From Rhizobiaceae bacterium (GTDB taxonomy: Bacteria; Pseudomonadota; Alphaproteobacteria; Rhizobiales; Rhizobiaceae), in NCBI GenBank assembly GCA_029233925.1, contig JARGOX010000007.1, forward strand, positions 124,001-188,000: a stretch of 64,000 nt of DNA, written 5' to 3'. Position 1 is the stretch's first letter. The number at the start of each line of letters is the position of its first letter. Shown piece after piece: positions 1 through 64,000 of this stretch. The notes below the pieces were generated by a model. The model searched no databases and was not told the DNA's origin. It worked only from the letters and a program-made list of their open reading frames with translations. A program made the position numbers and the translations under genes.

Positions 1-101
1 AGCAGGGCAACAAACAACACCAGCCACAGGTTTGGGTTTTTCAGCACAGAATTCAGGGAGCTGTTGCCTGAATTGCGCACCGTTTCCAAGCGTGGGTTCA
101 T
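1..101 (-). CDS. N-terminus of a membrane protein (partial)
   Basis: The reverse strand opens with ATG at 101 and runs without a stop off the left edge, giving 33 residues. The first 24 are polar and are followed by a hydrophobic stretch (NLWLVLFVAL), which fits a cytoplasmic tail leading into a first membrane helix, as in transporter permeases or EamA-type exporters. It is divergent from the dehydrogenase gene that starts at 419 and shares its upstream region. Too little is visible to assign a family. The start has no clear Shine-Dalgarno sequence, so the boundary is tentative. Confidence 0.45.
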   Translation of the reverse strand, partial: MNPRLETVRNSGNSSLNSVLKNPNLWLVLFVAL

Positions 102-207
102 AGTCTGGTATCCATTGTGGTGATTTACTGCCAATTTATCAGGGCGGGACAAAATAAAGGTAAACAATGGAATGGGTGTGCGGAGGGAAAGTCGCGAGCC
201 GTTTTTT

Positions 208-220
208 GCATGTCGCAAAC
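208..220 (+). promoter_or_regulatory. Candidate operator (ATGTCGCAAAC) upstream of the dehydrogenase
   Basis: The stretch 102-418 has no convincing gene and is probably the regulatory region between the left-edge gene and the dehydrogenase. It contains ATGTCGCAAAC at 210-220. The same 11-mer occurs in the same orientation relative to the gene upstream of the GlxA-type regulator (4126-4136, reverse strand), and a shorter version lies upstream of proX (32011-32018). This recurrence suggests a binding site for the neighbouring betaine/dimethylglycine regulator. It is inference from motif sharing only. Confidence 0.4.
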
Positions 221-418
221 AGGCGGTAAAGGCTGGTTCGCTGGCGTCATAGTTGCCGCATGGACGATGCGGGCGCTGCAGGCACAGGATGTGTCTGTGC
301 ATCTGACGTCCATGAGAGATTCAACGTTTGTTGTTGCTGATGGCAATGGCTCATTTTATGACGTTTCTGGTGCTTAACTCATGTGTCCGCGTGGCGGGCC
401 TCAAAAAGGGCAATAGCG

Positions 419-2929
419 ATGAAGAGCAGCGCGCGCGCAGTTGTGATTGGTGGAGGCGTTGTCGGCGTCTCGACATTGTACCATCTTGCCAAAAAGGGCT
501 GGGATGATGTTGTCCTGCTGGAACGCAAGGAATTGACGTCCGGCTCCACCTGGCATGCAGCCGGTCTTTTGCCGCTGTTCAACATGAGTTACTCGGTCGG
601 CCAGATCCATAAATATTCGGTGCGTTTCTATCAGGAACTGGCTGAAGAAACCGGCATGGATACAGGCTTTCGCAAGGTCACCAATGTGCGGCTGGCACGC
701 ACCCAGGAACGGCTTGACGAATATGAATATTACATGGGTGTGGCAGAAACCATTGGCATCGATGTTGAGCGTCTGACGCCCGAACAGATCAAGGAAAAAT
801 GGCCCTATGTGAATACGGAGGGTCTGCTGGGCGCCATTTGTCATCCGGAAGACGGATATATTCAACCCGCCGACCTGACACAGGCATTGGCCAAGGCAGC
901 CCGCGATCGCGGCGCGACGATCCATCGTTATACGACGGTTGAAGCCATTGAACAGCTTGATGACGGTCAGTGGCTGGTGAAGACCGACAAGGGCGATATT
1001 ACCTGTGAACACGTCATTTCGTGCAGCGGAAATTTTGCGCGCAAGACCGGCGCCATGGTTGGTCTTGATGTTCCGGTGATTCCTGTGGAGCATCAATATA
1101 TCGTCACGGAGGCCCATCCCGAGATACAGAAATTCCGCAAGGAAGGCGGCGCGGAACTCTGCGTGCTGCGCGAGTCGGATTCCTCTTGGTACATGCGCGA
1201 AGAGGCCGGCGGCCTGCTGCTCGGTCCCTATGAGAAGGGCGCACCGTGCTGTTATGTCGACGGGCCATCGGATGATTCCGAATATGAATTGTTCCAGGAA
1301 GATCTCGAACGGCTGATGCCGCATATCGAGACGGCCATCGAGCGGGTGCCCTATTTTGGCGAGGCCGGAATCAAGAAGGTCTACAATGGTGCTATTGCCT
1401 ATACGCCGGACGGCTCACCGATCATCGGGCCCGCGCCCGGCCGCAAGAATTTCTGGCTGAATGAGGGCCATTCGTTTGGCGTGACGGCTGCCGGTGGTGC
1501 GGGCTGGCAACTGGCCGAATGGATCGTCGATGGGGAGCCAACCATTGACATGATGGGCGTTGATCCGCGTCGATACGGTCCCTATGCGACTGCGGGTTAT
1601 CTGCAGGAAAAGAACGAAGAAGCCTACGCCAACGTGTTCACGGTTCATTACCCTGATGAAGAGCGCGAAGCGGCCCGCCCATTGAAGAGGACCCCCTGCT
1701 ATGATCGGATGAAGAATCTCGGCGCCATCTTCGGCTCTGTCTATGGTTGGGAGCGGCCGAACTGGTTTGCACCGCAGGGTTACAGCCTGGACGTCGACAG
1801 CATGGACAAGCCGGATGTGCTGATGAACCGCAATCATCCCGAATCTGATGAGAACAACAGAATCCAGGAACTCTGGTCATTCCGGCGATCGAATTACTTT
1901 GAGCATGTGGGCAATGAAGTCAAAAATGTCCATGAGAATGTCGGGCTGCTGGACATGTCGGCCTTCGCAAAAATGGAGGTTTCCGGGCCGGGTGCCCGTG
2001 ACTGGCTGGAATCCATATTGGCCAATTCGATACCGAAAAAGCGTGGACGCATCGCATTGGCCCATCTGCTGACCAAATATGGCGGGGTCCGCTCGGAATT
2101 TACCGTCTATGAGTGGGCCCCTGATCGTTTTTATCTGGTTTCAGCCGGTGCTTTTGAGGCCCACGACCATGATATTCTGCGCAAGCTGGCGCCGACTGAT
2201 GGTTCGGTGCGACTGAATGCTTTGACCGAACGGTTGGGTGTTCTTGTACTGGCGGGGCCGCGTTCGCGGGATGTGCTTGGCAAGTTGACGCGCACCAGCC
2301 TGGAGAACGCCGATTTTTCCTGGCTGTCTGGAAAGCAGATCAATGTGGGGCCTGCGACGGCCCATGCCCTGCGGGTAAATTTCGTTGGAGAACTCGGCTG
2401 GGAACTGCATCACCCGATCGAGCAGCAGAACACGATTTTTGATCTGTTGATGGAGGCTGGCGCTGAGTTCGGCATCAAGCCTTTCGGTATCCGGGCGATG
2501 ACGGCGATGGCCATTGAAAAATCCTACCGCCTCATTCCGCGCGAATTGTCGATTGAATACAATGCTTTCGAATCCGGTCTGGACCGTTTCGTAAAACCCA
2601 ACAAGGGCGAATTCATTGGTCGTGACGCCGTGGTCAAGGCGCGTGAAGACGGGTTGAACTGGAATTTCGTTACCATGGAAGTCCATGATGTGACGGACGC
2701 AGATGCGCGCGGCAGCGAGGCCATTTATCAAAATGGTGAACTGGTAGGACGGGCAACCCATGGCGGTTTCGGATGGCGGCTTGGTAAATCTCTGGCCCTG
2801 GCCATGGTCAGGCCGCAGCTCAACACTGTGGGAGCAGAATTTCAGATCAAGATCCTGGGGCAGCTCTACCGCGCGACCATCATCGAGGAAAGCCCGTTTG
2901 ACACAGAGAATGTTGCGCTGAGAGCATAG
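419..2929 (+). CDS. Dimethylglycine/sarcosine dehydrogenase-like flavoprotein with GcvT domain
   Basis: The 836-residue protein has the full dimethylglycine dehydrogenase layout: an N-terminal FAD-binding DAO domain (dinucleotide motif VIGGGVVG near residues 9-16), a short FAO_M linker region near 370-430, then GcvT and GcvT C-terminal folate-binding domains to the end. His46 in STWHAAGL matches the histidine that carries covalent FAD in dimethylglycine and sarcosine dehydrogenases. The family oxidatively removes an N-methyl group and passes it to tetrahydrofolate as methylene-THF. I chose ATG 419, preceded by AAAAAGGG; a GTG at 383 would add 12 unconserved residues. The convergent GlxA-type regulator and the betaine importer in this window favour dimethylglycine as substrate, but sarcosine or another methylated amine is possible. 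Confidence 0.87.
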   Translation: MKSSARAVVIGGGVVGVSTLYHLAKKGWDDVVLLERKELTSGSTWHAAGLLPLFNMSYSVGQIHKYSVRFYQELAEETGMDTGFRKVTNVRLARTQERLDEYEYYMGVAETIGIDVERLTPEQIKEKWPYVNTEGLLGAICHPEDGYIQPADLTQALAKAARDRGATIHRYTTVEAIEQLDDGQWLVKTDKGDITCEHVISCSGNFARKTGAMVGLDVPVIPVEHQYIVTEAHPEIQKFRKEGGAELCVLRESDSSWYMREEAGGLLLGPYEKGAPCCYVDGPSDDSEYELFQEDLERLMPHIETAIERVPYFGEAGIKKVYNGAIAYTPDGSPIIGPAPGRKNFWLNEGHSFGVTAAGGAGWQLAEWIVDGEPTIDMMGVDPRRYGPYATAGYLQEKNEEAYANVFTVHYPDEEREAARPLKRTPCYDRMKNLGAIFGSVYGWERPNWFAPQGYSLDVDSMDKPDVLMNRNHPESDENNRIQELWSFRRSNYFEHVGNEVKNVHENVGLLDMSAFAKMEVSGPGARDWLESILANSIPKKRGRIALAHLLTKYGGVRSEFTVYEWAPDRFYLVSAGAFEAHDHDILRKLAPTDGSVRLNALTERLGVLVLAGPRSRDVLGKLTRTSLENADFSWLSGKQINVGPATAHALRVNFVGELGWELHHPIEQQNTIFDLLMEAGAEFGIKPFGIRAMTAMAIEKSYRLIPRELSIEYNAFESGLDRFVKPNKGEFIGRDAVVKAREDGLNWNFVTMEVHDVTDADARGSEAIYQNGELVGRATHGGFGWRLGKSLALAMVRPQLNTVGAEFQIKILGQLYRATIIEESPFDTENVALRA

Positions 2930-3010
2930 GAAAAGGCAAAGCTGCGGGAGCCCATGTCTTCCCGGGATCACATGTCTTCAAGGATTATCGTTTGAAGTCA
3001 ATGGGCTTTT

Positions 3011-4018
3011 TCAGGCTGCCGTCTGCAGCAATTGCTTGCGGTCGGCGCGCTCCTGCTGTGGGGAGCGACCGTAGAGTTCGCGATAACATTTCGAAAAATG
3101 TGATGCTGATACAAAACCGCAGGCCACAGCCACTTCCACGACGGGCATGGATGACTGGATCAGCAGATGGCGGGCGCGGTCCAGTCTGATTTCCAGATAA
3201 TAGCGGGCCGGGGAACGCCCCATTTCCTGACGGAACAAACGTTCAATCTGGCGGCGCGAAAGGCCTGCAAAGTCGGCGATTTCCAGCAGAGAAAGCGGTT
3301 CGGAAAGATTGCTCTCCATCAACTCAATAATGGACAGAACCTTGGTGTTCTGTACGCCGAGACGTGCCCGCAGAGGCAGGCGCTGGCGGTCATGCGGGCT
3401 GCGAACCCGGTCAGTCAGCGCTTGCTCGCAAACACGGTTGACCAGATTGTCATCATGGTCCTGTCCAATCAGATTGAGCATCATATCCAGCGCTGCCGTG
3501 CCACCGGCGCAGGTGTAAATATTGCCATCCGATTCGTAGAGATCTGCATAGACGTCGACCAGTGGAAACTTTTCCGAGAATCCGGGAAGGTCTTCCCAGT
3601 GGATGGCGCAGCGTTTGCCTGACAAGAGGCCGGCAGCGGCCAGCACATAGGCGCCGGTGCACAGTCCGCCGACGGATATATTGCGATTGTGCACCTCTCG
3701 CAGCCAGGCATGCAGTGATTTCTGCGCATGGGATTCAACATTCATGCCTGAGCATACAAAGACCATTGAAGGCCGGTTCTCACCCGACAGGTTACGGCGC
3801 TCTTCTTCAAGCGAAGTGGTGACGGACACCTCGACACCATTGGAGGCGGTGACCGGTTGCCCATCAAAGGACGCAAGGCGCCATTTATATGCCTTGTAGC
3901 CAAGCATTCTGTTGGCAATTCTCAGTGGTTCAATGGCAGTGGCAAAGGCGATGAGTGAAAAATCGGGGACGAGGTAAAATACGAACGATCGCAAAGTCAG
4001 TGATATGTTGTTGTCCAT
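3011..4018 (-). CDS. GlxA-family AraC-type regulator (GbdR-like)
   Basis: The 335-residue protein couples an N-terminal DJ-1/PfpI-like domain (about residues 10-180, with the nucleophile-elbow-like GLCTGAY) to a C-terminal AraC double helix-turn-helix (about 220-325, ending in the typical CGFVSASHFSKCYRELYG signature). This is the architecture of GbdR, ArgR-AraC and related activators of betaine, dimethylglycine and carnitine catabolism. It converges on the dimethylglycine dehydrogenase-like gene with an 81-bp gap, so that gene is its most likely target. Two TTGCGACAT motifs lie upstream of its start and match one upstream of the dehydrogenase, which suggests autoregulation. The ligand is inferred from context. 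Confidence 0.85.
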   Translation of the reverse strand: MDNNISLTLRSFVFYLVPDFSLIAFATAIEPLRIANRMLGYKAYKWRLASFDGQPVTASNGVEVSVTTSLEEERRNLSGENRPSMVFVCSGMNVESHAQKSLHAWLREVHNRNISVGGLCTGAYVLAAAGLLSGKRCAIHWEDLPGFSEKFPLVDVYADLYESDGNIYTCAGGTAALDMMLNLIGQDHDDNLVNRVCEQALTDRVRSPHDRQRLPLRARLGVQNTKVLSIIELMESNLSEPLSLLEIADFAGLSRRQIERLFRQEMGRSPARYYLEIRLDRARHLLIQSSMPVVEVAVACGFVSASHFSKCYRELYGRSPQQERADRKQLLQTAA

Positions 4019-4125
4019 CGCGATTCAGTCCCGAACATGATGCAGGTTCAATATCCCGCCCGGTTTGCATATGGCTGTGCGAACCGACCGGCAATTCGTC
4101 AAGACGCCTGACGGATTGCATGCGT

Positions 4126-4136
4126 GTTTGCGACAT
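4126..4136 (-). promoter_or_regulatory. Candidate operator upstream of the GlxA-type regulator
   Basis: ATGTCGCAAAC on the minus strand, 108 bases upstream of the regulator start, is an exact copy of the site upstream of the dehydrogenase at 210-220. Confidence 0.4.
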
Positions 4137-4182
4137 ATCAATTTTCTTGAAATTGCAGCTCCACCCACATGCAATGTTGTCA

Positions 4183-4191
4183 TTGCGACAT
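4183..4191 (-). promoter_or_regulatory. Second copy of the TGTCGCAA motif
   Basis: ATGTCGCAA on the minus strand, within TTGTCATTGCGACATTGAC on the plus strand. A closely similar arrangement, TTGTCATTTTGCGAC, lies upstream of proX near 32004-32018. The region 4019-4318 otherwise holds no gene. Confidence 0.35.
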
Positions 4192-4318
4192 TGACTCTAC
4201 ACGCTCAGTGCCTGCTGTGAAGTGGAAATCAACAGTCGTAGCGGATTTTGCACGGCGCGTTGAGAGCCTTTGTCTGTCAGGGGTCGACCAGCGTGTGGTG
4301 GCACACGCCGGTCTGTTC

Positions 4319-4585
4319 TCACTCATTGCCGCTGGCGCAGCTGTTTTCCAATTCGTAGCGGCCAGGCCAACCGATATCATGCTGCATTTCGGTCGACAGC
4401 TTGGCTATTTCCCGCTTGGCCTGCCGATGCTGTTTTGCGCATAGCCGGCGCTCTCGCCTCGCCACAATGGCGTCAACAATGCCTGAGATAGCTCTGGTCA
4501 ACAGGGCGCTGATCGTTACACCATGACTGGCTTCGATGATCATGCCGGAAAGCACAGAGTTTTTCTTGTCGTGTCGGTTTAACAT
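4319..4585 (-). CDS. DUF1127 small protein
   Basis: This 88-residue protein ends in the DUF1127 pattern: an Arg-rich helix (VARRERRLCAKQHRQAKREI) followed by LSTEMQHDIGWPGRYE, the conserved L-x-D-I-G-x-x-R element. Members are small, basic alphaproteobacterial proteins; some affect RNA turnover or phosphate and stress responses, but the role of most is unknown. I chose ATG 4585 because AAGGAA sits 9 bases upstream; a longer reading from 4642 has no ribosome site. It is divergent from the LysR gene at 4741, a common pairing in which the LysR protein controls the DUF1127 gene. Confidence 0.75.
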   Translation of the reverse strand: MLNRHDKKNSVLSGMIIEASHGVTISALLTRAISGIVDAIVARRERRLCAKQHRQAKREIAKLSTEMQHDIGWPGRYELENSCASGNE

Positions 4586-4740
4586 TTTCAGGTTCCTTCT
4601 TGATGAGCGAAGTTTCGAAATTGAAACTGCGGTGTTCTTCAATGAAGGTCGCGACCCTTGATATTGACTATGGTGAAATTCTCTGGTTCAATCAAACGAA
4701 TAGAAATTAATCTATCGTTCAGAAAAATTGAAGTGATATC

Positions 4741-5646
4741 ATGAATGCTCCCCTGAACCACCCCGTACCCTTGCTGGAACTTGATGTTTTGCGCACCTTC
4801 GTGGCCATCGCCGACACGGGAAGCTTTACAGTTGCTGCCGGGCTGGTGTTTCGCACACCTTCGGCCGTATCCATGCAGATCAAAAAGCTGGAAGAGATAT
4901 TGGGCCGTCCGGTCTTCAAGCGTGATGCGCGTTCGGTCTCGCTGACCAATGACGGGACTGTTCTGCTGGGCTATGCAAAACGTCTGTTGTCCCTGAACCG
5001 GGAAGCCGTATCGAAATTCGTTGCCCCGGATATTTCAGGGGTTGTTCGTCTGGGGGCACCCGACGATGTCGGTGAGCGCATTTTGCCAGCAGTGCTCAGG
5101 CGTTTTGCCAAAACGCACCCTTCCATCGCCGTTGACGTGGTGATTGATCAAAGCGCATCATTGACCAAGCGCATGGAGGAACGAAGTCTGGATATCACAT
5201 TGCTGACCTGCCAGACGTCCGGCATCCCCAAAGGGGGGGAATTGTTGCTGACCGAGGATCTCGTGTGGGCAGGTGCAAAAGGCGGGACGGCGCATCTTCG
5301 AACACCATTGCCCGTTTCCATGTGGGAGGAGGGGTGCGCCTGGCGTTCCGGTTCCGTGGAGGCACTCAATGAACGCGGTATCGCCTATAGAATTGCCTAT
5401 ATGAGTGCGCATACGGCCGGCCAGAGGGCAGCAATCCTGTCGGATCTGGCAATCGCTCCCTTGCCCTGTTCCTTTGTGGGGGATGATCTGGTCGCGCTCG
5501 GCGAGGACGATGGCCTGCCGCCGATCGGCACCTATTCACTGGGCATGATGGTGCGGCCCGATGCCGACGCTCCGGTCTGTGCGGCAGCCGATCATATCCG
5601 TGCGACATTCGATGCATTCGCCCAAACCGGACAACTCAGGGATTAG
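4741..5646 (+). CDS. LysR-family transcriptional regulator
   Basis: The 301-residue protein has an N-terminal winged helix-turn-helix (about residues 11-70, with FVAIADTGSFTVAAGLVFRT) and a C-terminal substrate-binding-like effector domain (about 95-295). This is normal LysR length. It is divergent from the DUF1127 gene across 155 bases, the arrangement usual for a LysR regulator and its target. It converges with the RACo-type gene and is separated from it by 15 bases. No effector can be predicted. Confidence 0.88.
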   Translation: MNAPLNHPVPLLELDVLRTFVAIADTGSFTVAAGLVFRTPSAVSMQIKKLEEILGRPVFKRDARSVSLTNDGTVLLGYAKRLLSLNREAVSKFVAPDISGVVRLGAPDDVGERILPAVLRRFAKTHPSIAVDVVIDQSASLTKRMEERSLDITLLTCQTSGIPKGGELLLTEDLVWAGAKGGTAHLRTPLPVSMWEEGCAWRSGSVEALNERGIAYRIAYMSAHTAGQRAAILSDLAIAPLPCSFVGDDLVALGEDDGLPPIGTYSLGMMVRPDADAPVCAAADHIRATFDAFAQTGQLRD

Positions 5647-5661
5647 GATTTTCCGCGTACT

Positions 5662-7719
5662 CTATCCACGGGGGCGTCGGCCCTCGCGGCGACGGCGCAC
5701 GGGGCCCGCGCCACCGGATGAATCCGTCGGTGCTGACCGAGCTGGTAGCGTGACGACTTTGTTCAGATTGGGAAACTGATCGACCTTGTTGGGCAGGGCC
5801 ATTGCATAGACGAAATGTTCCTGAAACTTTGGTTCGAGCGCCGTTTCGATTTTTTCAATCGCGGTGACGGTCTGCTCGATTTCGCGGCGATAGTCACGGT
5901 TCAGCAGAGCCATGCGTGCGCCGGTCCCTGCGGCATTGCCCACAGCCTTGACCTTTTCCAGTTCACAGTCGGGAACAAGGCCGAGAACCATGGCATATTT
6001 GGGGTCGATGAATGACCCGAAGGCTCCGGCCAGACCGATCCGATCGACATGGTCGATTTGCAGCTTGTCCATCAGCAGCTTGATGCCGGCATAGAGTGCC
6101 GCCTTGGCCAGTTGGATCGCCCGCACGTCGGTCTGGGTGATGGTCAGCGGGTTTTCTCCTTCTCGCAGGACGTAGGAATAGGTACGGCCTTGTCTGACGA
6201 TACGGTTTGTTCTGGCCGCCATTGCACCATCAATGACACCATCTTCGGTTATGATGCCTGCCAGATACATCTCGGCGATCACTTCAATGATACCCGAACC
6301 ACAAACACCTGTGACGCCCGTTGCGGCGGACAGATCGGCAAAACCGGCTTCGTCGGACCAGGGCTCGGTGCCGATAATCCGGAAGCGCGGCTCAAGCGTC
6401 AACGGGTCAATACGCACCCGTTCAATGGCTCCGGGGGCGGCCCGCTGCCCGCAGGAGATTTCCGCACCCTCGAAGGCAGGGCCGGTGGGCGACGATGCAG
6501 CCACAACGCGTTGCTGGTTGCCAAGGACGATTTCCGCATTGGTCCCGATGTCGACAAGCAGCATCATCTCGTCCTGGCGGTGGGGGCCTTCACTGAGTGT
6601 GGCAGCGGCGGCGTCTGCGCCGACATGGCCGGCAATGCAGGGGAGCATATAGACCCTTGTGCCCGGATTGAGCGCCAGATGAAGATCGGACGCCCAACTG
6701 TGCACGGCGCCGGAAACGGCCAGCGCAAAGGGGGCTCCACCCAATTCAGTCGGATCAATTCCCAAAAACAGGTGGTGCATGATGGGGTTGCCGACAAAGA
6801 CGGTATCAAGAATATCCAGTGGATCGACGCCCGATTCCGTACATACTTCCGAAATCAGGTCGTTCAAGGCGTTGCGAACGGCCTTTGTCATGGCTTCACA
6901 ACCATCCGGATTCATCATCACATAGGAGACACGGCTCATCAGATCCTCGCCAAAGCGGATCTGCGGATTGGATGTGCCGGCCGAGGCAATGGTCAATCCC
7001 GACAACAAGGACGACAGATGCAGGGCGATGGTCGTGGAGCCGATGTCACAGGCAATGCCATAGGCCTCGTTCTTCAAGCCAGGATAAAGGGCAATCAGGG
7101 ATGGTCGTGCCGTCACCATGTCACGGTGAATCGCAGCCGTCACGGTCCAGTTTCCGGCGCGCAGGATTTTCTGTACGCGTGGCAGGATGTGCTGGTCGAC
7201 GATAATGTCGGTAAAACCCCAATCGTGCTCCAGTGCCTGCTTGAGGCGGTCCAGGTCACCAAGCGGCTTGTGCATGTCGGGTTCTTCAACCTCGACATAA
7301 CACATCTGAATGGCAGGGTTTCTGGCAATGAGCCTGGTATCTGCAGCCTTGCGGACAATCTGGGCGTTGACCTGAACGTCCTGGGGCACGTCAACGACAA
7401 GATCGCCTTCGATCATCGCAGAACAGGAAAGCCGCCGCCCGGCCTTCAGGTCGCGTTTTTCAGCGTAGCGTATTTCCTTGGCGCCGAATTCGGAGATATG
7501 GCTGTTTGCCGAAACGATACCATGTTTGGCAAAATTGCCTTCCTGGATCTCGATCTGGCAGCGGCCGCAAATGCCGCGGCCACCGCAGACACTCTCGACA
7601 TAGACACCAAGCTGGCGTGCCGCTTCAAGGAGATGAGTTCCCTTTTTGAAACGGCCACGCCTGCCCGAAGGCATAAACAGGACCAAAGGATCCTTGTTCT
7701 TCACATCCTTCTGATCCAC
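5662..7719 (-). CDS. RACo-type ASKHA/ferredoxin protein, reductive activator of corrinoid
   Basis: The 685-residue protein begins with a plant-type 2Fe-2S ferredoxin domain (Cys45, Cys51, Cys54 and Cys99) followed by a linker and a large DUF4445/ASKHA ATPase domain with nucleotide motifs CDIGSTTIALHL and LVDIGTNAEIVLG. Such proteins use ATP to reduce inactive Co(II) corrinoid to Co(I). The gene starts with GTG and has AAGGAAG seven bases upstream. It is the last gene of the minus-strand corrinoid cluster, directly after the methyl-THF:corrinoid methyltransferase, which supports this role. The last 20 residues form an Arg/Gly-rich tail (GPVRRRREGRRPRG) unlike the rest of the protein; similar tails occur on three other enzymes here. 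Confidence 0.88.
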   Translation of the reverse strand: MDQKDVKNKDPLVLFMPSGRRGRFKKGTHLLEAARQLGVYVESVCGGRGICGRCQIEIQEGNFAKHGIVSANSHISEFGAKEIRYAEKRDLKAGRRLSCSAMIEGDLVVDVPQDVQVNAQIVRKAADTRLIARNPAIQMCYVEVEEPDMHKPLGDLDRLKQALEHDWGFTDIIVDQHILPRVQKILRAGNWTVTAAIHRDMVTARPSLIALYPGLKNEAYGIACDIGSTTIALHLSSLLSGLTIASAGTSNPQIRFGEDLMSRVSYVMMNPDGCEAMTKAVRNALNDLISEVCTESGVDPLDILDTVFVGNPIMHHLFLGIDPTELGGAPFALAVSGAVHSWASDLHLALNPGTRVYMLPCIAGHVGADAAAATLSEGPHRQDEMMLLVDIGTNAEIVLGNQQRVVAASSPTGPAFEGAEISCGQRAAPGAIERVRIDPLTLEPRFRIIGTEPWSDEAGFADLSAATGVTGVCGSGIIEVIAEMYLAGIITEDGVIDGAMAARTNRIVRQGRTYSYVLREGENPLTITQTDVRAIQLAKAALYAGIKLLMDKLQIDHVDRIGLAGAFGSFIDPKYAMVLGLVPDCELEKVKAVGNAAGTGARMALLNRDYRREIEQTVTAIEKIETALEPKFQEHFVYAMALPNKVDQFPNLNKVVTLPARSAPTDSSGGAGPVRRRREGRRPRG

Positions 7720-7774
7720 ACCAGTCTTCCTTCAGGTTGCGCTGTCACGTGCATGAACAGGCGCAAATTGCTCA

Positions 7775-8725
7775 TCAAACGCGTGCACTGCGACCGCCAC
7801 GGCGGCGTCCGCCGGTCGAGGCAGCCACAGCCTCGGCAGCCGATGAAGGTGCGGTTCCGTTGGAAGGCTTGTAGTCGCGGTAGGTTCTGATCCAGCTTTG
7901 GCAATTGGCATCGGTGGCATTGAGAACATTGGCCCCGTGCACCATTTCCATTTCCTGCGGTCTGCAGGGGTTCATGATTGCCGAGGTCATTCCGGAAGCA
8001 ATGACCATGGGAATAAAGGCGGCATTGATGGCATGCCTGTGGGGCAGGCCGAAAGAGATGTTTGACAGGCCGCAGGTCGTGTTGACCCCCAGTTCCTCGC
8101 GAAGTCGGCGCACCAGCTTGAACACCTGAAGGCCCGCAGTCCCCATGGCGCCGATGGGCATGACGAGCGGATCGACAATAATGTCTTCCGGCTTGATGCC
8201 ATAATCAGCAGCGTGCTCGACTATTCTTTTGGCGACGGCAAAGCGCACATCAGGATCTTCCGAAATGCCGGTTTCATCATTGGAGATCGCCACGACCGGT
8301 ACATTGTATTTCTTGACCAGGGGCAAAATGGCTTCAAGCTTTTCCAGCTCGCCAGTCACCGAATTGATAAGCGGACGGCCTTTGGCGACGCGCAATCCGG
8401 CTTCGATGGCTGCGGTAACGGAAGAATCAATGGACAGCGGCACATCGACAATGCCCTGCACAATTTCGAGAGTCTTGATCATCAACGCCGGTTCTGTCGC
8501 ATTGGGATCAACCGCCGTCACACCTGCATTGACGTCAAGCATGGTGGCACCGGCGGCAACTTGCGCCAGCGCGTCGGCTATGACCGTATCAAAATTCCCC
8601 GCTTGCATTTCCGCAGCCAGCTTCTTGCGCCCTGTCGGGTTGATGCGTTCGCCAATGACGCAGAAAGGCTGGTCGAAACCAATAATGATTTCCTTGGTCG
8701 CAGAAGCGACAATAGTGCGGGTCAT
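7775..8725 (-). CDS. Methyltetrahydrofolate:corrinoid methyltransferase (pterin-binding domain)
   Basis: The 316-residue protein is a pterin-binding TIM barrel of the MetH/AcsE/MtgA type, with GERINPTGRKKL near residue 26, DVNAG near 64-68 and SIDSS. Members transfer a methyl group between methyl-THF and a cob(I)alamin protein. In a catabolic MttB pathway it would run from methyl-corrinoid to THF. A GAGGAT ribosome site precedes the ATG. MTHFR lies 10 bases upstream and would oxidise the methyl-THF product. A 24-bp palindrome (8761-8784) sits 36 bases upstream, inside the end of the MTHFR gene, so this gene may have its own regulated promoter. The last 14 residues (STGGRRRGGRSARV) are a basic Arg/Gly tail. 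Confidence 0.88.
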   Translation of the reverse strand: MTRTIVASATKEIIIGFDQPFCVIGERINPTGRKKLAAEMQAGNFDTVIADALAQVAAGATMLDVNAGVTAVDPNATEPALMIKTLEIVQGIVDVPLSIDSSVTAAIEAGLRVAKGRPLINSVTGELEKLEAILPLVKKYNVPVVAISNDETGISEDPDVRFAVAKRIVEHAADYGIKPEDIIVDPLVMPIGAMGTAGLQVFKLVRRLREELGVNTTCGLSNISFGLPHRHAINAAFIPMVIASGMTSAIMNPCRPQEMEMVHGANVLNATDANCQSWIRTYRDYKPSNGTAPSSAAEAVAASTGGRRRGGRSARV

Positions 8726-8735
8726 CAGGTGATCC

Positions 8736-9641
8736 TCAACTCTTATTATTTGTGACAGAAGGATATAAAGATGTCTTTATATCCCATGATCCGCGATGTT
8801 CAAGCCATTCAGCCGTTTTTTTCAATCCGCCGAAGGCAAAAACATGGATCTGGCGGATCGGTGTGGTGACATTGGTGCGCACATGTTCCTCGATCGGCCC
8901 GACAACTGTTTCCGGCGAGTGTGAGGTTGCAAGCGTTGTCAGGGATAGCGCATTCTTCTTGAGAAACGAGATGGAATTGCCGACGCCGCACATGGCTGCA
9001 AATTTGATCAAGGTGGTGATTTTTGCCGGACCGGCAACGCCGAGATGAACAGGCAGGTCGATGCCATGGGATTTCAGTCCATCCGCCCACGAGATGAATT
9101 TCTGCGCATCAAACCCGAACTGGGTGACGATGCGCAATTTGGCGCCGCTGCGCTCGGCAAAGGCCTTCTTCAGTCGCAAGGCCTGCAGTGCGACTTCTTC
9201 GGAAAAATCCGGGCTTCCTTCCGGATGACCGGCAATGCCGATCTTGTTGATGCCGTATTTGTCAAAATATCCGGTTTCCAGGACTTCCATGGTGGAGGAG
9301 AACTCTCCTGCCTGACGTTCGAGTCCGCCGCCGATGATCAGGACATTGCGCACGCCGGCCTCTTCAGCCATCATTTTGATGCGCTCTTCCAGAGCATGTT
9401 TCGTGGTCAAACGGCGGGAGGCAAAATGCGGCACTGGTTCATAGCCGAGATCACGCAACCTGCCGGCTGCCTTGACCAGGGTTTCGTTGCTGTCTGTGCC
9501 GATGTCCGTCACATAAACACTGGTTCCCTGAGGGAAGAGGCCCGGCAGATCGGATGATTCAACCGCCTGTTTGGGCGCCACCTCAATGGAGGCTGCTATC
9601 CTGTCGCGATGGTGTGACGATATTTCAACCACTTTGCTCAT
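8736..9641 (-). CDS. metF: Methylenetetrahydrofolate reductase family protein
   Basis: About 301 residues form an FAD-dependent MTHFR-type TIM barrel, recognisable by VYVTDIGTDSNE near the N-terminus, the stretch around PVPHFASRRLT, and the GIAGHPEGSP and TQFGFD segments. The enzyme interconverts methylene-THF and methyl-THF; in this demethylation cluster the oxidative direction is expected. The start is ambiguous: ATG 9641 lies 10 bases after GGAAGG, while ATG 9647 lies 4 bases after it. Either start overlaps the end of the upstream small gene, which indicates translational coupling. It is shorter than eukaryotic MTHFR, as is normal for bacteria. It may be a specialised copy rather than the housekeeping metF. 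Confidence 0.85.
   Translation of the reverse strand: MSKVVEISSHHRDRIAASIEVAPKQAVESSDLPGLFPQGTSVYVTDIGTDSNETLVKAAGRLRDLGYEPVPHFASRRLTTKHALEERIKMMAEEAGVRNVLIIGGGLERQAGEFSSTMEVLETGYFDKYGINKIGIAGHPEGSPDFSEEVALQALRLKKAFAERSGAKLRIVTQFGFDAQKFISWADGLKSHGIDLPVHLGVAGPAKITTLIKFAAMCGVGNSISFLKKNALSLTTLATSHSPETVVGPIEEHVRTNVTTPIRQIHVFAFGGLKKTAEWLEHRGSWDIKTSLYPSVTNNKS
8761..8784. promoter_or_regulatory. 24-bp palindrome, candidate methionine-cycle (SahR-type) operator
   Basis: The left arm GGATATAAAGAT and right arm GTCTTTATATCC pair in 11 of 12 positions; only the central pair fails. The site lies inside the 3' end of the MTHFR gene and 36 bases upstream of the methyl-THF:corrinoid methyltransferase start. 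Nearly the same palindrome occurs upstream of the homocysteine methyltransferase (28663-28684). The core ATAAAGAT-ATCTTTAT resembles, from memory, operators of ArsR-type SAH-responsive regulators of methionine metabolism; the regulator itself is not in this window. Confidence 0.6.
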
Positions 9642-9942
9642 TCTCATTTACCCTTCCGCCTGCCTGGATCAATTCTTTCAAATGTTCTTTCGTGAACGTT
9701 TCTTCCAGTGTCGCTGCTGCCTTGTCCGCTTCGGATTCCAGATCGTCGGAAACCGTTTCGGGCGATCCTCTTCTCCACTCAGCGAGGTAGTCGTCTGTCT
9801 CGTGAGCGCCTGAACGCATAGCACACATATCGATGGCTTCTGTAAAGCGCAGCGATAACTCGCGTTTGGCGGTAGCACGGCCTTTCTTGACGATGACCTG
9901 TGCAGGTATGTCCCGCCAGTAAACGATAATCAGGTTGGCCAT
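9625..9942 (-). CDS. Small virulence-factor-family protein
   Basis: The 105-residue protein begins MANLIIVYWRDIPAQVIV and matches my memory of the short family annotated as virulence factor in alphaproteobacterial corrinoid/C1 clusters. The annotation is historical and says little about function. The C-terminal half is acidic and probably helical. A GAGGAGA site precedes the ATG by six bases, and the gene overlaps the MTHFR start. Constant company with MTHFR, a methyltransferase and a corrinoid protein suggests an accessory role in methyl transfer or folate handling. No catalytic motif or membrane segment is visible. Confidence 0.65.
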   Translation of the reverse strand: MANLIIVYWRDIPAQVIVKKGRATAKRELSLRFTEAIDMCAMRSGAHETDDYLAEWRRGSPETVSDDLESEADKAAATLEETFTKEHLKELIQAGGRVNENEQSG

Positions 9943-10130
9943 GGTCAGTCTCCTCGGTTGCCAAGATGCAGAATATCAGTTGACGCCGCTGGCTGTGCGA
10001 CGACGTTCTTTACGCTTAAAAACGACGCGTTCTGTTTTCAACCTCGATATGCCAACAATGTTGGATATACAGGCCAACTGAACGCTCGGAGGCACGGCTG
10101 GGCTTTGGCGCGCCAGTATTTCCTGGCCAC

Positions 10131-10880
10131 CTACCAGATGCCGCGCATGATACCTGTACGTATATAGAACCAGACAGGCGGATAATACCATTGTTTTGAC
10201 GGAAGGTTGACCGTGACAATTTTTTGTTTGCCCTGCAAAATGTCGGCTACGGCACGAATGCAGATCTGGCGGGAATGGGCAGCCATGATCATGGCGTAAG
10301 TGGCAATTGTATCGGCCGGTGAGGGTGTCATGCGTGCCTGATAGAGAACCGCGCCGGTGTCGACACCTTCATCAACACGGTGAACCGTCGTGCCGAAATT
10401 CTCCACGTCATTGTTGACCAGCGCCCAGTAGCCTCCCATCATGCCGCGGTATTTGGGGTTGATACCGGCATGATAATTGATGATCGGCGCATGGATTGCT
10501 GCAAGCGTCTTTGGTCTCAGCATGCGGCAGCCGACCAGCACGATGACGTTAGGTTTTTCCTCGGCAATGATCCTGGTACATTCTGCGTCATTCGCCGATG
10601 ACACAGAAATAATCCGTTGATCCGCGCCCGGCGCCGTCTGCAGTTCGAATTCATCAATGATCTGGGCCTCGCGCTTTGTGGCAAAGCGCTTGCCAAGGCG
10701 AGATGCGACCATGGTTGCCAATTGCCCGGCCGTGTTGACATAGCCGACCTTTCGGGCGCGCCTCTTCAACATTTCTGCTTTGGATTCCGGATTCTCCTCA
10801 ATCACAGTGATCGGACCGAAATGCTCTGAAAGCGCATTGAATATGACCCAAGGGTAGGGGCCACCAGCGGTAATTGCCAC
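10131..10880 (-). CDS. Formyltransferase-family protein
   Basis: The 249-residue reading contains a formyl-transferase N-terminal fold with its Asn-His-Asp catalytic set: Asn135 and His137 in INYHAGINPKYRG and Asp174 in DEGVDTGAVLY. Family members use 10-formyl-THF to formylate amino sugars, purine intermediates or Met-tRNA. The acceptor here is unknown; the protein lacks the C-terminal domain of Met-tRNA formyltransferase. The only in-frame start is GTG at 10880, just inside the first beta strand (KIVAITAGG), with no ribosome site; the frame is open for 22 more codons upstream without a normal start. The true N-terminus is therefore uncertain. It lies between ExoD and the one-carbon genes on the same strand. 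Confidence 0.75.
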   Translation of the reverse strand: MAITAGGPYPWVIFNALSEHFGPITVIEENPESKAEMLKRRARKVGYVNTAGQLATMVASRLGKRFATKREAQIIDEFELQTAPGADQRIISVSSANDAECTRIIAEEKPNVIVLVGCRMLRPKTLAAIHAPIINYHAGINPKYRGMMGGYWALVNNDVENFGTTVHRVDEGVDTGAVLYQARMTPSPADTIATYAMIMAAHSRQICIRAVADILQGKQKIVTVNLPSKQWYYPPVWFYIRTGIMRGIW

Positions 10881-10943
10881 GATTTTGGTCTGTCCATCTG
10901 ACCGCTCCCGCGATTGGTCGCGCCCGGGCCTTGCGTTTACGCT

Positions 10944-11588
10944 TTACAAAACAGCTGCAAAAAGTGCTTTGGTCAAAAACAGGATGAGGGCAACGATCAC
11001 GGCTGAAAATATCCCAATTATGGTGCCTATACCGAGGCAATTGCCATCCTGTTCCGTGTGCGAAAGGCCGATTATTGCAAGCGCAAAGGCCGGCAGCCAG
11101 TTGCCCAGCGGTATGGGGATAACGACGATGATCGCCAGAAACAAAATGTAGATTCCGAAAATGCGCTCCCATATCGGTTTGCGCAGTGGCCAGTTTCTCG
11201 GGCGGATCCAGGCCTCCATCCATTTCAGCCAGGGGTCACAGCGGTGAATGACCTTTTCCAGCGTTTTTTTCCGGATGGAATAATTGGCCAGGCGTTGCGG
11301 CAGCCAGATCTTGTGGCGCCCCGAAACGATTTGCCAAGCTACGAAAAGCAGGGGAAGCCCCAGAACAAGCGTCGCGCCGGGCGGTAGTGGAATAAGGTTC
11401 GGGATCGCAAAGACCAGCAAAAATGCGCCAAAGGAGCGTTCATCAAGAGCTTCAGAGATCTCGCGCAAGGTGATCTGGGGCCCGGCTTTCCTGACGATCT
11501 CACTGAGAAGATCGGAAAGGCTCTCCGGATGAACGGGACCATCTGCCGAAACCTCTGGAATCATTGGATTTGCGGGCATGTCACTCAC
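10944..11588 (-). CDS. exoD: ExoD-family membrane protein
   Basis: About 214 residues with the ExoD (exopolysaccharide synthesis) pattern: a cytoplasmic N-terminal helical part (LSDLLSEIV through ISEALDERSFGAFLL), then four or so hydrophobic segments with the family-typical PNLIPLPPGATLVLGLPLL and GNWLPAFALAIIGL stretches. ExoD proteins are polytopic inner-membrane proteins linked genetically to exopolysaccharide production and alkaline tolerance; their biochemistry is unknown. I chose GTG 11588, with AGGGGA about seven bases upstream; an ATG three codons later is also possible. The gene interrupts the corrinoid cluster on the same strand and has no evident link with it. Confidence 0.8.
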   Translation of the reverse strand: MSDMPANPMIPEVSADGPVHPESLSDLLSEIVRKAGPQITLREISEALDERSFGAFLLVFAIPNLIPLPPGATLVLGLPLLFVAWQIVSGRHKIWLPQRLANYSIRKKTLEKVIHRCDPWLKWMEAWIRPRNWPLRKPIWERIFGIYILFLAIIVVIPIPLGNWLPAFALAIIGLSHTEQDGNCLGIGTIIGIFSAVIVALILFLTKALFAAVL

Positions 11589-11869
11589 CGTGAATCCCCT
11601 CTGGCGTTGCACGCAAAACCTGTTTCGACGCGGAAACAGACAGCAACGAAATGTCAATGGAATAAGTCAGGTTCTGTCCGTATCGATCCCTGTATCAGGA
11701 CGCCTTGTGCTTGTGAACTCTGCGCCTGACGACAGGAAATTGACCCCCGTTTTCAATAAGTCTCCCAACGATACCATGTGGGATGTTTACAAGGATTTAG
11801 CAAGGACTGAATATGTCATCTGTTTCGGCCGTCGGCAATGCGTCGGCGCTGACGATAGGCGCGTCTCCA

Positions 11870-12481
11870 TCAGGCAGAAACAATGGCTCCAGTCAGGTCA
11901 CCATAGCCGGTGAAGCGGTAGACATATTCCAATCCAAGGAATTGTGCTGCTTCCCTGGCTTTTTGTTGAAGTTCCTGATCCTCGGATTGAGACAGATAGA
12001 TGAGCTTGCGATAATTGCCAAAATACATGTCGCGCAATTCCGGGTGCTTTTTCAGGCCCAGTGGCTCGATGACAAAAACATCGAATTGCCGTGCTAGGAA
12101 ATCGGTGAGGAAAAAGGCGTCCAGATCATCCTCCCACTTTGCGAATTGCTCATTCCCGGCAAAGAAAGAGTAGCAATGAGGGCCAGCGATGCGTTCAACG
12201 CCTTCTTCCTTGCACAGTTTGTCCAGCATGCCGCCTGTGCCACAATCGGCATAGGCGATGTAGATGCGCGGAAACCCCTCGTCACGGGCCTGGTGGATGG
12301 CCTGTTGGACGCCGGGCACAATTCGATCGGGATAATTGTGCCAATGGGCGGGAAGGCAGGCAAGATCTATGTGCGACAGGCCATTTGCTTCACATATCGA
12401 CAGAATTTCGCGGGCAATGGCACCACAGGCAATGACGCGCACCCTGGAAGTATCAGCAATCTGCTCTGCATTCTCGTTCAT
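11870..12481 (-). CDS. DUF1638 protein of the corrinoid methyltransferase cluster
   Basis: The 203-residue protein matches DUF1638, with VRVIACGAIAREI near residue 14, CLPAHWHNYPDRIV near 43 and IAYADCGTGGMLDKL near 75. The conserved Cys and His residues in these motifs (CGA, AHWHN, DCGTGG) could bind a metal or corrinoid. DUF1638 genes recur beside MttB, corrinoid-protein and MeTr genes, and no activity is firmly assigned. The gene lies 31 bases downstream of the corrinoid-protein gene and is probably cotranscribed. A 281-bp gap without a gene separates it from exoD, so the operon may end here or restart further on. Confidence 0.75.
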   Translation of the reverse strand: MNENAEQIADTSRVRVIACGAIAREILSICEANGLSHIDLACLPAHWHNYPDRIVPGVQQAIHQARDEGFPRIYIAYADCGTGGMLDKLCKEEGVERIAGPHCYSFFAGNEQFAKWEDDLDAFFLTDFLARQFDVFVIEPLGLKKHPELRDMYFGNYRKLIYLSQSEDQELQQKAREAAQFLGLEYVYRFTGYGDLTGAIVSA

Positions 12482-12512
12482 GGTGATGTTTCAAGCCGGG
12501 CAATTTTGGATG

Positions 12513-13214
12513 CTAACCTGCATTGGCCATGGAATTGTGCTTGCGCTGGATGAATGTCCTTGCCGTTTCCACAGCAACCGCCGCATCCCGGCAATAGGCG
12601 TCAGCGCCGACAGCCATGCCAAATTCTTCGTTCAGTGGTGCGCCGCCAACCAGCACGATGTGGTCATCGCGAATGCCCTTTTCCTTCAGTGTGTCGATAA
12701 CCACCTTCATATAGGGCATGGTTGTCGTCAACAGGGCGGACATGCCGATGATATCGGGCTGGTGCTCTTCGATGGCATTGAGATAGTTTTCGACCGGATT
12801 GTTGATGCCGATATCAATGACTTCAAAGCCGGCACCTTCCATCATCATGCCGACCAGGTTCTTGCCGATATCGTGGATATCGCCCTTGACCGTTCCAATC
12901 ACCATTTTTCCGAGCTTCGGGGCGCCGGTCTCTGCAAGCAATGGACGCAGAATAAACATTCCGGCTTTCATTGCGCCGGCTGAAAGCAGCACTTCCGGCA
13001 CGAAGAGAATGCCATCACGGAAATCCTCGCCGACAATGCGCATGCCTTCGACAAGCGCCTTGGTCAAGACATCATAGGGCGTCCATTTGCGCTCCAGAAG
13101 GATGTTTGTTCCTTCTTCGATTTCTTCTTTCAGGCCGTCATAGAGATCATCATGCATCTGCTGCACAAGTTCATCATCGGACAGTTCGGATAGAATGATT
13201 TCGTCATCGGACAT
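12513..13214 (-). CDS. mttC: Methyl-accepting corrinoid protein (MtbC/MttC type)
   Basis: The 233-residue protein has an N-terminal helical cap domain (about residues 1-100) and a B12-binding domain with DIHDIGKN, in which His114 is the predicted lower cobalt ligand, followed by the SALLTTT and GGAPLN signatures. It would shuttle the methyl group between MttB and the methyl-THF methyltransferase. A GAGGAAA site lies six bases before the ATG. It is the first gene of the minus-strand cluster and is divergent from mttB across 282 bases, so both genes probably share a control region. Confidence 0.92.
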   Translation of the reverse strand: MSDDEIILSELSDDELVQQMHDDLYDGLKEEIEEGTNILLERKWTPYDVLTKALVEGMRIVGEDFRDGILFVPEVLLSAGAMKAGMFILRPLLAETGAPKLGKMVIGTVKGDIHDIGKNLVGMMMEGAGFEVIDIGINNPVENYLNAIEEHQPDIIGMSALLTTTMPYMKVVIDTLKEKGIRDDHIVLVGGAPLNEEFGMAVGADAYCRDAAVAVETARTFIQRKHNSMANAG

Positions 13215-13496
13215 CGGCGTTTCCTCGATGCTGGCAATTGTTGCGCGTATGAACCACGTATGTGCTTATCTTGACAAGAGTTATGATGCAAAGAATTCAG
13301 ATGTGACTTCTCAAAAACGACGCGGGGTGATTTGAAAAGCGACGATAAAAATCCCCCTGAAAGCGCCACTATCCTGTCGTCTGTCGCCATAGCGCCATGG
13401 CTTGGCGCATTGAGAAAGGCAGTTGCCGCAGGGTCGTCTAGCATGAACCGACACTTTTGGTGATGCAATGCGCTGGCCGCGCGAGAGGGTAGCACA
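13215..13496. promoter_or_regulatory. Divergent control region between the corrinoid-protein gene and mttB
   Basis: This 282-bp stretch holds the outward promoters of both corrinoid-system transcripts. It contains a perfect six-base stem hairpin, GCGCCA-tggct-TGGCGC at 13392-13408, about 90 bases upstream of mttB, which could be an operator or a leader structure. Neither the GTCGCAA nor the ATAAAGAT motif seen elsewhere in the window was found here. Confidence 0.4.
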
Positions 13497-15068
13497 ATGG
13501 AAATGGAAAAAACGGCGACAGAAGGCTCTGCAGGTCGGCGCGGGCGTGGTGCCTCGGGAGGCGCTGCTGCGCGCAGGGCGTCACGCAGCGGCGGCGGCCC
13601 GGGTCAGCAACAATTCTATATCAACCGCAAGATTGGCGAATACGAAGTTCTTGATGAGGAAGGTCTGGCGCTGATCGAAGCCAATGCCGATATTCTGCTG
13701 GAAGAAATTGGCATTGAATTTCGCGACGATGCGGAAGCGCTGGACATGTGGCGCAAGGCCGGGGCTGATGTGCGCGGCGAACGGGTGCATTTTCCCAAGG
13801 GACTTTGCCGCAGCCTGTTGAAAACGGCGCCCTCCGTTTTCACCCAGCACGCACGCAATCCGGAACGCTCCGTGCAGATCGGCGGCAAGGCGGCCGTTTT
13901 TGCGCCAGTCTATGGTCCGCCCTTCGTGCGCGATCTCAACGGTGAGCGGCGCTATGCGACCATTCAGGATTTCGAGAATTTCGTCAAAATGGCCTATATG
14001 GCCCCGTCGATACACCATTCGGGCGGCACGCTGTGTGAGCCGGTTGATATACCGGTCAACAAGCGGCACCTGGATATGGTCTATGCCCATATGCTCTATT
14101 CTGACAAACCGTTCATGGGATCTGTTACCGCGCCGGAGCGGGCGCAGGATACGGTTGATATGTGCAAGATTCTCTTCGGTGCGGAATTTGTTGATCAGCA
14201 CTGCGTCGTTATCAATCTGATCAATGCCAATTCACCCATGGTTTTTGATGATACCATGCTTGGTGCGGCGAAGATCTATGCGCGCAACAACCAGGCCTGC
14301 ATCATCTCGCCCTTTATTCTTGCCGGTGCCATGAGCCCGGTCACAATTGCCGGGACGCTGACCCAGATTCTGGCCGAAGTGCTAGCAGGCGCTGCCTTTA
14401 CCCAACTCGTGCGACCCGGAGCGCCGGTTCTGTTCGGTACGTTTGCCGCATCGATTTCCATGCAATCGGGCGCGCCCACCTTCGGCACGCCTGAACCGTC
14501 GCTTGTTTCCTACGGCGCTGCACAATTGGCAAGGCGGCTTGGTTTGCCTTTCCGTACTGGCGGGTCGCTCTGCGGATCCAAGGTTCCTGATGCGCAGGCA
14601 GCCCATGAAAGCAGCAGCACCTTGAACATGACATTGCTGGCCGGAACAAATTTTGTCCTGCATTCCGCCGGCTGGCTGGAAGGCGGTCTCGTGTCGTCCT
14701 ATGAAAAATTCATGATCGACGTGGATCAACTGGGCATGATGCAGAAAATGGCGGAAGGCATTGATCTTTCGGAGAAAGCCCAGGCCATGGATGCCATCCG
14801 GGAAGTAGGGCCGGGCAGTCACTATCTTGGTTGCGCCCATACCCAGGCCAATTTCCAGACCGCTTTCTACCGCTCGTCGCTGGCCGACAACAATTCCTAT
14901 GAGCAATGGCAAATCGAGGGTGAAAAAAGAATTGAGGCGCGCGCCAATGATCTGTGCCGCAAATGGCTGGATTCCTACCAGGCGCCGCATCTGGATGAGG
15001 GCATCAATGATCAGCTCAGGGAATTCATCGTGCGCAAGAAGGAGTCCATGCCGGACGCTTTCACCTGA
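13497..15068 (+). CDS. mttB: MttB-superfamily methyltransferase, non-pyrrolysine
   Basis: The 523-residue protein belongs to the trimethylamine methyltransferase (MttB) superfamily TIM barrels, with family stretches such as GGTLCEPVD and SPVTIAGTLTQILAEVLAG. The reading frame is continuous and has no in-frame amber codon, so it cannot encode pyrrolysine. Characterised members of this non-Pyl branch demethylate quaternary amines such as glycine betaine, carnitine or proline betaine to a corrinoid protein. Glycine betaine is my preferred substrate because of the neighbouring ProXWV and dimethylglycine dehydrogenase genes. A GAGAGGG site precedes ATG 13497. Residues 10-36 form an Arg/Gly/Ala-rich basic, probably disordered extension (GRRGRGASGGAAARRASR). 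Confidence 0.9.
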   Translation: MEMEKTATEGSAGRRGRGASGGAAARRASRSGGGPGQQQFYINRKIGEYEVLDEEGLALIEANADILLEEIGIEFRDDAEALDMWRKAGADVRGERVHFPKGLCRSLLKTAPSVFTQHARNPERSVQIGGKAAVFAPVYGPPFVRDLNGERRYATIQDFENFVKMAYMAPSIHHSGGTLCEPVDIPVNKRHLDMVYAHMLYSDKPFMGSVTAPERAQDTVDMCKILFGAEFVDQHCVVINLINANSPMVFDDTMLGAAKIYARNNQACIISPFILAGAMSPVTIAGTLTQILAEVLAGAAFTQLVRPGAPVLFGTFAASISMQSGAPTFGTPEPSLVSYGAAQLARRLGLPFRTGGSLCGSKVPDAQAAHESSSTLNMTLLAGTNFVLHSAGWLEGGLVSSYEKFMIDVDQLGMMQKMAEGIDLSEKAQAMDAIREVGPGSHYLGCAHTQANFQTAFYRSSLADNNSYEQWQIEGEKRIEARANDLCRKWLDSYQAPHLDEGINDQLREFIVRKKESMPDAFT

Positions 15069-15151
15069 AAGAAGCCCGAAGACGGCCGGGCTATAGTGGC
15101 CGATATGATTGACCGGGACGTTTGGCGTTCTGCGTTTCGCGATGACCCGAA

Positions 15152-15946
15152 ATGAGCAAGGCAGGTGATACACTGGCAGGTGATGCACTGGCAGGTGATG
15201 CACTGGCAGGTGATGCACTGGCAGGTGATGCACGGGCAGGTGATGCACGGGCTGGCGATACTGTCTACGGACAAATCGAAAGGGCGCTGGAACCGCACGG
15301 ATTGATCCTCCGCGGTGGTCTGCATTTGATTGAGTCGGAGACGCTGGAGCAGGCCGCCGGGGCGCATCCGGCTTTTCGAACGATCATTCTGGTTGGGCAT
15401 GTCGGGTCCTCTTTCTGGCCGGCGTTCGATTCGTTTCGGAAAGATCACCAGGGGCCCGATCCGCTCGATGCCTGGTCCAGATCCGTGGCGGAGCCGATAG
15501 CCGATCGTTTCGGCTGCAACGCGCTCTATCCGTTTGAAAAACCCTGGCTGCCGTTTCAAAGCTGGATCAAGGCAGTCGAAGGGTTGCAACCGTCACCCCT
15601 TGGAATCTTGATCCATCCGCAATTTGGGCTGTGGCACGGCTACCGTGCCGCCTTTGGCTTCGAGCAGACCGTCGCGGTGCCACCGCCAGAAACGTTGCCT
15701 CATGCCTGTGACACATGCTGTGACAAGCCGTGCCTTTCGACCTGTCCGGTGGATGCAGTGCGTGCGCAAAGGTTTGACCTGCAGGGCTGCAGGCGCCATC
15801 TGGCCGGTCCGGAAGGGCAGGCGGGATGCTTGCAGTCGGGATGTCTGGCGCGCAATGCCTGTCCTGTTGGCGCTGGCTACCGGTACAATGCCGATCAGAT
15901 GCGCTTTCACATGCAGGCGCTGGAATTGCCAGCTGGAAAGGCCTGA
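15152..15946 (+). CDS. 4Fe-4S protein related to the epoxyqueuosine-reductase iron-sulfur domain, with repeat N-terminus
   Basis: The 264-residue protein carries CDTCCDKPCLSTCP and a second group CLQSGCLARNACP, enough cysteines for two 4Fe-4S clusters, in a context like the C-terminal iron-sulfur domain of QueG. The upstream part (about residues 40-180) resembles the domain that precedes these clusters in related proteins. Residues 4-38 are seven tandem copies of a five-residue unit (AGDTL, three AGDAL, two AGDAR, AGDTV) encoded by a 15-bp DNA repeat. ATG 15152 has no good ribosome site, so the repeat might be partly untranslated. It lies 83 bases after mttB on the same strand and could donate electrons to the corrinoid system; that role is a guess. 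Confidence 0.65.
   Translation: MSKAGDTLAGDALAGDALAGDALAGDARAGDARAGDTVYGQIERALEPHGLILRGGLHLIESETLEQAAGAHPAFRTIILVGHVGSSFWPAFDSFRKDHQGPDPLDAWSRSVAEPIADRFGCNALYPFEKPWLPFQSWIKAVEGLQPSPLGILIHPQFGLWHGYRAAFGFEQTVAVPPPETLPHACDTCCDKPCLSTCPVDAVRAQRFDLQGCRRHLAGPEGQAGCLQSGCLARNACPVGAGYRYNADQMRFHMQALELPAGKA
15161..15265 (+). repeat. Seven 15-bp tandem repeats at the 5' end of the 4Fe-4S gene
   Basis: Seven consecutive 15-base units with consensus GCAGGTGATGCACTG. Units 2-4 are identical, units 5 and 6 differ by one base, and the first and last are more diverged. Being a multiple of three, copy-number change keeps the reading frame. Confidence 0.9.
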
Positions 15947-15980
15947 ATGCATAGGTCTGAATGGCTAGGTCTGAATGGGC
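15939..15980 (+). repeat. Three 14-bp tandem repeats at the 3' end of the 4Fe-4S gene
   Basis: Three units of the form AGGTCTGAATGGCT; the first copy is most diverged and contains the stop codon of the 4Fe-4S gene. It is a second slippage-type repeat bounding the same gene. Confidence 0.7.
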
Positions 15981-16010
15981 CGAAATGCGCTCATTGCGCA
16001 ATGGAGCCGT

Positions 16011-16445
16011 CTACTGCAGGTCGAGGTCACCAATTTCCGTCAGGATCGTGTGCAGCATCTTTGCCTTTTCGCTGCCAATCCTGCGGAAAATTTCATCGTC
16101 CTCGATTTGTACCTGCTCTCTGATCTGGTGGATTCTTTTGAGACCCAACTCGGTCAGCACAAGATTGACCTGCCGATGATCCCGATTGGCGATGCGGCGA
16201 TGGACGATCCCGTCGGACACCATGCGATCAACCAGTTTTGTCAGCGTCGGCGGGTTCATCAAAACCACTTCGGCCAGATCACCCATGGTGAAATCGGTTT
16301 CGGTTTCCAGTATTTCCATGATGCGCCAGGCCTCGACCTGTACGCCAAATTCTTTCAAACGCCTGGTCAAAGAGGTATGGATCTTGCGGTGTGCTGTCGC
16401 CAATGAATAGGAGATATAGGACTGGACTGTGTATTTGCTCTGCAT
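16011..16445 (-). CDS. MarR-family transcriptional regulator
   Basis: The 144-residue protein has the MarR winged-helix layout: dimerisation helices at both ends and a central DNA-binding part (about residues 50-100) with LMNPPTLTKLVDRMVSDGIVHRR and the wing motif NRDHRQVNLVLTELG. It is divergent from the AmiC-like sensor and the amide uptake genes, separated by 77 bases that contain TTGACTTGGAAAGTG, and is probably their local repressor. MarR proteins commonly respond to aromatic or acyl-CoA ligands, which would suit a locus that ends in an acyl-CoA ligase. Confidence 0.88.
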   Translation of the reverse strand: MQSKYTVQSYISYSLATAHRKIHTSLTRRLKEFGVQVEAWRIMEILETETDFTMGDLAEVVLMNPPTLTKLVDRMVSDGIVHRRIANRDHRQVNLVLTELGLKRIHQIREQVQIEDDEIFRRIGSEKAKMLHTILTEIGDLDLQ

Positions 16446-16485
16446 GGTATTCCATTCTCATCGACGGAGTCAGATTTGAATTTAG

Positions 16486-16500
16486 TTGACTTGGAAAGTG
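16486..16500 (+). promoter_or_regulatory. TTGACTTGGAAAGTG motif in the MarR/sensor intergenic region
   Basis: This motif recurs as TTGATTTGGAAAATA and TTGAATTGGAAAATA upstream of the SPFH gene. It lies between the divergent marR and sensor genes and is a candidate binding site for the MarR protein. Confidence 0.4.
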
Positions 16501-16522
16501 TTTTCAATGCAATTTACTTTTT

Positions 16523-17677
16523 ATGACGGTCACATCTGATAAAACATTGCTTGTGCCCCTTTCACCCGCTGCCCGCATTATTCCAAGCGAGCTGAGAGAT
16601 TTCCACGATGGCTTGGCGACTCTTCCGGGAACGACATTTCGCATCGGGCTGCTCATACCCATGTGCGGCTCGGCTGGCATATGGGCACCCTCATGCATTT
16701 CGAGCGCCCAGGTTGCCGTTGCCCAGCTCAATGAATCCAATGGAATTTGCGGCCGACCTGTTGAACTGATCATGATTGATTCAGCGCTTGAGGCATCAAC
16801 ACCAGTTGAAGAGGTGATCAATTCACTCATTCAGATCCGGGCCATCGATGCGATTGTCGGTATGCATATCAGTGCAGTGCGGCAGAACCTGAGCAAGATC
16901 GTCAAGCAGCGCGTCCCCTATATTTACACACCGCTTTATGAGGGAGGTGAAAACACCAAGGGTATTTTTGCAATCGGCGATACGCCGGAACAGCAGCTTG
17001 GACCCGCGCTTGAATATCTGCAATCGGCGCATCGCATCAAGAATTGGGCCTTCATCGGAAACGATTATGTCTGGCCCAGAGCATCCAACTCCTATGCAAA
17101 AAAGAAGCTTCAGGATCTGGGTGTCAACATCGAATACGAGAAGTATCTGCCGTTCGGTCTGAACGACATGTCGGATATTGTCGAGGAACTGCGGCAAACG
17201 GATGCGCAGGCGGTGCTGATTTCACTGGTTGGCCAGGATGCCATTACCTTCAATCGGGCCTTTGGCAGCACGCAGATGCATGAACGGATGATACGCCTGT
17301 CCTGTGCGATAGAAGAAAATGCACTTCTGGCAAGCGGTGCTGAAAATCTGCATGAACTTTATTCCGCATCATCCTATTTCGGGTCTCTCAACACCGATGC
17401 CAATGCGCTTTTCAGGGAACGGTATTACGGTTTTCACGGTGAAACAGCGCCGGTTTTAAATGCCCTGGGGCAGTCGACCTATGAAGGTGTTCAATTTCTG
17501 GCAGGCCTGATGGAATCCCATGAACAGGACTGGAAAACCAAAGACAGCACCTGCTTGAACAGCATCGAATTTTCAAGTGTTCGCCGGGCGACCTCTGGTG
17601 ACGGCAGCGCGCCAAAAGCACCCATCTATCTGGCCAAGGCGGATGGCGTTGTATTCAAGATCGTTAAAAAACTATAA
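16523..17677 (+). CDS. Cytoplasmic AmiC-like amide/urea-binding sensor (periplasmic-binding fold)
   Basis: The 384-residue protein has a type-I periplasmic-binding fold of the urea/amide family (RIGLLIPMCGSAGIWAPSC near residue 40; ELIMIDSALEAS near 80), like UrtA and AmiC. It has no signal peptide or membrane segment: the first 38 residues are polar and the fold begins at about residue 39. This points to a cytosolic ligand sensor, as AmiC is for the amidase operon of Pseudomonas, rather than a transport subunit; a genuine secreted binding protein is encoded at 19465. No AmiR-like antiterminator is visible nearby, so the sensor may act on another partner. ATG 16523 lacks a clear ribosome site. 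Confidence 0.72.
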   Translation: MTVTSDKTLLVPLSPAARIIPSELRDFHDGLATLPGTTFRIGLLIPMCGSAGIWAPSCISSAQVAVAQLNESNGICGRPVELIMIDSALEASTPVEEVINSLIQIRAIDAIVGMHISAVRQNLSKIVKQRVPYIYTPLYEGGENTKGIFAIGDTPEQQLGPALEYLQSAHRIKNWAFIGNDYVWPRASNSYAKKKLQDLGVNIEYEKYLPFGLNDMSDIVEELRQTDAQAVLISLVGQDAITFNRAFGSTQMHERMIRLSCAIEENALLASGAENLHELYSASSYFGSLNTDANALFRERYYGFHGETAPVLNALGQSTYEGVQFLAGLMESHEQDWKTKDSTCLNSIEFSSVRRATSGDGSAPKAPIYLAKADGVVFKIVKKL

Positions 17678-17690
17678 TAAATTCAATAGA

Positions 17691-17768
17691 TTGACTAAAT
17701 TATTTGATTTGGAAAATAATTTACTTGAATTGGAAAATAAATTCCTCCACAAATTGACTCAGAAAAAA
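17691..17768 (+). promoter_or_regulatory. AT-rich array of TTGAnTTGGAAAATA-type direct repeats
   Basis: The gene-free stretch 17678-17819 holds a cluster of related motifs: TTGACTAAATTA (17691), TTGATTTGGAAAATA (17704), TTGAATTGGAAAATA (17725) and TTGACTCAGAAAAAA (17754). The two best copies start 21 bases apart, two helical turns. The block is far more AT-rich than its surroundings and precedes the SPFH gene by about 50 bases, suggesting cooperative regulator binding at a promoter for the transport genes. Confidence 0.5.
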
Positions 17769-17819
17769 GCCGCGTAAGACGGCTGAATATTTGGTGTCAT
17801 ATCGCTCTGGAGGGTCGCC

Positions 17820-19418
17820 TTGACTTGGGTTGTTTCAATAGCCTTGCTGGTTATACTTTTGCTGTTGGGCATCTGGTTTCTTCAGAAATTTTACGTCAAG
17901 GCCACACTGAATTCGGCGCTCGTTCGCACCGGATTGGGGGGGATGCGCATTGTGCTGGATGGCGGATGCATATCATTGCCCATCATACATCAGACACAGC
18001 GCGTGATGATGGGGGCGATATCATTTCCGTCATCACGCCTGGGGCGCGAAGCACTTTTGACTGGCGATCAGCTTCGCGCCGACATTACCATGGAATTCGA
18101 GTTCAAAGTGATGGCGACACCGCAGGGTGTGGCGGCCGCGGCGCAGTCTCTTGGATCAAGGATAGAGCGCGGCGGAGAAGCGATCGAAGGGGTGCTCTCC
18201 GGACCGTTGATCGGCGCCATGCAGAATGCCGCAGCGACCAGGACACTTGCCGAAATACACCATGATCGGGCTGGCTTCACGAAAGAGGTCGAAACGGCAA
18301 TCACGGCCAAAGCAGAGCAATTTGGGCTGACACTGGTTTCCGCATCCTTGTTGCGGGTGGATCAAAGTGATGTGTCGCAGTTCGATGAGAAAAACACCTT
18401 TGATGCGCAGGGAATGCGTCGCCACGCCGAATTGATTTCAGAACAGCGTCGCGAACGGGTTCGCATCGAGACGGAAACCGAGATTGCGGTTCGCCAACAG
18501 GGGCTGGAAAAACACCAGCGGCAATTGGAAATTCAGCGCACCGAGCGTGAATCAAGCATCGCCCAGCAGGAAATATTTGATCGACTGGAAGCCGAAGCAC
18601 AGGCAAAAACCAGAGAGGCCAAGTCGCAATCCGAGTTGCGGGCGGAAACGGCCAGAATCGACGCGGAACAGAAAATTCAGGAAGCGAAGGTCGCCAATGA
18701 CACGGCTCTGCGTCGCTCCGAGATGTCAGCCATTCTCTCGCTGGAAGAAACCAAGATCGAGAATGAGACCCGGTTGGCAAGCCTGCGGACTGCCGAATTC
18801 GGGACCCAGGCCGCCGAAGAGGCAGCGCGAGCCCAGGTTCTTCTGGCGGCCGAAGATGTTCAGGCGCAAAAAGAGCGTGCCATTGCCAAGCGCGAATATG
18901 AGACGGCGCAACTGCGGCTGCAAAAAGATATCGATCTAAGCACCTCACGAACAAAAAGTGACGCTGAAACTCTGGCGACCAGAACCCAGTCAGAAGCCAA
19001 TGCCGCCAAGACAATGGCCGAAGCCGAACTTGTCAAAGCCAAAGCGGAGGCAGATGGCCGCGCAGCCCATATCATTGCTGAAAATTCTATGAGTGAAGCG
19101 CTGATCCGCAAACTGCTGGAGGAGCGGCGTCTCGACCGCATGCCGGAAATCATGACGCAGATGATGAAGCCGGTCGAAAAGATCGACTCCATCAGAATCA
19201 ATCAAATCAGCGGATTGGGTGGCCAAAACGCCACCAACGCGGAAGGTGGCGCAGAAGGCGCCTTTGGTGCCGCGATGGATCAGATCCTGGGTATGGCCGT
19301 ACGGTTGCCCGCGATGAAACAGATGGGTGAGAAAATCGGTCTGGATTTCGATGCCAATCTGGCTGGCCGAACGGCCGACTATGCCAATCGCCTCAAGGCA
19401 AAGGACGACAAGAAATAG
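17820..19418 (+). CDS. Flotillin-like SPFH-domain membrane protein
   Basis: The 532-residue protein has one N-terminal membrane helix (about residues 4-22), an SPFH/band-7 domain (about 30-220), a long Ala/Glu/Arg/Gln-rich coiled coil (about 225-430, with repeated EAEAQAKTREAK and KAKAEADGRAA patterns) and a C-terminal region of about 100 residues. This is flotillin/YqiK architecture; such proteins oligomerise into membrane scaffolds. It starts with TTG, supported by GGAGGG five bases upstream. It lies between the cytosolic sensor and the importer genes, an unusual place for a flotillin, and may organise the importer and amidase at the membrane. That role is inference. Confidence 0.82.
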   Translation: MTWVVSIALLVILLLLGIWFLQKFYVKATLNSALVRTGLGGMRIVLDGGCISLPIIHQTQRVMMGAISFPSSRLGREALLTGDQLRADITMEFEFKVMATPQGVAAAAQSLGSRIERGGEAIEGVLSGPLIGAMQNAAATRTLAEIHHDRAGFTKEVETAITAKAEQFGLTLVSASLLRVDQSDVSQFDEKNTFDAQGMRRHAELISEQRRERVRIETETEIAVRQQGLEKHQRQLEIQRTERESSIAQQEIFDRLEAEAQAKTREAKSQSELRAETARIDAEQKIQEAKVANDTALRRSEMSAILSLEETKIENETRLASLRTAEFGTQAAEEAARAQVLLAAEDVQAQKERAIAKREYETAQLRLQKDIDLSTSRTKSDAETLATRTQSEANAAKTMAEAELVKAKAEADGRAAHIIAENSMSEALIRKLLEERRLDRMPEIMTQMMKPVEKIDSIRINQISGLGGQNATNAEGGAEGAFGAAMDQILGMAVRLPAMKQMGEKIGLDFDANLAGRTADYANRLKAKDDKK

Positions 19419-19464
19419 AGGCATGCCAACAAACATGGCAGCAAGCCATGTGCAGGGGAAAACC

Positions 19465-20685
19465 ATGACAATTAGCAGAAGAAAATTTGTTGCTGCCGGT
19501 GCCGCATTGACCGGCTCCATGTTGCTGCCACGTGTGGCAATGGCAGCCGATACCATCAAGCTTGGGTCCATCTTGGACACATCGGGTATTTTTGACGCCT
19601 ATGGCAAGCCGATGAATATGGCCATGCGGCTGGCTGTCGATCAGATCAATGCGAATGGCGGGCTTTTGGGCAAGCAGGTGGAGGTCGTATCCTACGATAC
19701 CCAGTCTGACATGGCCCTGTACTCGCAATATGCGCAGCAACTGACACGTCAGGACAAGGTTGATGTGGTGCATGGCGGCATCCTGTCCGCTTCGCGCGAA
19801 GCCATTCGTCAGACCATGCATAAGACAAAGACATTGTATTTCTACAACGTGCTGTATGAAGGCGGTGTATGTGACCGCAATATCTTCATCAATGGCGTGA
19901 CGCCGGCCCAGCAGGTGGAAGCTCTGGTTCCCTATGCCATGGGTAAATCGGGCAAGAAGGTCTATATCCTGGCTGCAGACTACAATTATGGGCATATCAC
20001 GGCAAAATGGATCCAGAAGTTCGTTGCCGACAACGGTGGTGAAACCGTCGGCGTGGATTTCTTCCCGCTGGATGTGGCCGATTTCGGATCGACAATTGCC
20101 AAGATCCAGACCGTGGGCCCGGATCTCGTCATTGCGCCTCTGGTTGGCGGTGCGCATCTTTCATTCTTCCGCCAATGGGCCGCAGCCGGCATGAAAGACA
20201 AAATTGCGCTGGCTTCAACAACGCTTGGTGTTGGCAATGAACACAAGGTCCTGACCGCTGAAGAGGGCAATGGGATCATGGTTGCCTATAATTACAGTCA
20301 GGAACTGGACACACCTGCAAACAATGCTTTCAAGAAGAGCTGGGCCGATGCAAATGGCGGTGACCAGAGCATGCACGAAATTGCCGTATCCAATTATCAG
20401 GGTGTCCTGACCTGGGCCGAAGGCGTGCGCAAGGCAGGGTCACTTGACAGGGATGCCGTCATAGAAGCGCTTGAAACCGGCGTTTCGATTGATGGACCAG
20501 CAGGCAAGATCACGGTTGATCCGAAAACCCATCATGCAGTGCTGGATGTTCATCTGATGGAATTTCAGGATCAGGGCATGCGGGTCGTCGAAACCCTGCC
20601 TCAGCGTCAGCCCATCGATACCCAGGCGGTCTGTGATCTGCAGGCCAATCCGAACGACAACAAACAATACGAGATCGAGATCTGA
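19465..20685 (+). CDS. Urea/amide ABC transporter substrate-binding protein (UrtA/FmdD type), Tat-exported
   Basis: The 406-residue protein starts with a twin-arginine signal (SRRKFVAAGAALTG, probable cleavage after AMA at residue 27) followed by a type-I periplasmic-binding domain (IKLGSILDTSGIFDAYGKPM). It resembles UrtA/FmdD receptors for urea, short amides and branched-chain amino acids. ATG 19465 is chosen because it begins the Tat signal and AGGGGA lies just upstream; the longer frame from 19327 overlaps the SPFH gene. A Tat signal on a binding protein implies cytoplasmic folding before export. A hairpin terminator follows, so this subunit is probably made in excess of the permeases. 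Confidence 0.85.
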   Translation: MTISRRKFVAAGAALTGSMLLPRVAMAADTIKLGSILDTSGIFDAYGKPMNMAMRLAVDQINANGGLLGKQVEVVSYDTQSDMALYSQYAQQLTRQDKVDVVHGGILSASREAIRQTMHKTKTLYFYNVLYEGGVCDRNIFINGVTPAQQVEALVPYAMGKSGKKVYILAADYNYGHITAKWIQKFVADNGGETVGVDFFPLDVADFGSTIAKIQTVGPDLVIAPLVGGAHLSFFRQWAAAGMKDKIALASTTLGVGNEHKVLTAEEGNGIMVAYNYSQELDTPANNAFKKSWADANGGDQSMHEIAVSNYQGVLTWAEGVRKAGSLDRDAVIEALETGVSIDGPAGKITVDPKTHHAVLDVHLMEFQDQGMRVVETLPQRQPIDTQAVCDLQANPNDNKQYEIEI

Positions 20686-20705
20686 TCCGCTCAGGATTTG
20701 CACCG

Positions 20706-20735
20706 GGAGGGCAGCGCCATTGCTGCCCTCCTTTT
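20706..20735 (+). terminator. Hairpin with T-run between binding-protein and permease genes
   Basis: GGAGGGCAGC pairs perfectly with GCTGCCCTCC across a six-base loop and is followed by TTTT. Within an operon it would act as a partial terminator that favours the binding-protein message. Confidence 0.75.
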
Positions 20736-20785
20736 CACCCCTGTGCGGGTGAATGAATTCGGATTTTCCAATTTTGTGAGACCGC

Positions 20786-21652
20786 ATGGATCTGTCTTTC
20801 GTCATACTTGTTGAAATCTTCTACGCTGTCGCCTCACTTGCGCTGATCAGTGCTGGATTGGCCGTGGTGTTCGGGATGATGAAAGTCATCAATCTGGCGC
20901 ATGGTGAATTCATGATGATGGGTGGCTATGCCACTATCACCGCGGTACATCTGGGCGTGAATGTCTTTGTCGCCATGCTCATCATCGCGCCGCTGATTGT
21001 CGGCCTGATCGGCCTGGTGGTGGAACGGCTCGTCATCAGGCATCTCTATGGACGCCTGGTGGATACCATGCTCGCCACCTGGGGTCTCAGCCTGTTTTTC
21101 ATCGGCATGGCCACCATGATCTTCGGCAATACGACGACGAGCATCACGACACCGATCACCGGTTTCGCCGTTGGCGATTATCAGATCAATGGCTACAATT
21201 TTTTCATAATCTTTGTGTCTGCCGTGCTTCTGATCAGCATGTATGTGTTGCTGAAAACAACCCGAATTGGCCTGATCGCGCGCGGAACCATGCAACGTTC
21301 CGATATGGCGGCGGCCCTGGGTTACAGTCCTGATCGCATCTATATGGCGACATTTTTCTGTGGTTCGGCGCTGTCGGGCCTGGCTGGCGCGGTGCTGGCC
21401 CCTCTGGTCGGACTGGTGCCCACCTCTGGTGGCGCCTATATCGCCAAAGCCTTCATAACGGTCATTGCCGGCGGGCCGTCACTGATTGTCGGCCTGATAA
21501 GCAGCTCGAGCCTTTTTGGTGTGGTCAACCAGATATTCACCTTCGGCATTTCGCCGGTGTTTGGTGATGTCGCCCTGTTGATTGCCGCCGTCATCCTGCT
21601 GCGGCTGCTCCCACAGGGTGTCACCGGCAAATTCTTCAAGGGGAAAATGTGA
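20786..21652 (+). CDS. Branched-chain/urea-type ABC permease 1 (LivH/UrtB family)
   Basis: The 288-residue polytopic protein has about eight hydrophobic segments and the LivH/UrtB hallmark GLAVVFGMMKVINLAHGEFMMMGGYA near the N-terminus, plus the ATPase-contact loop around RGTMQRSDMAAALGYSPDRIYMATF. It forms half of the membrane channel of the amide importer. Its stop codon TGA overlaps the ATG of the next permease by one base, indicating coupled translation. Confidence 0.88.
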   Translation: MDLSFVILVEIFYAVASLALISAGLAVVFGMMKVINLAHGEFMMMGGYATITAVHLGVNVFVAMLIIAPLIVGLIGLVVERLVIRHLYGRLVDTMLATWGLSLFFIGMATMIFGNTTTSITTPITGFAVGDYQINGYNFFIIFVSAVLLISMYVLLKTTRIGLIARGTMQRSDMAAALGYSPDRIYMATFFCGSALSGLAGAVLAPLVGLVPTSGGAYIAKAFITVIAGGPSLIVGLISSSSLFGVVNQIFTFGISPVFGDVALLIAAVILLRLLPQGVTGKFFKGKM

Positions 21653-22689
21653 TGAGCCGCTCATGGGGCAGGCAGGATGCTGCAACCATTGTCGCAGCCC
21701 TTGTCCTGATCTGGCTGATGCCGTTGCTGATCAGTACCTATACACTGACGGTACTCGTCATTTACGGAATGCTCGCATTGAGTCTCGGCCTGATCTGGGG
21801 ATTCGGTGGGATTCTGTGCTTCGGGCAGGCGGCCTTTTTCGGCCTCGGGGCCTATACCTATGCCATTGCTGCGATCAATGTCGGTGAAAGCACGCTGCCG
21901 ATGATCCTCGCCGTTATCGTGCCGGCACTCTTTGCCGCGCTTTTGGGCGCCATGATGTTCTGCGGTCGTCTGACCGATGTCTATCTGGGAGTGATCACGC
22001 TGGTCGTGACACTTATCCTGTTCAAATTCGTCAACTCTTCGGCCGGACCGCAATATGTCATCGGAGAAGCGCGGCTTGGCGGTTTCAACGGCATACCGGG
22101 GTTTCACACCTTGAACATACCCGGTCAGCCCGATGAATATATCTGGGGCGATGCGCTGTATTATGTCTGTGCCGTTGCCCTTCTGGCCGTCTATTTCCTT
22201 GTGACGTGGTTATTGCGGTCATCCTTCGGGCGCATTGCCATTGGTATCCGGGAGAATGAAACGCGCGTATCGCTGATGGGCTATGATGTGCGGGCCCGAA
22301 AGACCATTCTGTTTGCCATCGGCGCCGCCATTGCAGGCCTTGCCGGTGCCTTGTTTGCCAATTGGGGCGAAATCGTTACGCCAGGACTTTTCAGTCTAGG
22401 CCAGTCTGCCGAGATCATCATATGGTGCATCGTGGGCGGGCTTGGAACACGGTTGGGGCCCATCATCGGTGCCGCAGGTCTTGCCTATCTGAAATTCCTG
22501 CTGGGACAGCAGTCCCTGATCGACAACACATTGATCATGGGCATCATCCTTGTGCTCTTCGTGCTGTTTTTGCCGAAAGGCATCGTTCCGGCCGTCGCAT
22601 CCCTTTGGAAAGCAAGCTTTGGCCGCAGGTCGGGCCGAAAACCCGCAGGGCGTCGGCATATGCGCAGGGTGGACAGCGCCAATGGCTGA
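21652..22689 (+). CDS. Branched-chain/urea-type ABC permease 2 (LivM/UrtC family)
   Basis: The 345-residue permease has the LivM/UrtC pattern (GLIWGFGGILCFGQAAFFGLGAYTYA near residue 45 and the EAA-like loop RENETRVSLMGYDVRARKTILF). ATG 21652 is used; a GTG at 21649 is in frame but less likely. The last 22 residues form a basic tail (RRSGRKPAGRRHMRR) on the cytoplasmic side. It overlaps the following ATPase gene by 8 bases. Confidence 0.88.
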   Translation: MSRSWGRQDAATIVAALVLIWLMPLLISTYTLTVLVIYGMLALSLGLIWGFGGILCFGQAAFFGLGAYTYAIAAINVGESTLPMILAVIVPALFAALLGAMMFCGRLTDVYLGVITLVVTLILFKFVNSSAGPQYVIGEARLGGFNGIPGFHTLNIPGQPDEYIWGDALYYVCAVALLAVYFLVTWLLRSSFGRIAIGIRENETRVSLMGYDVRARKTILFAIGAAIAGLAGALFANWGEIVTPGLFSLGQSAEIIIWCIVGGLGTRLGPIIGAAGLAYLKFLLGQQSLIDNTLIMGIILVLFVLFLPKGIVPAVASLWKASFGRRSGRKPAGRRHMRRVDSANG

Positions 22690-23398
22690 AACCGTGCTGG
22701 AAACAACAGGTCTGACAATGCGCTTTGGCGGTGTTGTTGCGACAGACAATGTCAATTTTTCTCTCAAGGCTGGAGAATTGCGCTGTCTCATCGGTCCCAA
22801 TGGGGCTGGCAAATCGACATTCTTCAAATGCATCATCGGATTGCTGACGCCCAGTGAGGGGCAGGTCTTCATGCGCAATCAGGAAACAACCGGCTGGCAT
22901 CCCCATGAGGTCGCCTCGCTTGGCGTCGGCATCAAGACACAGGTGCCCAATGTCATGGATGGGCTGACTGTCGTTGAAAACATCTGGATGGCAGCACGCC
23001 GGTTCATGCCCTCAAAGGAGGCTTCTGACAAAGCCCAGGACGTCATCGAGAGACTGGCTTTGGGGTCGATTGCAAAGGCCGAGCTTGGCCGGTTGGCCCA
23101 CGGAGAGAGGCAGCGGGTCGAGCTTGGGCTGGTTGTGGCCGCCGATCCCTGGCTGGTGCTGCTGGATGAACCGGCCGCTGGCATGACGGCGGGAGATGTG
23201 GACCGCATGAGCGCCATCATCGATGAGATGACGCGCACGGCCGCAGTGGTGATTGTTGAACACGACATGCAGTTCATTCGTTCGATCGCAACAACCGTCA
23301 CGGTTTTCCATCAGGGCGCCATCCTGATGGAAGACCATGTGGACAAGGTCATGGCCGACCCCATCGTGCGCAATGTCTATCTGGGAAAGAAGGCATGA
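22682..23398 (+). CDS. ABC transporter ATP-binding protein (LivG/UrtD family)
   Basis: The 238-residue ATPase has Walker A GPNGAGKST, Walker B LVLLDEPAAGM, the H-loop in IVEHD and a LAHGERQRVELG segment in place of the canonical LSGGQ signature, which is typical for LivG/UrtD proteins. ATG 22682 lies inside the end of the permease gene; the longer frame from 22550 is antisense-free but overlaps the permease fully and is rejected. It overlaps the downstream fusion gene by 4 bases. Confidence 0.9.
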   Translation: MAETVLETTGLTMRFGGVVATDNVNFSLKAGELRCLIGPNGAGKSTFFKCIIGLLTPSEGQVFMRNQETTGWHPHEVASLGVGIKTQVPNVMDGLTVVENIWMAARRFMPSKEASDKAQDVIERLALGSIAKAELGRLAHGERQRVELGLVVAADPWLVLLDEPAAGMTAGDVDRMSAIIDEMTRTAAVVIVEHDMQFIRSIATTVTVFHQGAILMEDHVDKVMADPIVRNVYLGKKA

Positions 23399-25785
23399 TG
23401 ACACACGATGAACCATCAATCCTGCTCAACATCAAAGGCCTATCCGGCGGCTACGGCAAGGTGCCTGTCCTCTATGGCATCGATATCAGTGTTGCGGAAA
23501 ATGAAGTTGTCGGCATTCTGGGCCACAATGGAATGGGCAAATCCACCCTGTTGAAAACAGCAATGGGTTTCCTGCCCGCAAGTTCCGGAACGATACGGTT
23601 TCATGGCACCGAGATGACCCGCATGCCTCCCAGTGAGCGTGCCGGAATGGGTATGGGCTATGTCCCGCAGGGGCGCGGCATCTTTCCCCAGTTGAGCGTG
23701 CGCGACAATCTGCGCTTTGCCTGGCACGATTATTCCGGCGCCAGCGAGGAGGAAGTGATGGATACGGTTCTTGCCGATTTTCCGCGCCTCGTTCCACTGC
23801 TTGACCGTGAGGGCGGTGCGCTTTCGGGCGGTGAACAGCAATTGCTGGCGCTGGCCCGGTGCCTGATGGGCGATCCTGAATTTCTGTTGCTTGACGAGCC
23901 GACAGAAGGCATTCAGCCATCGATCATCGAGGAGATGTCGGAAACGCTGTTGAAACTGCGTCAGGAAAGGGGACTGGCAATCCTTCTGGTTGAGCAGAAT
24001 TTCGACTTTATCGCCGACCTTTCAGACCGGGTGCTGGTGCTGGAACGGGGACGTATTACCGGTGAACTCGAGCGATCAGACCTTTCCGACCAGGCCAAGA
24101 TAGACCAGTTTCTCGGATTCGGCGCAGCCCGCTCTACGCGGGGCAACGCTTCTGTCAAACTGACAGATGCCCCGACCCGTCGCGCGGCTTCACAGCAGCC
24201 CCATGCATCCATTCCATCGGGCATGAAAGCTGCCGACGCAATGCCTTCTCGCCTTCAACCCGCGGTGACCAATATGACCATCAAACGCCCGACACTTTCC
24301 CAGATGCGCGGCATGGCAGAGCGCTTCGGCATGAGCTTGAGCGATGCCGAGCTTGCCGAGTACAGCCAGATCATCGAGCCCTATATTCAGGCCTACGACC
24401 GGCTGGACGCGATGCCGGACAATCTGCCGGAGGTGCGCTATCCAAGATCACCGGGATACCATCCTGATGCGACGGAAAACCCCCTCAATGCCTGGTATGT
24501 GAAAACCGAGGTCAAGGGTGCCATGGATGGTCCCTTGCGCGGAAAGAGAATTGTTCTCAAGGACACCGTTTGCCTGGCCGGTGTGCCGATGATGAATGGC
24601 TCATCGATCATGGAAGGGTATACGCCGGAAATCGACGCCACCATTGTGACCCGCATGCTGGATGCAGGCGCCATCATCGTCGGCAAGGCCCATTGTGAGG
24701 ATTTCTGCCTTTCCGGCGGGTCACACACCAACGCCAAGGGCCCGGTACACAACCCCTGGAAGCGCGGCTTCATGGCGGGCGGCTCGTCGAGTGGTTCGGC
24801 TGCGCTTGTGGCCGCCGATGAAGTCGATATGGCCATTGCCGGAGATCAGGGCGGGTCCATTCGCATTCCCTCTTCCAATTGTGGTGTATACGGCATGAAA
24901 GCCACCCATGGTCTTGTGCCCTATACCGGCATCATGCCGGTTGAGCAGACCATTGATCATGTCGGCCCGCTTACCAAGACCGTGGCCGACAATGCGTTGT
25001 TGCTTGAGATTCTTGCCGGTGAAGATGGTCTCGATCCGCGCCAGTACAAACCCAGGACCTTCCGCTACACCGAGGCTTTGGGCAGGGGAGCCCATGGACT
25101 GAAAATCGGCATCCTGAAGGAGGGATTTCACCGGCCCGAGAGCGAAGCGGATGTGGATCAGAAAGTGCTGGCGGCGGCTGACCGTTTTCGTGAGCTTGGC
25201 GCGCGGGTCGACGAGATCTCCGTCCCTGAACATAATCTGGCGGTGGATTGCTGGACTGCCATCACGGTTGAAGGCCTGCAGGACATGATGATGCATGGAA
25301 ATTCGGCCGGCACGAATTACCGCGGTCTTTTCCTGCCGTCGATGAGTGACCATATGGCGCAATGGCGAAACCGGGCAGACGAGCTCAGCCATTCCTTGAA
25401 AACCTGCATGTTTCTGGGAGAATATTTCCAGGATCAATACCGCGGACGTTTTTATGGAAAGGCACAAAACCTGATGCGAAAGGTCAATGAGCGCTATGCG
25501 GCTGCTTTGCGGAATTATGATCTTCTGTTGATGCCAACCGTTCCCATGAAGCCTCAGGAAATTCCGCCGGCGGATTGTTCCATCAGCCTTTATGTGCAAC
25601 GTGCATTTGAAATGATTGGCAATACGGCGCCCTTCAATGGCGGTCTACCGGCAATGAATGTGCCTTGCGGCCTGAGTGAAGGATTGCCGATCGGCATGAT
25701 GCTGGTGGGCCCCAATTACGGTGAGATGAAGATCTATCAGGCAGCCCATGCATTTGAACAAAGTGGTGACTGGCGGGCCATGTGA
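23395..25785 (+). CDS. Fusion of an ABC ATPase (LivF/UrtE type) with an amidase-signature hydrolase
   Basis: A single 796-residue frame joins two enzymes. Residues 1-243 are a complete ABC ATPase: Walker A GHNGMGKST (43-51), LSGGEQQ (143-149), Walker B LLLDEPTEG (164-172). After a linker of about 55 residues, residues 300-796 are an amidase-signature domain with Lys389 (VLKDT), Ser464 (AGGSSSGS) and Ser488 (GDQGGSIR). The Lys-Ser-Ser spacings (75 and 24) equal those of fatty-acid amide hydrolase. The ITDHVGP-like region (TIDHVGPLTKT) resembles enantioselective or nitrile-pathway amidases (EC 3.5.1.4). No stop, frameshift or ribosome site lies at the junction; an internal ATG at 24274 has none. 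It takes the place of the second transporter ATPase, so import and hydrolysis may be physically linked. Confidence 0.88.
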   Translation: MMTHDEPSILLNIKGLSGGYGKVPVLYGIDISVAENEVVGILGHNGMGKSTLLKTAMGFLPASSGTIRFHGTEMTRMPPSERAGMGMGYVPQGRGIFPQLSVRDNLRFAWHDYSGASEEEVMDTVLADFPRLVPLLDREGGALSGGEQQLLALARCLMGDPEFLLLDEPTEGIQPSIIEEMSETLLKLRQERGLAILLVEQNFDFIADLSDRVLVLERGRITGELERSDLSDQAKIDQFLGFGAARSTRGNASVKLTDAPTRRAASQQPHASIPSGMKAADAMPSRLQPAVTNMTIKRPTLSQMRGMAERFGMSLSDAELAEYSQIIEPYIQAYDRLDAMPDNLPEVRYPRSPGYHPDATENPLNAWYVKTEVKGAMDGPLRGKRIVLKDTVCLAGVPMMNGSSIMEGYTPEIDATIVTRMLDAGAIIVGKAHCEDFCLSGGSHTNAKGPVHNPWKRGFMAGGSSSGSAALVAADEVDMAIAGDQGGSIRIPSSNCGVYGMKATHGLVPYTGIMPVEQTIDHVGPLTKTVADNALLLEILAGEDGLDPRQYKPRTFRYTEALGRGAHGLKIGILKEGFHRPESEADVDQKVLAAADRFRELGARVDEISVPEHNLAVDCWTAITVEGLQDMMMHGNSAGTNYRGLFLPSMSDHMAQWRNRADELSHSLKTCMFLGEYFQDQYRGRFYGKAQNLMRKVNERYAAALRNYDLLLMPTVPMKPQEIPPADCSISLYVQRAFEMIGNTAPFNGGLPAMNVPCGLSEGLPIGMMLVGPNYGEMKIYQAAHAFEQSGDWRAM

Positions 25786-25796
25786 GGGAGTGATTG

Positions 25797-27554
25797 ATGT
25801 CAATTTTGGATGAAAGTCTGGCTTCAAAGATACGCGCATCCGGCAGGTCAAAAGTCCATGTGGCGGATGCAATGGGTGCACCTGAAGGTCATGTTTCATA
25901 CGTCAAGGGAAATACCGAAAGCCCTTTGCGTTACATGACCATTCCACAACTGCTGCGTGAGGCGGTTGCCCGTTTCGGTCCCCGCGATGCGCTGGTTTTT
26001 ACCGATACGGGCGAACGTTACAGCTATTATGATTTTGACCGTGATATCGACGCGCTGGCGTCCGGTTTTCTGGCCATGGGCCTGCAAAAGGGCGACCGCA
26101 TCGGCATCTGGTCACCCAACCGGCTTGAATGGGTGCTGACACAATTTGCTTCGGCGCGCATCGGCCTGATCATGGTGAACATCAATCCGGCCTATCGATT
26201 GTCCGAGGTTGAGTATGCCTTGAACAAAGTGGGATGCAAGGCTCTGATACTTGCACGAGCTTTCAAGTCTTCCGACTATCTGGGCATGATCAGACAATTG
26301 GCTCCTGAATTGGAGACATGCCAGGCGGGCAGGCTGAATGCGGCAAAATTCCCGACCCTGAAAAGCATCGTCGTCATGGGCAGCGATGCCGGTCCCGGGA
26401 CTTTCACATTCGATGAGGTCAAGAATCTTGGTGGCCCGGCGCAACAGCTGCGTTTGCAGTTGATTGATGGAACCTTGAATCCGGATGATCCGATCAATAT
26501 CCAGTTCACGTCAGGGACCACGGGAACGCCCAAAGGCGCGACGCTTTCGCACTATAATATCGTCAACAACGCGCGCTTCGTGACAGACAGGATCAATCTG
26601 ACGGAAGCCGATCGCCTGTGTATTCCTGTGCCGCTTTACCATTGTTTCGGCATGGTGATGGGTGTTCTGGGCGCGGTCAGCAAGGGCGCTGCAATGATCT
26701 TTCCGGGAGAGGCATTCGAACCGAAAGCGACACTGAATGCACTGACATCAGAGCGCTGCACAGCCGTCTATGGCGTGCCGACCATGTTTGTTGCCATGCT
26801 GCAGGAGATGGAGGCGCAGTCCTATGACCTTGGATCACTGCGTACCGGTGTCATGGCCGGCGCACCCTGTCCGATCAATGTCATGGAGCGGGTGAACCGC
26901 CAGATGAACATGAAGGAGGTGACGATCTGCTATGGCATGACCGAGACATCTCCGGTGTCATTTCAGAGTTTTGTCGATGATCCCATCGAGAAGAGATGCG
27001 CCACTGTCGGGCGGGTGCATCCTCATCTTGAGGTGAAAATCGTCGATCAGGAGGGGAAGATCGTCCCCATCGGCGCTCAGGGTGAACTGTGCACGCGTGG
27101 CTATTCCGTCATGAAGGGCTATTGGCAAGAGGATGAGCGCACCCGCGAGACCATTGTCGATGGCTGGATGCAAACGGGCGATCTTGCCACCGTCGATGAA
27201 GGGGGCTTCTGTTCCATCGTCGGGCGCGTCAAGGATATGATTATTCGCGGCGGTGAGAACATTTATCCGCGTGAAATTGAGGAATATCTGTTCCGTCATC
27301 CGCAAGTCAGCGAGGTGCAGGTCTTCGGTGTCCCGGATGAAAAATTCGGCGAAGCGGTCTGTGCCTGGGTGGTCGCAAAACCAGGTGAGGGGGTCACTGA
27401 GGAGGCGATCCGGCAATTCTGTCAGGGACAGATTGCCCACTACAAAATTCCCGCACACATACGCATTGTCGACGAAATCCCCATGACGATCACCGGCAAG
27501 CCGCAGAAATTCGTCATGCGCGATCAGATGAGCGAACTTCTAAGTACCTCCTGA
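25797..27554 (+). CDS. Acyl/aryl-CoA ligase (AMP-forming)
   Basis: The 585-residue protein is a full-length ANL-superfamily ligase with the P-loop [10 protein letters not shown] (about residues 238-247), [20 protein letters not shown] and the C-terminal lysine in TGKPQKF. It adenylates a carboxylic acid and transfers it to CoA. ATG 25797 is preceded by GAGGGAG; a TTG one codon earlier is less likely. It lies 11 bases after the ATPase-amidase fusion and would activate the acid that the amidase releases, completing an import-hydrolyse-activate path. It looks like a medium/long-chain acyl or 2-substituted acid ligase; the substrate cannot be read from the sequence. Confidence 0.85.
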
Positions 27555-27601
27555 TGGGCTGTTGTCCCGCGGTCGCAATTGAAAGTCTGACTGCCGTTAG
27601 A

Positions 27602-28630
27602 TCAGAGCTGTCTGCGGCTGCGGCGCTCGCGTCTGGGCTGGGCATCACCGGCTGCGGCTGTCTTGTTGCGCATGGGGCCGATCTTTTCGACGATGTCGTC
27701 GACACTTGGCCTGGCAGCCTTGCTGTGCGTATCAATCGCCGAACGCATGGCGCGCAAATGATCGCAGGATGTGCCGCAGCAACCGCCGATGATGGTTGCG
27801 CCGGCATCAATGGCCAGTCTGGTATATTCGGCCATCAAAGGCGGAGTGCCGGAATAAAAAATCTCCGAGCCGCGAAACTCGGGGATGCCGCAATTGCCCT
27901 TGACGATAATCACCTCGTTGGGTGTCGCGCTGCTCATGTCCAGCAGGGAAGACAGGATGTCGGATGCGCCCACGCCGCAATTTGCGCCGAATGCCGTGGG
28001 TGCTTCGTCAAGGCCATCGGAGAGCAGATGGATGTTTTTGGGATCAAGGCCCATCATCGTCTTGCCGGCCGTATCGAAGGAGCAGGTAAAAGTGTAGGGC
28101 ATGCCACAGCTGATGGCCGCTTGTGCCGCCGCGCGCACTTCATCGGGGGCTGACATGGTCTCGATCCAGGCAATATCAGCGCCGCCTGCCTTGAGCCCTT
28201 CGATTTGTTCAACAAAAGCGGCAACAGCGACATCGTAGGTCATCGCACCCAGTGGTACCAGCAATTCACCCGTTGGCCCCACTGAACCGGCAACGATGAT
28301 GCGCCGGTCTGAAGCGTCGACGACCTGCCGGGCAATTTCTGCCGCGCGTTTGTTAAGTTCAAACACGCGTTCCTGCGCATTGTGAAGCTTGAGGCGCTGG
28401 CGCGTGCCACCGAAGCTGTTTGTCAAAATGATATCAGAACCCGCATCGACGAAATCCTGATGCAGTTTGATGATTTTTTCCGGCTGGCTCTCGTTCCACA
28501 ATTCCGGTGCTTCACCGGCCTCCAGGCCCATGGCGAACAGATTTGTTCCCGTAGCCCCATCGGCGAGTAGAACACCCTTTTCGGCGATCAGTTCGGTGAG
28601 GGCATTCGTCATGCCTGATAAAGTTGCCAT
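27602..28630 (-). CDS. Homocysteine S-methyltransferase domain protein (betaine-homocysteine methyltransferase-like)
   Basis: The 342-residue protein has the zinc-dependent homocysteine methyltransferase barrel: LLADGATGTNLFAMGL near the N-terminus, ILTNSFGGTRQRL, and the three zinc cysteines in GANCGVG and GGCCGT. Such enzymes methylate homocysteine from betaine, S-methylmethionine or, in corrinoid settings, a methyl-corrinoid protein. AGGAAA lies seven bases upstream of ATG 28630; the longer frame to 28810 is upstream noncoding DNA. A palindrome at 28663-28684 matches one upstream of the corrinoid methyltransferase. It is convergent with the CoA ligase. The last 18 residues (GDAQPRRERRSRRQL) are a basic tail like those on three corrinoid-cluster proteins. 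Confidence 0.85.
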   Translation of the reverse strand: MATLSGMTNALTELIAEKGVLLADGATGTNLFAMGLEAGEAPELWNESQPEKIIKLHQDFVDAGSDIILTNSFGGTRQRLKLHNAQERVFELNKRAAEIARQVVDASDRRIIVAGSVGPTGELLVPLGAMTYDVAVAAFVEQIEGLKAGGADIAWIETMSAPDEVRAAAQAAISCGMPYTFTCSFDTAGKTMMGLDPKNIHLLSDGLDEAPTAFGANCGVGASDILSSLLDMSSATPNEVIIVKGNCGIPEFRGSEIFYSGTPPLMAEYTRLAIDAGATIIGGCCGTSCDHLRAMRSAIDTHSKAARPSVDDIVEKIGPMRNKTAAAGDAQPRRERRSRRQL

Positions 28631-28662
28631 GGATGTTTCCTGCAATGGATGCGTTGCTTGTC

Positions 28663-28684
28663 GATATAAAGATATCTTTATGTC
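28663..28684. promoter_or_regulatory. 22-bp palindrome upstream of the homocysteine methyltransferase
   Basis: Arms GATATAAAGAT and ATCTTTATGTC pair at 10 of 11 positions. The core ATAAAGATATCTTTAT is perfect. It is centred about 43 bases upstream of the start codon and matches the palindrome at 8761-8784, implying one methionine-cycle regulator controls both genes. Confidence 0.65.
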
Positions 28685-28734
28685 ATTGCAATGCGGAAAC
28701 GTGTTTCTCTCTTGAAATCGACTTTCGTTAAGAC

Positions 28735-28762
28735 AAAAAAACAGGCGACTTGCGCCGCCTGT
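28735..28762 (-). terminator. Rho-independent terminator of the proXWV transcript
   Basis: Read on the minus strand, ACAGGCG and CGCCTGT pair perfectly around an eight-base loop and are followed by a run of seven T. It lies just after the proV stop codon. Confidence 0.85.
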
Positions 28763-28784
28763 CCAATTCGTTATCGCAGCAGAA

Positions 28785-29852
28785 CTATTCGGCTGCGACA
28801 GGATCATCATGGCTGATGGGTGTCACCATCGAAGAGATGACAGCCTGTATATCCAGCGAACCAAGCATCTTGCCCTGCGCATCGACGACATGGGCCATTG
28901 AACTGTTGCCATCCGTCATGATTTTCGCCGCCTTTTCAAGCGTTGTGCCAATCTTGATGGCCGGACCTTCCCGGTTTTCCAGGCCAACGGACGTATCCAT
29001 GATTGTCTGAACGAGAACCACGCGACCGCGGTTCACCTCCCGGACAAAGCTGGATATGTATTCGTCTGCCGGATTGAGGACGATGTGCTGGCCAGTTCCC
29101 TGCTGAACCACTTCGCCATCCCGCAGGATAGCAATCTTGTCGCCAAGCCGCAGCGCCTCATCCAGGTCATGGGTGATGAAGACAACGGTTTTCTTGATTT
29201 CCTTCTGGAGGCCCAGAAGGACGCTTTGCATATCCATGCGGATCAAGGGATCAAGCGCAGAAAAGGCTTCGTCCATCAAGAGGATGGGGGCATCATTGGT
29301 CAGTGCACGGGCAAGGCCGACCCGTTGCTGCATGCCGCCCGAAAGCTGGTTAGGATAATTGCTTTCAAATCCCGTCAAACCAACGCGATCAATCCAGCGC
29401 TGCGCCCGTTCGAGCTGTTCGGAACGCGATACGCCCTGTACTTCCAGGCCATAGACCGTGTTGTCCATGACTGTCCTGTGTGGCAGCAGGGCGAATTTCT
29501 GGAAAACCATGGCCGTTTCATGACGGCGAAATTCCTGCAACTGGGCAGGGTTCATCTGGCACACATCGACGTCACCGACAAGAACTTCTCCGGCAGTCGG
29601 ATCGATCAACCGGTTGATATGCCGGATGAGCGTCGACTTGCCGGAACCGGACAGGCCCATGACGACCTGAATGCCACCGGCCGGCATATCGATGTTGATG
29701 TCCTTGAGACCAAGAACATGCCCGTGCTTGTCGTTCAATTCGGTTTTGGTCATCCCCTGTTTGACCAGGTCTATGTATTTCTCGGGGTCCTTGCCGAATA
29801 TCTTGTAGAGATTGCGAACGGATATTCCTGGACTTGCTTTATCATCAACCAT
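28785..29852 (-). CDS. proV: Glycine betaine/proline ABC transporter ATP-binding protein
   Basis: The 355-residue protein has the ProV/OpuAA pattern: NLYKIFGKDPEK at the N-terminus, Walker A GLSGSGKST, signature QLSGGMQQRVGLARAL, Walker B ILLMDEAFSALDPLIR, and a C-terminal region (about residues 270-355) consistent with one CBS-like regulatory module. The family drives uptake of glycine betaine, choline or proline betaine. ATG 29852 is chosen because it overlaps the proW stop by 8 bases; upstream residues in the longer frame are antisense to proW. The operon ends at a strong terminator after this gene. Confidence 0.92.
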   Translation of the reverse strand: MVDDKASPGISVRNLYKIFGKDPEKYIDLVKQGMTKTELNDKHGHVLGLKDINIDMPAGGIQVVMGLSGSGKSTLIRHINRLIDPTAGEVLVGDVDVCQMNPAQLQEFRRHETAMVFQKFALLPHRTVMDNTVYGLEVQGVSRSEQLERAQRWIDRVGLTGFESNYPNQLSGGMQQRVGLARALTNDAPILLMDEAFSALDPLIRMDMQSVLLGLQKEIKKTVVFITHDLDEALRLGDKIAILRDGEVVQQGTGQHIVLNPADEYISSFVREVNRGRVVLVQTIMDTSVGLENREGPAIKIGTTLEKAAKIMTDGNSSMAHVVDAQGKMLGSLDIQAVISSMVTPISHDDPVAAE

Positions 29853-30732
29853 GGACAACCTCCTGGTATTTCTGCAGACGTTTGCCGTAGGCCTGACTTG
29901 TTCTGTCAAAAATGATCGCAATGCCGACAATGGCCAGGCCATTGAACAATCCGAGTGAGAAATACTGGTTGTTGATGGCCTGCAGCACCGGTTGGCCGAG
30001 ACCTCTGACGCCAATCATCGATGCAACAACAACCATCGCCAAAGCCATCATGATGGTCTGGTTGATACCAGCCATCATGGTCGGCAGCGCCAGCGGCATC
30101 TGAACGTTCTTGAGCCGCTGCCAGCTTGACGAACCAAAGGCATCAGCAGCCTCAAGGACATCCTTGTCAACCAGCCGTATTCCAAGATTGGTCAACCGGA
30201 TGATCGGTGGGATGGCATAGATCACCACAGCAATGAGGCCGGGAACTTTGCCGATGCCCAGCAGCATGACCACCGGGATGAGGTATACGAAACTTGGCAT
30301 GGTCTGCATGACATCCAGTATCGGATTGACAACAGATTGGAGCCGGTCAGACCGGGACATGGCAATTCCGATCGGAATGCCCACGACAATGGAAAGAACA
30401 GTACAGACGAAAATCATCGAAATGGTTTGCATCGTGTCTTCCCACATATCGAAATATCCGATCAGCAGGAGTGTGATAACCGTTCCTATGACGATTCGCT
30501 TGTTGCGGCTGGCGACCCAGGTGATCACTGCGATCAAGAGAATGATCAGCGGCCAGGGCGTGTCGAGCATAAACCTCTCGGACCAGATCAAGAACTGCTT
30601 CAAGGGTTCAAATGCATTTTCGATATAGACGCCATATTCACGCGTGAAGCCGCGGAAACCGCTATCGATGCCCTTCTTCAGTGCCCGAAGTGATTCTATA
30701 TCCATACTTGGAAAATTATACAGCCATTCCAT
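29845..30732 (-). CDS. proW: Glycine betaine/proline ABC transporter permease
   Basis: The 295-residue permease has an N-terminal cytoplasmic/periplasmic segment, about six hydrophobic helices, and the ATPase-contact loop EAADAFGSSSWQRLKNVQMPL. ProW/OpuAB proteins form the betaine channel. AAGGGGAG lies about ten bases before ATG 30732. A terminator hairpin separates it from proX upstream, so the permease is probably expressed below the binding protein. Confidence 0.92.
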   Translation of the reverse strand: MEWLYNFPSMDIESLRALKKGIDSGFRGFTREYGVYIENAFEPLKQFLIWSERFMLDTPWPLIILLIAVITWVASRNKRIVIGTVITLLLIGYFDMWEDTMQTISMIFVCTVLSIVVGIPIGIAMSRSDRLQSVVNPILDVMQTMPSFVYLIPVVMLLGIGKVPGLIAVVIYAIPPIIRLTNLGIRLVDKDVLEAADAFGSSSWQRLKNVQMPLALPTMMAGINQTIMMALAMVVVASMIGVRGLGQPVLQAINNQYFSLGLFNGLAIVGIAIIFDRTSQAYGKRLQKYQEVVHG

Positions 30733-30782
30733 TCTTTACGTGCTCCCCTTTGCGGCCCGTCAGTCCCGTTCTTATTGTTAAA

Positions 30783-30809
30783 AAGCCTGGCAATGAATTT
30801 GCCAGGCTT
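30783..30809 (-). terminator. Intra-operon terminator between proX and proW
   Basis: AAGCCTGGCAA and TTGCCAGGCTT pair perfectly over 11 bases around a five-base loop. On the minus strand the stem is followed by a T-run (CTTTTTAA). It lies 18 bases after the proX stop and 50 bases before the proW start, and would favour proX over proWV in the transcript pool. Confidence 0.85.
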
Positions 30810-30826
30810 CGTTTTGTCAGCTTTTT

Positions 30827-31825
30827 CTAAAGTGATGCTTTCACTTTTTCCGCAACTTCAGGGGTCACCCATTTGGTCCAGATGGCCTCATGGTTTTCGA
30901 GGAAATAGCGTGCGCCATCTTCTCCAGTTGCCTGATTATCGGTCATCCACGAAAGCAGAGAATTGACCGTTGCATTGTCCCAGGCACGGTTTGCCAGGTA
31001 GTCATAGGCAGGGCCGCCGGCTTTCTTGAACCGATCGGTTACAATCGTGTAAACCTCGGATTTTGACCATGCATTGGGCTTCGGATCCGCACAGTCCAGA
31101 ACAGCTGTGCAGCGATCCCACTCTGTTTTGTCATGTTTGACACCGGCATCAAGCTTGAACATCTTGTATTTGCCAAGAATGTTTGTGGGTGCCCAATAGT
31201 AGCCAAGCCAGCCCGCATCGCGGGAAAAGGCTTTGGCAATGGATCCGTCAAGACCGGCTGCCGAGCCGGTGTCGATCAGATTGAAGCCTTTTTCTTCAGC
31301 ACCATAGGCCTTGAAAAGGTTCGCTGTCAGAATCTGGCAGTTCCAGCCCGATGGACAATTGTAAACCGCACCCTTTGAATCGTCTTCAGGCGCCGGGAAC
31401 AGTTCAGGATGCATCAGGGCATCGTCGATCGTTTTGATTTCCGGATGGGCATCCGCCACATATTGCGGGATCCACCAGCCTTCGACACCGCCATCTGACA
31501 GCGATTCAGCAGCGATGTGCAACCGGCCTTCTGCGACAGCTGCCTCGAGGGGTTCGCGTACGGCATTGATCCAGAGTTCCGGTGCGACATCCGGAGCGCC
31601 CTTTTCATTCATTGAAGTGAATGTCGGCATTGTGTCGCCGGAAACGAGTTCCGCCTTGCAGCCATAGCCTTCTGACAGAATGATCTGGTCCACATTGGCC
31701 AGGACCTCAGCAGACTGCCAGTTCATCTGGGCAATCGTGACGTCACCACAGTCCTCAGCGGACGCGGCATTGGCTATGAACATCATTCCCGTGGCAAGCA
31801 ACGACGAAGCGATAAGCTTCTTCAT
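30827..31825 (-). CDS. proX: Glycine betaine ABC transporter substrate-binding protein
   Basis: The 332-residue protein has a Sec signal peptide (MKKLIASSLLATGMMFIANAASA, about 23 residues) and an OpuAC-type binding domain rich in Trp and Tyr (GGVEGWWIPQYV, GWLGYYWAP), which supply the aromatic box that binds quaternary ammonium groups. Four cysteines (for example CPSGWNC) may form disulfides in the periplasm. It is the first gene of the proX-proW-proV operon. A GTCGCAAA motif about 190 bases upstream matches sites at the dimethylglycine dehydrogenase and its regulator. Choline or proline betaine remain possible ligands. Confidence 0.9.
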   Translation of the reverse strand: MKKLIASSLLATGMMFIANAASAEDCGDVTIAQMNWQSAEVLANVDQIILSEGYGCKAELVSGDTMPTFTSMNEKGAPDVAPELWINAVREPLEAAVAEGRLHIAAESLSDGGVEGWWIPQYVADAHPEIKTIDDALMHPELFPAPEDDSKGAVYNCPSGWNCQILTANLFKAYGAEEKGFNLIDTGSAAGLDGSIAKAFSRDAGWLGYYWAPTNILGKYKMFKLDAGVKHDKTEWDRCTAVLDCADPKPNAWSKSEVYTIVTDRFKKAGGPAYDYLANRAWDNATVNSLLSWMTDNQATGEDGARYFLENHEAIWTKWVTPEVAEKVKASL

Positions 31826-32303
31826 GGTATGAATTCTCCCGATATTGCAGTGCAATTGTTGAAGATGAACCATTGCCCCACTGCAAGGCAACAGGTCCTG
31901 TTATGAAGACATCAGAGCAGCATCGATTTGCCGATCCTTTGTCATTCCCCGTCCGGCCAACGAAGGCCGTTGAGGTATAAAAGTGCAACAACATGACATG
32001 CATTTGTCATTTTGCGACCTGACGCAAGCTTAGGACGTTTGATCATTGGGCGAAAGGGGTAATTCCGCACTGCGGCAAAAAACAATTTTGCGAAAAACAC
32101 AATTTTCTACAGCAATTGGTGCGAAAAAAGCGGGATTGTGAAAAAATGGATGACTGTTCCAAATGCGACACTGCAATTTTATCTTATGGAAAAAACCGGG
32201 AGATGCGACGCCGAATTGACGCAATCGGGCTGGTATTTTGCTGGTCAAGCGGTTTATATCCGGCGGTGTGTTCATGCTCAATGGGCACTGAGGGAAGGAT
32301 CAA
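31826..32303. promoter_or_regulatory. Divergent control region between proX and the formate dehydrogenase genes
   Basis: No credible gene lies in this 478-bp stretch. It is AT-rich at 32080-32170 and should hold promoters for both directions. At 32011-32018 the minus strand reads GTCGCAAA, within TTGTCATTTTGCGAC on the plus strand, which matches the arrangement upstream of the GlxA-type regulator at 4177-4191. The short readings on either strand have no ribosome sites and no recognisable motif. Confidence 0.5.
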
Positions 32304-33983
32304 ATGATGAATCAGCATGTCAAGGCCAAGCGCCGTGATCGCGGACCAAAGGGGCGCGCTCTGGAAGATGTGGCACTTGCTGAAGTGCAGGGCCTCCTCC
32401 AGGGGCTTGACCTGCGCCGGGACCTGCTGATCGAGTTTTTACACCGAATTCAAGATACCTATGGTTGCCTGTCCGCAGCCCATATCCGCGCGCTGGGTGA
32501 ATTGATGCGCCTGCCGCAGGCTGAGATATACGAGGTTGCTTCCTTCTATCATCATTTCGATGTGGTGCGTGAAGGCGAAGAGGCACCGCCACCGCTGACC
32601 ATCAGGGTATGCGAAAGTCTTCCCTGCATGCTGGCCGGGTCAGAGGCGCTGATAGCGGCCCTCGAGACGGAGGGCGGTGCAAGCCTCATGCGTATCGTGC
32701 GTGCGCCATGCATGGGCCGCTGCGCTGCGGCGCCGGCCGTCAGATTGGGAAACCGTGAAGTGGATCACGCCTCACCACAGGAGGTGCTGTCCCTGGCGCG
32801 CGACGGCGGCTTTGATGTTGTGGTGCCTGATTATATCAATCTCCATGCCTATCAGGAATACGGCGGCTATGTGCAGCTTGAACGGGTGAGATCCGGTGAG
32901 ATCCACACGGACGAATTGCCTGAAGCGCTGTCTGATGCCGGCTTGCGTGGCCTTGGTGGTGCCGGCTTTCCGGCAGGAAAAAAATGGGGTTTCGTAAAGG
33001 CCCATGCCGGACCGCGCCTGATGACCATCAATGGTGACGAGGGGGAGCCGGGTACCTTCAAGGACCGCTATCTGCTTGAGAGCGATCCCCATCGCACACT
33101 GGAAGGCGCGCTGATCGCTGCCCATGCTGTAGAAGCGGAACGTATCTATTTTTACATGCGCGATGAGTACCCGGCCGTCTTGCAAATCCTGCGCACCGAA
33201 ATCGATGCCCTTGAGGCTTCCGGTCTGATCGAGCCTGGTTTTATTGAACTGCGACGCGGTGCCGGTGCCTATATATGCGGCGAAGAAAGCGCGATGATTG
33301 AAAGCATTGAAGGCAAGCGCGGCCTTCCACGCAATCGACCGCCCTATATTGCCGAAGTCGGACTGTTCGGTCGCCCCACGCTCAATCACAATGTCGAAAC
33401 ACTGTGGTGGATTCGCGATATCGTGGAAAATGGACCCGAATGGTTCGCGGCTCAGGGAAAGCCCGGGCACACGGGGCCAAGAAACTGGTCTGTTTCGGGG
33501 CGCGTCAAAAATCCGGGTCTGGTCCTTGCTCCGACCGGCGTGACGATCCGGGAACTGATCGACGACTATTGTGGCGGCATGGCGGATGGTCACACATTCA
33601 AGGCCTATCTACCCGGTGGGGCCTCGGGCGGCATTCTTCCTGCCCATATGGACGATATTCCACTTGATTTTGGCGGCAGGCTTGCCGAGCTGGGCAGTTT
33701 TGTCGGCTCCCATGCCGTGGTGGTCCTTTCTGATCAGGACAACGTGAGAGAAGCGACGCTCAATCTTTTGAAGTTTTTCAAGGAGGAAAGCTGCGGCCAG
33801 TGTACGCCGTGCCGGTCAGGCACAGAAAAAATGGTTGCCATGTTGGAAAAGGATGGTCCGCTCGATGAAACGGCCATGCGCGATCTGGAAGATGTGATGC
33901 GGGATGCATCGATCTGTGGCCTTGGTCAGGCGGCTCCAAATCCGGTCAATCACCTGTTGGTCCACTTCAGGGATGATCTTTGA
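32304..33983 (+). CDS. fdsB: NAD-dependent formate dehydrogenase, fused gamma-beta (NuoE-NuoF-like) subunit
   Basis: The 559-residue protein fuses two electron-transfer subunits. Residues 20-165 are NuoE/FdsG-like with a 2Fe-2S cluster at Cys103, Cys108, Cys136 and Cys140. The rest is NuoF/FdsB-like with the FMN/NADH site (GLGGAGFPAGKKW, GDEGEPGTFKDRYLLESDPH) and a 4Fe-4S cluster in SCGQCTPCRSG plus a later Cys (SICGLG). It would pass electrons from formate oxidation to NAD+. Two adjacent ATG codons (32304 and 32307) follow GGAAGGA. In many alphaproteobacteria these are separate fdsG and fdsB genes. The catalytic subunit follows after 131 bases. Confidence 0.9.
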   Translation: MMNQHVKAKRRDRGPKGRALEDVALAEVQGLLQGLDLRRDLLIEFLHRIQDTYGCLSAAHIRALGELMRLPQAEIYEVASFYHHFDVVREGEEAPPPLTIRVCESLPCMLAGSEALIAALETEGGASLMRIVRAPCMGRCAAAPAVRLGNREVDHASPQEVLSLARDGGFDVVVPDYINLHAYQEYGGYVQLERVRSGEIHTDELPEALSDAGLRGLGGAGFPAGKKWGFVKAHAGPRLMTINGDEGEPGTFKDRYLLESDPHRTLEGALIAAHAVEAERIYFYMRDEYPAVLQILRTEIDALEASGLIEPGFIELRRGAGAYICGEESAMIESIEGKRGLPRNRPPYIAEVGLFGRPTLNHNVETLWWIRDIVENGPEWFAAQGKPGHTGPRNWSVSGRVKNPGLVLAPTGVTIRELIDDYCGGMADGHTFKAYLPGGASGGILPAHMDDIPLDFGGRLAELGSFVGSHAVVVLSDQDNVREATLNLLKFFKEESCGQCTPCRSGTEKMVAMLEKDGPLDETAMRDLEDVMRDASICGLGQAAPNPVNHLLVHFRDDL

Positions 33984-34114
33984 CAAATGCCAATGCATTT
34001 TGTGAACCGTTATCGGACAAGCGCTCGATCTTTATCTTGGACGGTTTCATTAGCAGGCGATCACAACGCGCATGCCTTGCCTTGCGGGCAAAGTATTAAA
34101 GAGGTTGCGGACAC

Positions 34115-36886
34115 ATGACGGATATCAGTTTCAGTCTCGATGGAAAAACGGTCAAGGCCTGCGCGGATGAGAGCATCTGGGATGTGGCGAAGCGACAGGG
34201 AACCAAGATTCCGCATCTTTGTCATGTAGACAAGCCCGGATACCGAGCCGACGGCAATTGCCGCGCCTGCATGGTTGAAATCGATGGTGAACGCACCCTG
34301 GCTGCTTCGTGCATCCGCAAACCGCAGGAAGGCATGGTCGTGCAGACCGACTCCAAGCGGGCGGAGAAATCCCGGCAGATGGTTTTTGAATTGCTTGCCA
34401 GCGATATGCGCCCTCGCGAGGAAACACCTGACAATCAGTCGGTCTTCTGGAACTGGGCGGGTTCCATGGGCATTGACGGCTCCAGCCGTTTTCAATCCAA
34501 ATTCGAGCATGAGGGCATGGACCGTGGTCATGACGTTACCAATCCGGCCATTGCTGTCAATCTCGACGCCTGCATCACCTGCGGCGCCTGCGTTCGCGCC
34601 TGCCGCGAGGTTCAGGTCAATGATGTGATCGGCATGGCCGGACGGGGCAGCCATTCGGTGCCGGTTTTCGATATCCATGATCCAATGGGACTTTCGACCT
34701 GTGTGAGTTGCGGCGAATGCGTGCAGGCCTGCCCGACCGGCGCGCTCTATGAGAAGACACTGATGAACGCGGAAAATACCACGCGCGCCATCCAGTCATT
34801 CGACAAGGTCGTCGACAGCGTCTGTCCGTTCTGCGGCGTTGGCTGTCAGACCAGTGTTGCCGTCAAGGACAACCGTATCGTGCAGGTGGATGGACGCAAT
34901 GGTCCGGCCAATGAAAACCGGATGTGCGTCAAGGGACGTTTTGGCTTTGATTATGTGCATTCCCCTGATCGGTTGACCAAGCCGCTGATCCGCCGCGATG
35001 ATGCGCCCAAGGCAGGCGAAATGGATCTGCGTCATGTTGATCCGCTGACGATATACCGGGAAGCCACATGGGAAGAGGCGATGGCGAAGGCGGCGTCCGG
35101 CTTCAAGTCTGTCCTCAAGCGTGACGGCGGCAGCGCGCTGGCCGGGTTCGGTTCGGCCAAGGGGTCCAACGAAGAGGCCTATCTTTTCCAGAAACTGATC
35201 CGCCAGGGCTTTGGTACAAACAATGTGGATCATTGCACGCGGCTTTGTCATGCTTCATCAGTGGCAGCGCTGATGGAAGGTGTTGGCTCGGGCGCTGTAT
35301 CGGCGCCGTTCACCGACGCCATGAAAGCCGATTGCATCATTGTCATCGGTGCACGCCCGACAACCAACCATCCGGTCGCCGCGACCTATCTCAAACAGGC
35401 TGCCAAACTGGGCAAGACGCTGATTGTCATTGATCCAAGGCGGCAGGACCTGATGCGTCATGCGACGCATTCTCTGCAATTTACGCCCGGCTCTGACGTG
35501 GCCATGCTCAATGCATTTCTCAATGTGATCATCACCGAAAATCTCTATGACCAGCAATATGTTCAGGCCAATGTTTCCGGCTTTGCAGCGTTGAAGGAAA
35601 AAGTCAGAGAATTCACGCCGGAGGCAATGGCCGAGGTCTGCGGGATCGATGCGCAAACGCTGCGCACCGTTGCAAGAACCTATGCACAGTCGGAACGGTC
35701 AATCATTTTCTGGGGGATGGGCATTTCGCAGCATACCCATGGAACGGACAATGCGCGCTGCCTGATCGCCATGGCGCTGACAACCGGGCAGGTGGGTCGC
35801 CCCGGCACCGGGCTGCATCCGTTGCGTGGTCAAAACAACGTGCAGGGTGCGTCGGACGCCGGGCTGATCCCGATGTTCATGCCTGACTACAGGTCTGTCG
35901 AAACTGCCAACATCAGGGAAGAGTTTGAAGACCTGTGGGGCCGTCCGCTGGATCCGGTCAAGGGTTTGACGGTTGTCGAGATCATTGACGCAATCCATGC
36001 CGATCAAATCAGGGGCATGTATATCATGGGTGAAAATCCGGCGATGTCGGATCCTGATCAGATCCATGCGCGGGGCGCCCTGGCAAAACTGGAACATCTT
36101 GTGGTTCAGGATATTTTTCTGACGGAAACCGCCTGGCATGCGGATGTGGTCCTGCCGGCATCGGCCCATGCGGAGAAACTTGGCACATTTACCAATACCA
36201 ACCGTCAGGTTCAGATCGGTCGCCCGGCGCTGGATCCTCCGGGCCAGGCCCGTCAGGATTGGGAGCTGATTTGCGAACTGGCCCAAGCGATCGGACTTGA
36301 ATGGAATTATAGCCATATATCCGATGTCTACGCGGAAATGATGGTGGTCATGCCGTCGCTGACGAATATCTCCTTTGATCGCATTGAGCGTGAAGAGTCT
36401 GTGACCTATCCGGCAGACACAGCCGATAAACCTGGCAATGAAGTGCTTTTTGCACAGGGGTTTCCGACGGCGGACCGACGCGGAAAAATCGTGCCGACGG
36501 ATTTGCTGCCGCCCGATGAAGTTCCCGATGCGGATTATCCGCTGGTCCTCACAACCGGGCGGCTCTTGGAGCATTGGCACACGGGCGCGATGACCCGGCG
36601 CTCGGAAGTTCTGGATGCGCTTGAGCCCCAGGGTATTGCTGCGATGAACCCTTACGAAATCGAACGGCAGCGTCTGGTGGCCGGACAGATCGTCTCTGTT
36701 GAAACCCGCAGGGGAACCGTCGATGCCATCCTGCGTGCCGACAGGGAGGTTGCCGATGGCATGATTTTCATGCCCTTCTGCTTCAACGAGAGCCCAGCCA
36801 ACCGCCTGACGAACCCGAAACTCGATCCATTCGGGAAAATCCCGGAATTCAAATATTGCGCGGCGAAAATAGAAGGGCGCGAATAG
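34115..36886 (+). CDS. fdsA: NAD-dependent formate dehydrogenase catalytic alpha subunit (molybdopterin)
   Basis: The 923-residue protein has an N-terminal 2Fe-2S domain (Cys36, Cys49, Cys52, Cys66), a ferredoxin-like region with two 4Fe-4S motifs (CITCGACVRAC near 153 and CVSCGECVQAC near 196), the 4Fe-4S-binding start of the molybdopterin domain (CPFCGVGC near 237) and the catalytic loop HCTRLCHASSV, where Cys378 is the predicted metal ligand followed by His379. The GTGLHPLRGQNNVQG stretch carries the conserved formate-site arginine region. It oxidises formate to CO2. The reading continues through Cys, so selenocysteine is not used. The chaperone genes fdsC/fdhD are not in the window. Formate from THF-linked demethylation is its likely source here. 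Confidence 0.92.
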   Translation: MTDISFSLDGKTVKACADESIWDVAKRQGTKIPHLCHVDKPGYRADGNCRACMVEIDGERTLAASCIRKPQEGMVVQTDSKRAEKSRQMVFELLASDMRPREETPDNQSVFWNWAGSMGIDGSSRFQSKFEHEGMDRGHDVTNPAIAVNLDACITCGACVRACREVQVNDVIGMAGRGSHSVPVFDIHDPMGLSTCVSCGECVQACPTGALYEKTLMNAENTTRAIQSFDKVVDSVCPFCGVGCQTSVAVKDNRIVQVDGRNGPANENRMCVKGRFGFDYVHSPDRLTKPLIRRDDAPKAGEMDLRHVDPLTIYREATWEEAMAKAASGFKSVLKRDGGSALAGFGSAKGSNEEAYLFQKLIRQGFGTNNVDHCTRLCHASSVAALMEGVGSGAVSAPFTDAMKADCIIVIGARPTTNHPVAATYLKQAAKLGKTLIVIDPRRQDLMRHATHSLQFTPGSDVAMLNAFLNVIITENLYDQQYVQANVSGFAALKEKVREFTPEAMAEVCGIDAQTLRTVARTYAQSERSIIFWGMGISQHTHGTDNARCLIAMALTTGQVGRPGTGLHPLRGQNNVQGASDAGLIPMFMPDYRSVETANIREEFEDLWGRPLDPVKGLTVVEIIDAIHADQIRGMYIMGENPAMSDPDQIHARGALAKLEHLVVQDIFLTETAWHADVVLPASAHAEKLGTFTNTNRQVQIGRPALDPPGQARQDWELICELAQAIGLEWNYSHISDVYAEMMVVMPSLTNISFDRIEREESVTYPADTADKPGNEVLFAQGFPTADRRGKIVPTDLLPPDEVPDADYPLVLTTGRLLEHWHTGAMTRRSEVLDALEPQGIAAMNPYEIERQRLVAGQIVSVETRRGTVDAILRADREVADGMIFMPFCFNESPANRLTNPKLDPFGKIPEFKYCAAKIEGRE

Positions 36887-37051
36887 CCGCTCTTCACAGG
36901 CCGTCAGATGTGTACAAACGGATGGTTTTGCCGCCGGTCAGCCTATTTTCGGCAGGCAGTGAAAATTTTGCGGAACCAATTGCCGGTTCAAACATTGATT
37001 TGACATGAAACGCGCAACGACAGTGTTGCGGTCTTATGAAAGGTGAATGAC

Positions 37052-37249
37052 ATGAACTGGGATATTGTTGAAGGCAAATGGAGTCAATTCAAGGGCAAGG
37101 CAAAGGAACAGTGGGGCGAACTCACCAATGACGATCTTGACGTCGTTGCCGGCAAAAAAGATCAGTTGGCCGGCAAGATTCAGGAGCGCTACGGCAAGAC
37201 CAAAGACGAAGCCGAACGCGAAGTCAACAAGTGGTCTGACTCCCTCTGA
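37052..37249 (+). CDS. CsbD-family stress protein
   Basis: The 65-residue protein begins MNWDIVEGKWSQFKGKAKEQWG and continues with the CsbD pattern DDLDVVAGKKDQLAGKIQERYG. CsbD proteins are abundant small, highly charged, stress-induced proteins of unknown mechanism. ATG 37052 is used because it starts the conserved MNWD and AAGG lies nine bases upstream; an in-frame GTG at 37043 adds three residues. It is monocistronic and followed by a strong terminator. Confidence 0.9.
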   Translation: MNWDIVEGKWSQFKGKAKEQWGELTNDDLDVVAGKKDQLAGKIQERYGKTKDEAEREVNKWSDSL

Positions 37250-37269
37250 TTGAACTTGATTGAACGCGA

Positions 37270-37297
37270 AAAACCTGTCCGATTGGGCAGGTTTTTT
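37270..37297 (+). terminator. Rho-independent terminator after the CsbD gene
   Basis: AACCTGTCC and GGGCAGGTT form a nine-pair stem (one G-T) around GATT, followed by TTTTTT and then GCG. The rest of 37298-37569 upstream of the aminotransferase gene shows no gene; it probably holds the aminotransferase promoter. Confidence 0.88.
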
Positions 37298-37569
37298 GCG
37301 TTTGGGGCAATGGGGCTGACAATATGGTTACAGGCTTTGATCGCTGATCGGCCAGAGCGCTTCCAACACCATGCGATTGGTAAGCTGCGCAGCCTGTGAT
37401 ATTTTGCCGCGATAAAATCGGGAAAAATTGCCTTTGATCCCCACAGATACTGAGATTGCGGGCTGGCATTTGGTGCTGAAAACATGTAGCTGTTTAATAA
37501 ATTGAACGCAAATTAAGGCCATGTTTAGCCCGTAAATGGGACCGGCCAACTGCTGAAGGAAATGGTCCA

Positions 37570-38850
37570 TTGGAAAATTCACAGGTATCAGCCCGGAAAG
37601 ATCAGGCAATTGCACGCGGTGTGGGAATGATGACGCAGGTCTATGTGGACCGGGCGGAAAATTCCGAGATATGGGACATTGAGGGACGCAGATTTATCGA
37701 TTTCGCTTCAGGCATTGCTGTGGTGAATACGGGCCACCGCCACCCCAAAGTCATTGAAGCGGTCAAAAACCAGCTCGATCGGTTTACCCATACCTGCCAT
37801 CAGGTTGTCCCCTATGAAAACTATGTCGGTCTTGCCGAGCGGCTGAATGCCATCGTTCCGGGTGATTTCGAAAAGAAGACGGTTTTTGTGACAACGGGCG
37901 CAGAAGCCGTTGAGAATGCCGTCAAGATCGCCCGTGCCGCCACCGGCCGCAACGCGCTGATCTCTTTTTCTGGAGGCTTCCATGGCCGCACGTTCATGGG
38001 GATGTCGCTGACCGGCAAGGTCGCGCCCTACAAGCTTGGTTTCGGTTCCATGTCGGCTGATGTATTCCACGCGCCCTTTCCGGTGCCGCTGCATGGTATA
38101 ACAACCGAGCAGTCGCTTGCCGCGCTGGAAACACTTTTCAAGGCCGATGTCGATCCTTCACGGGTTGCTGGGATCATTGTCGAACCGGTCCAGGGCGAGG
38201 GCGGTTTTTACGATGCGCCGCGCGATTTCATGCGGAAGCTTCGCGCCGTTTGCGACAAACACGGCATCCTCCTCATCGCCGATGAGGTGCAGACTGGATT
38301 TGCCCGTACAGGCAAGATGTTTGCCATGGACCATTATGACGTCGCTGCCGATATCACCACGATGGCAAAGAGCCTTGCAGGTGGATTTCCCCTGGCCGCT
38401 GTCACTGGACGGGCGGAGATCATGGATGCGCCGATGCCTGGCGGTCTTGGCGGCACCTATGGCGGCAACCCTCTGGGGATAGCCGCTGCCCACGCCGTGC
38501 TTGATGTCATTGAAGAAGAGCAGCTTTGTGACCGGGCCAATACATTGGGCTCACACCTCAAGCAGCGCCTTGAAAGCCTGCGTGGGGATATACCGGAGAT
38601 AGTCGATATTCGCGGTCTCGGTTTCATGAATGCAGTTGAGTTCAATCAGCCCGGAACTGATATTCCGAATGCCGATTTCGCCAATGGCGTGCGCGCCAAT
38701 GCCCTGAAACGCGGATTGATCCTTCTGACCTGCGGCGTTTATGGCAATGTCATTCGCTTCCTGGCGCCGATCACTGTTCAGGACAATGTCTTCAGTGAGG
38801 CACTCGATATTCTTGAAGCCTCCATCCGTGCGATGAAGGATGGGAACTAG
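37570..38850 (+). CDS. gabT: Class III aminotransferase, 4-aminobutyrate transaminase type
   Basis: The 426-residue PLP enzyme has the GabT signatures: TTGAEAVENAVKIAR, EPVQGEGGF, IADEVQTGFARTGKMFA and the PLP lysine Lys267 in TMAKSLAGGFP. It would transfer the amino group of GABA or another omega-amino compound to 2-oxoglutarate. It starts with TTG, with GAAGGA about 11 bases upstream. Its end overlaps by 4 bases the end of the convergent XRE-cupin regulator, which is of the type that controls putrescine/GABA genes. The decarboxylase-ligase operon beyond that regulator may feed or use omega-amino products. Confidence 0.87.
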   Translation: MENSQVSARKDQAIARGVGMMTQVYVDRAENSEIWDIEGRRFIDFASGIAVVNTGHRHPKVIEAVKNQLDRFTHTCHQVVPYENYVGLAERLNAIVPGDFEKKTVFVTTGAEAVENAVKIARAATGRNALISFSGGFHGRTFMGMSLTGKVAPYKLGFGSMSADVFHAPFPVPLHGITTEQSLAALETLFKADVDPSRVAGIIVEPVQGEGGFYDAPRDFMRKLRAVCDKHGILLIADEVQTGFARTGKMFAMDHYDVAADITTMAKSLAGGFPLAAVTGRAEIMDAPMPGGLGGTYGGNPLGIAAAHAVLDVIEEEQLCDRANTLGSHLKQRLESLRGDIPEIVDIRGLGFMNAVEFNQPGTDIPNADFANGVRANALKRGLILLTCGVYGNVIRFLAPITVQDNVFSEALDILEASIRAMKDGN

Positions 38851-39419
38851 AAAGTCGGTGGCGTACAGGCACTGACGACGACGCAGGGCGCTTCCCCCAG
38901 GTTTCGAAACCGGTGGGGAATGCGGCTGTCGAATATATAGGCATCGCCCGGGCCCAGCATCTGGGTTTTCTCGCCGACACTGAGCTCTATCTCCCCGGAA
39001 ATGATAATGCCGGCCTCTTCGGCTTCATGGGCATAGAGTTCGGTGCCCGTATCTGCTCCCGGCGCGTAGGTTTCATGCAGCATCTGCAAGGTGTGGCGCG
39101 AAGCGTCGCCCACCTGGCGCAAGGAAAGGAAGGATGCCGCATCATCATCAATGCGGAAAACGCGTACGGGGTTTATTTCCCGCAACTCTGTCGATTTGAA
39201 AAAAACCTTGTCCTGATGCGGGTACTCCATACTGAAGAATTCCGAGAAGGTCATCGGTATGGCGTCCAGTATTCTTTTCAGCGATGCAACGGAGGGATTG
39301 GTCTGGCCCTGCTCAATCATCGAAATCAAGCCATTTGTCACGCCTGATTTTGAAGCCAGCTGCCGCTGGGACAAGCCATTTGCTTTCCGCAGGTATTTCA
39401 GTCTCTCTCCAACTTCCAT
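38847..39419 (-). CDS. XRE-cupin transcriptional regulator (PuuR-like)
   Basis: The 190-residue protein has an N-terminal helix-turn-helix of the Cro/XRE type (about residues 5-62, LKYLRKANGLSQRQLASKSGVTNGLISMIEQG) and a C-terminal cupin domain (about 110-185, with HEAEEAGIIISGEIELSVG). This is the architecture of PuuR and other polyamine or amino-acid pathway repressors. ATG 39419 follows GGAAAG by eight bases; longer versions to 39593 extend into noncoding DNA. It converges with the gabT-like gene and is divergent from the nitrilase-decarboxylase operon, whose upstream region contains an eight-base-arm palindrome. Confidence 0.85.
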   Translation of the reverse strand: MEVGERLKYLRKANGLSQRQLASKSGVTNGLISMIEQGQTNPSVASLKRILDAIPMTFSEFFSMEYPHQDKVFFKSTELREINPVRVFRIDDDAASFLSLRQVGDASRHTLQMLHETYAPGADTGTELYAHEAEEAGIIISGEIELSVGEKTQMLGPGDAYIFDSRIPHRFRNLGEAPCVVVSACTPPTF

Positions 39420-40018
39420 ATCCTGTCTTTCCATTTGGCACAGAAGCAGCGCCGGTGGATGGCTCCAGCGCACTGTGGTTGATTTTCGAGACGTTCCCGT
39501 CGACACACCTAATACAAGAATGCGTTGATGTCTAATTTCAGCCAGAGCGCGTATCTTGATCAATATAATAAACACTGCTAGCATTCCGTGCAAATGATGC
39601 TAATTTGCACCTTTGGAGCCTGCCGTCTTGTGGGGGCAACATCAAACAAGCAACTTCAGGGCATCGTTCGGGAGGACGTATTATAGGATATTGGACAATC
39701 CGCTTGATTGCCCCTTTGATTGCCAAGATGCCAGCGCATCCGTCAAATTCCAGTATCAGAGCCTGGAAAATAACCGGTCGCACAAATAGGGGCTATGCTG
39801 ATTGTGCTGCGCACATGTTGGTTCGTGGGGAATATCTGAAAAAGACCATTGATAGCTGCGTTTGCCTGAATTCGATGACCTTCCAGAACCGGCATGATTT
39901 ACCTTGGGTCGGATCAAACATCTATGGAGCCCGCTTCAAACGGCATATTTGCCAGTTGCTACTTGGTGGCAATGGTCTAGAAAGCGACAAGATCCAACTT
40001 GTTTGAAAGATTGATACG
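39420..40018. promoter_or_regulatory. Divergent control region with GTGCAAAT palindrome
   Basis: This 599-bp stretch has no convincing gene; the 133-codon frame at 39605-40006 has unusual composition, no ribosome site and no motif. A perfect inverted repeat, GTGCAAAT at 39588-39595 and ATTTGCAC at 39603-39610 with a seven-base spacer, lies about 170 bases from the regulator start. It is the best candidate operator for the XRE-cupin protein or another regulator of the operon that starts at 40019. Confidence 0.5.
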
Positions 40019-40984
40019 ATGACACCATTCGCAATAGCCGGCATTCAGATGCATGTGGCCGCTCTCCAATCCAATGTGGAAGGGATGCGGCACCGGCTTG
40101 ATGTGCTGATGGCGCGTTTCCCATGGACGCAAATGGTGTTGTTCAGCGAACTTGCCCCTTTCGGCCCGCTGCATAAATTTGCGCGGCCTTTTGAAAATGA
40201 TGCCATCGCGGTTTTTCGTGAAGATGCCAAACGGCACAATATCTGGCTGATTCCCGGGTCGATGTTCGAACAGGCAGAAAACGGCAAGATCTACAACACA
40301 TCCGTGGTGATCAATCCACAGGGTGAAATCGTTGCCAAATATCGCAAGATGTTTCCCTTCAGGCCCTATGAAATTGAAATCGAGGGTGGGACTGAATTCT
40401 GTGTATTCGATGTACCAGGCATCGGACGGTTTGGTCTGTCGATCTGTTATGACATGTGGATTCCCGAGACCACCCGTCAACTGACCAGCATGGGTGTGGA
40501 GGTGCTGTTGCATCCCGTCCTGACCGGTACAACCGACAGGGACGCGGAAATTGCCATTGCACGTGCAACCGCTGCTCAGTTCCAGTGTTACGTATTCGAT
40601 GTCAATGGATTGTCATCGGGTGGTGTGGGAAGGTCCTGCGTGATCGACCCGTCGGCGACCATTGTCTATCAGGCCGCAGGGCAGGAAGAGATGTTTCCGA
40701 TCGAGATCGATCTGGAGCAGGTTCGCCGTCAACGTGAAACCGGCATGAAGGGACTGGGGCAGGTGCTGAAGAGTTTCCGCGACCGTTCCGCCGAATTTCC
40801 GGTCTACGACCGGAACAGTGGCACGGATGCCTATCTTTATACACTCGGAAAACTTGAAATGCCGCAACAGAACAGCCGGGCCGGATTGAGCACAAGCCAT
40901 ATTGCCGAACCTGCTGCCCTGCTGCCAATTGAACCGGAAATCGGCGGGATTCCGCCAATTGTTGGAAAGACGGTAAGCGGCTGA
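40019..40984 (+). CDS. Carbon-nitrogen hydrolase (nitrilase superfamily)
   Basis: The 321-residue protein has the nitrilase-superfamily catalytic set: Glu44 (LFSELAP), Lys110 (KYRKMFPF) and Cys143 (SICYDMWIPE). Members hydrolyse or transfer at amides, carbamoyl groups or nitriles; the closest-looking types are omega-amidase and N-carbamoylputrescine amidase. After residue 260 there is a C-terminal extension of about 60 residues with no clear homology. It starts the operon with the decarboxylase, ATP-grasp and C45 genes, and could remove an amide or N-acyl group from an agmatine-, carbamoyl- or peptide-like intermediate. The ribosome site is weak. Confidence 0.8.
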   Translation: MTPFAIAGIQMHVAALQSNVEGMRHRLDVLMARFPWTQMVLFSELAPFGPLHKFARPFENDAIAVFREDAKRHNIWLIPGSMFEQAENGKIYNTSVVINPQGEIVAKYRKMFPFRPYEIEIEGGTEFCVFDVPGIGRFGLSICYDMWIPETTRQLTSMGVEVLLHPVLTGTTDRDAEIAIARATAAQFQCYVFDVNGLSSGGVGRSCVIDPSATIVYQAAGQEEMFPIEIDLEQVRRQRETGMKGLGQVLKSFRDRSAEFPVYDRNSGTDAYLYTLGKLEMPQQNSRAGLSTSHIAEPAALLPIEPEIGGIPPIVGKTVSG

Positions 40985-41069
40985 CAGCACAGTAGACCAT
41001 CCGAGCATCTCAGTCTGGATTGATCGCTGATAGTCACCGCTTGCTCTGCAAAGAAAAGGGCGATGACAT

Positions 41070-43808
41070 ATGAAATCGATGAGCGACCATTACAGTGCGG
41101 TGCAATTGCGAACCGACCGCTGGAACGCCCTGCAGCAGGCAACGGCAACATTGGTACGTGAGCCTTCCGGCAGGCCCGCAATCGCAAGTGTCAAACGGAT
41201 TGGCGAGCTCTTCGAGGCGCTTGAAGTCATTGAGCCCTATTGGGCGTTTCCGGGTTTGGCGGCCTTTGATGCAATGCGCCGGCAATTTGAACACAAGAAC
41301 TATGATGATCTGAATTTCTCGGTCCGCCGTGCAACCCGGGCGTTGGCCTCCGGTGCCTACCGGAGGCGCACGATTCCCCTTGATCGTGATGATTCCGAAA
41401 CGGAAGAAAACGAAGATGAGGCCATGCTCTCGCCAGAGGCGAGGGCTCTGAGCAAACCCTATTTTGAAGTATTGATCGTCGATGGTGTTTCCGATCAACA
41501 GGCGCGCTGGATGCGCTCCAATATGCATGACATGCGACGCACCGAGGACGGCTTTATCTATGAGGCCGTCGTCGTTCCCAGCCTGGAAGACGCGCTGATC
41601 GGCATCCTTTTCAATCACAATATCCAGGCCGTGGTTGTCCGGCCGGGTTTGACCCTCAAATCGAAAAATGAATTGCCGATCCTCAAGCGTTATCTCAACC
41701 GTGTGGGCGATGACGAGGATGTTGATGCTCTGAAACCGGAAGAATACGGGCCGGAACTGTGCCGTCTGATTGCAAAAGTACGCCCGGAGCTTGATGCCTA
41801 CCTGATCACCGACAGATCCGTGGAGGACATTGCAGGCATGGATCTCGGCCTGTGCCGCCGTGTCTTCTACAATCAGGAAGATTTTCTGGAATTGCACCTC
41901 AACATTCTCAGAGGGGTTCAGGCGCGCTACAAGACGCCTTTTTTCTCTGCACTGAAGGAATATTCCAAACAGCCCACCGGTGTTTTCCATGCCATGCCGA
42001 TCAGCCGCGGCAAATCCATATCGCGCTCTCACTGGATTCAGGACATGGGTGCGTTCTACGGACCCAATATTTTCCTGGCGGAAACCTCGGCAACCTCGGG
42101 TGGACTGGACAGTCTGCTTGAGCCGCATGGCCCGATCAAGGAAGCCCAGGAACTTGCATCACGGGCCTTCGGGTCCCGGCAGACATTCTTCGCAACCAAT
42201 GGCACATCAACTTGCAACAAGATTGTTGTCCAGGCCCTGGTGCGGCCCGGCGACATCGTGCTGGTCGACCGCGATTGTCACAAGTCCCATCACTATGGAA
42301 TGGTCTTGTCGGGCGCTCAGGTTGTCTATCTTGATAGCTACCCGCTGAATGAGTACTCGATGTATGGCGCTGTGCCGCTGCGGGAGATCAAGCATCAATT
42401 GCTCGCGCTCAAGGCTGCAGGCAAACTGCACCGGGTGCGCATGCTGCTGCTGACCAACTGCACGTTCGACGGTATTGTCTATAATGTCGAACGGATCATG
42501 GAAGAGTGTCTGGCGATCAAGCCTGATCTGGTTTTCCTCTGGGATGAGGCATGGTTTGCATTCGCCCGCTTCGGGCCTACCTATCGCCAGCGCACGGCGA
42601 TGAACGCCGCCGCGAACCTGCGGGCCAAGCTGCGCACCCCCGCAGCAGCGAAAGCCTGGGAGGCGCAATGCGAGAAAATCGATGCGGATGACCATGAGGC
42701 GCTGCTGAACACCCGTCTTGTGCCACCGCCCCATGCCCGTGTCAGGGTCTACGCGACGCAATCGACGCATAAAACGCTGACGTCATTGCGCCAGGGCTCG
42801 ATGATCCACGTCAATGACCAGGACTTCAAGGGCGAGGTGGAGCAGAGTTTCCACGAAGCCTATATGACGCATACGTCCACGTCGCCAAACTATCAGATCA
42901 TCGCCTCGCTTGATGTGGGCAGGCGACAGGTGGAACTGGAAGGTTTCGAATTCGTCCAGCGCCAGGTGGAGGCGGCCATGTCCATGCGACGGGCCATTTC
43001 CACGCATCCGCTTCTTGTCAAATATTTCAAGGTTCTGACGGCCGGCGACATGATCCCCGAATCCTACCGCGAAAGCGGCGTCACTTCCTACTATGACCCT
43101 GATCAGGGCTGGACCGATATCTGGGAGTGCTGGGCCAGAGATGAATTCGTTCTGGATGCGACCCGTGTCACTGTGGCGGTCGGAGATACCGGCTGGGACG
43201 GTGATACGTTCAAAACCCAGATCCTGATGGACAAATACGGTATCCAGATCAACAAGACATCGCGCAACACGGTCCTGTTCATGACCAATATCGGAACCAC
43301 GCGGTCATCGGTTGCCTATCTCATCGAGGTCCTGGTCGAAATCGCCAAGGAGCTTGACGAGCTTTATGACGATGCGTCCCGGATGGAGCGCCTGAGCTTT
43401 GAACGCCGGGTCAAGAACCTGATGGTGGACTTTCCACCGCTGCCGGATTTCAGTCGTTTCCACCCGGCATTCCGTGCCGATGACATAACGCCTGAAGGCG
43501 ATATACGGACGGCATTTTTCCTGAGTTATGACGAAAACAATTGTGATTATCTGGACCTTAATGGAAGTGTGATTGATGCCATAGAAAGCGGACGTGAGGT
43601 TGTCTCTGCGTCCTTCATCATTCCCTATCCGCCAGGGTTTCCGATCCTCGTTCCAGGGCAGGTGGTCAGCCGCGAAATCCTGGCATTCATGAGAGCTTTG
43701 GATGTCAGCGAGATTCACGGATACCGGCCGGATCTGGGCTTGCGTGTCTTTACGGAAGAGGCGCTGCAAAAACTTCTAAAACAAAACGACAAACTTGCTG
43801 CAGAATAA
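41070..43808 (+). CDS. Orn/Lys/Arg-type PLP decarboxylase family protein
   Basis: The 912-residue protein contains the fold-type-I Orn/Lys/Arg decarboxylase major domain with the PLP lysine Lys568 in QSTHKTLTSLRQGSMI, the cofactor-binding stretch FFATNGTSTCNKIVVQAL and the aspartate motif LVFLWDEAWFAF. An N-terminal part of about 280 residues includes a receiver/wing-like segment (FEVLIVDGVSDQQARWM) and an acidic insert (DSETEENEDEA near 103-115). It is longer than inducible Arg or Lys decarboxylases (about 710-760 residues). The C-terminal domain (GREVVSASFIIPYPPGFPILVPGQ) is conserved. AAGGG precedes ATG 41070. It sits 13 bases before an ATP-grasp ligase, suggesting the amine product is conjugated. 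Confidence 0.85.
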   Translation: MKSMSDHYSAVQLRTDRWNALQQATATLVREPSGRPAIASVKRIGELFEALEVIEPYWAFPGLAAFDAMRRQFEHKNYDDLNFSVRRATRALASGAYRRRTIPLDRDDSETEENEDEAMLSPEARALSKPYFEVLIVDGVSDQQARWMRSNMHDMRRTEDGFIYEAVVVPSLEDALIGILFNHNIQAVVVRPGLTLKSKNELPILKRYLNRVGDDEDVDALKPEEYGPELCRLIAKVRPELDAYLITDRSVEDIAGMDLGLCRRVFYNQEDFLELHLNILRGVQARYKTPFFSALKEYSKQPTGVFHAMPISRGKSISRSHWIQDMGAFYGPNIFLAETSATSGGLDSLLEPHGPIKEAQELASRAFGSRQTFFATNGTSTCNKIVVQALVRPGDIVLVDRDCHKSHHYGMVLSGAQVVYLDSYPLNEYSMYGAVPLREIKHQLLALKAAGKLHRVRMLLLTNCTFDGIVYNVERIMEECLAIKPDLVFLWDEAWFAFARFGPTYRQRTAMNAAANLRAKLRTPAAAKAWEAQCEKIDADDHEALLNTRLVPPPHARVRVYATQSTHKTLTSLRQGSMIHVNDQDFKGEVEQSFHEAYMTHTSTSPNYQIIASLDVGRRQVELEGFEFVQRQVEAAMSMRRAISTHPLLVKYFKVLTAGDMIPESYRESGVTSYYDPDQGWTDIWECWARDEFVLDATRVTVAVGDTGWDGDTFKTQILMDKYGIQINKTSRNTVLFMTNIGTTRSSVAYLIEVLVEIAKELDELYDDASRMERLSFERRVKNLMVDFPPLPDFSRFHPAFRADDITPEGDIRTAFFLSYDENNCDYLDLNGSVIDAIESGREVVSASFIIPYPPGFPILVPGQVVSREILAFMRALDVSEIHGYRPDLGLRVFTEEALQKLLKQNDKLAAE

Positions 43809-43821
43809 AAGGGAGAACAAA

Positions 43822-45315
43822 ATGGTGAACACGACCACGACTGAAAAACCCAAACGCGCGTCCGGAGCTTTGCAAAACATTTCGGAAATACGCCGGTATT
43901 TCCATCGAAATGAAAACCCGATCTATTTTGTATCCGCCACCAATTTCAATCTGCTTGGCATTGATGAATGGTGCAAGAATTTCAAATATATTTCCTATAT
44001 CGACACCTATGACGGGCGTCACCCCAATGTCTTCTGCCCCAGCGAACAACCGCACGCGGAATTCCAGTCGATCGAGGATATCAACAATTACTTGCTGCAG
44101 CACAAGGAAGTCATTGACCTGATCAAAAGGCGCGGTGGAAAGCCACACTTCGTTTTCCTGATGTTCAACGAGGAAACGGAGCGCCTTGTCGAAGAACTGG
44201 GAGGCAAGGTCTGGTTTCCAAAAGCTGCGCTTCGCACGCGCTGCGACAACAAGATCGAAACGGTCCGCATTGGCGACAAGGCCGGCGTGCCATCGGTTCC
44301 CAACACGCTTTCCGAAATCAAGGACTACGCACATCTGAAGGAGGTCTGTGAAAAGGCCGGTATCGGACATGATGTGGTTCTGCAGTCGGCGTTCGGCGAT
44401 TCAGGACATACGACGTTTTTCATCAACTCGGAGGCGGACTTCCGCCAGCACGAGCACGAGATCGTCGGAGAAGGCGAAATCAAGGTGATGAAACGCATCA
44501 ATTGCCGTGGTTCAGCCATCGAAGCCTGCGCCACCTCGCAGGGAACGATTGTCGGGCCGCTGATGACCGAACTGGTCGGCTTCAAGGAGCTGACCCCTTA
44601 TCGGGGCGGCTGGTGCGGGAACGAAATCTTTGCCACTGCTTTCGCGAAAAAAACCCGGCAGAAGGCGCGCGAGCTGACTTTCAAATTTGGCGAGCAGCTT
44701 CGCAAGGAAGGCTATCGTGGTTATTTCGAACTGGATTTTCTGATTGATCAGAAAACCGGTGAGATCTGGCTGGGCGAGCTCAATCCGCGCATCACCGGAG
44801 CCAGTTCCATGACCAATCATGCGGCTTTTGCGCATGCCGATGCACCCTTGTTTCTGTTCCACCTGCTGGAGTTCTCCGGCAAGAAATTCACTCTGGATGT
44901 TGAGGAATTGAACAATCGCTGGGCTAATCCAAGCATGATTGACGACTGGTCGCAGATGGTGATCAAACATACCAAGGACAGCGTGGATATCATTACCGAG
45001 GCGCCGCAGACGGGCATATACAAGATGCTTGAAGACGGTCGTGTCGTGTTTGACCGGTTCGACTACCACAGACGGGCGGTTGAGAGTGAAAACGAAGCGT
45101 TTTTCCTGCGGATCGTCAATTCCGGTGATTATCGCTATGAAGGGGCCGACCTTGGCATTCTCGTCACCCGCGGCCGTTCAATGACGGACAAGTTTCAACT
45201 GACCGAACGATCCAAGAAATGGATACACGGCATCAAATCCAGTTTTGAAGCCCGTCCTCTGGACGTTGCGAGTGCCGGACCGGCCCTGGCTGAACCCGCA
45301 TTCAAGATACTCTGA
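43822..45315 (+). CDS. ATP-grasp ligase (biotin-carboxylase-like)
   Basis: The 497-residue protein has an ATP-grasp domain: the glycine-rich loop AFGDSGHTTF (190-199), the purine/lysine region VMKRINCRG (222-230) and the metal-binding motifs FELDFLID (302-309) and GELNPRITG (318-326). An N-terminal Rossmann-like lobe (YFVSATNFNLLGIDEW) precedes it. ATP-grasp enzymes join a carboxylate to an amine through an acyl-phosphate. There is no biotin-carrier or carboxyltransferase partner, so peptide or amide bond formation is more likely than carboxylation. GGGAG lies six bases before ATG 43822. The C45 gene follows after 4 bases. Confidence 0.82.
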   Translation: MVNTTTTEKPKRASGALQNISEIRRYFHRNENPIYFVSATNFNLLGIDEWCKNFKYISYIDTYDGRHPNVFCPSEQPHAEFQSIEDINNYLLQHKEVIDLIKRRGGKPHFVFLMFNEETERLVEELGGKVWFPKAALRTRCDNKIETVRIGDKAGVPSVPNTLSEIKDYAHLKEVCEKAGIGHDVVLQSAFGDSGHTTFFINSEADFRQHEHEIVGEGEIKVMKRINCRGSAIEACATSQGTIVGPLMTELVGFKELTPYRGGWCGNEIFATAFAKKTRQKARELTFKFGEQLRKEGYRGYFELDFLIDQKTGEIWLGELNPRITGASSMTNHAAFAHADAPLFLFHLLEFSGKKFTLDVEELNNRWANPSMIDDWSQMVIKHTKDSVDIITEAPQTGIYKMLEDGRVVFDRFDYHRRAVESENEAFFLRIVNSGDYRYEGADLGILVTRGRSMTDKFQLTERSKKWIHGIKSSFEARPLDVASAGPALAEPAFKIL

Positions 45316-45319
45316 CATT

Positions 45320-46324
45320 ATGCCAGTCAGCGTCTGGCGTGCGATATCGGAAGATCTACCCGGCCCCAAATGGGCCGGGCTTTTCCGCGAATACTGGCCG
45401 GACTATCAGCGATGGTGGTTGCGCGAGGGTGAAAACGCCCGCCCGACCTATGGTGAAAGCCGTCGCGCGCTGCAGCGCCACATGCCTGAAATCGTCGGGC
45501 TCTATGATCAGCTTTGCGAATTGGCAGGGGGCGGCGATCATGCGGCGCGGTTCCTGAGTTTCTATTGTCCTCCTGCCTACCTGTCCGGTTGCTCGCAGGC
45601 AATCTGGCCGGGTGCCGAGCCAGTTCTTGTGCGCAATTACGACTACAATCCCGATGCTTTTGACAGCCTGATCCTGCGTACATCATGGCAGGGTCGTGAG
45701 GTCATGGGTGTCAGTGACGGGCTCTGGGGGCTTGTTGATGGTGTCAACGATGCCGGACTCGCCATTTCACTGACCTTTGGCGGGCGCCGGATTGTCGGAG
45801 AGGGGTTTGGGGTGCCGCTCATTCTTCGCTATGTTCTGCAAACCTGCGAGACGACGGATCAAGCCGAGGAGGCGCTGCGCCGTCTGCCGACGCATATGAG
45901 TTACAATGTCACTGTCCTTGATGCCAAACGTAAATATCTGACGGCCATGATGGCGCCTGACCGTCCCGCGGTCATTACCCATGCTGCGGTTGCGACCAAT
46001 CATCAGGAAACGGTTGAATGGGTGCATCATGCACGCTTCACAGCGACAGTGGAGCGGGAACGGTTTCTTCTACAGCGTTTGACATTGCATGTGGACCCGG
46101 AAGAAAAATTCATCGGGGCTTTTCTCAAGCCGCCACTCTACTCGACTGCCTATTCTGAAGGTTTCGGGACGCTTTATACGGCTGTGTACAAGCCCAGGCA
46201 GGGTCGTATGGATATACACTGGCCCGGGGTTGTCTGGCCATTCAGCTTCAAGCAATTTCAGGAAGGCCTTCGCAAGGTTCACACGCCGGAAGCCAAGAGA
46301 ACGGACCTCCCGTTAAAACGCTGA
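45320..46324 (+). CDS. C45-family acyltransferase/autoproteolytic hydrolase
   Basis: The 334-residue protein is related to acyl-CoA:6-aminopenicillanate acyltransferase (peptidase family C45, Ntn fold). The putative nucleophile is Cys91 in YLSGCSQAIW, followed after about 15 residues by the Ntn-typical LVRNYDYNPD. Family members cleave themselves before this Cys and then hydrolyse or transfer acyl groups on amides such as penicillins, acylated amino acids or peptides. Here a 90-residue propeptide would be released. It ends the operon of nitrilase, decarboxylase and ATP-grasp enzyme, so its substrate is probably the amide made by the ATP-grasp enzyme. No signal peptide is seen; the ribosome site at ATG 45320 is weak. 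Confidence 0.78.
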   Translation: MPVSVWRAISEDLPGPKWAGLFREYWPDYQRWWLREGENARPTYGESRRALQRHMPEIVGLYDQLCELAGGGDHAARFLSFYCPPAYLSGCSQAIWPGAEPVLVRNYDYNPDAFDSLILRTSWQGREVMGVSDGLWGLVDGVNDAGLAISLTFGGRRIVGEGFGVPLILRYVLQTCETTDQAEEALRRLPTHMSYNVTVLDAKRKYLTAMMAPDRPAVITHAAVATNHQETVEWVHHARFTATVERERFLLQRLTLHVDPEEKFIGAFLKPPLYSTAYSEGFGTLYTAVYKPRQGRMDIHWPGVVWPFSFKQFQEGLRKVHTPEAKRTDLPLKR

Positions 46325-46344
46325 CAAAGATGGAAGAACCGGAT

Positions 46345-46953
46345 TTACTCAGTGTAACCCAGCGAACTCAGTCGAATCTTGATATCACGCCGCTCGGCAG
46401 CATCAAAATTCCGCTGTTCCTGATTGTGCTCTTCGAACAATCTCCTGAATGTCGCCCTTGACCGTTTGAGGAGTTGGTTGCACGTTTTCTGCGCGGGTGA
46501 CTCCAGCAGGGTTTGTTCGATCAGTCTTGCATATTTCTGAGAGATCTCGACATGTTGCTGTTCATGCCTCTCCACATGTTTGCTGAGGCCCTGAAAACCG
46601 GACTGGGTGCCACTGTCCGCCTGATCAAGCTGTGACCAGCGCGGCAGGGTCACTGTTATATCCAGCAACACGACCACGGATTCTGCGCTGCATTGACCAT
46701 TTTGCCGTTTGGTTTTGATTTTTGGCGTCATGCGCGTTTCTGTGGTGCCGATAGCGTGACCATTTTGCGGTCCGCGACGGGCAATGCCATCATTGATCTG
46801 TTGCGCCGTCGTCCCCGGTACGGTGTAATAGACGGTCGTCAGACCGGAATTCGTGCTGGTACAGGCCGTCAGCGCAAGAAAACCCGCCACCATAAGCGGG
46901 ATCTTCAGTCTCCCTGTGGCAAAGAGGGCTGCTTGCCTTGGGTCTGTGCGCAT
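46345..46953 (-). CDS. DUF922 lipoprotein, putative zinc protease
   Basis: The 202-residue protein has a hydrophobic signal with a lipobox (FLALTACTSTN, Cys31) and a DUF922 domain with YYTVPGTTAQQI near residue 42 and the zinc-protease-like HExxH in VERHEQQHVEI near 130. It would be anchored in the cell envelope. Members are predicted peptidases of unknown substrate. It converges with the C45 gene and does not seem to belong to that operon. The gene has no strong ribosome site at ATG 46953. Confidence 0.75.
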   Translation of the reverse strand: MRTDPRQAALFATGRLKIPLMVAGFLALTACTSTNSGLTTVYYTVPGTTAQQINDGIARRGPQNGHAIGTTETRMTPKIKTKRQNGQCSAESVVVLLDITVTLPRWSQLDQADSGTQSGFQGLSKHVERHEQQHVEISQKYARLIEQTLLESPAQKTCNQLLKRSRATFRRLFEEHNQEQRNFDAAERRDIKIRLSSLGYTE

Positions 46954-48396
46954 TGAACAGCTGGTTCCAGGTTCGGATTTGATCAGATGTGTGTGGGCGA
47001 AGTTTGCGGAAAAATTGCGCCCGATTCAACAAGGCAGCGATCAAAATGAGTGGAATCTCGCGTTTTATTGCAGCTTGTGGCTGTGATGGCACACTACAGC
47101 GCAGAGAAATTGAAATAGGGGCGATAGGATAGCGGTCACTCTGGCGACGGCTGGACATGCATTTGCCGTGATCGATCTGTTTGCGGACAAATTTGGTCTT
47201 GCGGCATCGGCGCGCATTGCAAATTGCGTCCACGTCGATTGGCCCGTGCTGATCCCGCAATGCCAATAGAGCATGTCTTGCTTTCATTGAACCACTCTGT
47301 TCGTGATCCAGTGCGTCGATCCGCCAGGAAGGCGGTAAAGAGCGATGCTCTCGCATCGGTCGAGACGCCAGACAAAACGGGTGACGCAGCGGGCGGCCAC
47401 TGCTCGCGACCCCTTCGGGCCAGCTGCTTTTTTTTCGCCACTATCTACGTCGTTTCGCTTGCCCGTACCTTAAGGTACACGCTTCGCGAACCAACTTGAT
47501 CCTGACCAAAAAACAACTGGCAGAGCGGTTCAATGAAAGCAAGACAGGCTCTAGCCAGCGTGCCATTCAAAATATGGCAGAAAATTGGAAAATTCATGTT
47601 TGATTAATGCCTCAATAACTGTCCGGTAACTATATTCCCATAGAACAGTTTTGCGGCGGGGGACACCGTCGACCATTCCGGATCAGGTATTGCGTACCGG
47701 AGTGCCAGCGATCTTCGTGTGTATCTTCGAAGAGGTTTATGTATCAAAACCTCGCCGCGCCCGGGTTTACCTGGAGCGCGGTTATCGCCGTTCAATTGGG
47801 GTCTGGAGATCGCTTTTTTCAGACTGAACTGTAATTCAGAATCACATTAACGCAAAACATATCACCGCTGTATCCAGCTGATGATATGTTGCAGTTTCAG
47901 GTTATTGCAAAGGTCCGATGACATGCCACGTTCACGTCCATCATGGGCGCGGCTTTGCGAGGGGCCATTAGCCTGCTGATGAAGTCCGGATCAGAGCGAT
48001 TGCTGAAGAGAACAGACCGCGGCTCATGGATCGTGTCCGGGTATTGTTTTCAATGAGGCCGTTCCATGCAATCTGCACGCCGTCGTTTTTGTTGAAGATA
48101 TACAACATTGCTATGGTCCTTAGATTTCGTGTTTGGGCACCCATTGTGCATGTCAGCGATATAGGCTTCCTATTTACAAAACAAAAGCTCCAAGACCGCC
48201 GTTCGATATCGAATTTGCGCCACGCGCCGTGACGGTTACAGGCACCAGTGAAACCCGCAGGTTTTCATTCTCTTCCGGCCATTGGGCTTTTGTCATGCTG
48301 GCAGGACTTTGACGGTCTGTTGCCGCTTGTCGTTTTTTGGATTGTCATGACCAAAAGCGTTTCACAGTTTCGGCAAAGTACTTTAGTCAGACGTCC
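46954..48396. other. Gene-poor 1.4-kb region
   Basis: No supported gene is found between the DUF922 gene and cobQ. Short open frames on both strands overlap each other, lack ribosome sites and have atypical composition. The stretch contains a MITE-like inverted-repeat element (47267-47553). I looked for a cobalamin riboswitch upstream of cobQ and did not find the B12 box. Confidence 0.6.
47267..47553. mobile_element. MITE-like element with 33-bp terminal inverted repeats
   Basis: The right end (47521-47553, beginning CAGAGCGGTTCAATGAAAGC) is the reverse complement of the left end (47267-47299) with 31 of 33 positions matching. The 287-bp element encodes no transposase. Inside are a small hairpin (CCGCC-aggaa-GGCGG near 47321) and a perfect 14-base palindrome GTACCTTAAGGTAC (47465-47478). 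Target-site duplications are not evident. It may be a non-autonomous transposon, an old IS remnant or a dispersed structured repeat. Confidence 0.65.
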
Positions 48397-49860
48397 ATGA
48401 CACAGGCAATCATGCTTCAGGGAACAGGATCGGACGTCGGGAAAACCGTTCTGGTGGCTGGACTTTGCCGGCTGGCAGCCAATCGCGGCCTCAAGGTGCG
48501 CCCTTTCAAGCCACAAAACATGTCCAACAATGCAGCCGTCGCTGATGATGGCGGGGAGATCGGCCGAGCGCAGTGGCTTCAGGCGCTGGCATGCCGGGTG
48601 CCCACTTCGGTTCACATGAACCCGGTGCTGCTGAAGCCACAGTCAAATACAGGGTCGCAGATTATTGTTCAGGGTCAGCTCTGGGGACAGGCCGCCGGGC
48701 GCGATTATCAGCGCCTGAAGCCCCAATTGATGGGGGCTGTCATGGAAAGTTGGGAGCTTGTCAGCCGCGACGCAGACCTGGTCATTGTCGAGGGAGCCGG
48801 ATCTCCAGCGGAAATCAACCTTCGAAAAAGCGACATTGCCAACATGGGGTTTGCCACCAGGGCAAATGTGCCCGTCATTCTCGTTGGTGACATTGACCGG
48901 GGTGGCGTGATTGCATCGCTGGTAGGCACACATGCGATTCTTGCTGAGGAGGACCGCAGGATGATCTGTGGCTATCTCATCAACAAGTTTCGCGGTGATG
49001 TATCGTTGTTTGATGAGGGAATCAGCCTGATTGAGAGCTATACGGGCTGGCCGTGTATGGGGGTTATCCCCTGGCTGGCCGACGCCCGCCGGCTGCCGGC
49101 GGAAGATTCCGTCGTTCTCGAACGCGCCATCGACGGCCGGAGCAGGGCGCTGAAAATTGCTGTGCCGGTTCTGGACCGGATTGCCAATTTTGACGATCTT
49201 GATCCGCTGGCAGCCGATAATAGTGTCGAAATTGTCATGGTGCATCCAGGTGACAGGCTGCCTGCTGATGCGGGGCTGGTGATCATTCCCGGGTCAAAGT
49301 CGACCATATCGGATCTGACCAGTTTCAGGTCCCACGGTTGGGATCAGGATCTAGAAGCACATGTGCGTCGCGGCGGACACGTCATGGGTATTTGCGGCGG
49401 TTTTCAGATGCTCGGACGCAAGGTCAGTGATCCAGACGGGATCGAAGGGAATGCTCGTGATGTTGCGGGGCTGGGCCTGCTGAACATTGAAACCATTATG
49501 GAATCAGCGAAAACCGTGCGAAATGTCAATGCGCATTGTCTTGCTTTCGGTGTAGATGTGACGGGTTATGAAATTCATCTTGGTAAGACTCAGGGGCCAG
49601 ATTGCAGTCGACCATTCAGCAGGATTGACGGTCACGCCGATGGCGCGATCTCTCCTGACGGAAGGATCATTGGAACCTATCTGCATGGCGTGTTTTCCAA
49701 TGATGTTTTCCGGCAACGTTACTTGCAGACATTTGGAATTGATGGATCTGTTGCCAATTACCGTGAGGACGTGGATCAGGCGCTGGATCGGATTGCAAAG
49801 AGGCTGGATGCGTTGATTGGCCCCGAATTTCCGGGGATCAATCAATTGAAAAACGGATAG
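48397..49860 (+). CDS. cobQ: Cobyric acid synthase
   Basis: The 487-residue enzyme amidates the b, d, e and g side chains of adenosylcobyrinate a,c-diamide with glutamine and ATP. The N-terminal ATP-binding domain starts MTQAIMLQGTGSDVGKTVL, and the C-terminal class-I glutaminase-like domain has the nucleophile Cys in MGICGGFQMLG. Length is normal for the family. ATG 48397 is chosen because it begins the conserved motif; the longer frame to 48337 is unconserved. It is separated from the main cobalamin operon by two diguanylate cyclase genes and has no visible riboswitch. Confidence 0.95.
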   Translation: MTQAIMLQGTGSDVGKTVLVAGLCRLAANRGLKVRPFKPQNMSNNAAVADDGGEIGRAQWLQALACRVPTSVHMNPVLLKPQSNTGSQIIVQGQLWGQAAGRDYQRLKPQLMGAVMESWELVSRDADLVIVEGAGSPAEINLRKSDIANMGFATRANVPVILVGDIDRGGVIASLVGTHAILAEEDRRMICGYLINKFRGDVSLFDEGISLIESYTGWPCMGVIPWLADARRLPAEDSVVLERAIDGRSRALKIAVPVLDRIANFDDLDPLAADNSVEIVMVHPGDRLPADAGLVIIPGSKSTISDLTSFRSHGWDQDLEAHVRRGGHVMGICGGFQMLGRKVSDPDGIEGNARDVAGLGLLNIETIMESAKTVRNVNAHCLAFGVDVTGYEIHLGKTQGPDCSRPFSRIDGHADGAISPDGRIIGTYLHGVFSNDVFRQRYLQTFGIDGSVANYREDVDQALDRIAKRLDALIGPEFPGINQLKNG

Positions 49861-49906
49861 GCTGGGGCTGGGAGTGGTAAGCGCTGTTGTCTCACTGTCA
49901 TTGCTG

Positions 49907-49921
49907 TTAACAATTGGTTAA
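49907..49921. promoter_or_regulatory. CtrA-type box upstream of GGDEF gene 1
   Basis: TTAACAATTGGTTAA is a perfect match to the CtrA consensus TTAA-N7-TTAA. It lies about 190 bases upstream of the first diguanylate cyclase frame. Confidence 0.6.
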
Positions 49922-50108
49922 CCATAAATCCTCTTTGGCCGCACTAAATTAGTAAAATATACGGGTTTTTTCGTCGGGTCATGTAATTAGGTTCGCGAAT
50001 CCTATATAGGTAGTATTGGCTCAATATTGCAGTCTCAATACTGGCTTGCGAATATATCATCTTTGTCTGATAGGAGTCTCGACGTGTCCAAATTGGTTGT
50101 AAACAAAA

Positions 50109-50957
50109 TTGCGAAATAGGCTATTCCCAGAAAATTATCGGCTGGACGGTTTTGGCTCCAGCGGGCAGCCGCACGCGTCATTTCCTGACCTGTCCCATTT
50201 TGGGGTCATGTGTTCATGCTGGCGCGCAATCGTTGTGCGATCGCTATTGCTCAGTATTCTCATCGTCATTTTCACACAATTGGTAAATGCCTATTTCGTT
50301 GAGACTTTTGTGGGTGGTGATCGTATTGAGGATGCCATCGTAACTTTCAAGATCACCTGTGTCGTTGCCATTCCATTCAGCCTTTTTGTGTTTCTGCTGA
50401 ATGCTCGTTCTGATGTCGCCGCCAACTATTTTCGCCTCCTGTCGCGCACCGACCACCTTACCGGACTGCTCAACCGGCGGGCCTTTATGGATGCGCTCCA
50501 AGACAGTTCCAAAAAAGAAGTGAGTGCAAAGGGTAGTCGGGCGTTGCTTGTCATCGACCTGGATCATTTCAAACAGGTCAATGACGCCTACGGTCATGAT
50601 GCCGGTGATGCGGTTCTGCATCAGATTGCCCACCTGTTTCACTCCAGCCTGCGTGAGAGGGATGTCGTGGCACGGTTGGGCGGCGAAGAATTCGCGATCG
50701 CACTGAGCCGCAGTAGCGCTCGAGAAACGTGGGATGTTGCGCAGCGCCTGTGCGAGGCAGTGGAGCAGAATATTTTTGAATACGAAGGACAGGAAATACG
50801 TCTGACGATCAGTATTGGTATTGTTCGCTATGATGTTGACGGAAATCTTGAGACAATCATGCGACAGGCGGACCTGCTGACTTATCAGTCGAAGAAAGAT
50901 GGTCGCAATCGCATCAGTTACATCGAAGAGCAGTTCGGCTTGCAGATCGCCGCTTGA
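50109..50957 (+). CDS. Membrane-anchored diguanylate cyclase 1 (N-terminus eroded)
   Basis: The protein (up to 282 residues) has two hydrophobic helices near residues 40-100, then a GGDEF domain with RLGGEEFAIAL and an intact RxxD inhibitory site (RERD) five residues before it. It should make cyclic-di-GMP at the inner membrane. It is a tandem paralog of the gene at 51278. The start is doubtful: the paralog starts TTG-GAA-ACA-GAA-TTG, while here the aligned bases read TTG-TAA-ACA-AAA-TTG (50097-50111), so codon 2 is a stop. Translation must begin at TTG 50109, at ATG 50208, or be reduced. A well-placed AGGAG at 50072-50076 serves a GTG in another frame that ends after 11 codons. Confidence 0.8.
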   Translation: MRNRLFPENYRLDGFGSSGQPHASFPDLSHFGVMCSCWRAIVVRSLLLSILIVIFTQLVNAYFVETFVGGDRIEDAIVTFKITCVVAIPFSLFVFLLNARSDVAANYFRLLSRTDHLTGLLNRRAFMDALQDSSKKEVSAKGSRALLVIDLDHFKQVNDAYGHDAGDAVLHQIAHLFHSSLRERDVVARLGGEEFAIALSRSSARETWDVAQRLCEAVEQNIFEYEGQEIRLTISIGIVRYDVDGNLETIMRQADLLTYQSKKDGRNRISYIEEQFGLQIAA

Positions 50958-51082
50958 AGTCGGGGCCAATGGTCTGCGAGAGCAATCAAGTGGAGCGATC
51001 TCACCCCAGCCGGGGTCAAAAGGTAATTACCTAACTCACGGATAGAACAATCGGCAGCGGGCGTGTTGCGCCGACATTGTTT

Positions 51083-51097
51083 TTAGCGATTGGTTAA
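51083..51097. promoter_or_regulatory. CtrA-like box upstream of GGDEF gene 2
   Basis: TTAGCGATTGGTTAA matches TTAA-N7-TTAA at seven of eight positions. It lies about 180 bases upstream of the gene, as in paralog 1, and shares the ATTGGTTAA core. Confidence 0.45.
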
Positions 51098-51277
51098 CTT
51101 CATTTGGTTCCACCAGTGTCCATTGCTTGATTTGGCGTGAGAATATTAATCGGATATCCTGTATTTTTTTTCTGTTACTATCTATATGGGTTCTATTATC
51201 GGTAAAATTCCGGTGAAGTACTGATACGGGAACGCGTTGTGGCCGCTTGCCAGATGCAGTTCCCGGGGTGAACACAG

Positions 51278-52138
51278 TTGGAAACAGAATTGCGAAATAG
51301 GGTATTTCAATCGAACTATCAGATCGGTACTTCCGATTCGGCCGGCAAGCGTGACGGGGCTTACCCTGACTTGTCCTATATTGCTGTCGCCAGGACGCGC
51401 TGGCGAACAATTATCGCCCGGTCGCTTTGGCTGACACTCGCCATCATTATTTTTGCTCAATTGGTGAATGCCTATTTCGTTGACACGCTGGTTGCTGATG
51501 ATCGTCTGTATGATGCCTTGATGACCTTGCAAACGACCTTCATCGTTGCCCTGCCGTTCAGTATTTTCTGTTCTCTCCTTCAGGTTCGCACTGATGTTGC
51601 CGCTGACTATTTCCGCCTATTGTCGCGCACTGACCACCTGACTGGGCTGCTCAACAGACGCGCCTTTATCGATGCATTGGAAGATAGTAAAAAATCTGTT
51701 GCGGATGAAAAGGCCAGCGGCGCGCTCTTTGTCATCGATCTGGACCATTTCAAGCAGGTCAACGACGATTACGGACATGACGCCGGTGATGCAGTTCTGT
51801 GCCAGGTTTCCGATTTGTTTCGGTCGAATTTGCGTGCCGATGACGTGGTGGCCCGTCTGGGCGGAGAAGAATTTGTCATCGCATTGAGCCGCGGCACTGC
51901 ACGCGAAACCTGGAATGTTGCACAGCGATTGCGCGAGGCGGTCGAGCAGAATGCATTTGAATATGATGGACAGGAAATGCGATTGACCATCAGTCTGGGC
52001 ATTGTGCGTTACAATTTTGATGAAAATCTGGAATCCGCGATGCGTCAGGCCGACCTTCTGACCTATCAGTCGAAAAAAGACGGCCGCAATCGCATCAGCT
52101 GCAATGAAGGCCAATTCGGTTTGCAGCCTGCTGTTTAG
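51278..52138 (+). CDS. Membrane-anchored diguanylate cyclase 2
   Basis: The 286-residue protein has two N-terminal hydrophobic helices (about residues 43-100) and a GGDEF domain with RLGGEEFVIAL, an RxxD site (RADD) and the metal/substrate motif LFVIDLDHFKQVNDDYGHDAGD. It starts with TTG, with GGGGTG eight bases upstream. It is closely similar over its whole length to the upstream paralog, a tandem duplication. No sensory domain other than the membrane helices is present. A CtrA-like box about 180 bases upstream suggests cell-cycle or motility control. Confidence 0.88.
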   Translation: METELRNRVFQSNYQIGTSDSAGKRDGAYPDLSYIAVARTRWRTIIARSLWLTLAIIIFAQLVNAYFVDTLVADDRLYDALMTLQTTFIVALPFSIFCSLLQVRTDVAADYFRLLSRTDHLTGLLNRRAFIDALEDSKKSVADEKASGALFVIDLDHFKQVNDDYGHDAGDAVLCQVSDLFRSNLRADDVVARLGGEEFVIALSRGTARETWNVAQRLREAVEQNAFEYDGQEMRLTISLGIVRYNFDENLESAMRQADLLTYQSKKDGRNRISCNEGQFGLQPAV

Positions 52139-52249
52139 CTCCGGTTGCATTGATCATAAAAGCTCGGACGACCACTGTTTCGCAACCAAACCTGTCTGTG
52201 CCGCTTTCAAGATTGACAGTCATGGCCTGCAGGGCCTATCACTCTAGCC

Positions 52250-52570
52250 ACGAATGGTCCGCCAGGGCAAAGCCTGAAGGATCAAAAGGGAATGCGACGG
52301 GTGGACCCAATTCGGGCGCTTTGATCGCAGCCGACCCCGCGACTGTAGAGCGGATTGGCAACCTCGACCACTGGAGAGAAGGTCTTTCGATCACTTGAAA
52401 GACGAATATCTTCAGTGGAAAGCCACTGAAGTGGCGGTGTAATGAATCCGGCTGGACGCCTCTAGAAATCTGCGAATCGTCCGCCTTTACATCGTGCAAT
52501 CTTCGGGAAGGTGAGGGGAAGCCGGACCGGCCTTTGGCCGGTCAATCCGCGAGCCAGGAAACCTGCCATT
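52250..52570 (+). ncRNA. Cobalamin (AdoCbl) riboswitch
   Basis: The leader of cbtB carries the conserved cobalamin-riboswitch elements in order: GGTCCGCC (52256), AAAAGGGAA (52285-52292 region), GCCGACCCCGCGACTG (52330-52345), CCACTG (52422-52428 region), GGGAAGG (52505-52511) and the B12 box GAGCCAGGAAACCTGCC (52551-52567). The gap between the GCCGACCCCGC block and GGGAAGG is about 160 bases, larger than usual, and can fold into extra stems. A GGGCA-cttc-TGCCC hairpin follows at 52577-52590. Binding of cobalamin would repress the cbtBA-cob operon. Confidence 0.9.
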
Positions 52571-52631
52571 CGTGAAGGGCACTTCTGCCCGTACTGCATG
52601 GGATTTTCCCGAGCCAAACACGGAGGTTGCT

Positions 52632-52811
52632 ATGGCTGTTCAAACTCTATCCACGACCGTTTCATTAAGCGGTGCACAACGTATGACAACCATGCTCAGC
52701 GCGCTGCTGCTTGGCGTATTCCTGATTTATGGAGTCGGACTGGCCAATTCGGCCGCCGTCCATAATACGGCCCATGATACCCGACATTCCTACGGGTTTC
52801 CCTGCCACTAA
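52632..52811 (+). CDS. cbtB: Cobalt transporter subunit CbtB
   Basis: The 59-residue protein has one membrane helix (about residues 20-40) and the CbtB C-terminal His-rich motif HNTAHDTRHSYGFPCH, the presumed cobalt ligand. GGAGG lies six bases before ATG 52632. It is the first gene after the cobalamin riboswitch and partners CbtA, which starts 12 bases later. Confidence 0.92.
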   Translation: MAVQTLSTTVSLSGAQRMTTMLSALLLGVFLIYGVGLANSAAVHNTAHDTRHSYGFPCH

Positions 52812-52823
52812 GGATTAGCTGCC

Positions 52824-53561
52824 ATGATCATTCGTTATTTGCTTGCCGCAATTGTGGCAGGCCTGATTTCTGGTGTTCTGATGACAGGGGCGCAGGAAAT
52901 CAAGGTCATTCCGCTTATTCTTCACGCAGAACAATATGAAGCAGGTGTTGTGGGACATGACCACAGCGCTATCAAAGCCTTGCCCGGCCTGTCGCAACTC
53001 GCAGAACACTTCAATCCCGTTGCCGAGGCGCACGCCCATGGTGGTGCGGAAGAGGCCAGCGGTCTGTTGTTTGGCCTGAGTCGTCTTGGCGGCACATTGA
53101 TGGCCAATCTCGTGACCGGAGCCGGATTCGGGCTGCTTCTGCTGGCCGCCACCCTGTTGACCGGCACCAATATCACGCTGAAAACCGGTGTGCTGTGGGG
53201 GGCTGCCGGATGGCTTGTCTTCCAGTTCCTGCCGGCCATCGGTTTGCCGCCGGAATTGCCGGGATCTCCATCTGCGGTCCTGCAGGACAGGCAGTTGTGG
53301 TGGATGGTTACTGTCTTTGTTTCAGCTTTGGGGCTTTATTGTCTGATTCTGCGTGATGCGAGTTGGGAGAAGGCATTGGGTGTGCTTCTGATCGCTGCTC
53401 CACACCTGTATGGCGCGCCCGTACCCGACGATATCGCCAGTGATGTGCCTGCCTATCTCGCAGCCGAATTTGTTGTCGCCGCGCTGGCAACGACAGCGTT
53501 TTTCTGGATTGTACTCGGGCTTTTGCTGGGTGGCGCACTCGATCGCCTTGGGCGCACCTGA
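52824..53561 (+). CDS. cbtA: Cobalt transporter subunit CbtA
   Basis: The 245-residue protein has about five membrane helices and histidine-rich loops (GHDHSAIKAL and AEAHAHGGAEE) typical of CbtA. With CbtB it is the predicted riboswitch-regulated cobalt importer feeding corrin synthesis. It is followed two bases later by cobU. Confidence 0.92.
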   Translation: MIIRYLLAAIVAGLISGVLMTGAQEIKVIPLILHAEQYEAGVVGHDHSAIKALPGLSQLAEHFNPVAEAHAHGGAEEASGLLFGLSRLGGTLMANLVTGAGFGLLLLAATLLTGTNITLKTGVLWGAAGWLVFQFLPAIGLPPELPGSPSAVLQDRQLWWMVTVFVSALGLYCLILRDASWEKALGVLLIAAPHLYGAPVPDDIASDVPAYLAAEFVVAALATTAFFWIVLGLLLGGALDRLGRT

Positions 53562-53563
53562 AG

Positions 53564-54088
53564 TTGCGCCTCTTGCCAAGTGGAACAACGCTGGTTCTGG
53601 GCGGTGCACGTTCCGGCAAGTCCGCCTTTGCAGAAGGATTGATTGAGGACGCCGACCTGCGGCCGGTTTATATTGCGACAGGCCGTGCCTTCGATGGCGA
53701 AATGAAAGAGCGTATTCGCCATCATCAGGATCGCAGAGGCGGCGCCTGGAAGACAGTCGAGGCGCCGCTGGAACTCATCGAGGCGCTTGCAGCCGAAGCA
53801 GGCAGTGACTGCGCTCTGCTGGTTGATTGTCTGACACTATGGCTGACCAATCTGATGATGGACAACAGGGATATTGATGCCGAATCCAGGGCGCTGGCCA
53901 GGTTTTTGAAGGAAAGCGAAGGAACAGTCGTGCTCGTCTCCAATGAAGTGGGGATGGGTATTGTTCCGGAAAATCGGATGGCACGCGAATTTCGCGATTA
54001 CGCCGGGCGTCTGCATCAGATGATCGCTGCAGGTGCAGATGAGGTCTATCTTGTGGCGGCCGGATTACCACTTAAAATGAAAGGTTGA
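53564..54088 (+). CDS. cobU: Adenosylcobinamide kinase/guanylyltransferase
   Basis: The 174-residue protein has the CobU/CobP P-loop LGGARSGKSAFAE and the guanylylated-histidine region RIRHHQDRRG. It phosphorylates adenosylcobinamide and then adds GMP in the nucleotide-loop pathway. The start is probably TTG 53564, two bases after cbtA, with weak ribosome signals; coupling to cbtA translation is likely. Length is normal. Confidence 0.92.
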   Translation: MRLLPSGTTLVLGGARSGKSAFAEGLIEDADLRPVYIATGRAFDGEMKERIRHHQDRRGGAWKTVEAPLELIEALAAEAGSDCALLVDCLTLWLTNLMMDNRDIDAESRALARFLKESEGTVVLVSNEVGMGIVPENRMAREFRDYAGRLHQMIAAGADEVYLVAAGLPLKMKG

Positions 54089-54098
54089 GGTTTTCACC

Positions 54099-55157
54099 AT
54101 GCAGGGACAAAAAATTCCGGCGACAATCATAACCGGCTTCCTCGGTGCCGGAAAAACCACATTGATCCGCAATATGCTGAGTTCCGCGAATGGGCGCCGC
54201 ATTGCACTGATCGTCAACGAGTTTGGCGATCTGGGTGTTGACGGTGACGTTCTGAAGGGATGCGGCGCCGAAAATTGCACCGAAGACGACATAATCGAAC
54301 TGACCAATGGTTGCATCTGCTGCACAGTTGCGGATGATTTTATTCCAACCATGGAAAAATTGCTCGACCGCGCTGAGCGCCCCGATCACATTGTCATTGA
54401 AACATCCGGTCTTGCCTTGCCGCAGCCACTGGTCGCGGCCTTCAACTGGCCGAACATCAAGACACAGGTTACGGTCGACGGGGTGATTACCGTCGTCGAC
54501 AGCGCGGCGGTCGCCGCCGGACGTTTTGCCCATGATCATGAGCGGCTGGATGAACAACGTCAGGCCGATGATGCACTGGATCATGACAGTCCGTTGGAAG
54601 AATTGTTTGAGGACCAGTTGATGGCAGCTGACCTGATCATTCTGAACAAGGCCGACCTGCTTGATGATGCGGGGATCGAGGCCGTGCGGGTGGATGTGGC
54701 GGGACGCACCAGCAGGCAGCCTTCCATGGTGATTTCGCGCCAGGGGCATGTTTCGGCAAAGCTGCTTCTGGGATTGGGCATCGGTTCGGAAAACGACATT
54801 GCCAACCGCAAGTCCCATCATGAAATGGAACATGAGGCTGGTGAAGATCATGACCATGATGAATTCGAGAGTTTTGTTGTCGAGGCGGGAGCGATCAAAA
54901 ATCAGGTTGATTTCACCGTAACACTTGGGGGCATTATCTCCGATCATGACATTTTGCGTCTGAAGGGTTTTGCCAATGTCCCGGGCAAGCCGATGCGCCT
55001 TGTCATACAGGCCGTCGGCAGCCGCATTGATTGTTATTTCGACCGTCCATGGGGACCGGACGAACAGCGCGATACACGGCTGGTGGTGATCGGGCTGCAT
55101 GATATTGACCAGGCCGGCATCGCTGCAGCGATCCGGCAGGCGGCAGAACAGGGCTGA
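54099..55157 (+). CDS. cobW: CobW GTPase, cobalt chaperone for cobalamin synthesis
   Basis: The 352-residue COG0523 GTPase has the P-loop TGFLGAGKTT, the metal motif NGCICCTV (CxCC) and NKADLL. A His/Asp/Glu-rich loop (HHEMEHEAGEDHDHDE near residues 245-260) is a probable metal reservoir. It lies directly before cobN and is thought to deliver cobalt to the chelatase. GAGG precedes ATG 54099. Confidence 0.93.
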   Translation: MQGQKIPATIITGFLGAGKTTLIRNMLSSANGRRIALIVNEFGDLGVDGDVLKGCGAENCTEDDIIELTNGCICCTVADDFIPTMEKLLDRAERPDHIVIETSGLALPQPLVAAFNWPNIKTQVTVDGVITVVDSAAVAAGRFAHDHERLDEQRQADDALDHDSPLEELFEDQLMAADLIILNKADLLDDAGIEAVRVDVAGRTSRQPSMVISRQGHVSAKLLLGLGIGSENDIANRKSHHEMEHEAGEDHDHDEFESFVVEAGAIKNQVDFTVTLGGIISDHDILRLKGFANVPGKPMRLVIQAVGSRIDCYFDRPWGPDEQRDTRLVVIGLHDIDQAGIAAAIRQAAEQG

Positions 55158-55164
55158 ACCGATC

Positions 55165-58100
55165 ATGCATCTGCTGCTGGCCCAGAAAGGTTCCATTGCC
55201 GATAGCGAAGAGGCTGTCGATCTGGGGCAGTCCGCCGGCGATCTTCTGGTCCTGAGCGCAGCGGATACCGAGCTTGCCAGCCTCGCTTTGGCGCAGCGCG
55301 CCATCGGCGAGACGGCACCGAGCCTGCGGCTGGCCAGTCTGATGCAACTCAAGCACCCCATGTCGGTGGATACCTATGTGGAGCGGACCGCCCGAGGCGC
55401 AAAGCTCATCGTGGTCAGGGCGCTGGGCGGGGCGAGCTATTTCGCCTATGCGCTTGAAGCGCTGCATGCGGCGGCAAAAAAACACGGGATAGCCATGGCA
55501 GTGGTGCCAGGCGACGACAAACCCGATCCGGGGCTGCAGCAGTTTTGCACCTTGCCGGCACCGGATGTCACGGCGCTGTGGCATTATCTCATAGAGGGCG
55601 GCGCTGACAACACGATCTCGTTTCTGCGTTATTGCCATGCGCTTCTGGGCAAGACTGAGAAACCACCCCGTGCATCACCATTGCTGAAAGCCGGCCTTTG
55701 GTGGCCCGGCATGACCAACCCGCGCCTTGAAGACATTGTCCCGATAGGTACGACAAAACCCGTTGCAGTCATCTGTTTTTACCGGGCTCTTGTTCAAAGT
55801 GGACAGACGCAGCCGGTGCTTGCGCTGCTGGAAGCTCTGCAGGGAGAGGGCATGCAACCACTTCCCGTGTTCGTGTCCAGCCTGAAGGATCCGGTCAGCG
55901 TTGCGACGATCGAAAGTCTTTTTGAACATTGCCCGCCCGATGTCGTCATCAACGCCACCGGATTTGCAGTTTCTTCGCCCGGCGGTGAACGCAAACACAC
56001 GGCGTTGGAATCAACCGGTGCGGTTGTTCTGCAGGCTGTTTTCTCCGGCTCGACACGCGCGGCCTGGGAGGAGTCGGCGCAGGGGCTGACGGCCCGTGAT
56101 CTGGCGATGAATGTGGCTCTTCCCGAAGTCGATGGTCGCATCCTCAGCCGGGCCGTCTCATTCAAATCGGCGGCGTTTTTTGATGAAACGGTCGAGGCCA
56201 ATATTGTCACCCATGAGCCGCAGTCGGATCGTGTCGCCTTTACTGCGCGCCTTGCTGCAGCCTGGGCGCGTTTACGCCGGATGCCGAGTAGCAGGCGCAA
56301 AGTCGCGCTGATCCTGGCCAATTACCCCAATCGCGATGGTCGGCTTGGCAATGGTGTGGGGCTTGATACGCCGGCGGGCACGATCGAGGTTCTGAACGCC
56401 CTGTTGCGTCAGGGCTATGGCGTTGAAACCATACCCGATGACGGTGACCAGCTGATCCATTATCTGATGGCGGGCCCGACCAATGCGGCGGTGGATGCGC
56501 GGGAAATACGCGAGACAATCAGCCTTGAAGCCTATCAGCATTTTTTCCAGACCCTGCCGGAGGCCGTGCGCGATGCGGTGATGCAGAAATGGGGCACTCC
56601 CGAAGATGATCCCTATTTTGTTGAACTTGCCGAGGCCGGCAAGGTGCTGGCGCTGCCGCTTGCCCGTTTTGGTAATGTGATGATCGGAATTCAGCCGGCG
56701 CGTGGCTACAACATTGATCCCAAGCAGTCCTATCATTCACCCGATCTGGTGCCGCCACACGGGTATTTTGCCTTCTATGCCTTTTTGCGGGAGCATTTTG
56801 GCGCCGATGCGATCATTCATATGGGCAAACACGGAAACCTTGAATGGCTGCCGGGCAAAGCGCTGGCCCTGTCGCAGGAATGTTTTCCGGAAGCGATTCT
56901 TGGCGCCGTGCCGCATCTCTATCCGTTCATCGTCAATGATCCGGGAGAGGGCACGCAGGCCAAGCGCCGCACCAGCGCCGTCATCATCGATCACCTGACA
57001 CCGCCGCTGACAAGAGCCGAAAGCTACGGGCCCCTGAAGGACCTGGAAGCTCTGGTGGATGAATATTATGAGGCGGCGGGCAGTGACCCGCGCCGTCTGC
57101 GCCTGCTCAAGGGCCAGATCCTGGAGCTCATTCGCGATATCGGTCTTGATACGGATGCGGGCATTGCTACCGGTGACAGTGATGATGCTGCATTGGAAAA
57201 ACTCGATGCCTATCTGTGTGACCTCAAGGAGATGCAGATCCGGGATGGCCTGCATATTTTCGGCAAATCACCGGAAGGAAACCTGCTGGCCGATCTGGTC
57301 TGTGCGCTGGCCCGGGTACCGCGCGGCACTGGCGAAGGCATGGATGCCAGCCTGCAGCGGGCCATGGCCAATGACCTGAAGCTTGGTTTTGATCCGCTGG
57401 ATTGTCCCATGGCGCAGGTTTGGGACGGACCGAGGCCGGATGTCCTGCAGCAGGTTTCGGATGATCTGTGGCGCACGGCAGGCGATACGGTCGAGCGTTT
57501 GGAACTGGCAGCCATCGAATTTGTATCCGGCCAGCTTGCGTGTCCGCAACATCTGAAACAAACCCTTCAGGTTCTGGCCGGTATCAAGGAACGCATCATC
57601 CCATCGGTTGAGCGATGTGGTCCTGCCGAGATCGACGGCCTGCTGATGGGGCTTTCCGGTCGCTTTGTCGAACCCGGACCCTCCGGTGCGCCGACCCGCG
57701 GGCGCGTTGATGTTCTGCCCACGGGGCGCAATTTCTACTCGGTCGACAGCAGAAGTGTGCCGACACCGGCTGCCTGGGAACTGGGCCGGAAATCTGCAGA
57801 AATGCTGATCGCCCGTTATACGCAGGACCACGGTGATTGGCCGACCTCATTCGGGCTGACCGCCTGGGGCACATCCAACATGCGCACCGGCGGTGACGAT
57901 ATTGCCCAGGCTCTGGCCCTGATCGGGGCAAAACCGGTCTGGGACAATGCATCGCGCCGGGTCACCGGCTATGAAATCATTCCGATTGCACTGCTTGGCC
58001 GGCCACGGGTGGATGTCACCCTGCGTATTTCCGGTTTTTTCCGCGATGCATTCCCCGATCAGATCCTGTTGATTGACCGGGCTATCCGTGCGGTCGGCGC

Positions 58101-58917
58101 CCTGGATGAAGATGCCGACGATAACCCCATTGCCGCGCGCATGCGCAATGAGCGACAACGGCTGGTTGATGGTGGCATGGAGGCTGGGGCAGCTGAAGAG
58201 CGCGCCGGTTTTCGCGTCTTCGGTTCAAAGCCGGGCGCCTATGGTGCAGGCCTGCAGGCGCTGATTGACGAAGGTGGCTGGCAGACACAGGGTGATCTGG
58301 CCGAAGCCTATCTCGTTTGGGGCAGTTATGCCTATGGCGCGAAGGCGCAGGGCAGGGCGGAAAAGGGCCTGCTGGAGACGCGTCTCAAAACGCTTGAGGC
58401 CGTCGTGCAAAATCAGGACAATCGTGAACACGATCTGCTCGACAGCGATGATTATTATCAGTTTGAAGGTGGCATGACGGCGGCTGTCGAAACCTTGACC
58501 GGGGCCCGTCCGGCGATTTATCACAATGATCATTCGCGTCCGGAAAAACCGGTGATCAGAACGCTGGACGAGGAGATCGCCCGTGTTGTTCGCGGCCGGG
58601 TTGTCAATCCCAAATGGATCAGCGGTGTCATGCGTCACGGCTATAAAGGCGCTTTTGAAATGGCTGCCACGGTTGATTATCTCTTTGCCTTCTCAGCCAC
58701 CACAGGTGCCGTGACGGACCATCATTTTGAAAGCGTCTATCAGGCCTTCCTGCTTGATGACACAGTGCGCGACTTCATTGCCGAGCACAATGCGCCGGCG
58801 CTTCGCGAGATTGCTGCCAGACTGGAGGAGGCCATCATCCGCGGCCTTTGGACACCCCGCTCCAATTCGGCCCGTTTTGAATTGCATGCATTGGCAAAGG
58901 ACGCCGGTGTGCCCTAA
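55165..58917 (+). CDS. cobN: Cobaltochelatase subunit CobN
   Basis: The 1250-residue protein is the large subunit of the aerobic cobaltochelatase, which inserts Co2+ into hydrogenobyrinate a,c-diamide with CobS and CobT. The family motif IHMGKHGNLEWLPGKALALS occurs near residue 553, and the length is typical. ATG 55165 begins 7 bases after cobW; the longer frame to 55099 overlaps cobW. cobS and cobT are not in the window, as is common because they lie elsewhere in alphaproteobacteria. Confidence 0.95.
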   Translation: MHLLLAQKGSIADSEEAVDLGQSAGDLLVLSAADTELASLALAQRAIGETAPSLRLASLMQLKHPMSVDTYVERTARGAKLIVVRALGGASYFAYALEALHAAAKKHGIAMAVVPGDDKPDPGLQQFCTLPAPDVTALWHYLIEGGADNTISFLRYCHALLGKTEKPPRASPLLKAGLWWPGMTNPRLEDIVPIGTTKPVAVICFYRALVQSGQTQPVLALLEALQGEGMQPLPVFVSSLKDPVSVATIESLFEHCPPDVVINATGFAVSSPGGERKHTALESTGAVVLQAVFSGSTRAAWEESAQGLTARDLAMNVALPEVDGRILSRAVSFKSAAFFDETVEANIVTHEPQSDRVAFTARLAAAWARLRRMPSSRRKVALILANYPNRDGRLGNGVGLDTPAGTIEVLNALLRQGYGVETIPDDGDQLIHYLMAGPTNAAVDAREIRETISLEAYQHFFQTLPEAVRDAVMQKWGTPEDDPYFVELAEAGKVLALPLARFGNVMIGIQPARGYNIDPKQSYHSPDLVPPHGYFAFYAFLREHFGADAIIHMGKHGNLEWLPGKALALSQECFPEAILGAVPHLYPFIVNDPGEGTQAKRRTSAVIIDHLTPPLTRAESYGPLKDLEALVDEYYEAAGSDPRRLRLLKGQILELIRDIGLDTDAGIATGDSDDAALEKLDAYLCDLKEMQIRDGLHIFGKSPEGNLLADLVCALARVPRGTGEGMDASLQRAMANDLKLGFDPLDCPMAQVWDGPRPDVLQQVSDDLWRTAGDTVERLELAAIEFVSGQLACPQHLKQTLQVLAGIKERIIPSVERCGPAEIDGLLMGLSGRFVEPGPSGAPTRGRVDVLPTGRNFYSVDSRSVPTPAAWELGRKSAEMLIARYTQDHGDWPTSFGLTAWGTSNMRTGGDDIAQALALIGAKPVWDNASRRVTGYEIIPIALLGRPRVDVTLRISGFFRDAFPDQILLIDRAIRAVGALDEDADDNPIAARMRNERQRLVDGGMEAGAAEERAGFRVFGSKPGAYGAGLQALIDEGGWQTQGDLAEAYLVWGSYAYGAKAQGRAEKGLLETRLKTLEAVVQNQDNREHDLLDSDDYYQFEGGMTAAVETLTGARPAIYHNDHSRPEKPVIRTLDEEIARVVRGRVVNPKWISGVMRHGYKGAFEMAATVDYLFAFSATTGAVTDHHFESVYQAFLLDDTVRDFIAEHNAPALREIAARLEEAIIRGLWTPRSNSARFELHALAKDAGVP

Positions 58918-58976
58918 TATTGAACCTGCCGCAGGAGGCGGGCGTTCTTCCCATTCCATCCACAAGGGATCAGACC

Positions 58977-59615
58977 ATGGCTGAAAAATCCGACAAGTTG
59001 AAAAACCTCACCGAAGCGGAATTGAATGCGCGCCACGCCGACAAGATGCGCAAGAAGAAGGTTGCCCGCGACAAGATCATTGCCACCAAGACCATCGAAA
59101 AGGGTCTGACCATCGTCCATACGGGCAAGGGAAAAGGCAAGTCCACGGCGGCTTTTGGCATGGCCTTTCGTGCCATCGGCAACGGCTTGAAGGTTGGTGT
59201 CGTCCAATTTGTGAAGGGCAAGTGGGGAACCGGCGAACGCAAGGTGCTGGAAGCCTTTCCGGATCAGGTAACATTGGCGACAATGGGAGAAGGCTTTACC
59301 TGGGAGACGCAGGATCGCCAGCGTGACATTGAGGCTGCCCAACAGGCCTGGGAAAAGGCGAGAGAGATGATCCTCGACGATGAGCATGACATGGTGCTGT
59401 GCGACGAACTCAATATCGTGTTGCGCTATGACTACCTGGACGTCGCTGACATTATCGAGACGCTGAAAAACAAGCCGCCGATGAAACATGTGATCATCAC
59501 TGGCCGCAACGCAAAAGAAGAACTGATCGAATTTGCCGACCTGGTCACCGAAATGGAAATGATCAAGCACCCGTTTCGCTCAGGGGTCAAAGCGCAGATC
59601 GGCATTGAATTCTAG
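58977..59615 (+). CDS. cobO: Cob(I)yrinic acid a,c-diamide adenosyltransferase
   Basis: The 212-residue CobO/BtuR enzyme has the P-loop HTGKGKGKSTAAFG, the FVKGKWGTGE segment and the DELN motif in VLCDELNIVLRY. It adds the adenosyl group to reduced corrinoids. ATG 58977 follows AAGGGA by eight bases; the longer frame to 58920 is the intergenic leader. It ends the cob operon, followed by a noncoding 14-bp repeat array. Confidence 0.94.
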   Translation: MAEKSDKLKNLTEAELNARHADKMRKKKVARDKIIATKTIEKGLTIVHTGKGKGKSTAAFGMAFRAIGNGLKVGVVQFVKGKWGTGERKVLEAFPDQVTLATMGEGFTWETQDRQRDIEAAQQAWEKAREMILDDEHDMVLCDELNIVLRYDYLDVADIIETLKNKPPMKHVIITGRNAKEELIEFADLVTEMEMIKHPFRSGVKAQIGIEF

Positions 59616-59743
59616 GCATGCTGTCAGCGCCTGTCGGTTCGCCGGACCATGGGGACCCGGGCGCGCACCATCTACTTCAACTAAAATAGTATAGGCACGT
59701 TTAAGGCTATGCGCCGGAAGTTTTGTTGATAGACTGAACTGGT

Positions 59744-59827
59744 TTGATCCTTGGGGCTTGGTCCCTGGGGCTTGATCCCTGGGGCTTGACCCTTGGGTCT
59801 TGATCCCTGGATCCTGATCCCTGGGGC
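59744..59827 (+). repeat. Six 14-bp tandem repeats (minisatellite) between cobO and the dipeptidase
   Basis: Six consecutive 14-base units with consensus TTGATCCCTGGGGC and one to four differences each. It is noncoding: a unit of 14 would shift frame with every copy. It ends 50 bases before the dipeptidase start and might form stems through its CCCTGGGG cores. Confidence 0.88.
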
Positions 59828-59877
59828 AAGCAACGAGGTTGTACTATTAGCAACGCGAACCAAAGGCCATGTGTTTT

Positions 59878-60936
59878 ATGCCTATGACGATACCTCCGAT
59901 TTTTGATGGCCACAATGATGTGCTGCTGCGTCTGCAAATGGCGGGCGGGCTGAAGGCAGCCGAAACCTTTATCTCGGGACGCGACGGTCAGGTTGATCTG
60001 CCGAAAGCCGTTGCTGGTGGTTTTGGCGGCGGTTTTTTTGCGATTTATGTTCCATCGCCAACAGACCAGGCCTTCAAGATGGAGGAAATGTCGAAGCCGC
60101 AATATGAATTGGCGCTGCCTCGGCAGATACCTGAATCCGTTGCACTCGGTGTCGTGATGCAGCAGGCGGCAATCCTCAACAGGCTTGAGGAACTGGGCGC
60201 CGTGACAATCTGCACAACCGCGTCGCAGATCAATGATTGCCTCCAGGCAGGCAAATTGGCGGCGCTCATGCATATTGAGGGCGCCGAGGCCATTGATCCC
60301 GATTTTCACGCTCTGGATGTATTGTATCGCGCCGGGCTTCGATCCATCGGCCCGGTCTGGAGCAGGCCGACCATCTTCGGACATGGCGTCCCGTTTCGCT
60401 TTCCCAGCTCTCCCGATATAGGGCCGGGGCTCAGTGAGCACGGGGTGAGGCTGGTCGCCCAATGCAACAAGTTGGGCATCTTGCTGGATCTGTCGCATCT
60501 CAATGAGGCGGGTTTCTGGGATATTGCGCGGCTCAGCGACAAACCGCTGGTTGCCACCCATTCCAACTGTCATGCGATCTGTCCCCATTCGCGCAACCTG
60601 ACAGACAAGCAATTGGCGGCCATTGCTGAAAGCGATGGCATGGTCGGCCTGAATTTCGCGGCGGCGTTTCTGCGTGATGACGGGCGGATGCTGACAGATA
60701 TTCCTCTGGATCAAATGCTGCGCCACCTGGATCATCTGATCGAACATCTGGGCGAAGACAGGGTCGGCATGGGCTCTGATTTTGACGGTGCAAAAATCCC
60801 GGACGCGATTTCCAGCGTGGCCGGACTTCCAAATTTGCGCCAGGCAATGCGTGACCATGGCTATAATGATCAACTCATCGAAAAGTTGTGCTACAAGAAC
60901 TGGCTGCGGGTTCTGGAAAAAACCTGGGGTGAATAA
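59878..60936 (+). CDS. Membrane dipeptidase (peptidase M19, renal-dipeptidase family)
   Basis: About 352 residues with the M19 zinc-site motifs: FDGHNDVL (His12, Asp14), the bridging Glu in HIEGAEAI, the two later histidines in LDLSHLNE and ATHSNCHAIC, and GSDFDG. The family hydrolyses a broad range of dipeptides, including D-amino-acid ones. Three ATG codons (59869, 59878, 59884) are in frame and none has a strong ribosome site; I take the middle one. It lies upstream of, and on the same strand as, a Dpp-type importer, consistent with dipeptide uptake and hydrolysis. Confidence 0.88.
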   Translation: MPMTIPPIFDGHNDVLLRLQMAGGLKAAETFISGRDGQVDLPKAVAGGFGGGFFAIYVPSPTDQAFKMEEMSKPQYELALPRQIPESVALGVVMQQAAILNRLEELGAVTICTTASQINDCLQAGKLAALMHIEGAEAIDPDFHALDVLYRAGLRSIGPVWSRPTIFGHGVPFRFPSSPDIGPGLSEHGVRLVAQCNKLGILLDLSHLNEAGFWDIARLSDKPLVATHSNCHAICPHSRNLTDKQLAAIAESDGMVGLNFAAAFLRDDGRMLTDIPLDQMLRHLDHLIEHLGEDRVGMGSDFDGAKIPDAISSVAGLPNLRQAMRDHGYNDQLIEKLCYKNWLRVLEKTWGE

Positions 60937-60983
60937 CGCCCCCGCAAGGCAAGGCTTAAGAAACGAAAAAGAGGAACACACCC

Positions 60984-62579
60984 ATGAGACATATTACAAA
61001 ACTGATTGCTGGCACCGCCATTGGTCTGACGATGGCAATGGGGACGCTGCCGGTTTACGCCGAAACACCGGCGAACATGCTTGTCATAGCCAACCGGATT
61101 GATGACATTATCACGCTGGACCCTGCTGAATCCTTTGAATTTGCCGGCAGTGATGTCAGTCGCAACGTTTATGGCAAGCTGGTCAATTTCGATCCGCTCA
61201 ATCTTGATGCAGGCTATGAGCCCGACCTGGCGGAGAGCTGGGTGGTGTCGGAAGACGGCAAGACCATCACATTCACCATGCGCGAAGGCGTGAAATTCCA
61301 TTCCGGCAATCCGGTCACCGCCGAAGATGCCGAATTTTCGCTGCGCCGCGCGGTTACGCTCAACAAGACTCCTTCGTTCATTCTCACCCAATTCGGTTTT
61401 ACCGCTGAGAATGTCAACGATGTCATTGTTGCAGACGGCAACACCCTGAGCATTACGACCGACAAGAAATATGCGACATCCTTTGTGCTCAACTGCCTGG
61501 CATCGGTTATCGGCGGGATCGTCGACAAGAAGACCGTCATGGCCAATGAGGCCGACGGTGACCTCGGCAACAATTGGCTGAAAACCAATTCGGCCGGCTC
61601 CGGCGCCTACAGGGTGGTCAGCTGGAAGCCAAATGAATCGGTAACGCTGAGCGCCAATGAAGACTTCTACAAGGGCGCGCCTGCCATGAAGCGGGTGATT
61701 GTGCGCCATATTCAGGAAAGCGCCACCCAGCGCCTGCTGCTGGAAAAGGGAGATATCGATGTTGCGCGCAATCTCAATCCGGAGGACGTTGCCGGGATAA
61801 GCGGGAAGGAAGGTATCGCGATCGACAACGAATTGCGCGGTCGCCTGATGTATTTTTCGCTGAACCAGAAACATCCCGAACTCGCCAAGCCGCAGGTGCG
61901 TCAGGCGCTCAAATACCTTGCTGACTACGAGGGTATGCAAAACAGCTTTCTGAATGGCCAGTACACCATCCATCAGGCCTTTCTGCCGCGTACCTATCTG
62001 GGCGCAATCGACGACAAACCGTTCAGTCTCGACATCGAGAAGGCAAAGGCCATGCTGGCCGAAGCCGGCGTTTCGGACCTGGAAATCGAAGTCGGCGTGC
62101 GCGAAGCTCAGGAGCGCGTGGAAATTGCCCAGTCCCTGCAGAATACATTCGCTCAGGTCGGCATCAAGCTGAACATCACCGTTGGCACGGCCAAGCAGAT
62201 CCTGACGCGTTATCGCGCACGGGAACTGGATATGTACCTGGGTGCCTGGGGACCGGATTATCCCGATCCGCAAACAAATGCCGGCACATTTGCCTATAAT
62301 CCGGACAATTCGGATGAAGCCAAGGCAACAGGCTTGCTGGCCTATCGCAATGCCTGGGATCCGGGCGACATGAACCAGCAGGTCGAAGCGGCTGTGGTTG
62401 AAGCTGACCGGGACGTGCGCCGCAAAATGTATGAAGACATGCAGCGTGAGCACCAGATGAAGTCACCATTTGCGGTCATGTTCCAGAAAATCGAGCAGAC
62501 AGGTCGGGCCGAGGCCGTCAAGAACCTGAACCTCGGGGGTGCCGTGACTGCGGTCGCCTATTGGCCGGTGACCAAGTAG
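60984..62579 (+). CDS. Peptide ABC transporter substrate-binding protein (DppA/OppA family, SBP_bac_5)
   Basis: The 531-residue protein has a Sec signal peptide (cleavage near VYA-ET, residue 26) and the SBP_bac_5 domain (ITLDPAESFEFAGSDVSRNVYGKLV near residue 43; PDLAESWVVSEDGKTITFTMREGVKFH near 80). It should bind di- or oligopeptides or similar ligands in the periplasm. GAGG lies nine bases upstream of ATG 60984. Permease genes follow directly. Confidence 0.9.
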   Translation: MRHITKLIAGTAIGLTMAMGTLPVYAETPANMLVIANRIDDIITLDPAESFEFAGSDVSRNVYGKLVNFDPLNLDAGYEPDLAESWVVSEDGKTITFTMREGVKFHSGNPVTAEDAEFSLRRAVTLNKTPSFILTQFGFTAENVNDVIVADGNTLSITTDKKYATSFVLNCLASVIGGIVDKKTVMANEADGDLGNNWLKTNSAGSGAYRVVSWKPNESVTLSANEDFYKGAPAMKRVIVRHIQESATQRLLLEKGDIDVARNLNPEDVAGISGKEGIAIDNELRGRLMYFSLNQKHPELAKPQVRQALKYLADYEGMQNSFLNGQYTIHQAFLPRTYLGAIDDKPFSLDIEKAKAMLAEAGVSDLEIEVGVREAQERVEIAQSLQNTFAQVGIKLNITVGTAKQILTRYRARELDMYLGAWGPDYPDPQTNAGTFAYNPDNSDEAKATGLLAYRNAWDPGDMNQQVEAAVVEADRDVRRKMYEDMQREHQMKSPFAVMFQKIEQTGRAEAVKNLNLGGAVTAVAYWPVTK

Positions 62580-62589
62580 TCAGTCCGCC

Positions 62590-63648
62590 ATGTCAGTGAC
62601 AATACAATCCGAAAATGGGCGGCGTGCGTCGCCCATTTTTTCCGTCGTGGCAACCATTGCCAAAACGTTGGGCACCATTGCCATCACCATGCTCGGGTTG
62701 CTGTTCATCACCTTCGTGATTGGCCGCATCATGCCGATTGATCCGCTCATTTCCATTCTGGGAGAGCGGGCGAGCAAGGAGATGTATGAGGCGACCTATA
62801 TCAAGCTGGGACTCGACAAACCGCTTGTCGTCCAGTTTTTCTACTACCTTTGGGATGTGGTGCGCGGTGATTTCGGCGTGTCGCGCCTGACGGCGCGTCC
62901 CGTGGTTGATGACATCATCCGGGTCTTCCCCGCGACGCTTGAATTGGCCACAATCGGCACCTTTATCGGTGTGTTCGTGGGCATCCCGCTGGGCGTCGTC
63001 GCCGCCGTGAAGCGCGGCACCTGGATCGACCAGACGGCCCGGGTGATTGCCCTGGTTGGCTATTCCATGCCGATCTTCTGGCTGGGGCTGGTCGGGCTGC
63101 TTGTCTTCTACGGTATTTTGGGCTGGGTCGGTGGCCCCGGCCGGGTCGGCATCTTCTATGTTGATATTGTGCCAACCGTCACGGGACTCATTCTGGTTGA
63201 CAGTATGCTCGACGGCCAATGGGACGTGTTTCGGGACGCCGTCAGCCACATCATTCTGCCAGCCTCGCTGCTGGGCTATTATTCTCTTGCCTATATCAGC
63301 CGGATGACCCGCTCTTTCATGCTGGAGCAGATGAACGCCGAATATGTCACCACGGCACGGGTCAAGGGCCTGTCGGAATGGGCGGTCGTATGGCGTCATG
63401 CCTTTGGCAATATCAAGGTGCCGCTGATTACGGTTGTGGCGCTGAGCTATGCCGGTCTGCTGGAGGGCTCGGTGCTGACGGAAATCATCTTCTCCTGGCC
63501 GGGGATCGGCTCCTATATCACGACTGCATTGCTTTCGGCTGATATGAACGCGGTTCTGGGTGGTACGGTTGTTGTCGGCCTTGTGTTTGTCTGCCTGAAT
63601 ATCTTTTCGGACATGCTGTACAAATTTTTTGATCCGAGGGCGCGATGA
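62590..63648 (+). CDS. Peptide ABC transporter permease (DppB family)
   Basis: The 352-residue permease has a single N-terminal helix, a periplasmic region and five further helices, with the DppB-type ATPase-contact loop (EYVTTARVKGLSEWAVVWRHAFGN) and FSWPGIGSYI. Its stop overlaps the next ATG by four bases (ATGA). The N-terminal 20 residues before the first helix are polar. Confidence 0.92.
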   Translation: MSVTIQSENGRRASPIFSVVATIAKTLGTIAITMLGLLFITFVIGRIMPIDPLISILGERASKEMYEATYIKLGLDKPLVVQFFYYLWDVVRGDFGVSRLTARPVVDDIIRVFPATLELATIGTFIGVFVGIPLGVVAAVKRGTWIDQTARVIALVGYSMPIFWLGLVGLLVFYGILGWVGGPGRVGIFYVDIVPTVTGLILVDSMLDGQWDVFRDAVSHIILPASLLGYYSLAYISRMTRSFMLEQMNAEYVTTARVKGLSEWAVVWRHAFGNIKVPLITVVALSYAGLLEGSVLTEIIFSWPGIGSYITTALLSADMNAVLGGTVVVGLVFVCLNIFSDMLYKFFDPRAR

Positions 63649-64000
63649 GCAACGCAGAACTTGGCAGCGGCGAGAAGCAGAACCTGCGCGATTGGCTGCG
63701 CACCGAGACGCCCACATCGCGGCGTCACGCCAGGATTGCCTCTCTTTACCAGGGATGGTTGACCTTGAAAGCCAACAAGCTGGCAATGATCGGCCTGTTC
63801 ATTCTGGTTTTTCTGGTTCTTGTCGCGATTTTTGCACCGCTGCTTGCGCCGGCTGATCCTTTTGAACAGGACCTTGCCAACCGGCTACAGCCGCTATGGG
63901 GTGAGGGCCATCTGCTCGGCACCGATTCACTGGGCCGGGATATTTTAAGCCGGTTGATTTACGGGGCGCGCATCACGCTTTACATCGTCACGCTGGTGGC
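63645..64000 (+). CDS. Peptide ABC transporter permease (DppC family), partial
   Basis: The open frame from ATG 63645 runs off the right edge after 118 codons. It shows a polar N-terminus, a first helix (LAMIGLFILVFLVLVAIFAPLLAP) and the DppC signature HLLGTDSLGRDILSRLIYGAR. It is the second membrane subunit of the importer; the ATPase genes presumably follow outside the window. Confidence 0.9.
   Translation, partial: MSNAELGSGEKQNLRDWLRTETPTSRRHARIASLYQGWLTLKANKLAMIGLFILVFLVLVAIFAPLLAPADPFEQDLANRLQPLWGEGHLLGTDSLGRDILSRLIYGARITLYIVTLV

Follow-up and report, generated by a model that had tools for sequence, protein, structure and literature searches.

Four adjacent genes, encoding a nitrilase-superfamily amidase, an enlarged Orn/Lys/Arg-type decarboxylase (DC), an ATP-grasp ligase and a C45 Ntn-hydrolase, make up a module that is conserved in many marine, salt-loving and root-nodule bacteria. 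The preliminary description of this DNA had recognized no known pathway with this set, and its view still stands, as the four-gene set was found nowhere described in the full-text literature (subscription papers and preprints lying outside this coverage); PMC8407117, in its accessible part, concerns other genes. The explanation that we favour, although it is a tentative one, is that of a catabolic module controlled by a PuuR-type regulator, which would be an analogue of the gamma-glutamylputrescine (Puu) route with unrelated enzymes.

The locus is part of a stretch of 64,000 nucleotides, hereafter the window, from a Rhizobiaceae bacterium with a genome of 6.1 Mb, where it is located on the contig labelled C22. 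Its features are as follows:

37570..38850, + strand: gabT-like 4-aminobutyrate--2-oxoglutarate transaminase, a recurrent neighbour (NF005692)
38847..39593, - strand: PuuR-like regulator with HTH and cupin domains, transcribed divergently from the nitrilase gene (HTH_3, Cupin_2)
39594..40018, no strand: divergent intergenic region, by position the expected site of the operator and the operon promoter
40019..40984, + strand: nitrilase-superfamily (CN hydrolase) amidase, 321 aa (PF00795)
41070..43808, + strand: enlarged PLP-dependent Orn/Lys/Arg-type decarboxylase (DC), 912 aa (PF01276)
43822..45315, + strand: ATP-grasp ligase, 497 aa, database name 'biotin carboxylase' (NF005096, ATP-grasp fold)
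45320..46324, + strand: C45 Ntn-hydrolase/acyltransferase, 334 aa, predicted self-cleavage at G90-C91 (NF040521)
46345-46953, - strand: DUF922 gene, the next one after C45, in opposite orientation (PF06037)

The four ORFs are listed on the + strand at 40019-40984, 41070-43808, 43795-45315 and 45245-46324, and with the start codons that were chosen for the ligase (ATG 43822) and the C45 protein (ATG 45320) the intergenic gaps between them are 85, 13 and 4 bp. The tight order of four enzymes proposed earlier was thus reproduced, and the family of each was recovered by profile searches and, for the ligase, also from the predicted fold. A small ORF at 37052-37249 of the window was recognized by eye as resembling a CsbD-family stress protein.

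Searches with the ligase found 408 relatives in named genomes, of which the best 80 were analysed; these 80 loci are labelled Alphaproteobacteria or belong to genera that we take to be alphaproteobacterial. The closest named relative among these best 80 of 408 matches is a Rhizobiaceae MAG (L002), whose ligase is 97% identical. The DC was present in 80 of the 80 loci, C45 in 79 and the nitrilase in 73, and all eight misses are cases where the locus ends at a contig end before the gene concerned. The median gaps, which were calculated over 81 loci (the 80 and L082) and only where both ORFs were delimited, were 73 bp for nitrilase-DC (73 loci), 16 bp for DC-ligase (57 loci) and 14 bp for ligase-C45 (52 loci). 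Of 398 genomes drawn from the phylum as a whole, 134 had a ligase match at E 0.001, mostly of weak partial ATP-grasp similarity, and 11 had one below 1e-100. In nine of these 11 the four genes are all near one another, with nitrilase-C45 facing DC-ligase in one of the nine (L122). Plasmid records gave 32 ligase matches (24 covering at least 80% of the ligase) and phage records searched with the ligase gave none. The survey of 80 loci and the nine of 11 distant genomes, with the catalytic motifs intact, bear out that the four-gene set is co-conserved across genomes. As a strict unit of four genes it holds for most loci, but not for three Shinella-type loci (L083, L127, L210), which are without DC at this place, nor for the rhizobial copies and L120 and L121, which show no nitrilase. 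The last two, which are among the 11 phylum-wide matches, are GC-rich with gene calls partly on the wrong strand, and no nitrilase was seen in them. In the Shinella-type loci, the ligase and C45 genes, which have genes for the nitrilase and an Lrp regulator in their vicinity, belong to a cluster for a 5-guanidino-2-oxopentanoate decarboxylase, an agmatinase-family protein, an aldehyde dehydrogenase, a D-amino acid dehydrogenase and a racemase (family matches computed for L083).

The nitrilase-family protein scored 105 bits against PF00795 (CN_hydrolase), and its residues E44, K110 and C143, presumably the catalytic triad, are invariant in 13/13 aligned relatives. Against the N-carbamoylputrescine amidase equivalog (TIGR03381) it reached 68 bits, which is under the cut-off of 410. 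A simple chain from arginine over agmatine to N-carbamoylputrescine was rejected on account of this failure and of the lack of a deiminase among the scanned genes. The DC scored 258 bits against PF01276 (OKR_DC_1; gathering score 27), and its STHK motif, which we take to be the PLP lysine motif, aligns with that of the solved arginine and lysine decarboxylases. Its segment DEAWFAFA resembles the DEAWYAYA of arginine decarboxylase more than it does the lysine enzyme in these alignments, a weak hint at arginine; 2,4-diaminobutyrate, ornithine, citrulline and arginine are all candidate substrates. Its nearest solved relative is 9n0n/9n0o, with homology over the full length (residues 13-903, E ~1e-255). 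Relatives of the DC outside the module (47-49% identity; L130, L132) adjoin aspT antiporter genes, in one case also aspD, which suggests a decarboxylation-antiport system for these relatives.

The ligase had no Pfam match at E 0.001. It scored 765 bits against NF005096, a 'biotin carboxylase' equivalog with a cut-off of 684, and the name of this model by itself is no functional evidence. Its predicted fold (pLDDT 85.6) has 2v58 as best match (E 1.1e-19), and the nearest folds are biotin carboxylase domains with TM-scores of about 0.5-0.6. The residues K144 and E319-x-N321-x-R323, the latter presumably the ExNxR metal/ATP motif, are invariant in 23/23 aligned relatives, and by the predicted fold and this motif the protein is an ATP-grasp enzyme. 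In the QVEH motif of carboxylases the glutamine and glutamate hold bicarbonate and biotin. The ligase has NPRITGAS at the position of the carboxylases' NPRIQVEH, so that this bicarbonate/biotin motif is missing; the label 'biotin carboxylase' is therefore unsupported, and was rejected as the function of the ligase. The C45 protein scored 110 bits against PF03417 (AAT) and 186 bits against NF040521 (C45_proenzyme; cut-off 85). Its G90 and C91 are invariant in 27/27 aligned relatives and the bond between them is the expected site of self-cleavage; in the available part of PMC10194958, Gly-Cys cleavage is reported for IAT and for the insect protein Tan. The closest match to its predicted fold (pLDDT 89.2) is the isopenicillin N acyltransferase precursor 2x1c (E 2.8e-12). 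The profile, the Gly-Cys site and the predicted Ntn fold jointly place this protein in the C45 family. Standalone C45 relatives on Sinorhizobium and Sulfitobacter plasmids gave no hint of a substrate.

Next to the module in the window, the gabT-like protein scored 840 bits against NF005692 (cut-off 724), whereas the regulator scored 136 bits against the PuuR equivalog NF007408, below its cut-off of 211, and is thus related to PuuR rather than its equivalog. A repeat search of the intergenic region 39594..40018 found no inverted repeat and no convincing operator, only two short direct repeats (TTGATTGCC twice; AACCGGCAT/AAACGGCAT). Neither an aldehyde dehydrogenase nor an importer gene is adjacent to the module in the window. 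The counts of neighbours that follow, except those for the Rhodobacteraceae-like family, are drawn from the best 80 of the 408 ligase relatives. A gabT gene (at least 50% identity) is found in 14/80 loci, the other 66 being without it in the fetched flanks, and a PuuR-like gene (at least 50% identity) in 13/80, in nine of them together with gabT. The regulator is on the opposite strand in all 13 loci carrying it, where the gene that it faces is that of the nitrilase in one, the importer in five and gabT in seven. Of the 75 loci with enough room downstream of C45, 28 have a class III aminotransferase there, on the same strand and at most 400 bp away (47 are without), and of the 65 with room upstream 35 have a TAXI-TRAP permease at no more than 1.5 kb. 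The fullest order is puuR, divergent from gabT-TAXI-nit-DC-ligase-C45-aminotransferase; regulator, gabT, importer, the four genes and aminotransferase are all together in L003 and L032, two of seven chosen loci displayed, and the distance between gabT and the importer gene in L032 is 10 bp. Of the 149 genomes of a Rhodobacteraceae-like family, 29 carry the ligase, and at least 14 of these have gabT within 11 kb of it, a lower bound since only gabT matches below 1e-150 were counted; this gabT search provides no usable control for co-occurrence tests, given the linkage of gabT with the module. Due to their recurrence (14/80 and 13/80 loci) and the divergent regulator in 13/13, the gabT gene and the PuuR-like regulator are no chance neighbours, and polyamine or omega-amino chemistry, to which they had been taken to point, appears to be the right direction.

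A link to ectoine breakdown is seen in a family of genomes (that of G383) that is called Halomonas-like by gene content only, in which 29 of the 121 genomes drawn have the ligase. In 21 of the 22 loci inspected from these 29, the genes are arranged on one strand as (doeA) doeB doeX, then nitrilase, ligase, C45 and DC, and then doeC doeD; among these 21, doeX is 7.4 kb from the nitrilase gene in G500, with other genes between, and 2.9 kb separate DC and doeC in G469. The exception is G434, where the ligase is 45% identical and doeA is lacking. In all 28 other carriers doeA is near the ligase, at 3.9-4.5 kb in 27 and at 11.5 kb in one. Across the family 75 of the 103 genomes with doeA are without the ligase, and the co-occurrence of the two genes has p = 0.07. 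Of eight such genomes with doeA and no ligase, five have a doeX-doeC gap of 210-317 bp and three have unrelated genes there, and therefore this junction also accepts other genes. The doeX-doeC junction or the interval between doeX and the module holds fdhD, molybdopterin oxidoreductase or AAA/DUF6638 groups in L203, L206, L207 and L208. The main text of the four ectoine papers searched contains none of the terms 'nitrilase', 'ATP-grasp' and 'biotin carboxylase'. Among the Rhodobacteraceae-like genomes, 27/29 ligase carriers have doeA versus 72/120 non-carriers (Fisher p = 0.0004, uncorrected for genome size). The window's own genome has doeA, doeX, doeC and doeD together with a PALP gene on contig C21 (doeB was not found at E 1e-8), while the module in the window, on another contig, is not inside doe genes. 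In the alphaproteobacterial flanks (best 80 of 408), 1/80 loci has a doe gene (L040, with a doeB-like gene immediately before the module) and four have doeC-like matches; in L129 the DC is near ectB with an IS element between them.

In the rhizobial copies DC, ligase and C45 come in this order, and after them a peptide-type ABC transporter and an amidase of another family; no nitrilase was seen. The module of R. leguminosarum Vaf10 and nifHDKEN are divergently oriented, and that of strain OyaliB, where DC is in two pieces and C45 is cut short, is near fixAB-type genes and nifA. On pSymA of S. meliloti RU11 (L209 5690-6930) there are two NifA-type sites, each about 100 bp before a -24/-12 promoter of the sigma-54 type; these promoters have 0 and 1 mismatches to the consensus, and the second is 235 bp before DC. 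These units, with short nifH-like 5' ends, look like repeated nifH 5' regions, as if duplicated there. The other copies scanned (L084, L085, L131, L211) showed no clear correctly oriented promoter except a site with two mismatches in L085. Among the rhizobial copies several are split, shortened or partial (L085, L084, plasmid matches H24-H32), and the partial ligase matches on plasmids of S. medicae and S. meliloti appear decayed. In a set of symbiotic plasmids (L211 5285-12510, L216, L214) the module is beside nifHDKEN in one strain; elsewhere ectB, for diaminobutyrate transaminase, is near nif or with aspartate-semialdehyde dehydrogenase and glnA/gltB. Radical-SAM RiPP maturation genes are beside the rhizobial module in L084, L131 and L215, a Nif11-type leader peptide being named in the first two.

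The neighbours of the module suggest the catabolism of an imported or internal amine precursor to an omega-amino acid for GabT. In the route that we propose, DC would convert a basic amino acid (or a derivative) to an amine, one amino group of which would be capped by the ATP-grasp ligase through ATP-driven amide formation with a carboxylate. The free end could then be oxidized by the class III aminotransferase and an aldehyde dehydrogenase, roles that DoeD and DoeC, respectively, may fill in the Halomonas-like genomes. The C45 hydrolase would take off the cap and, as the last step, GabT would transaminate the released omega-amino acid. The nitrilase might remove a further amide or carbamoyl group, for example from N-carbamoylputrescine or an amide on the cap. 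Every reaction, their order and the substrate are here inferred from what was directly observed, viz. the gene set, its conservation and context, the motifs and the predicted folds. Capping during oxidation, as in the Puu route, is proposed because an ATP-grasp ligase and an amide hydrolase occur beside an aminotransferase and, in the halophiles, also beside a semialdehyde dehydrogenase. Uncapping by C45 is plausible because AzsT, as stated in the accessible part of PMC10445470, removes a succinyl cap.

Co-conservation, the regulon-like neighbours and the position beside doeC-doeD in 21/22 Halomonas-like loci favour this Puu-like route. Against it, the window lacks an adjacent aldehyde dehydrogenase or importer and has an opposite-strand DUF922 gene after C45, 47/75 loci are without an adjacent aminotransferase and 66/80 without a gabT of at least 50% identity, and the nitrilase has no firm role. 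It is also disfavoured by the DC-less arginine-type cluster of the Shinella-type ligase and C45 and by the DC segment nearer to arginine decarboxylase; agmatine would offer only one ordinary amine to oxidize. These last observations suit a route in which DC would form agmatine and the other three enzymes would process guanidino or ureido intermediates to GABA without any capping; a second DC copy near arginase and argO/argP genes in L128 agrees with it, as do the guanidino-type genes of L083, L127 and L210 and the segment DEAWFAFA. However, neither a ureohydrolase nor a deiminase is among the genes identified in the window and seven chosen loci, the nitrilase, with 68 of 410 bits, falls short of the N-carbamoylputrescine amidase model and the ligase would be superfluous, and we regard this route as improbable. 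We consider it unlikely that the module is biosynthetic and builds an amide product (an acylated amine serving as a solute, a signal or part of a metallophore), with C45 as an acyltransferase and ectoine breakdown feeding the module. An ATP-grasp enzyme with an acyltransferase is a typical amide-building route, the nearest fold of C45 is isopenicillin N acyltransferase, and some copies are beside nif genes or NifA-type promoters; but the surrounding regulator, gabT, importers and doe genes are catabolic, and no exporter was noticed next to the module in the annotated loci examined.

The Puu-like route also has a version for a particular substrate, in which 2,4-diaminobutyrate (DABA) derived from ectoine would be decarboxylated to 1,3-diaminopropane, capped, oxidized and released as beta-alanine. 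Its support comes from the 21/22 Halomonas-like loci inside doe, the enrichment of doeA among Rhodobacteraceae-like carriers (27/29 vs. 72/120, p = 0.0004, uncorrected for genome size), the doeA, X, C, D and PALP genes on another contig of the own genome, the DC near ectB in L129 and the doeB-like gene just upstream in L040. However, doe genes are in the flanks of only 1/80 alphaproteobacterial loci (doeB; doeC-like in four), 75/103 Halomonas-like doeA genomes are without the ligase, the doeX-doeC junction takes unrelated genes too (fdhD, molybdopterin oxidoreductase, AAA/DUF6638) and an IS element separates ectB from DC in L129; this version is thus an unlikely specification of the route. Highly improbable, lastly, is an N-carboxylation, in which the ATP-grasp enzyme would put bicarbonate on nitrogen as biotin or urea carboxylases do, with the amidases acting on the product: the database name (NF005096) and the biotin carboxylase domains as nearest folds speak for it, but NPRITGAS stands for NPRIQVEH, the TM-scores are only about 0.5-0.6, and no carrier or carboxyltransferase gene is beside the ligase.

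If the Puu-like route is correct, a function would be gained at once for a ligase family filed as 'biotin carboxylase', for a large decarboxylase family with a solved member and for a C45 family; the turnover of ectoine and polyamines in marine bacteria would gain a branch, and the genes on rhizobial symbiotic plasmids would become testable. A more far-reaching idea, which we think doubtful, is that the Puu logic was invented a second time with ATP-grasp and C45 enzymes, was wired in halophiles into the breakdown of ectoine (from DABA via 1,3-diaminopropane to beta-alanine) and came in some rhizobia under NifA control for nitrogen-fixing nodules.

Several known systems can be compared with this module. 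The DC is homologous over residues 13-903 to the Rv2531c-type decarboxylase (PDB 9n0n, 9n0o, 9n0p), for which the accessible part of PMC12910592 gives no known activity. The module of the Halomonas-like genomes is in the same operon region as doeABX-doeCD of Halomonas elongata and could use DoeD and DoeC; in H. elongata, however, doeX directly adjoins doeC with no module between, and the two are on separate transcripts (PMC3187862, available part). AzsT, the C45 desuccinylase of azaserine biosynthesis, was shown in vitro to free an amine nitrogen of its succinyl cap and is of the same family as the C45 of the window; it differs, according to the part of PMC10445470 available, in belonging to a natural-product pathway with its substrate on a carrier protein. 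Isopenicillin N acyltransferase, also of the C45 family, has the same predicted fold and Gly-Cys self-cleavage site as the C45 of the window, although the sequence identity in the structural match is 14%.

The Puu (gamma-glutamylputrescine) pathway consists of PuuR, PuuA-D and GabT. The module shares with it a PuuR-type regulator, GabT, aminotransferase/dehydrogenase partners and, as proposed, a ligase-hydrolase pair around the oxidation. However, where the Puu pathway has the glutamine-synthetase-like PuuA, a type of ligase absent from the seven proteins of 37570-46953 (Pfam, NCBIfam), the module has an ATP-grasp ligase, and in place of the class I amidotransferase-like PuuD it has a C45 Ntn-hydrolase. 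The module further differs in having its own decarboxylase and nitrilase and a regulator under the PuuR equivalog cut-off. Hence, the logic of the module resembles that of the Puu pathway, whereas its enzymes do not.
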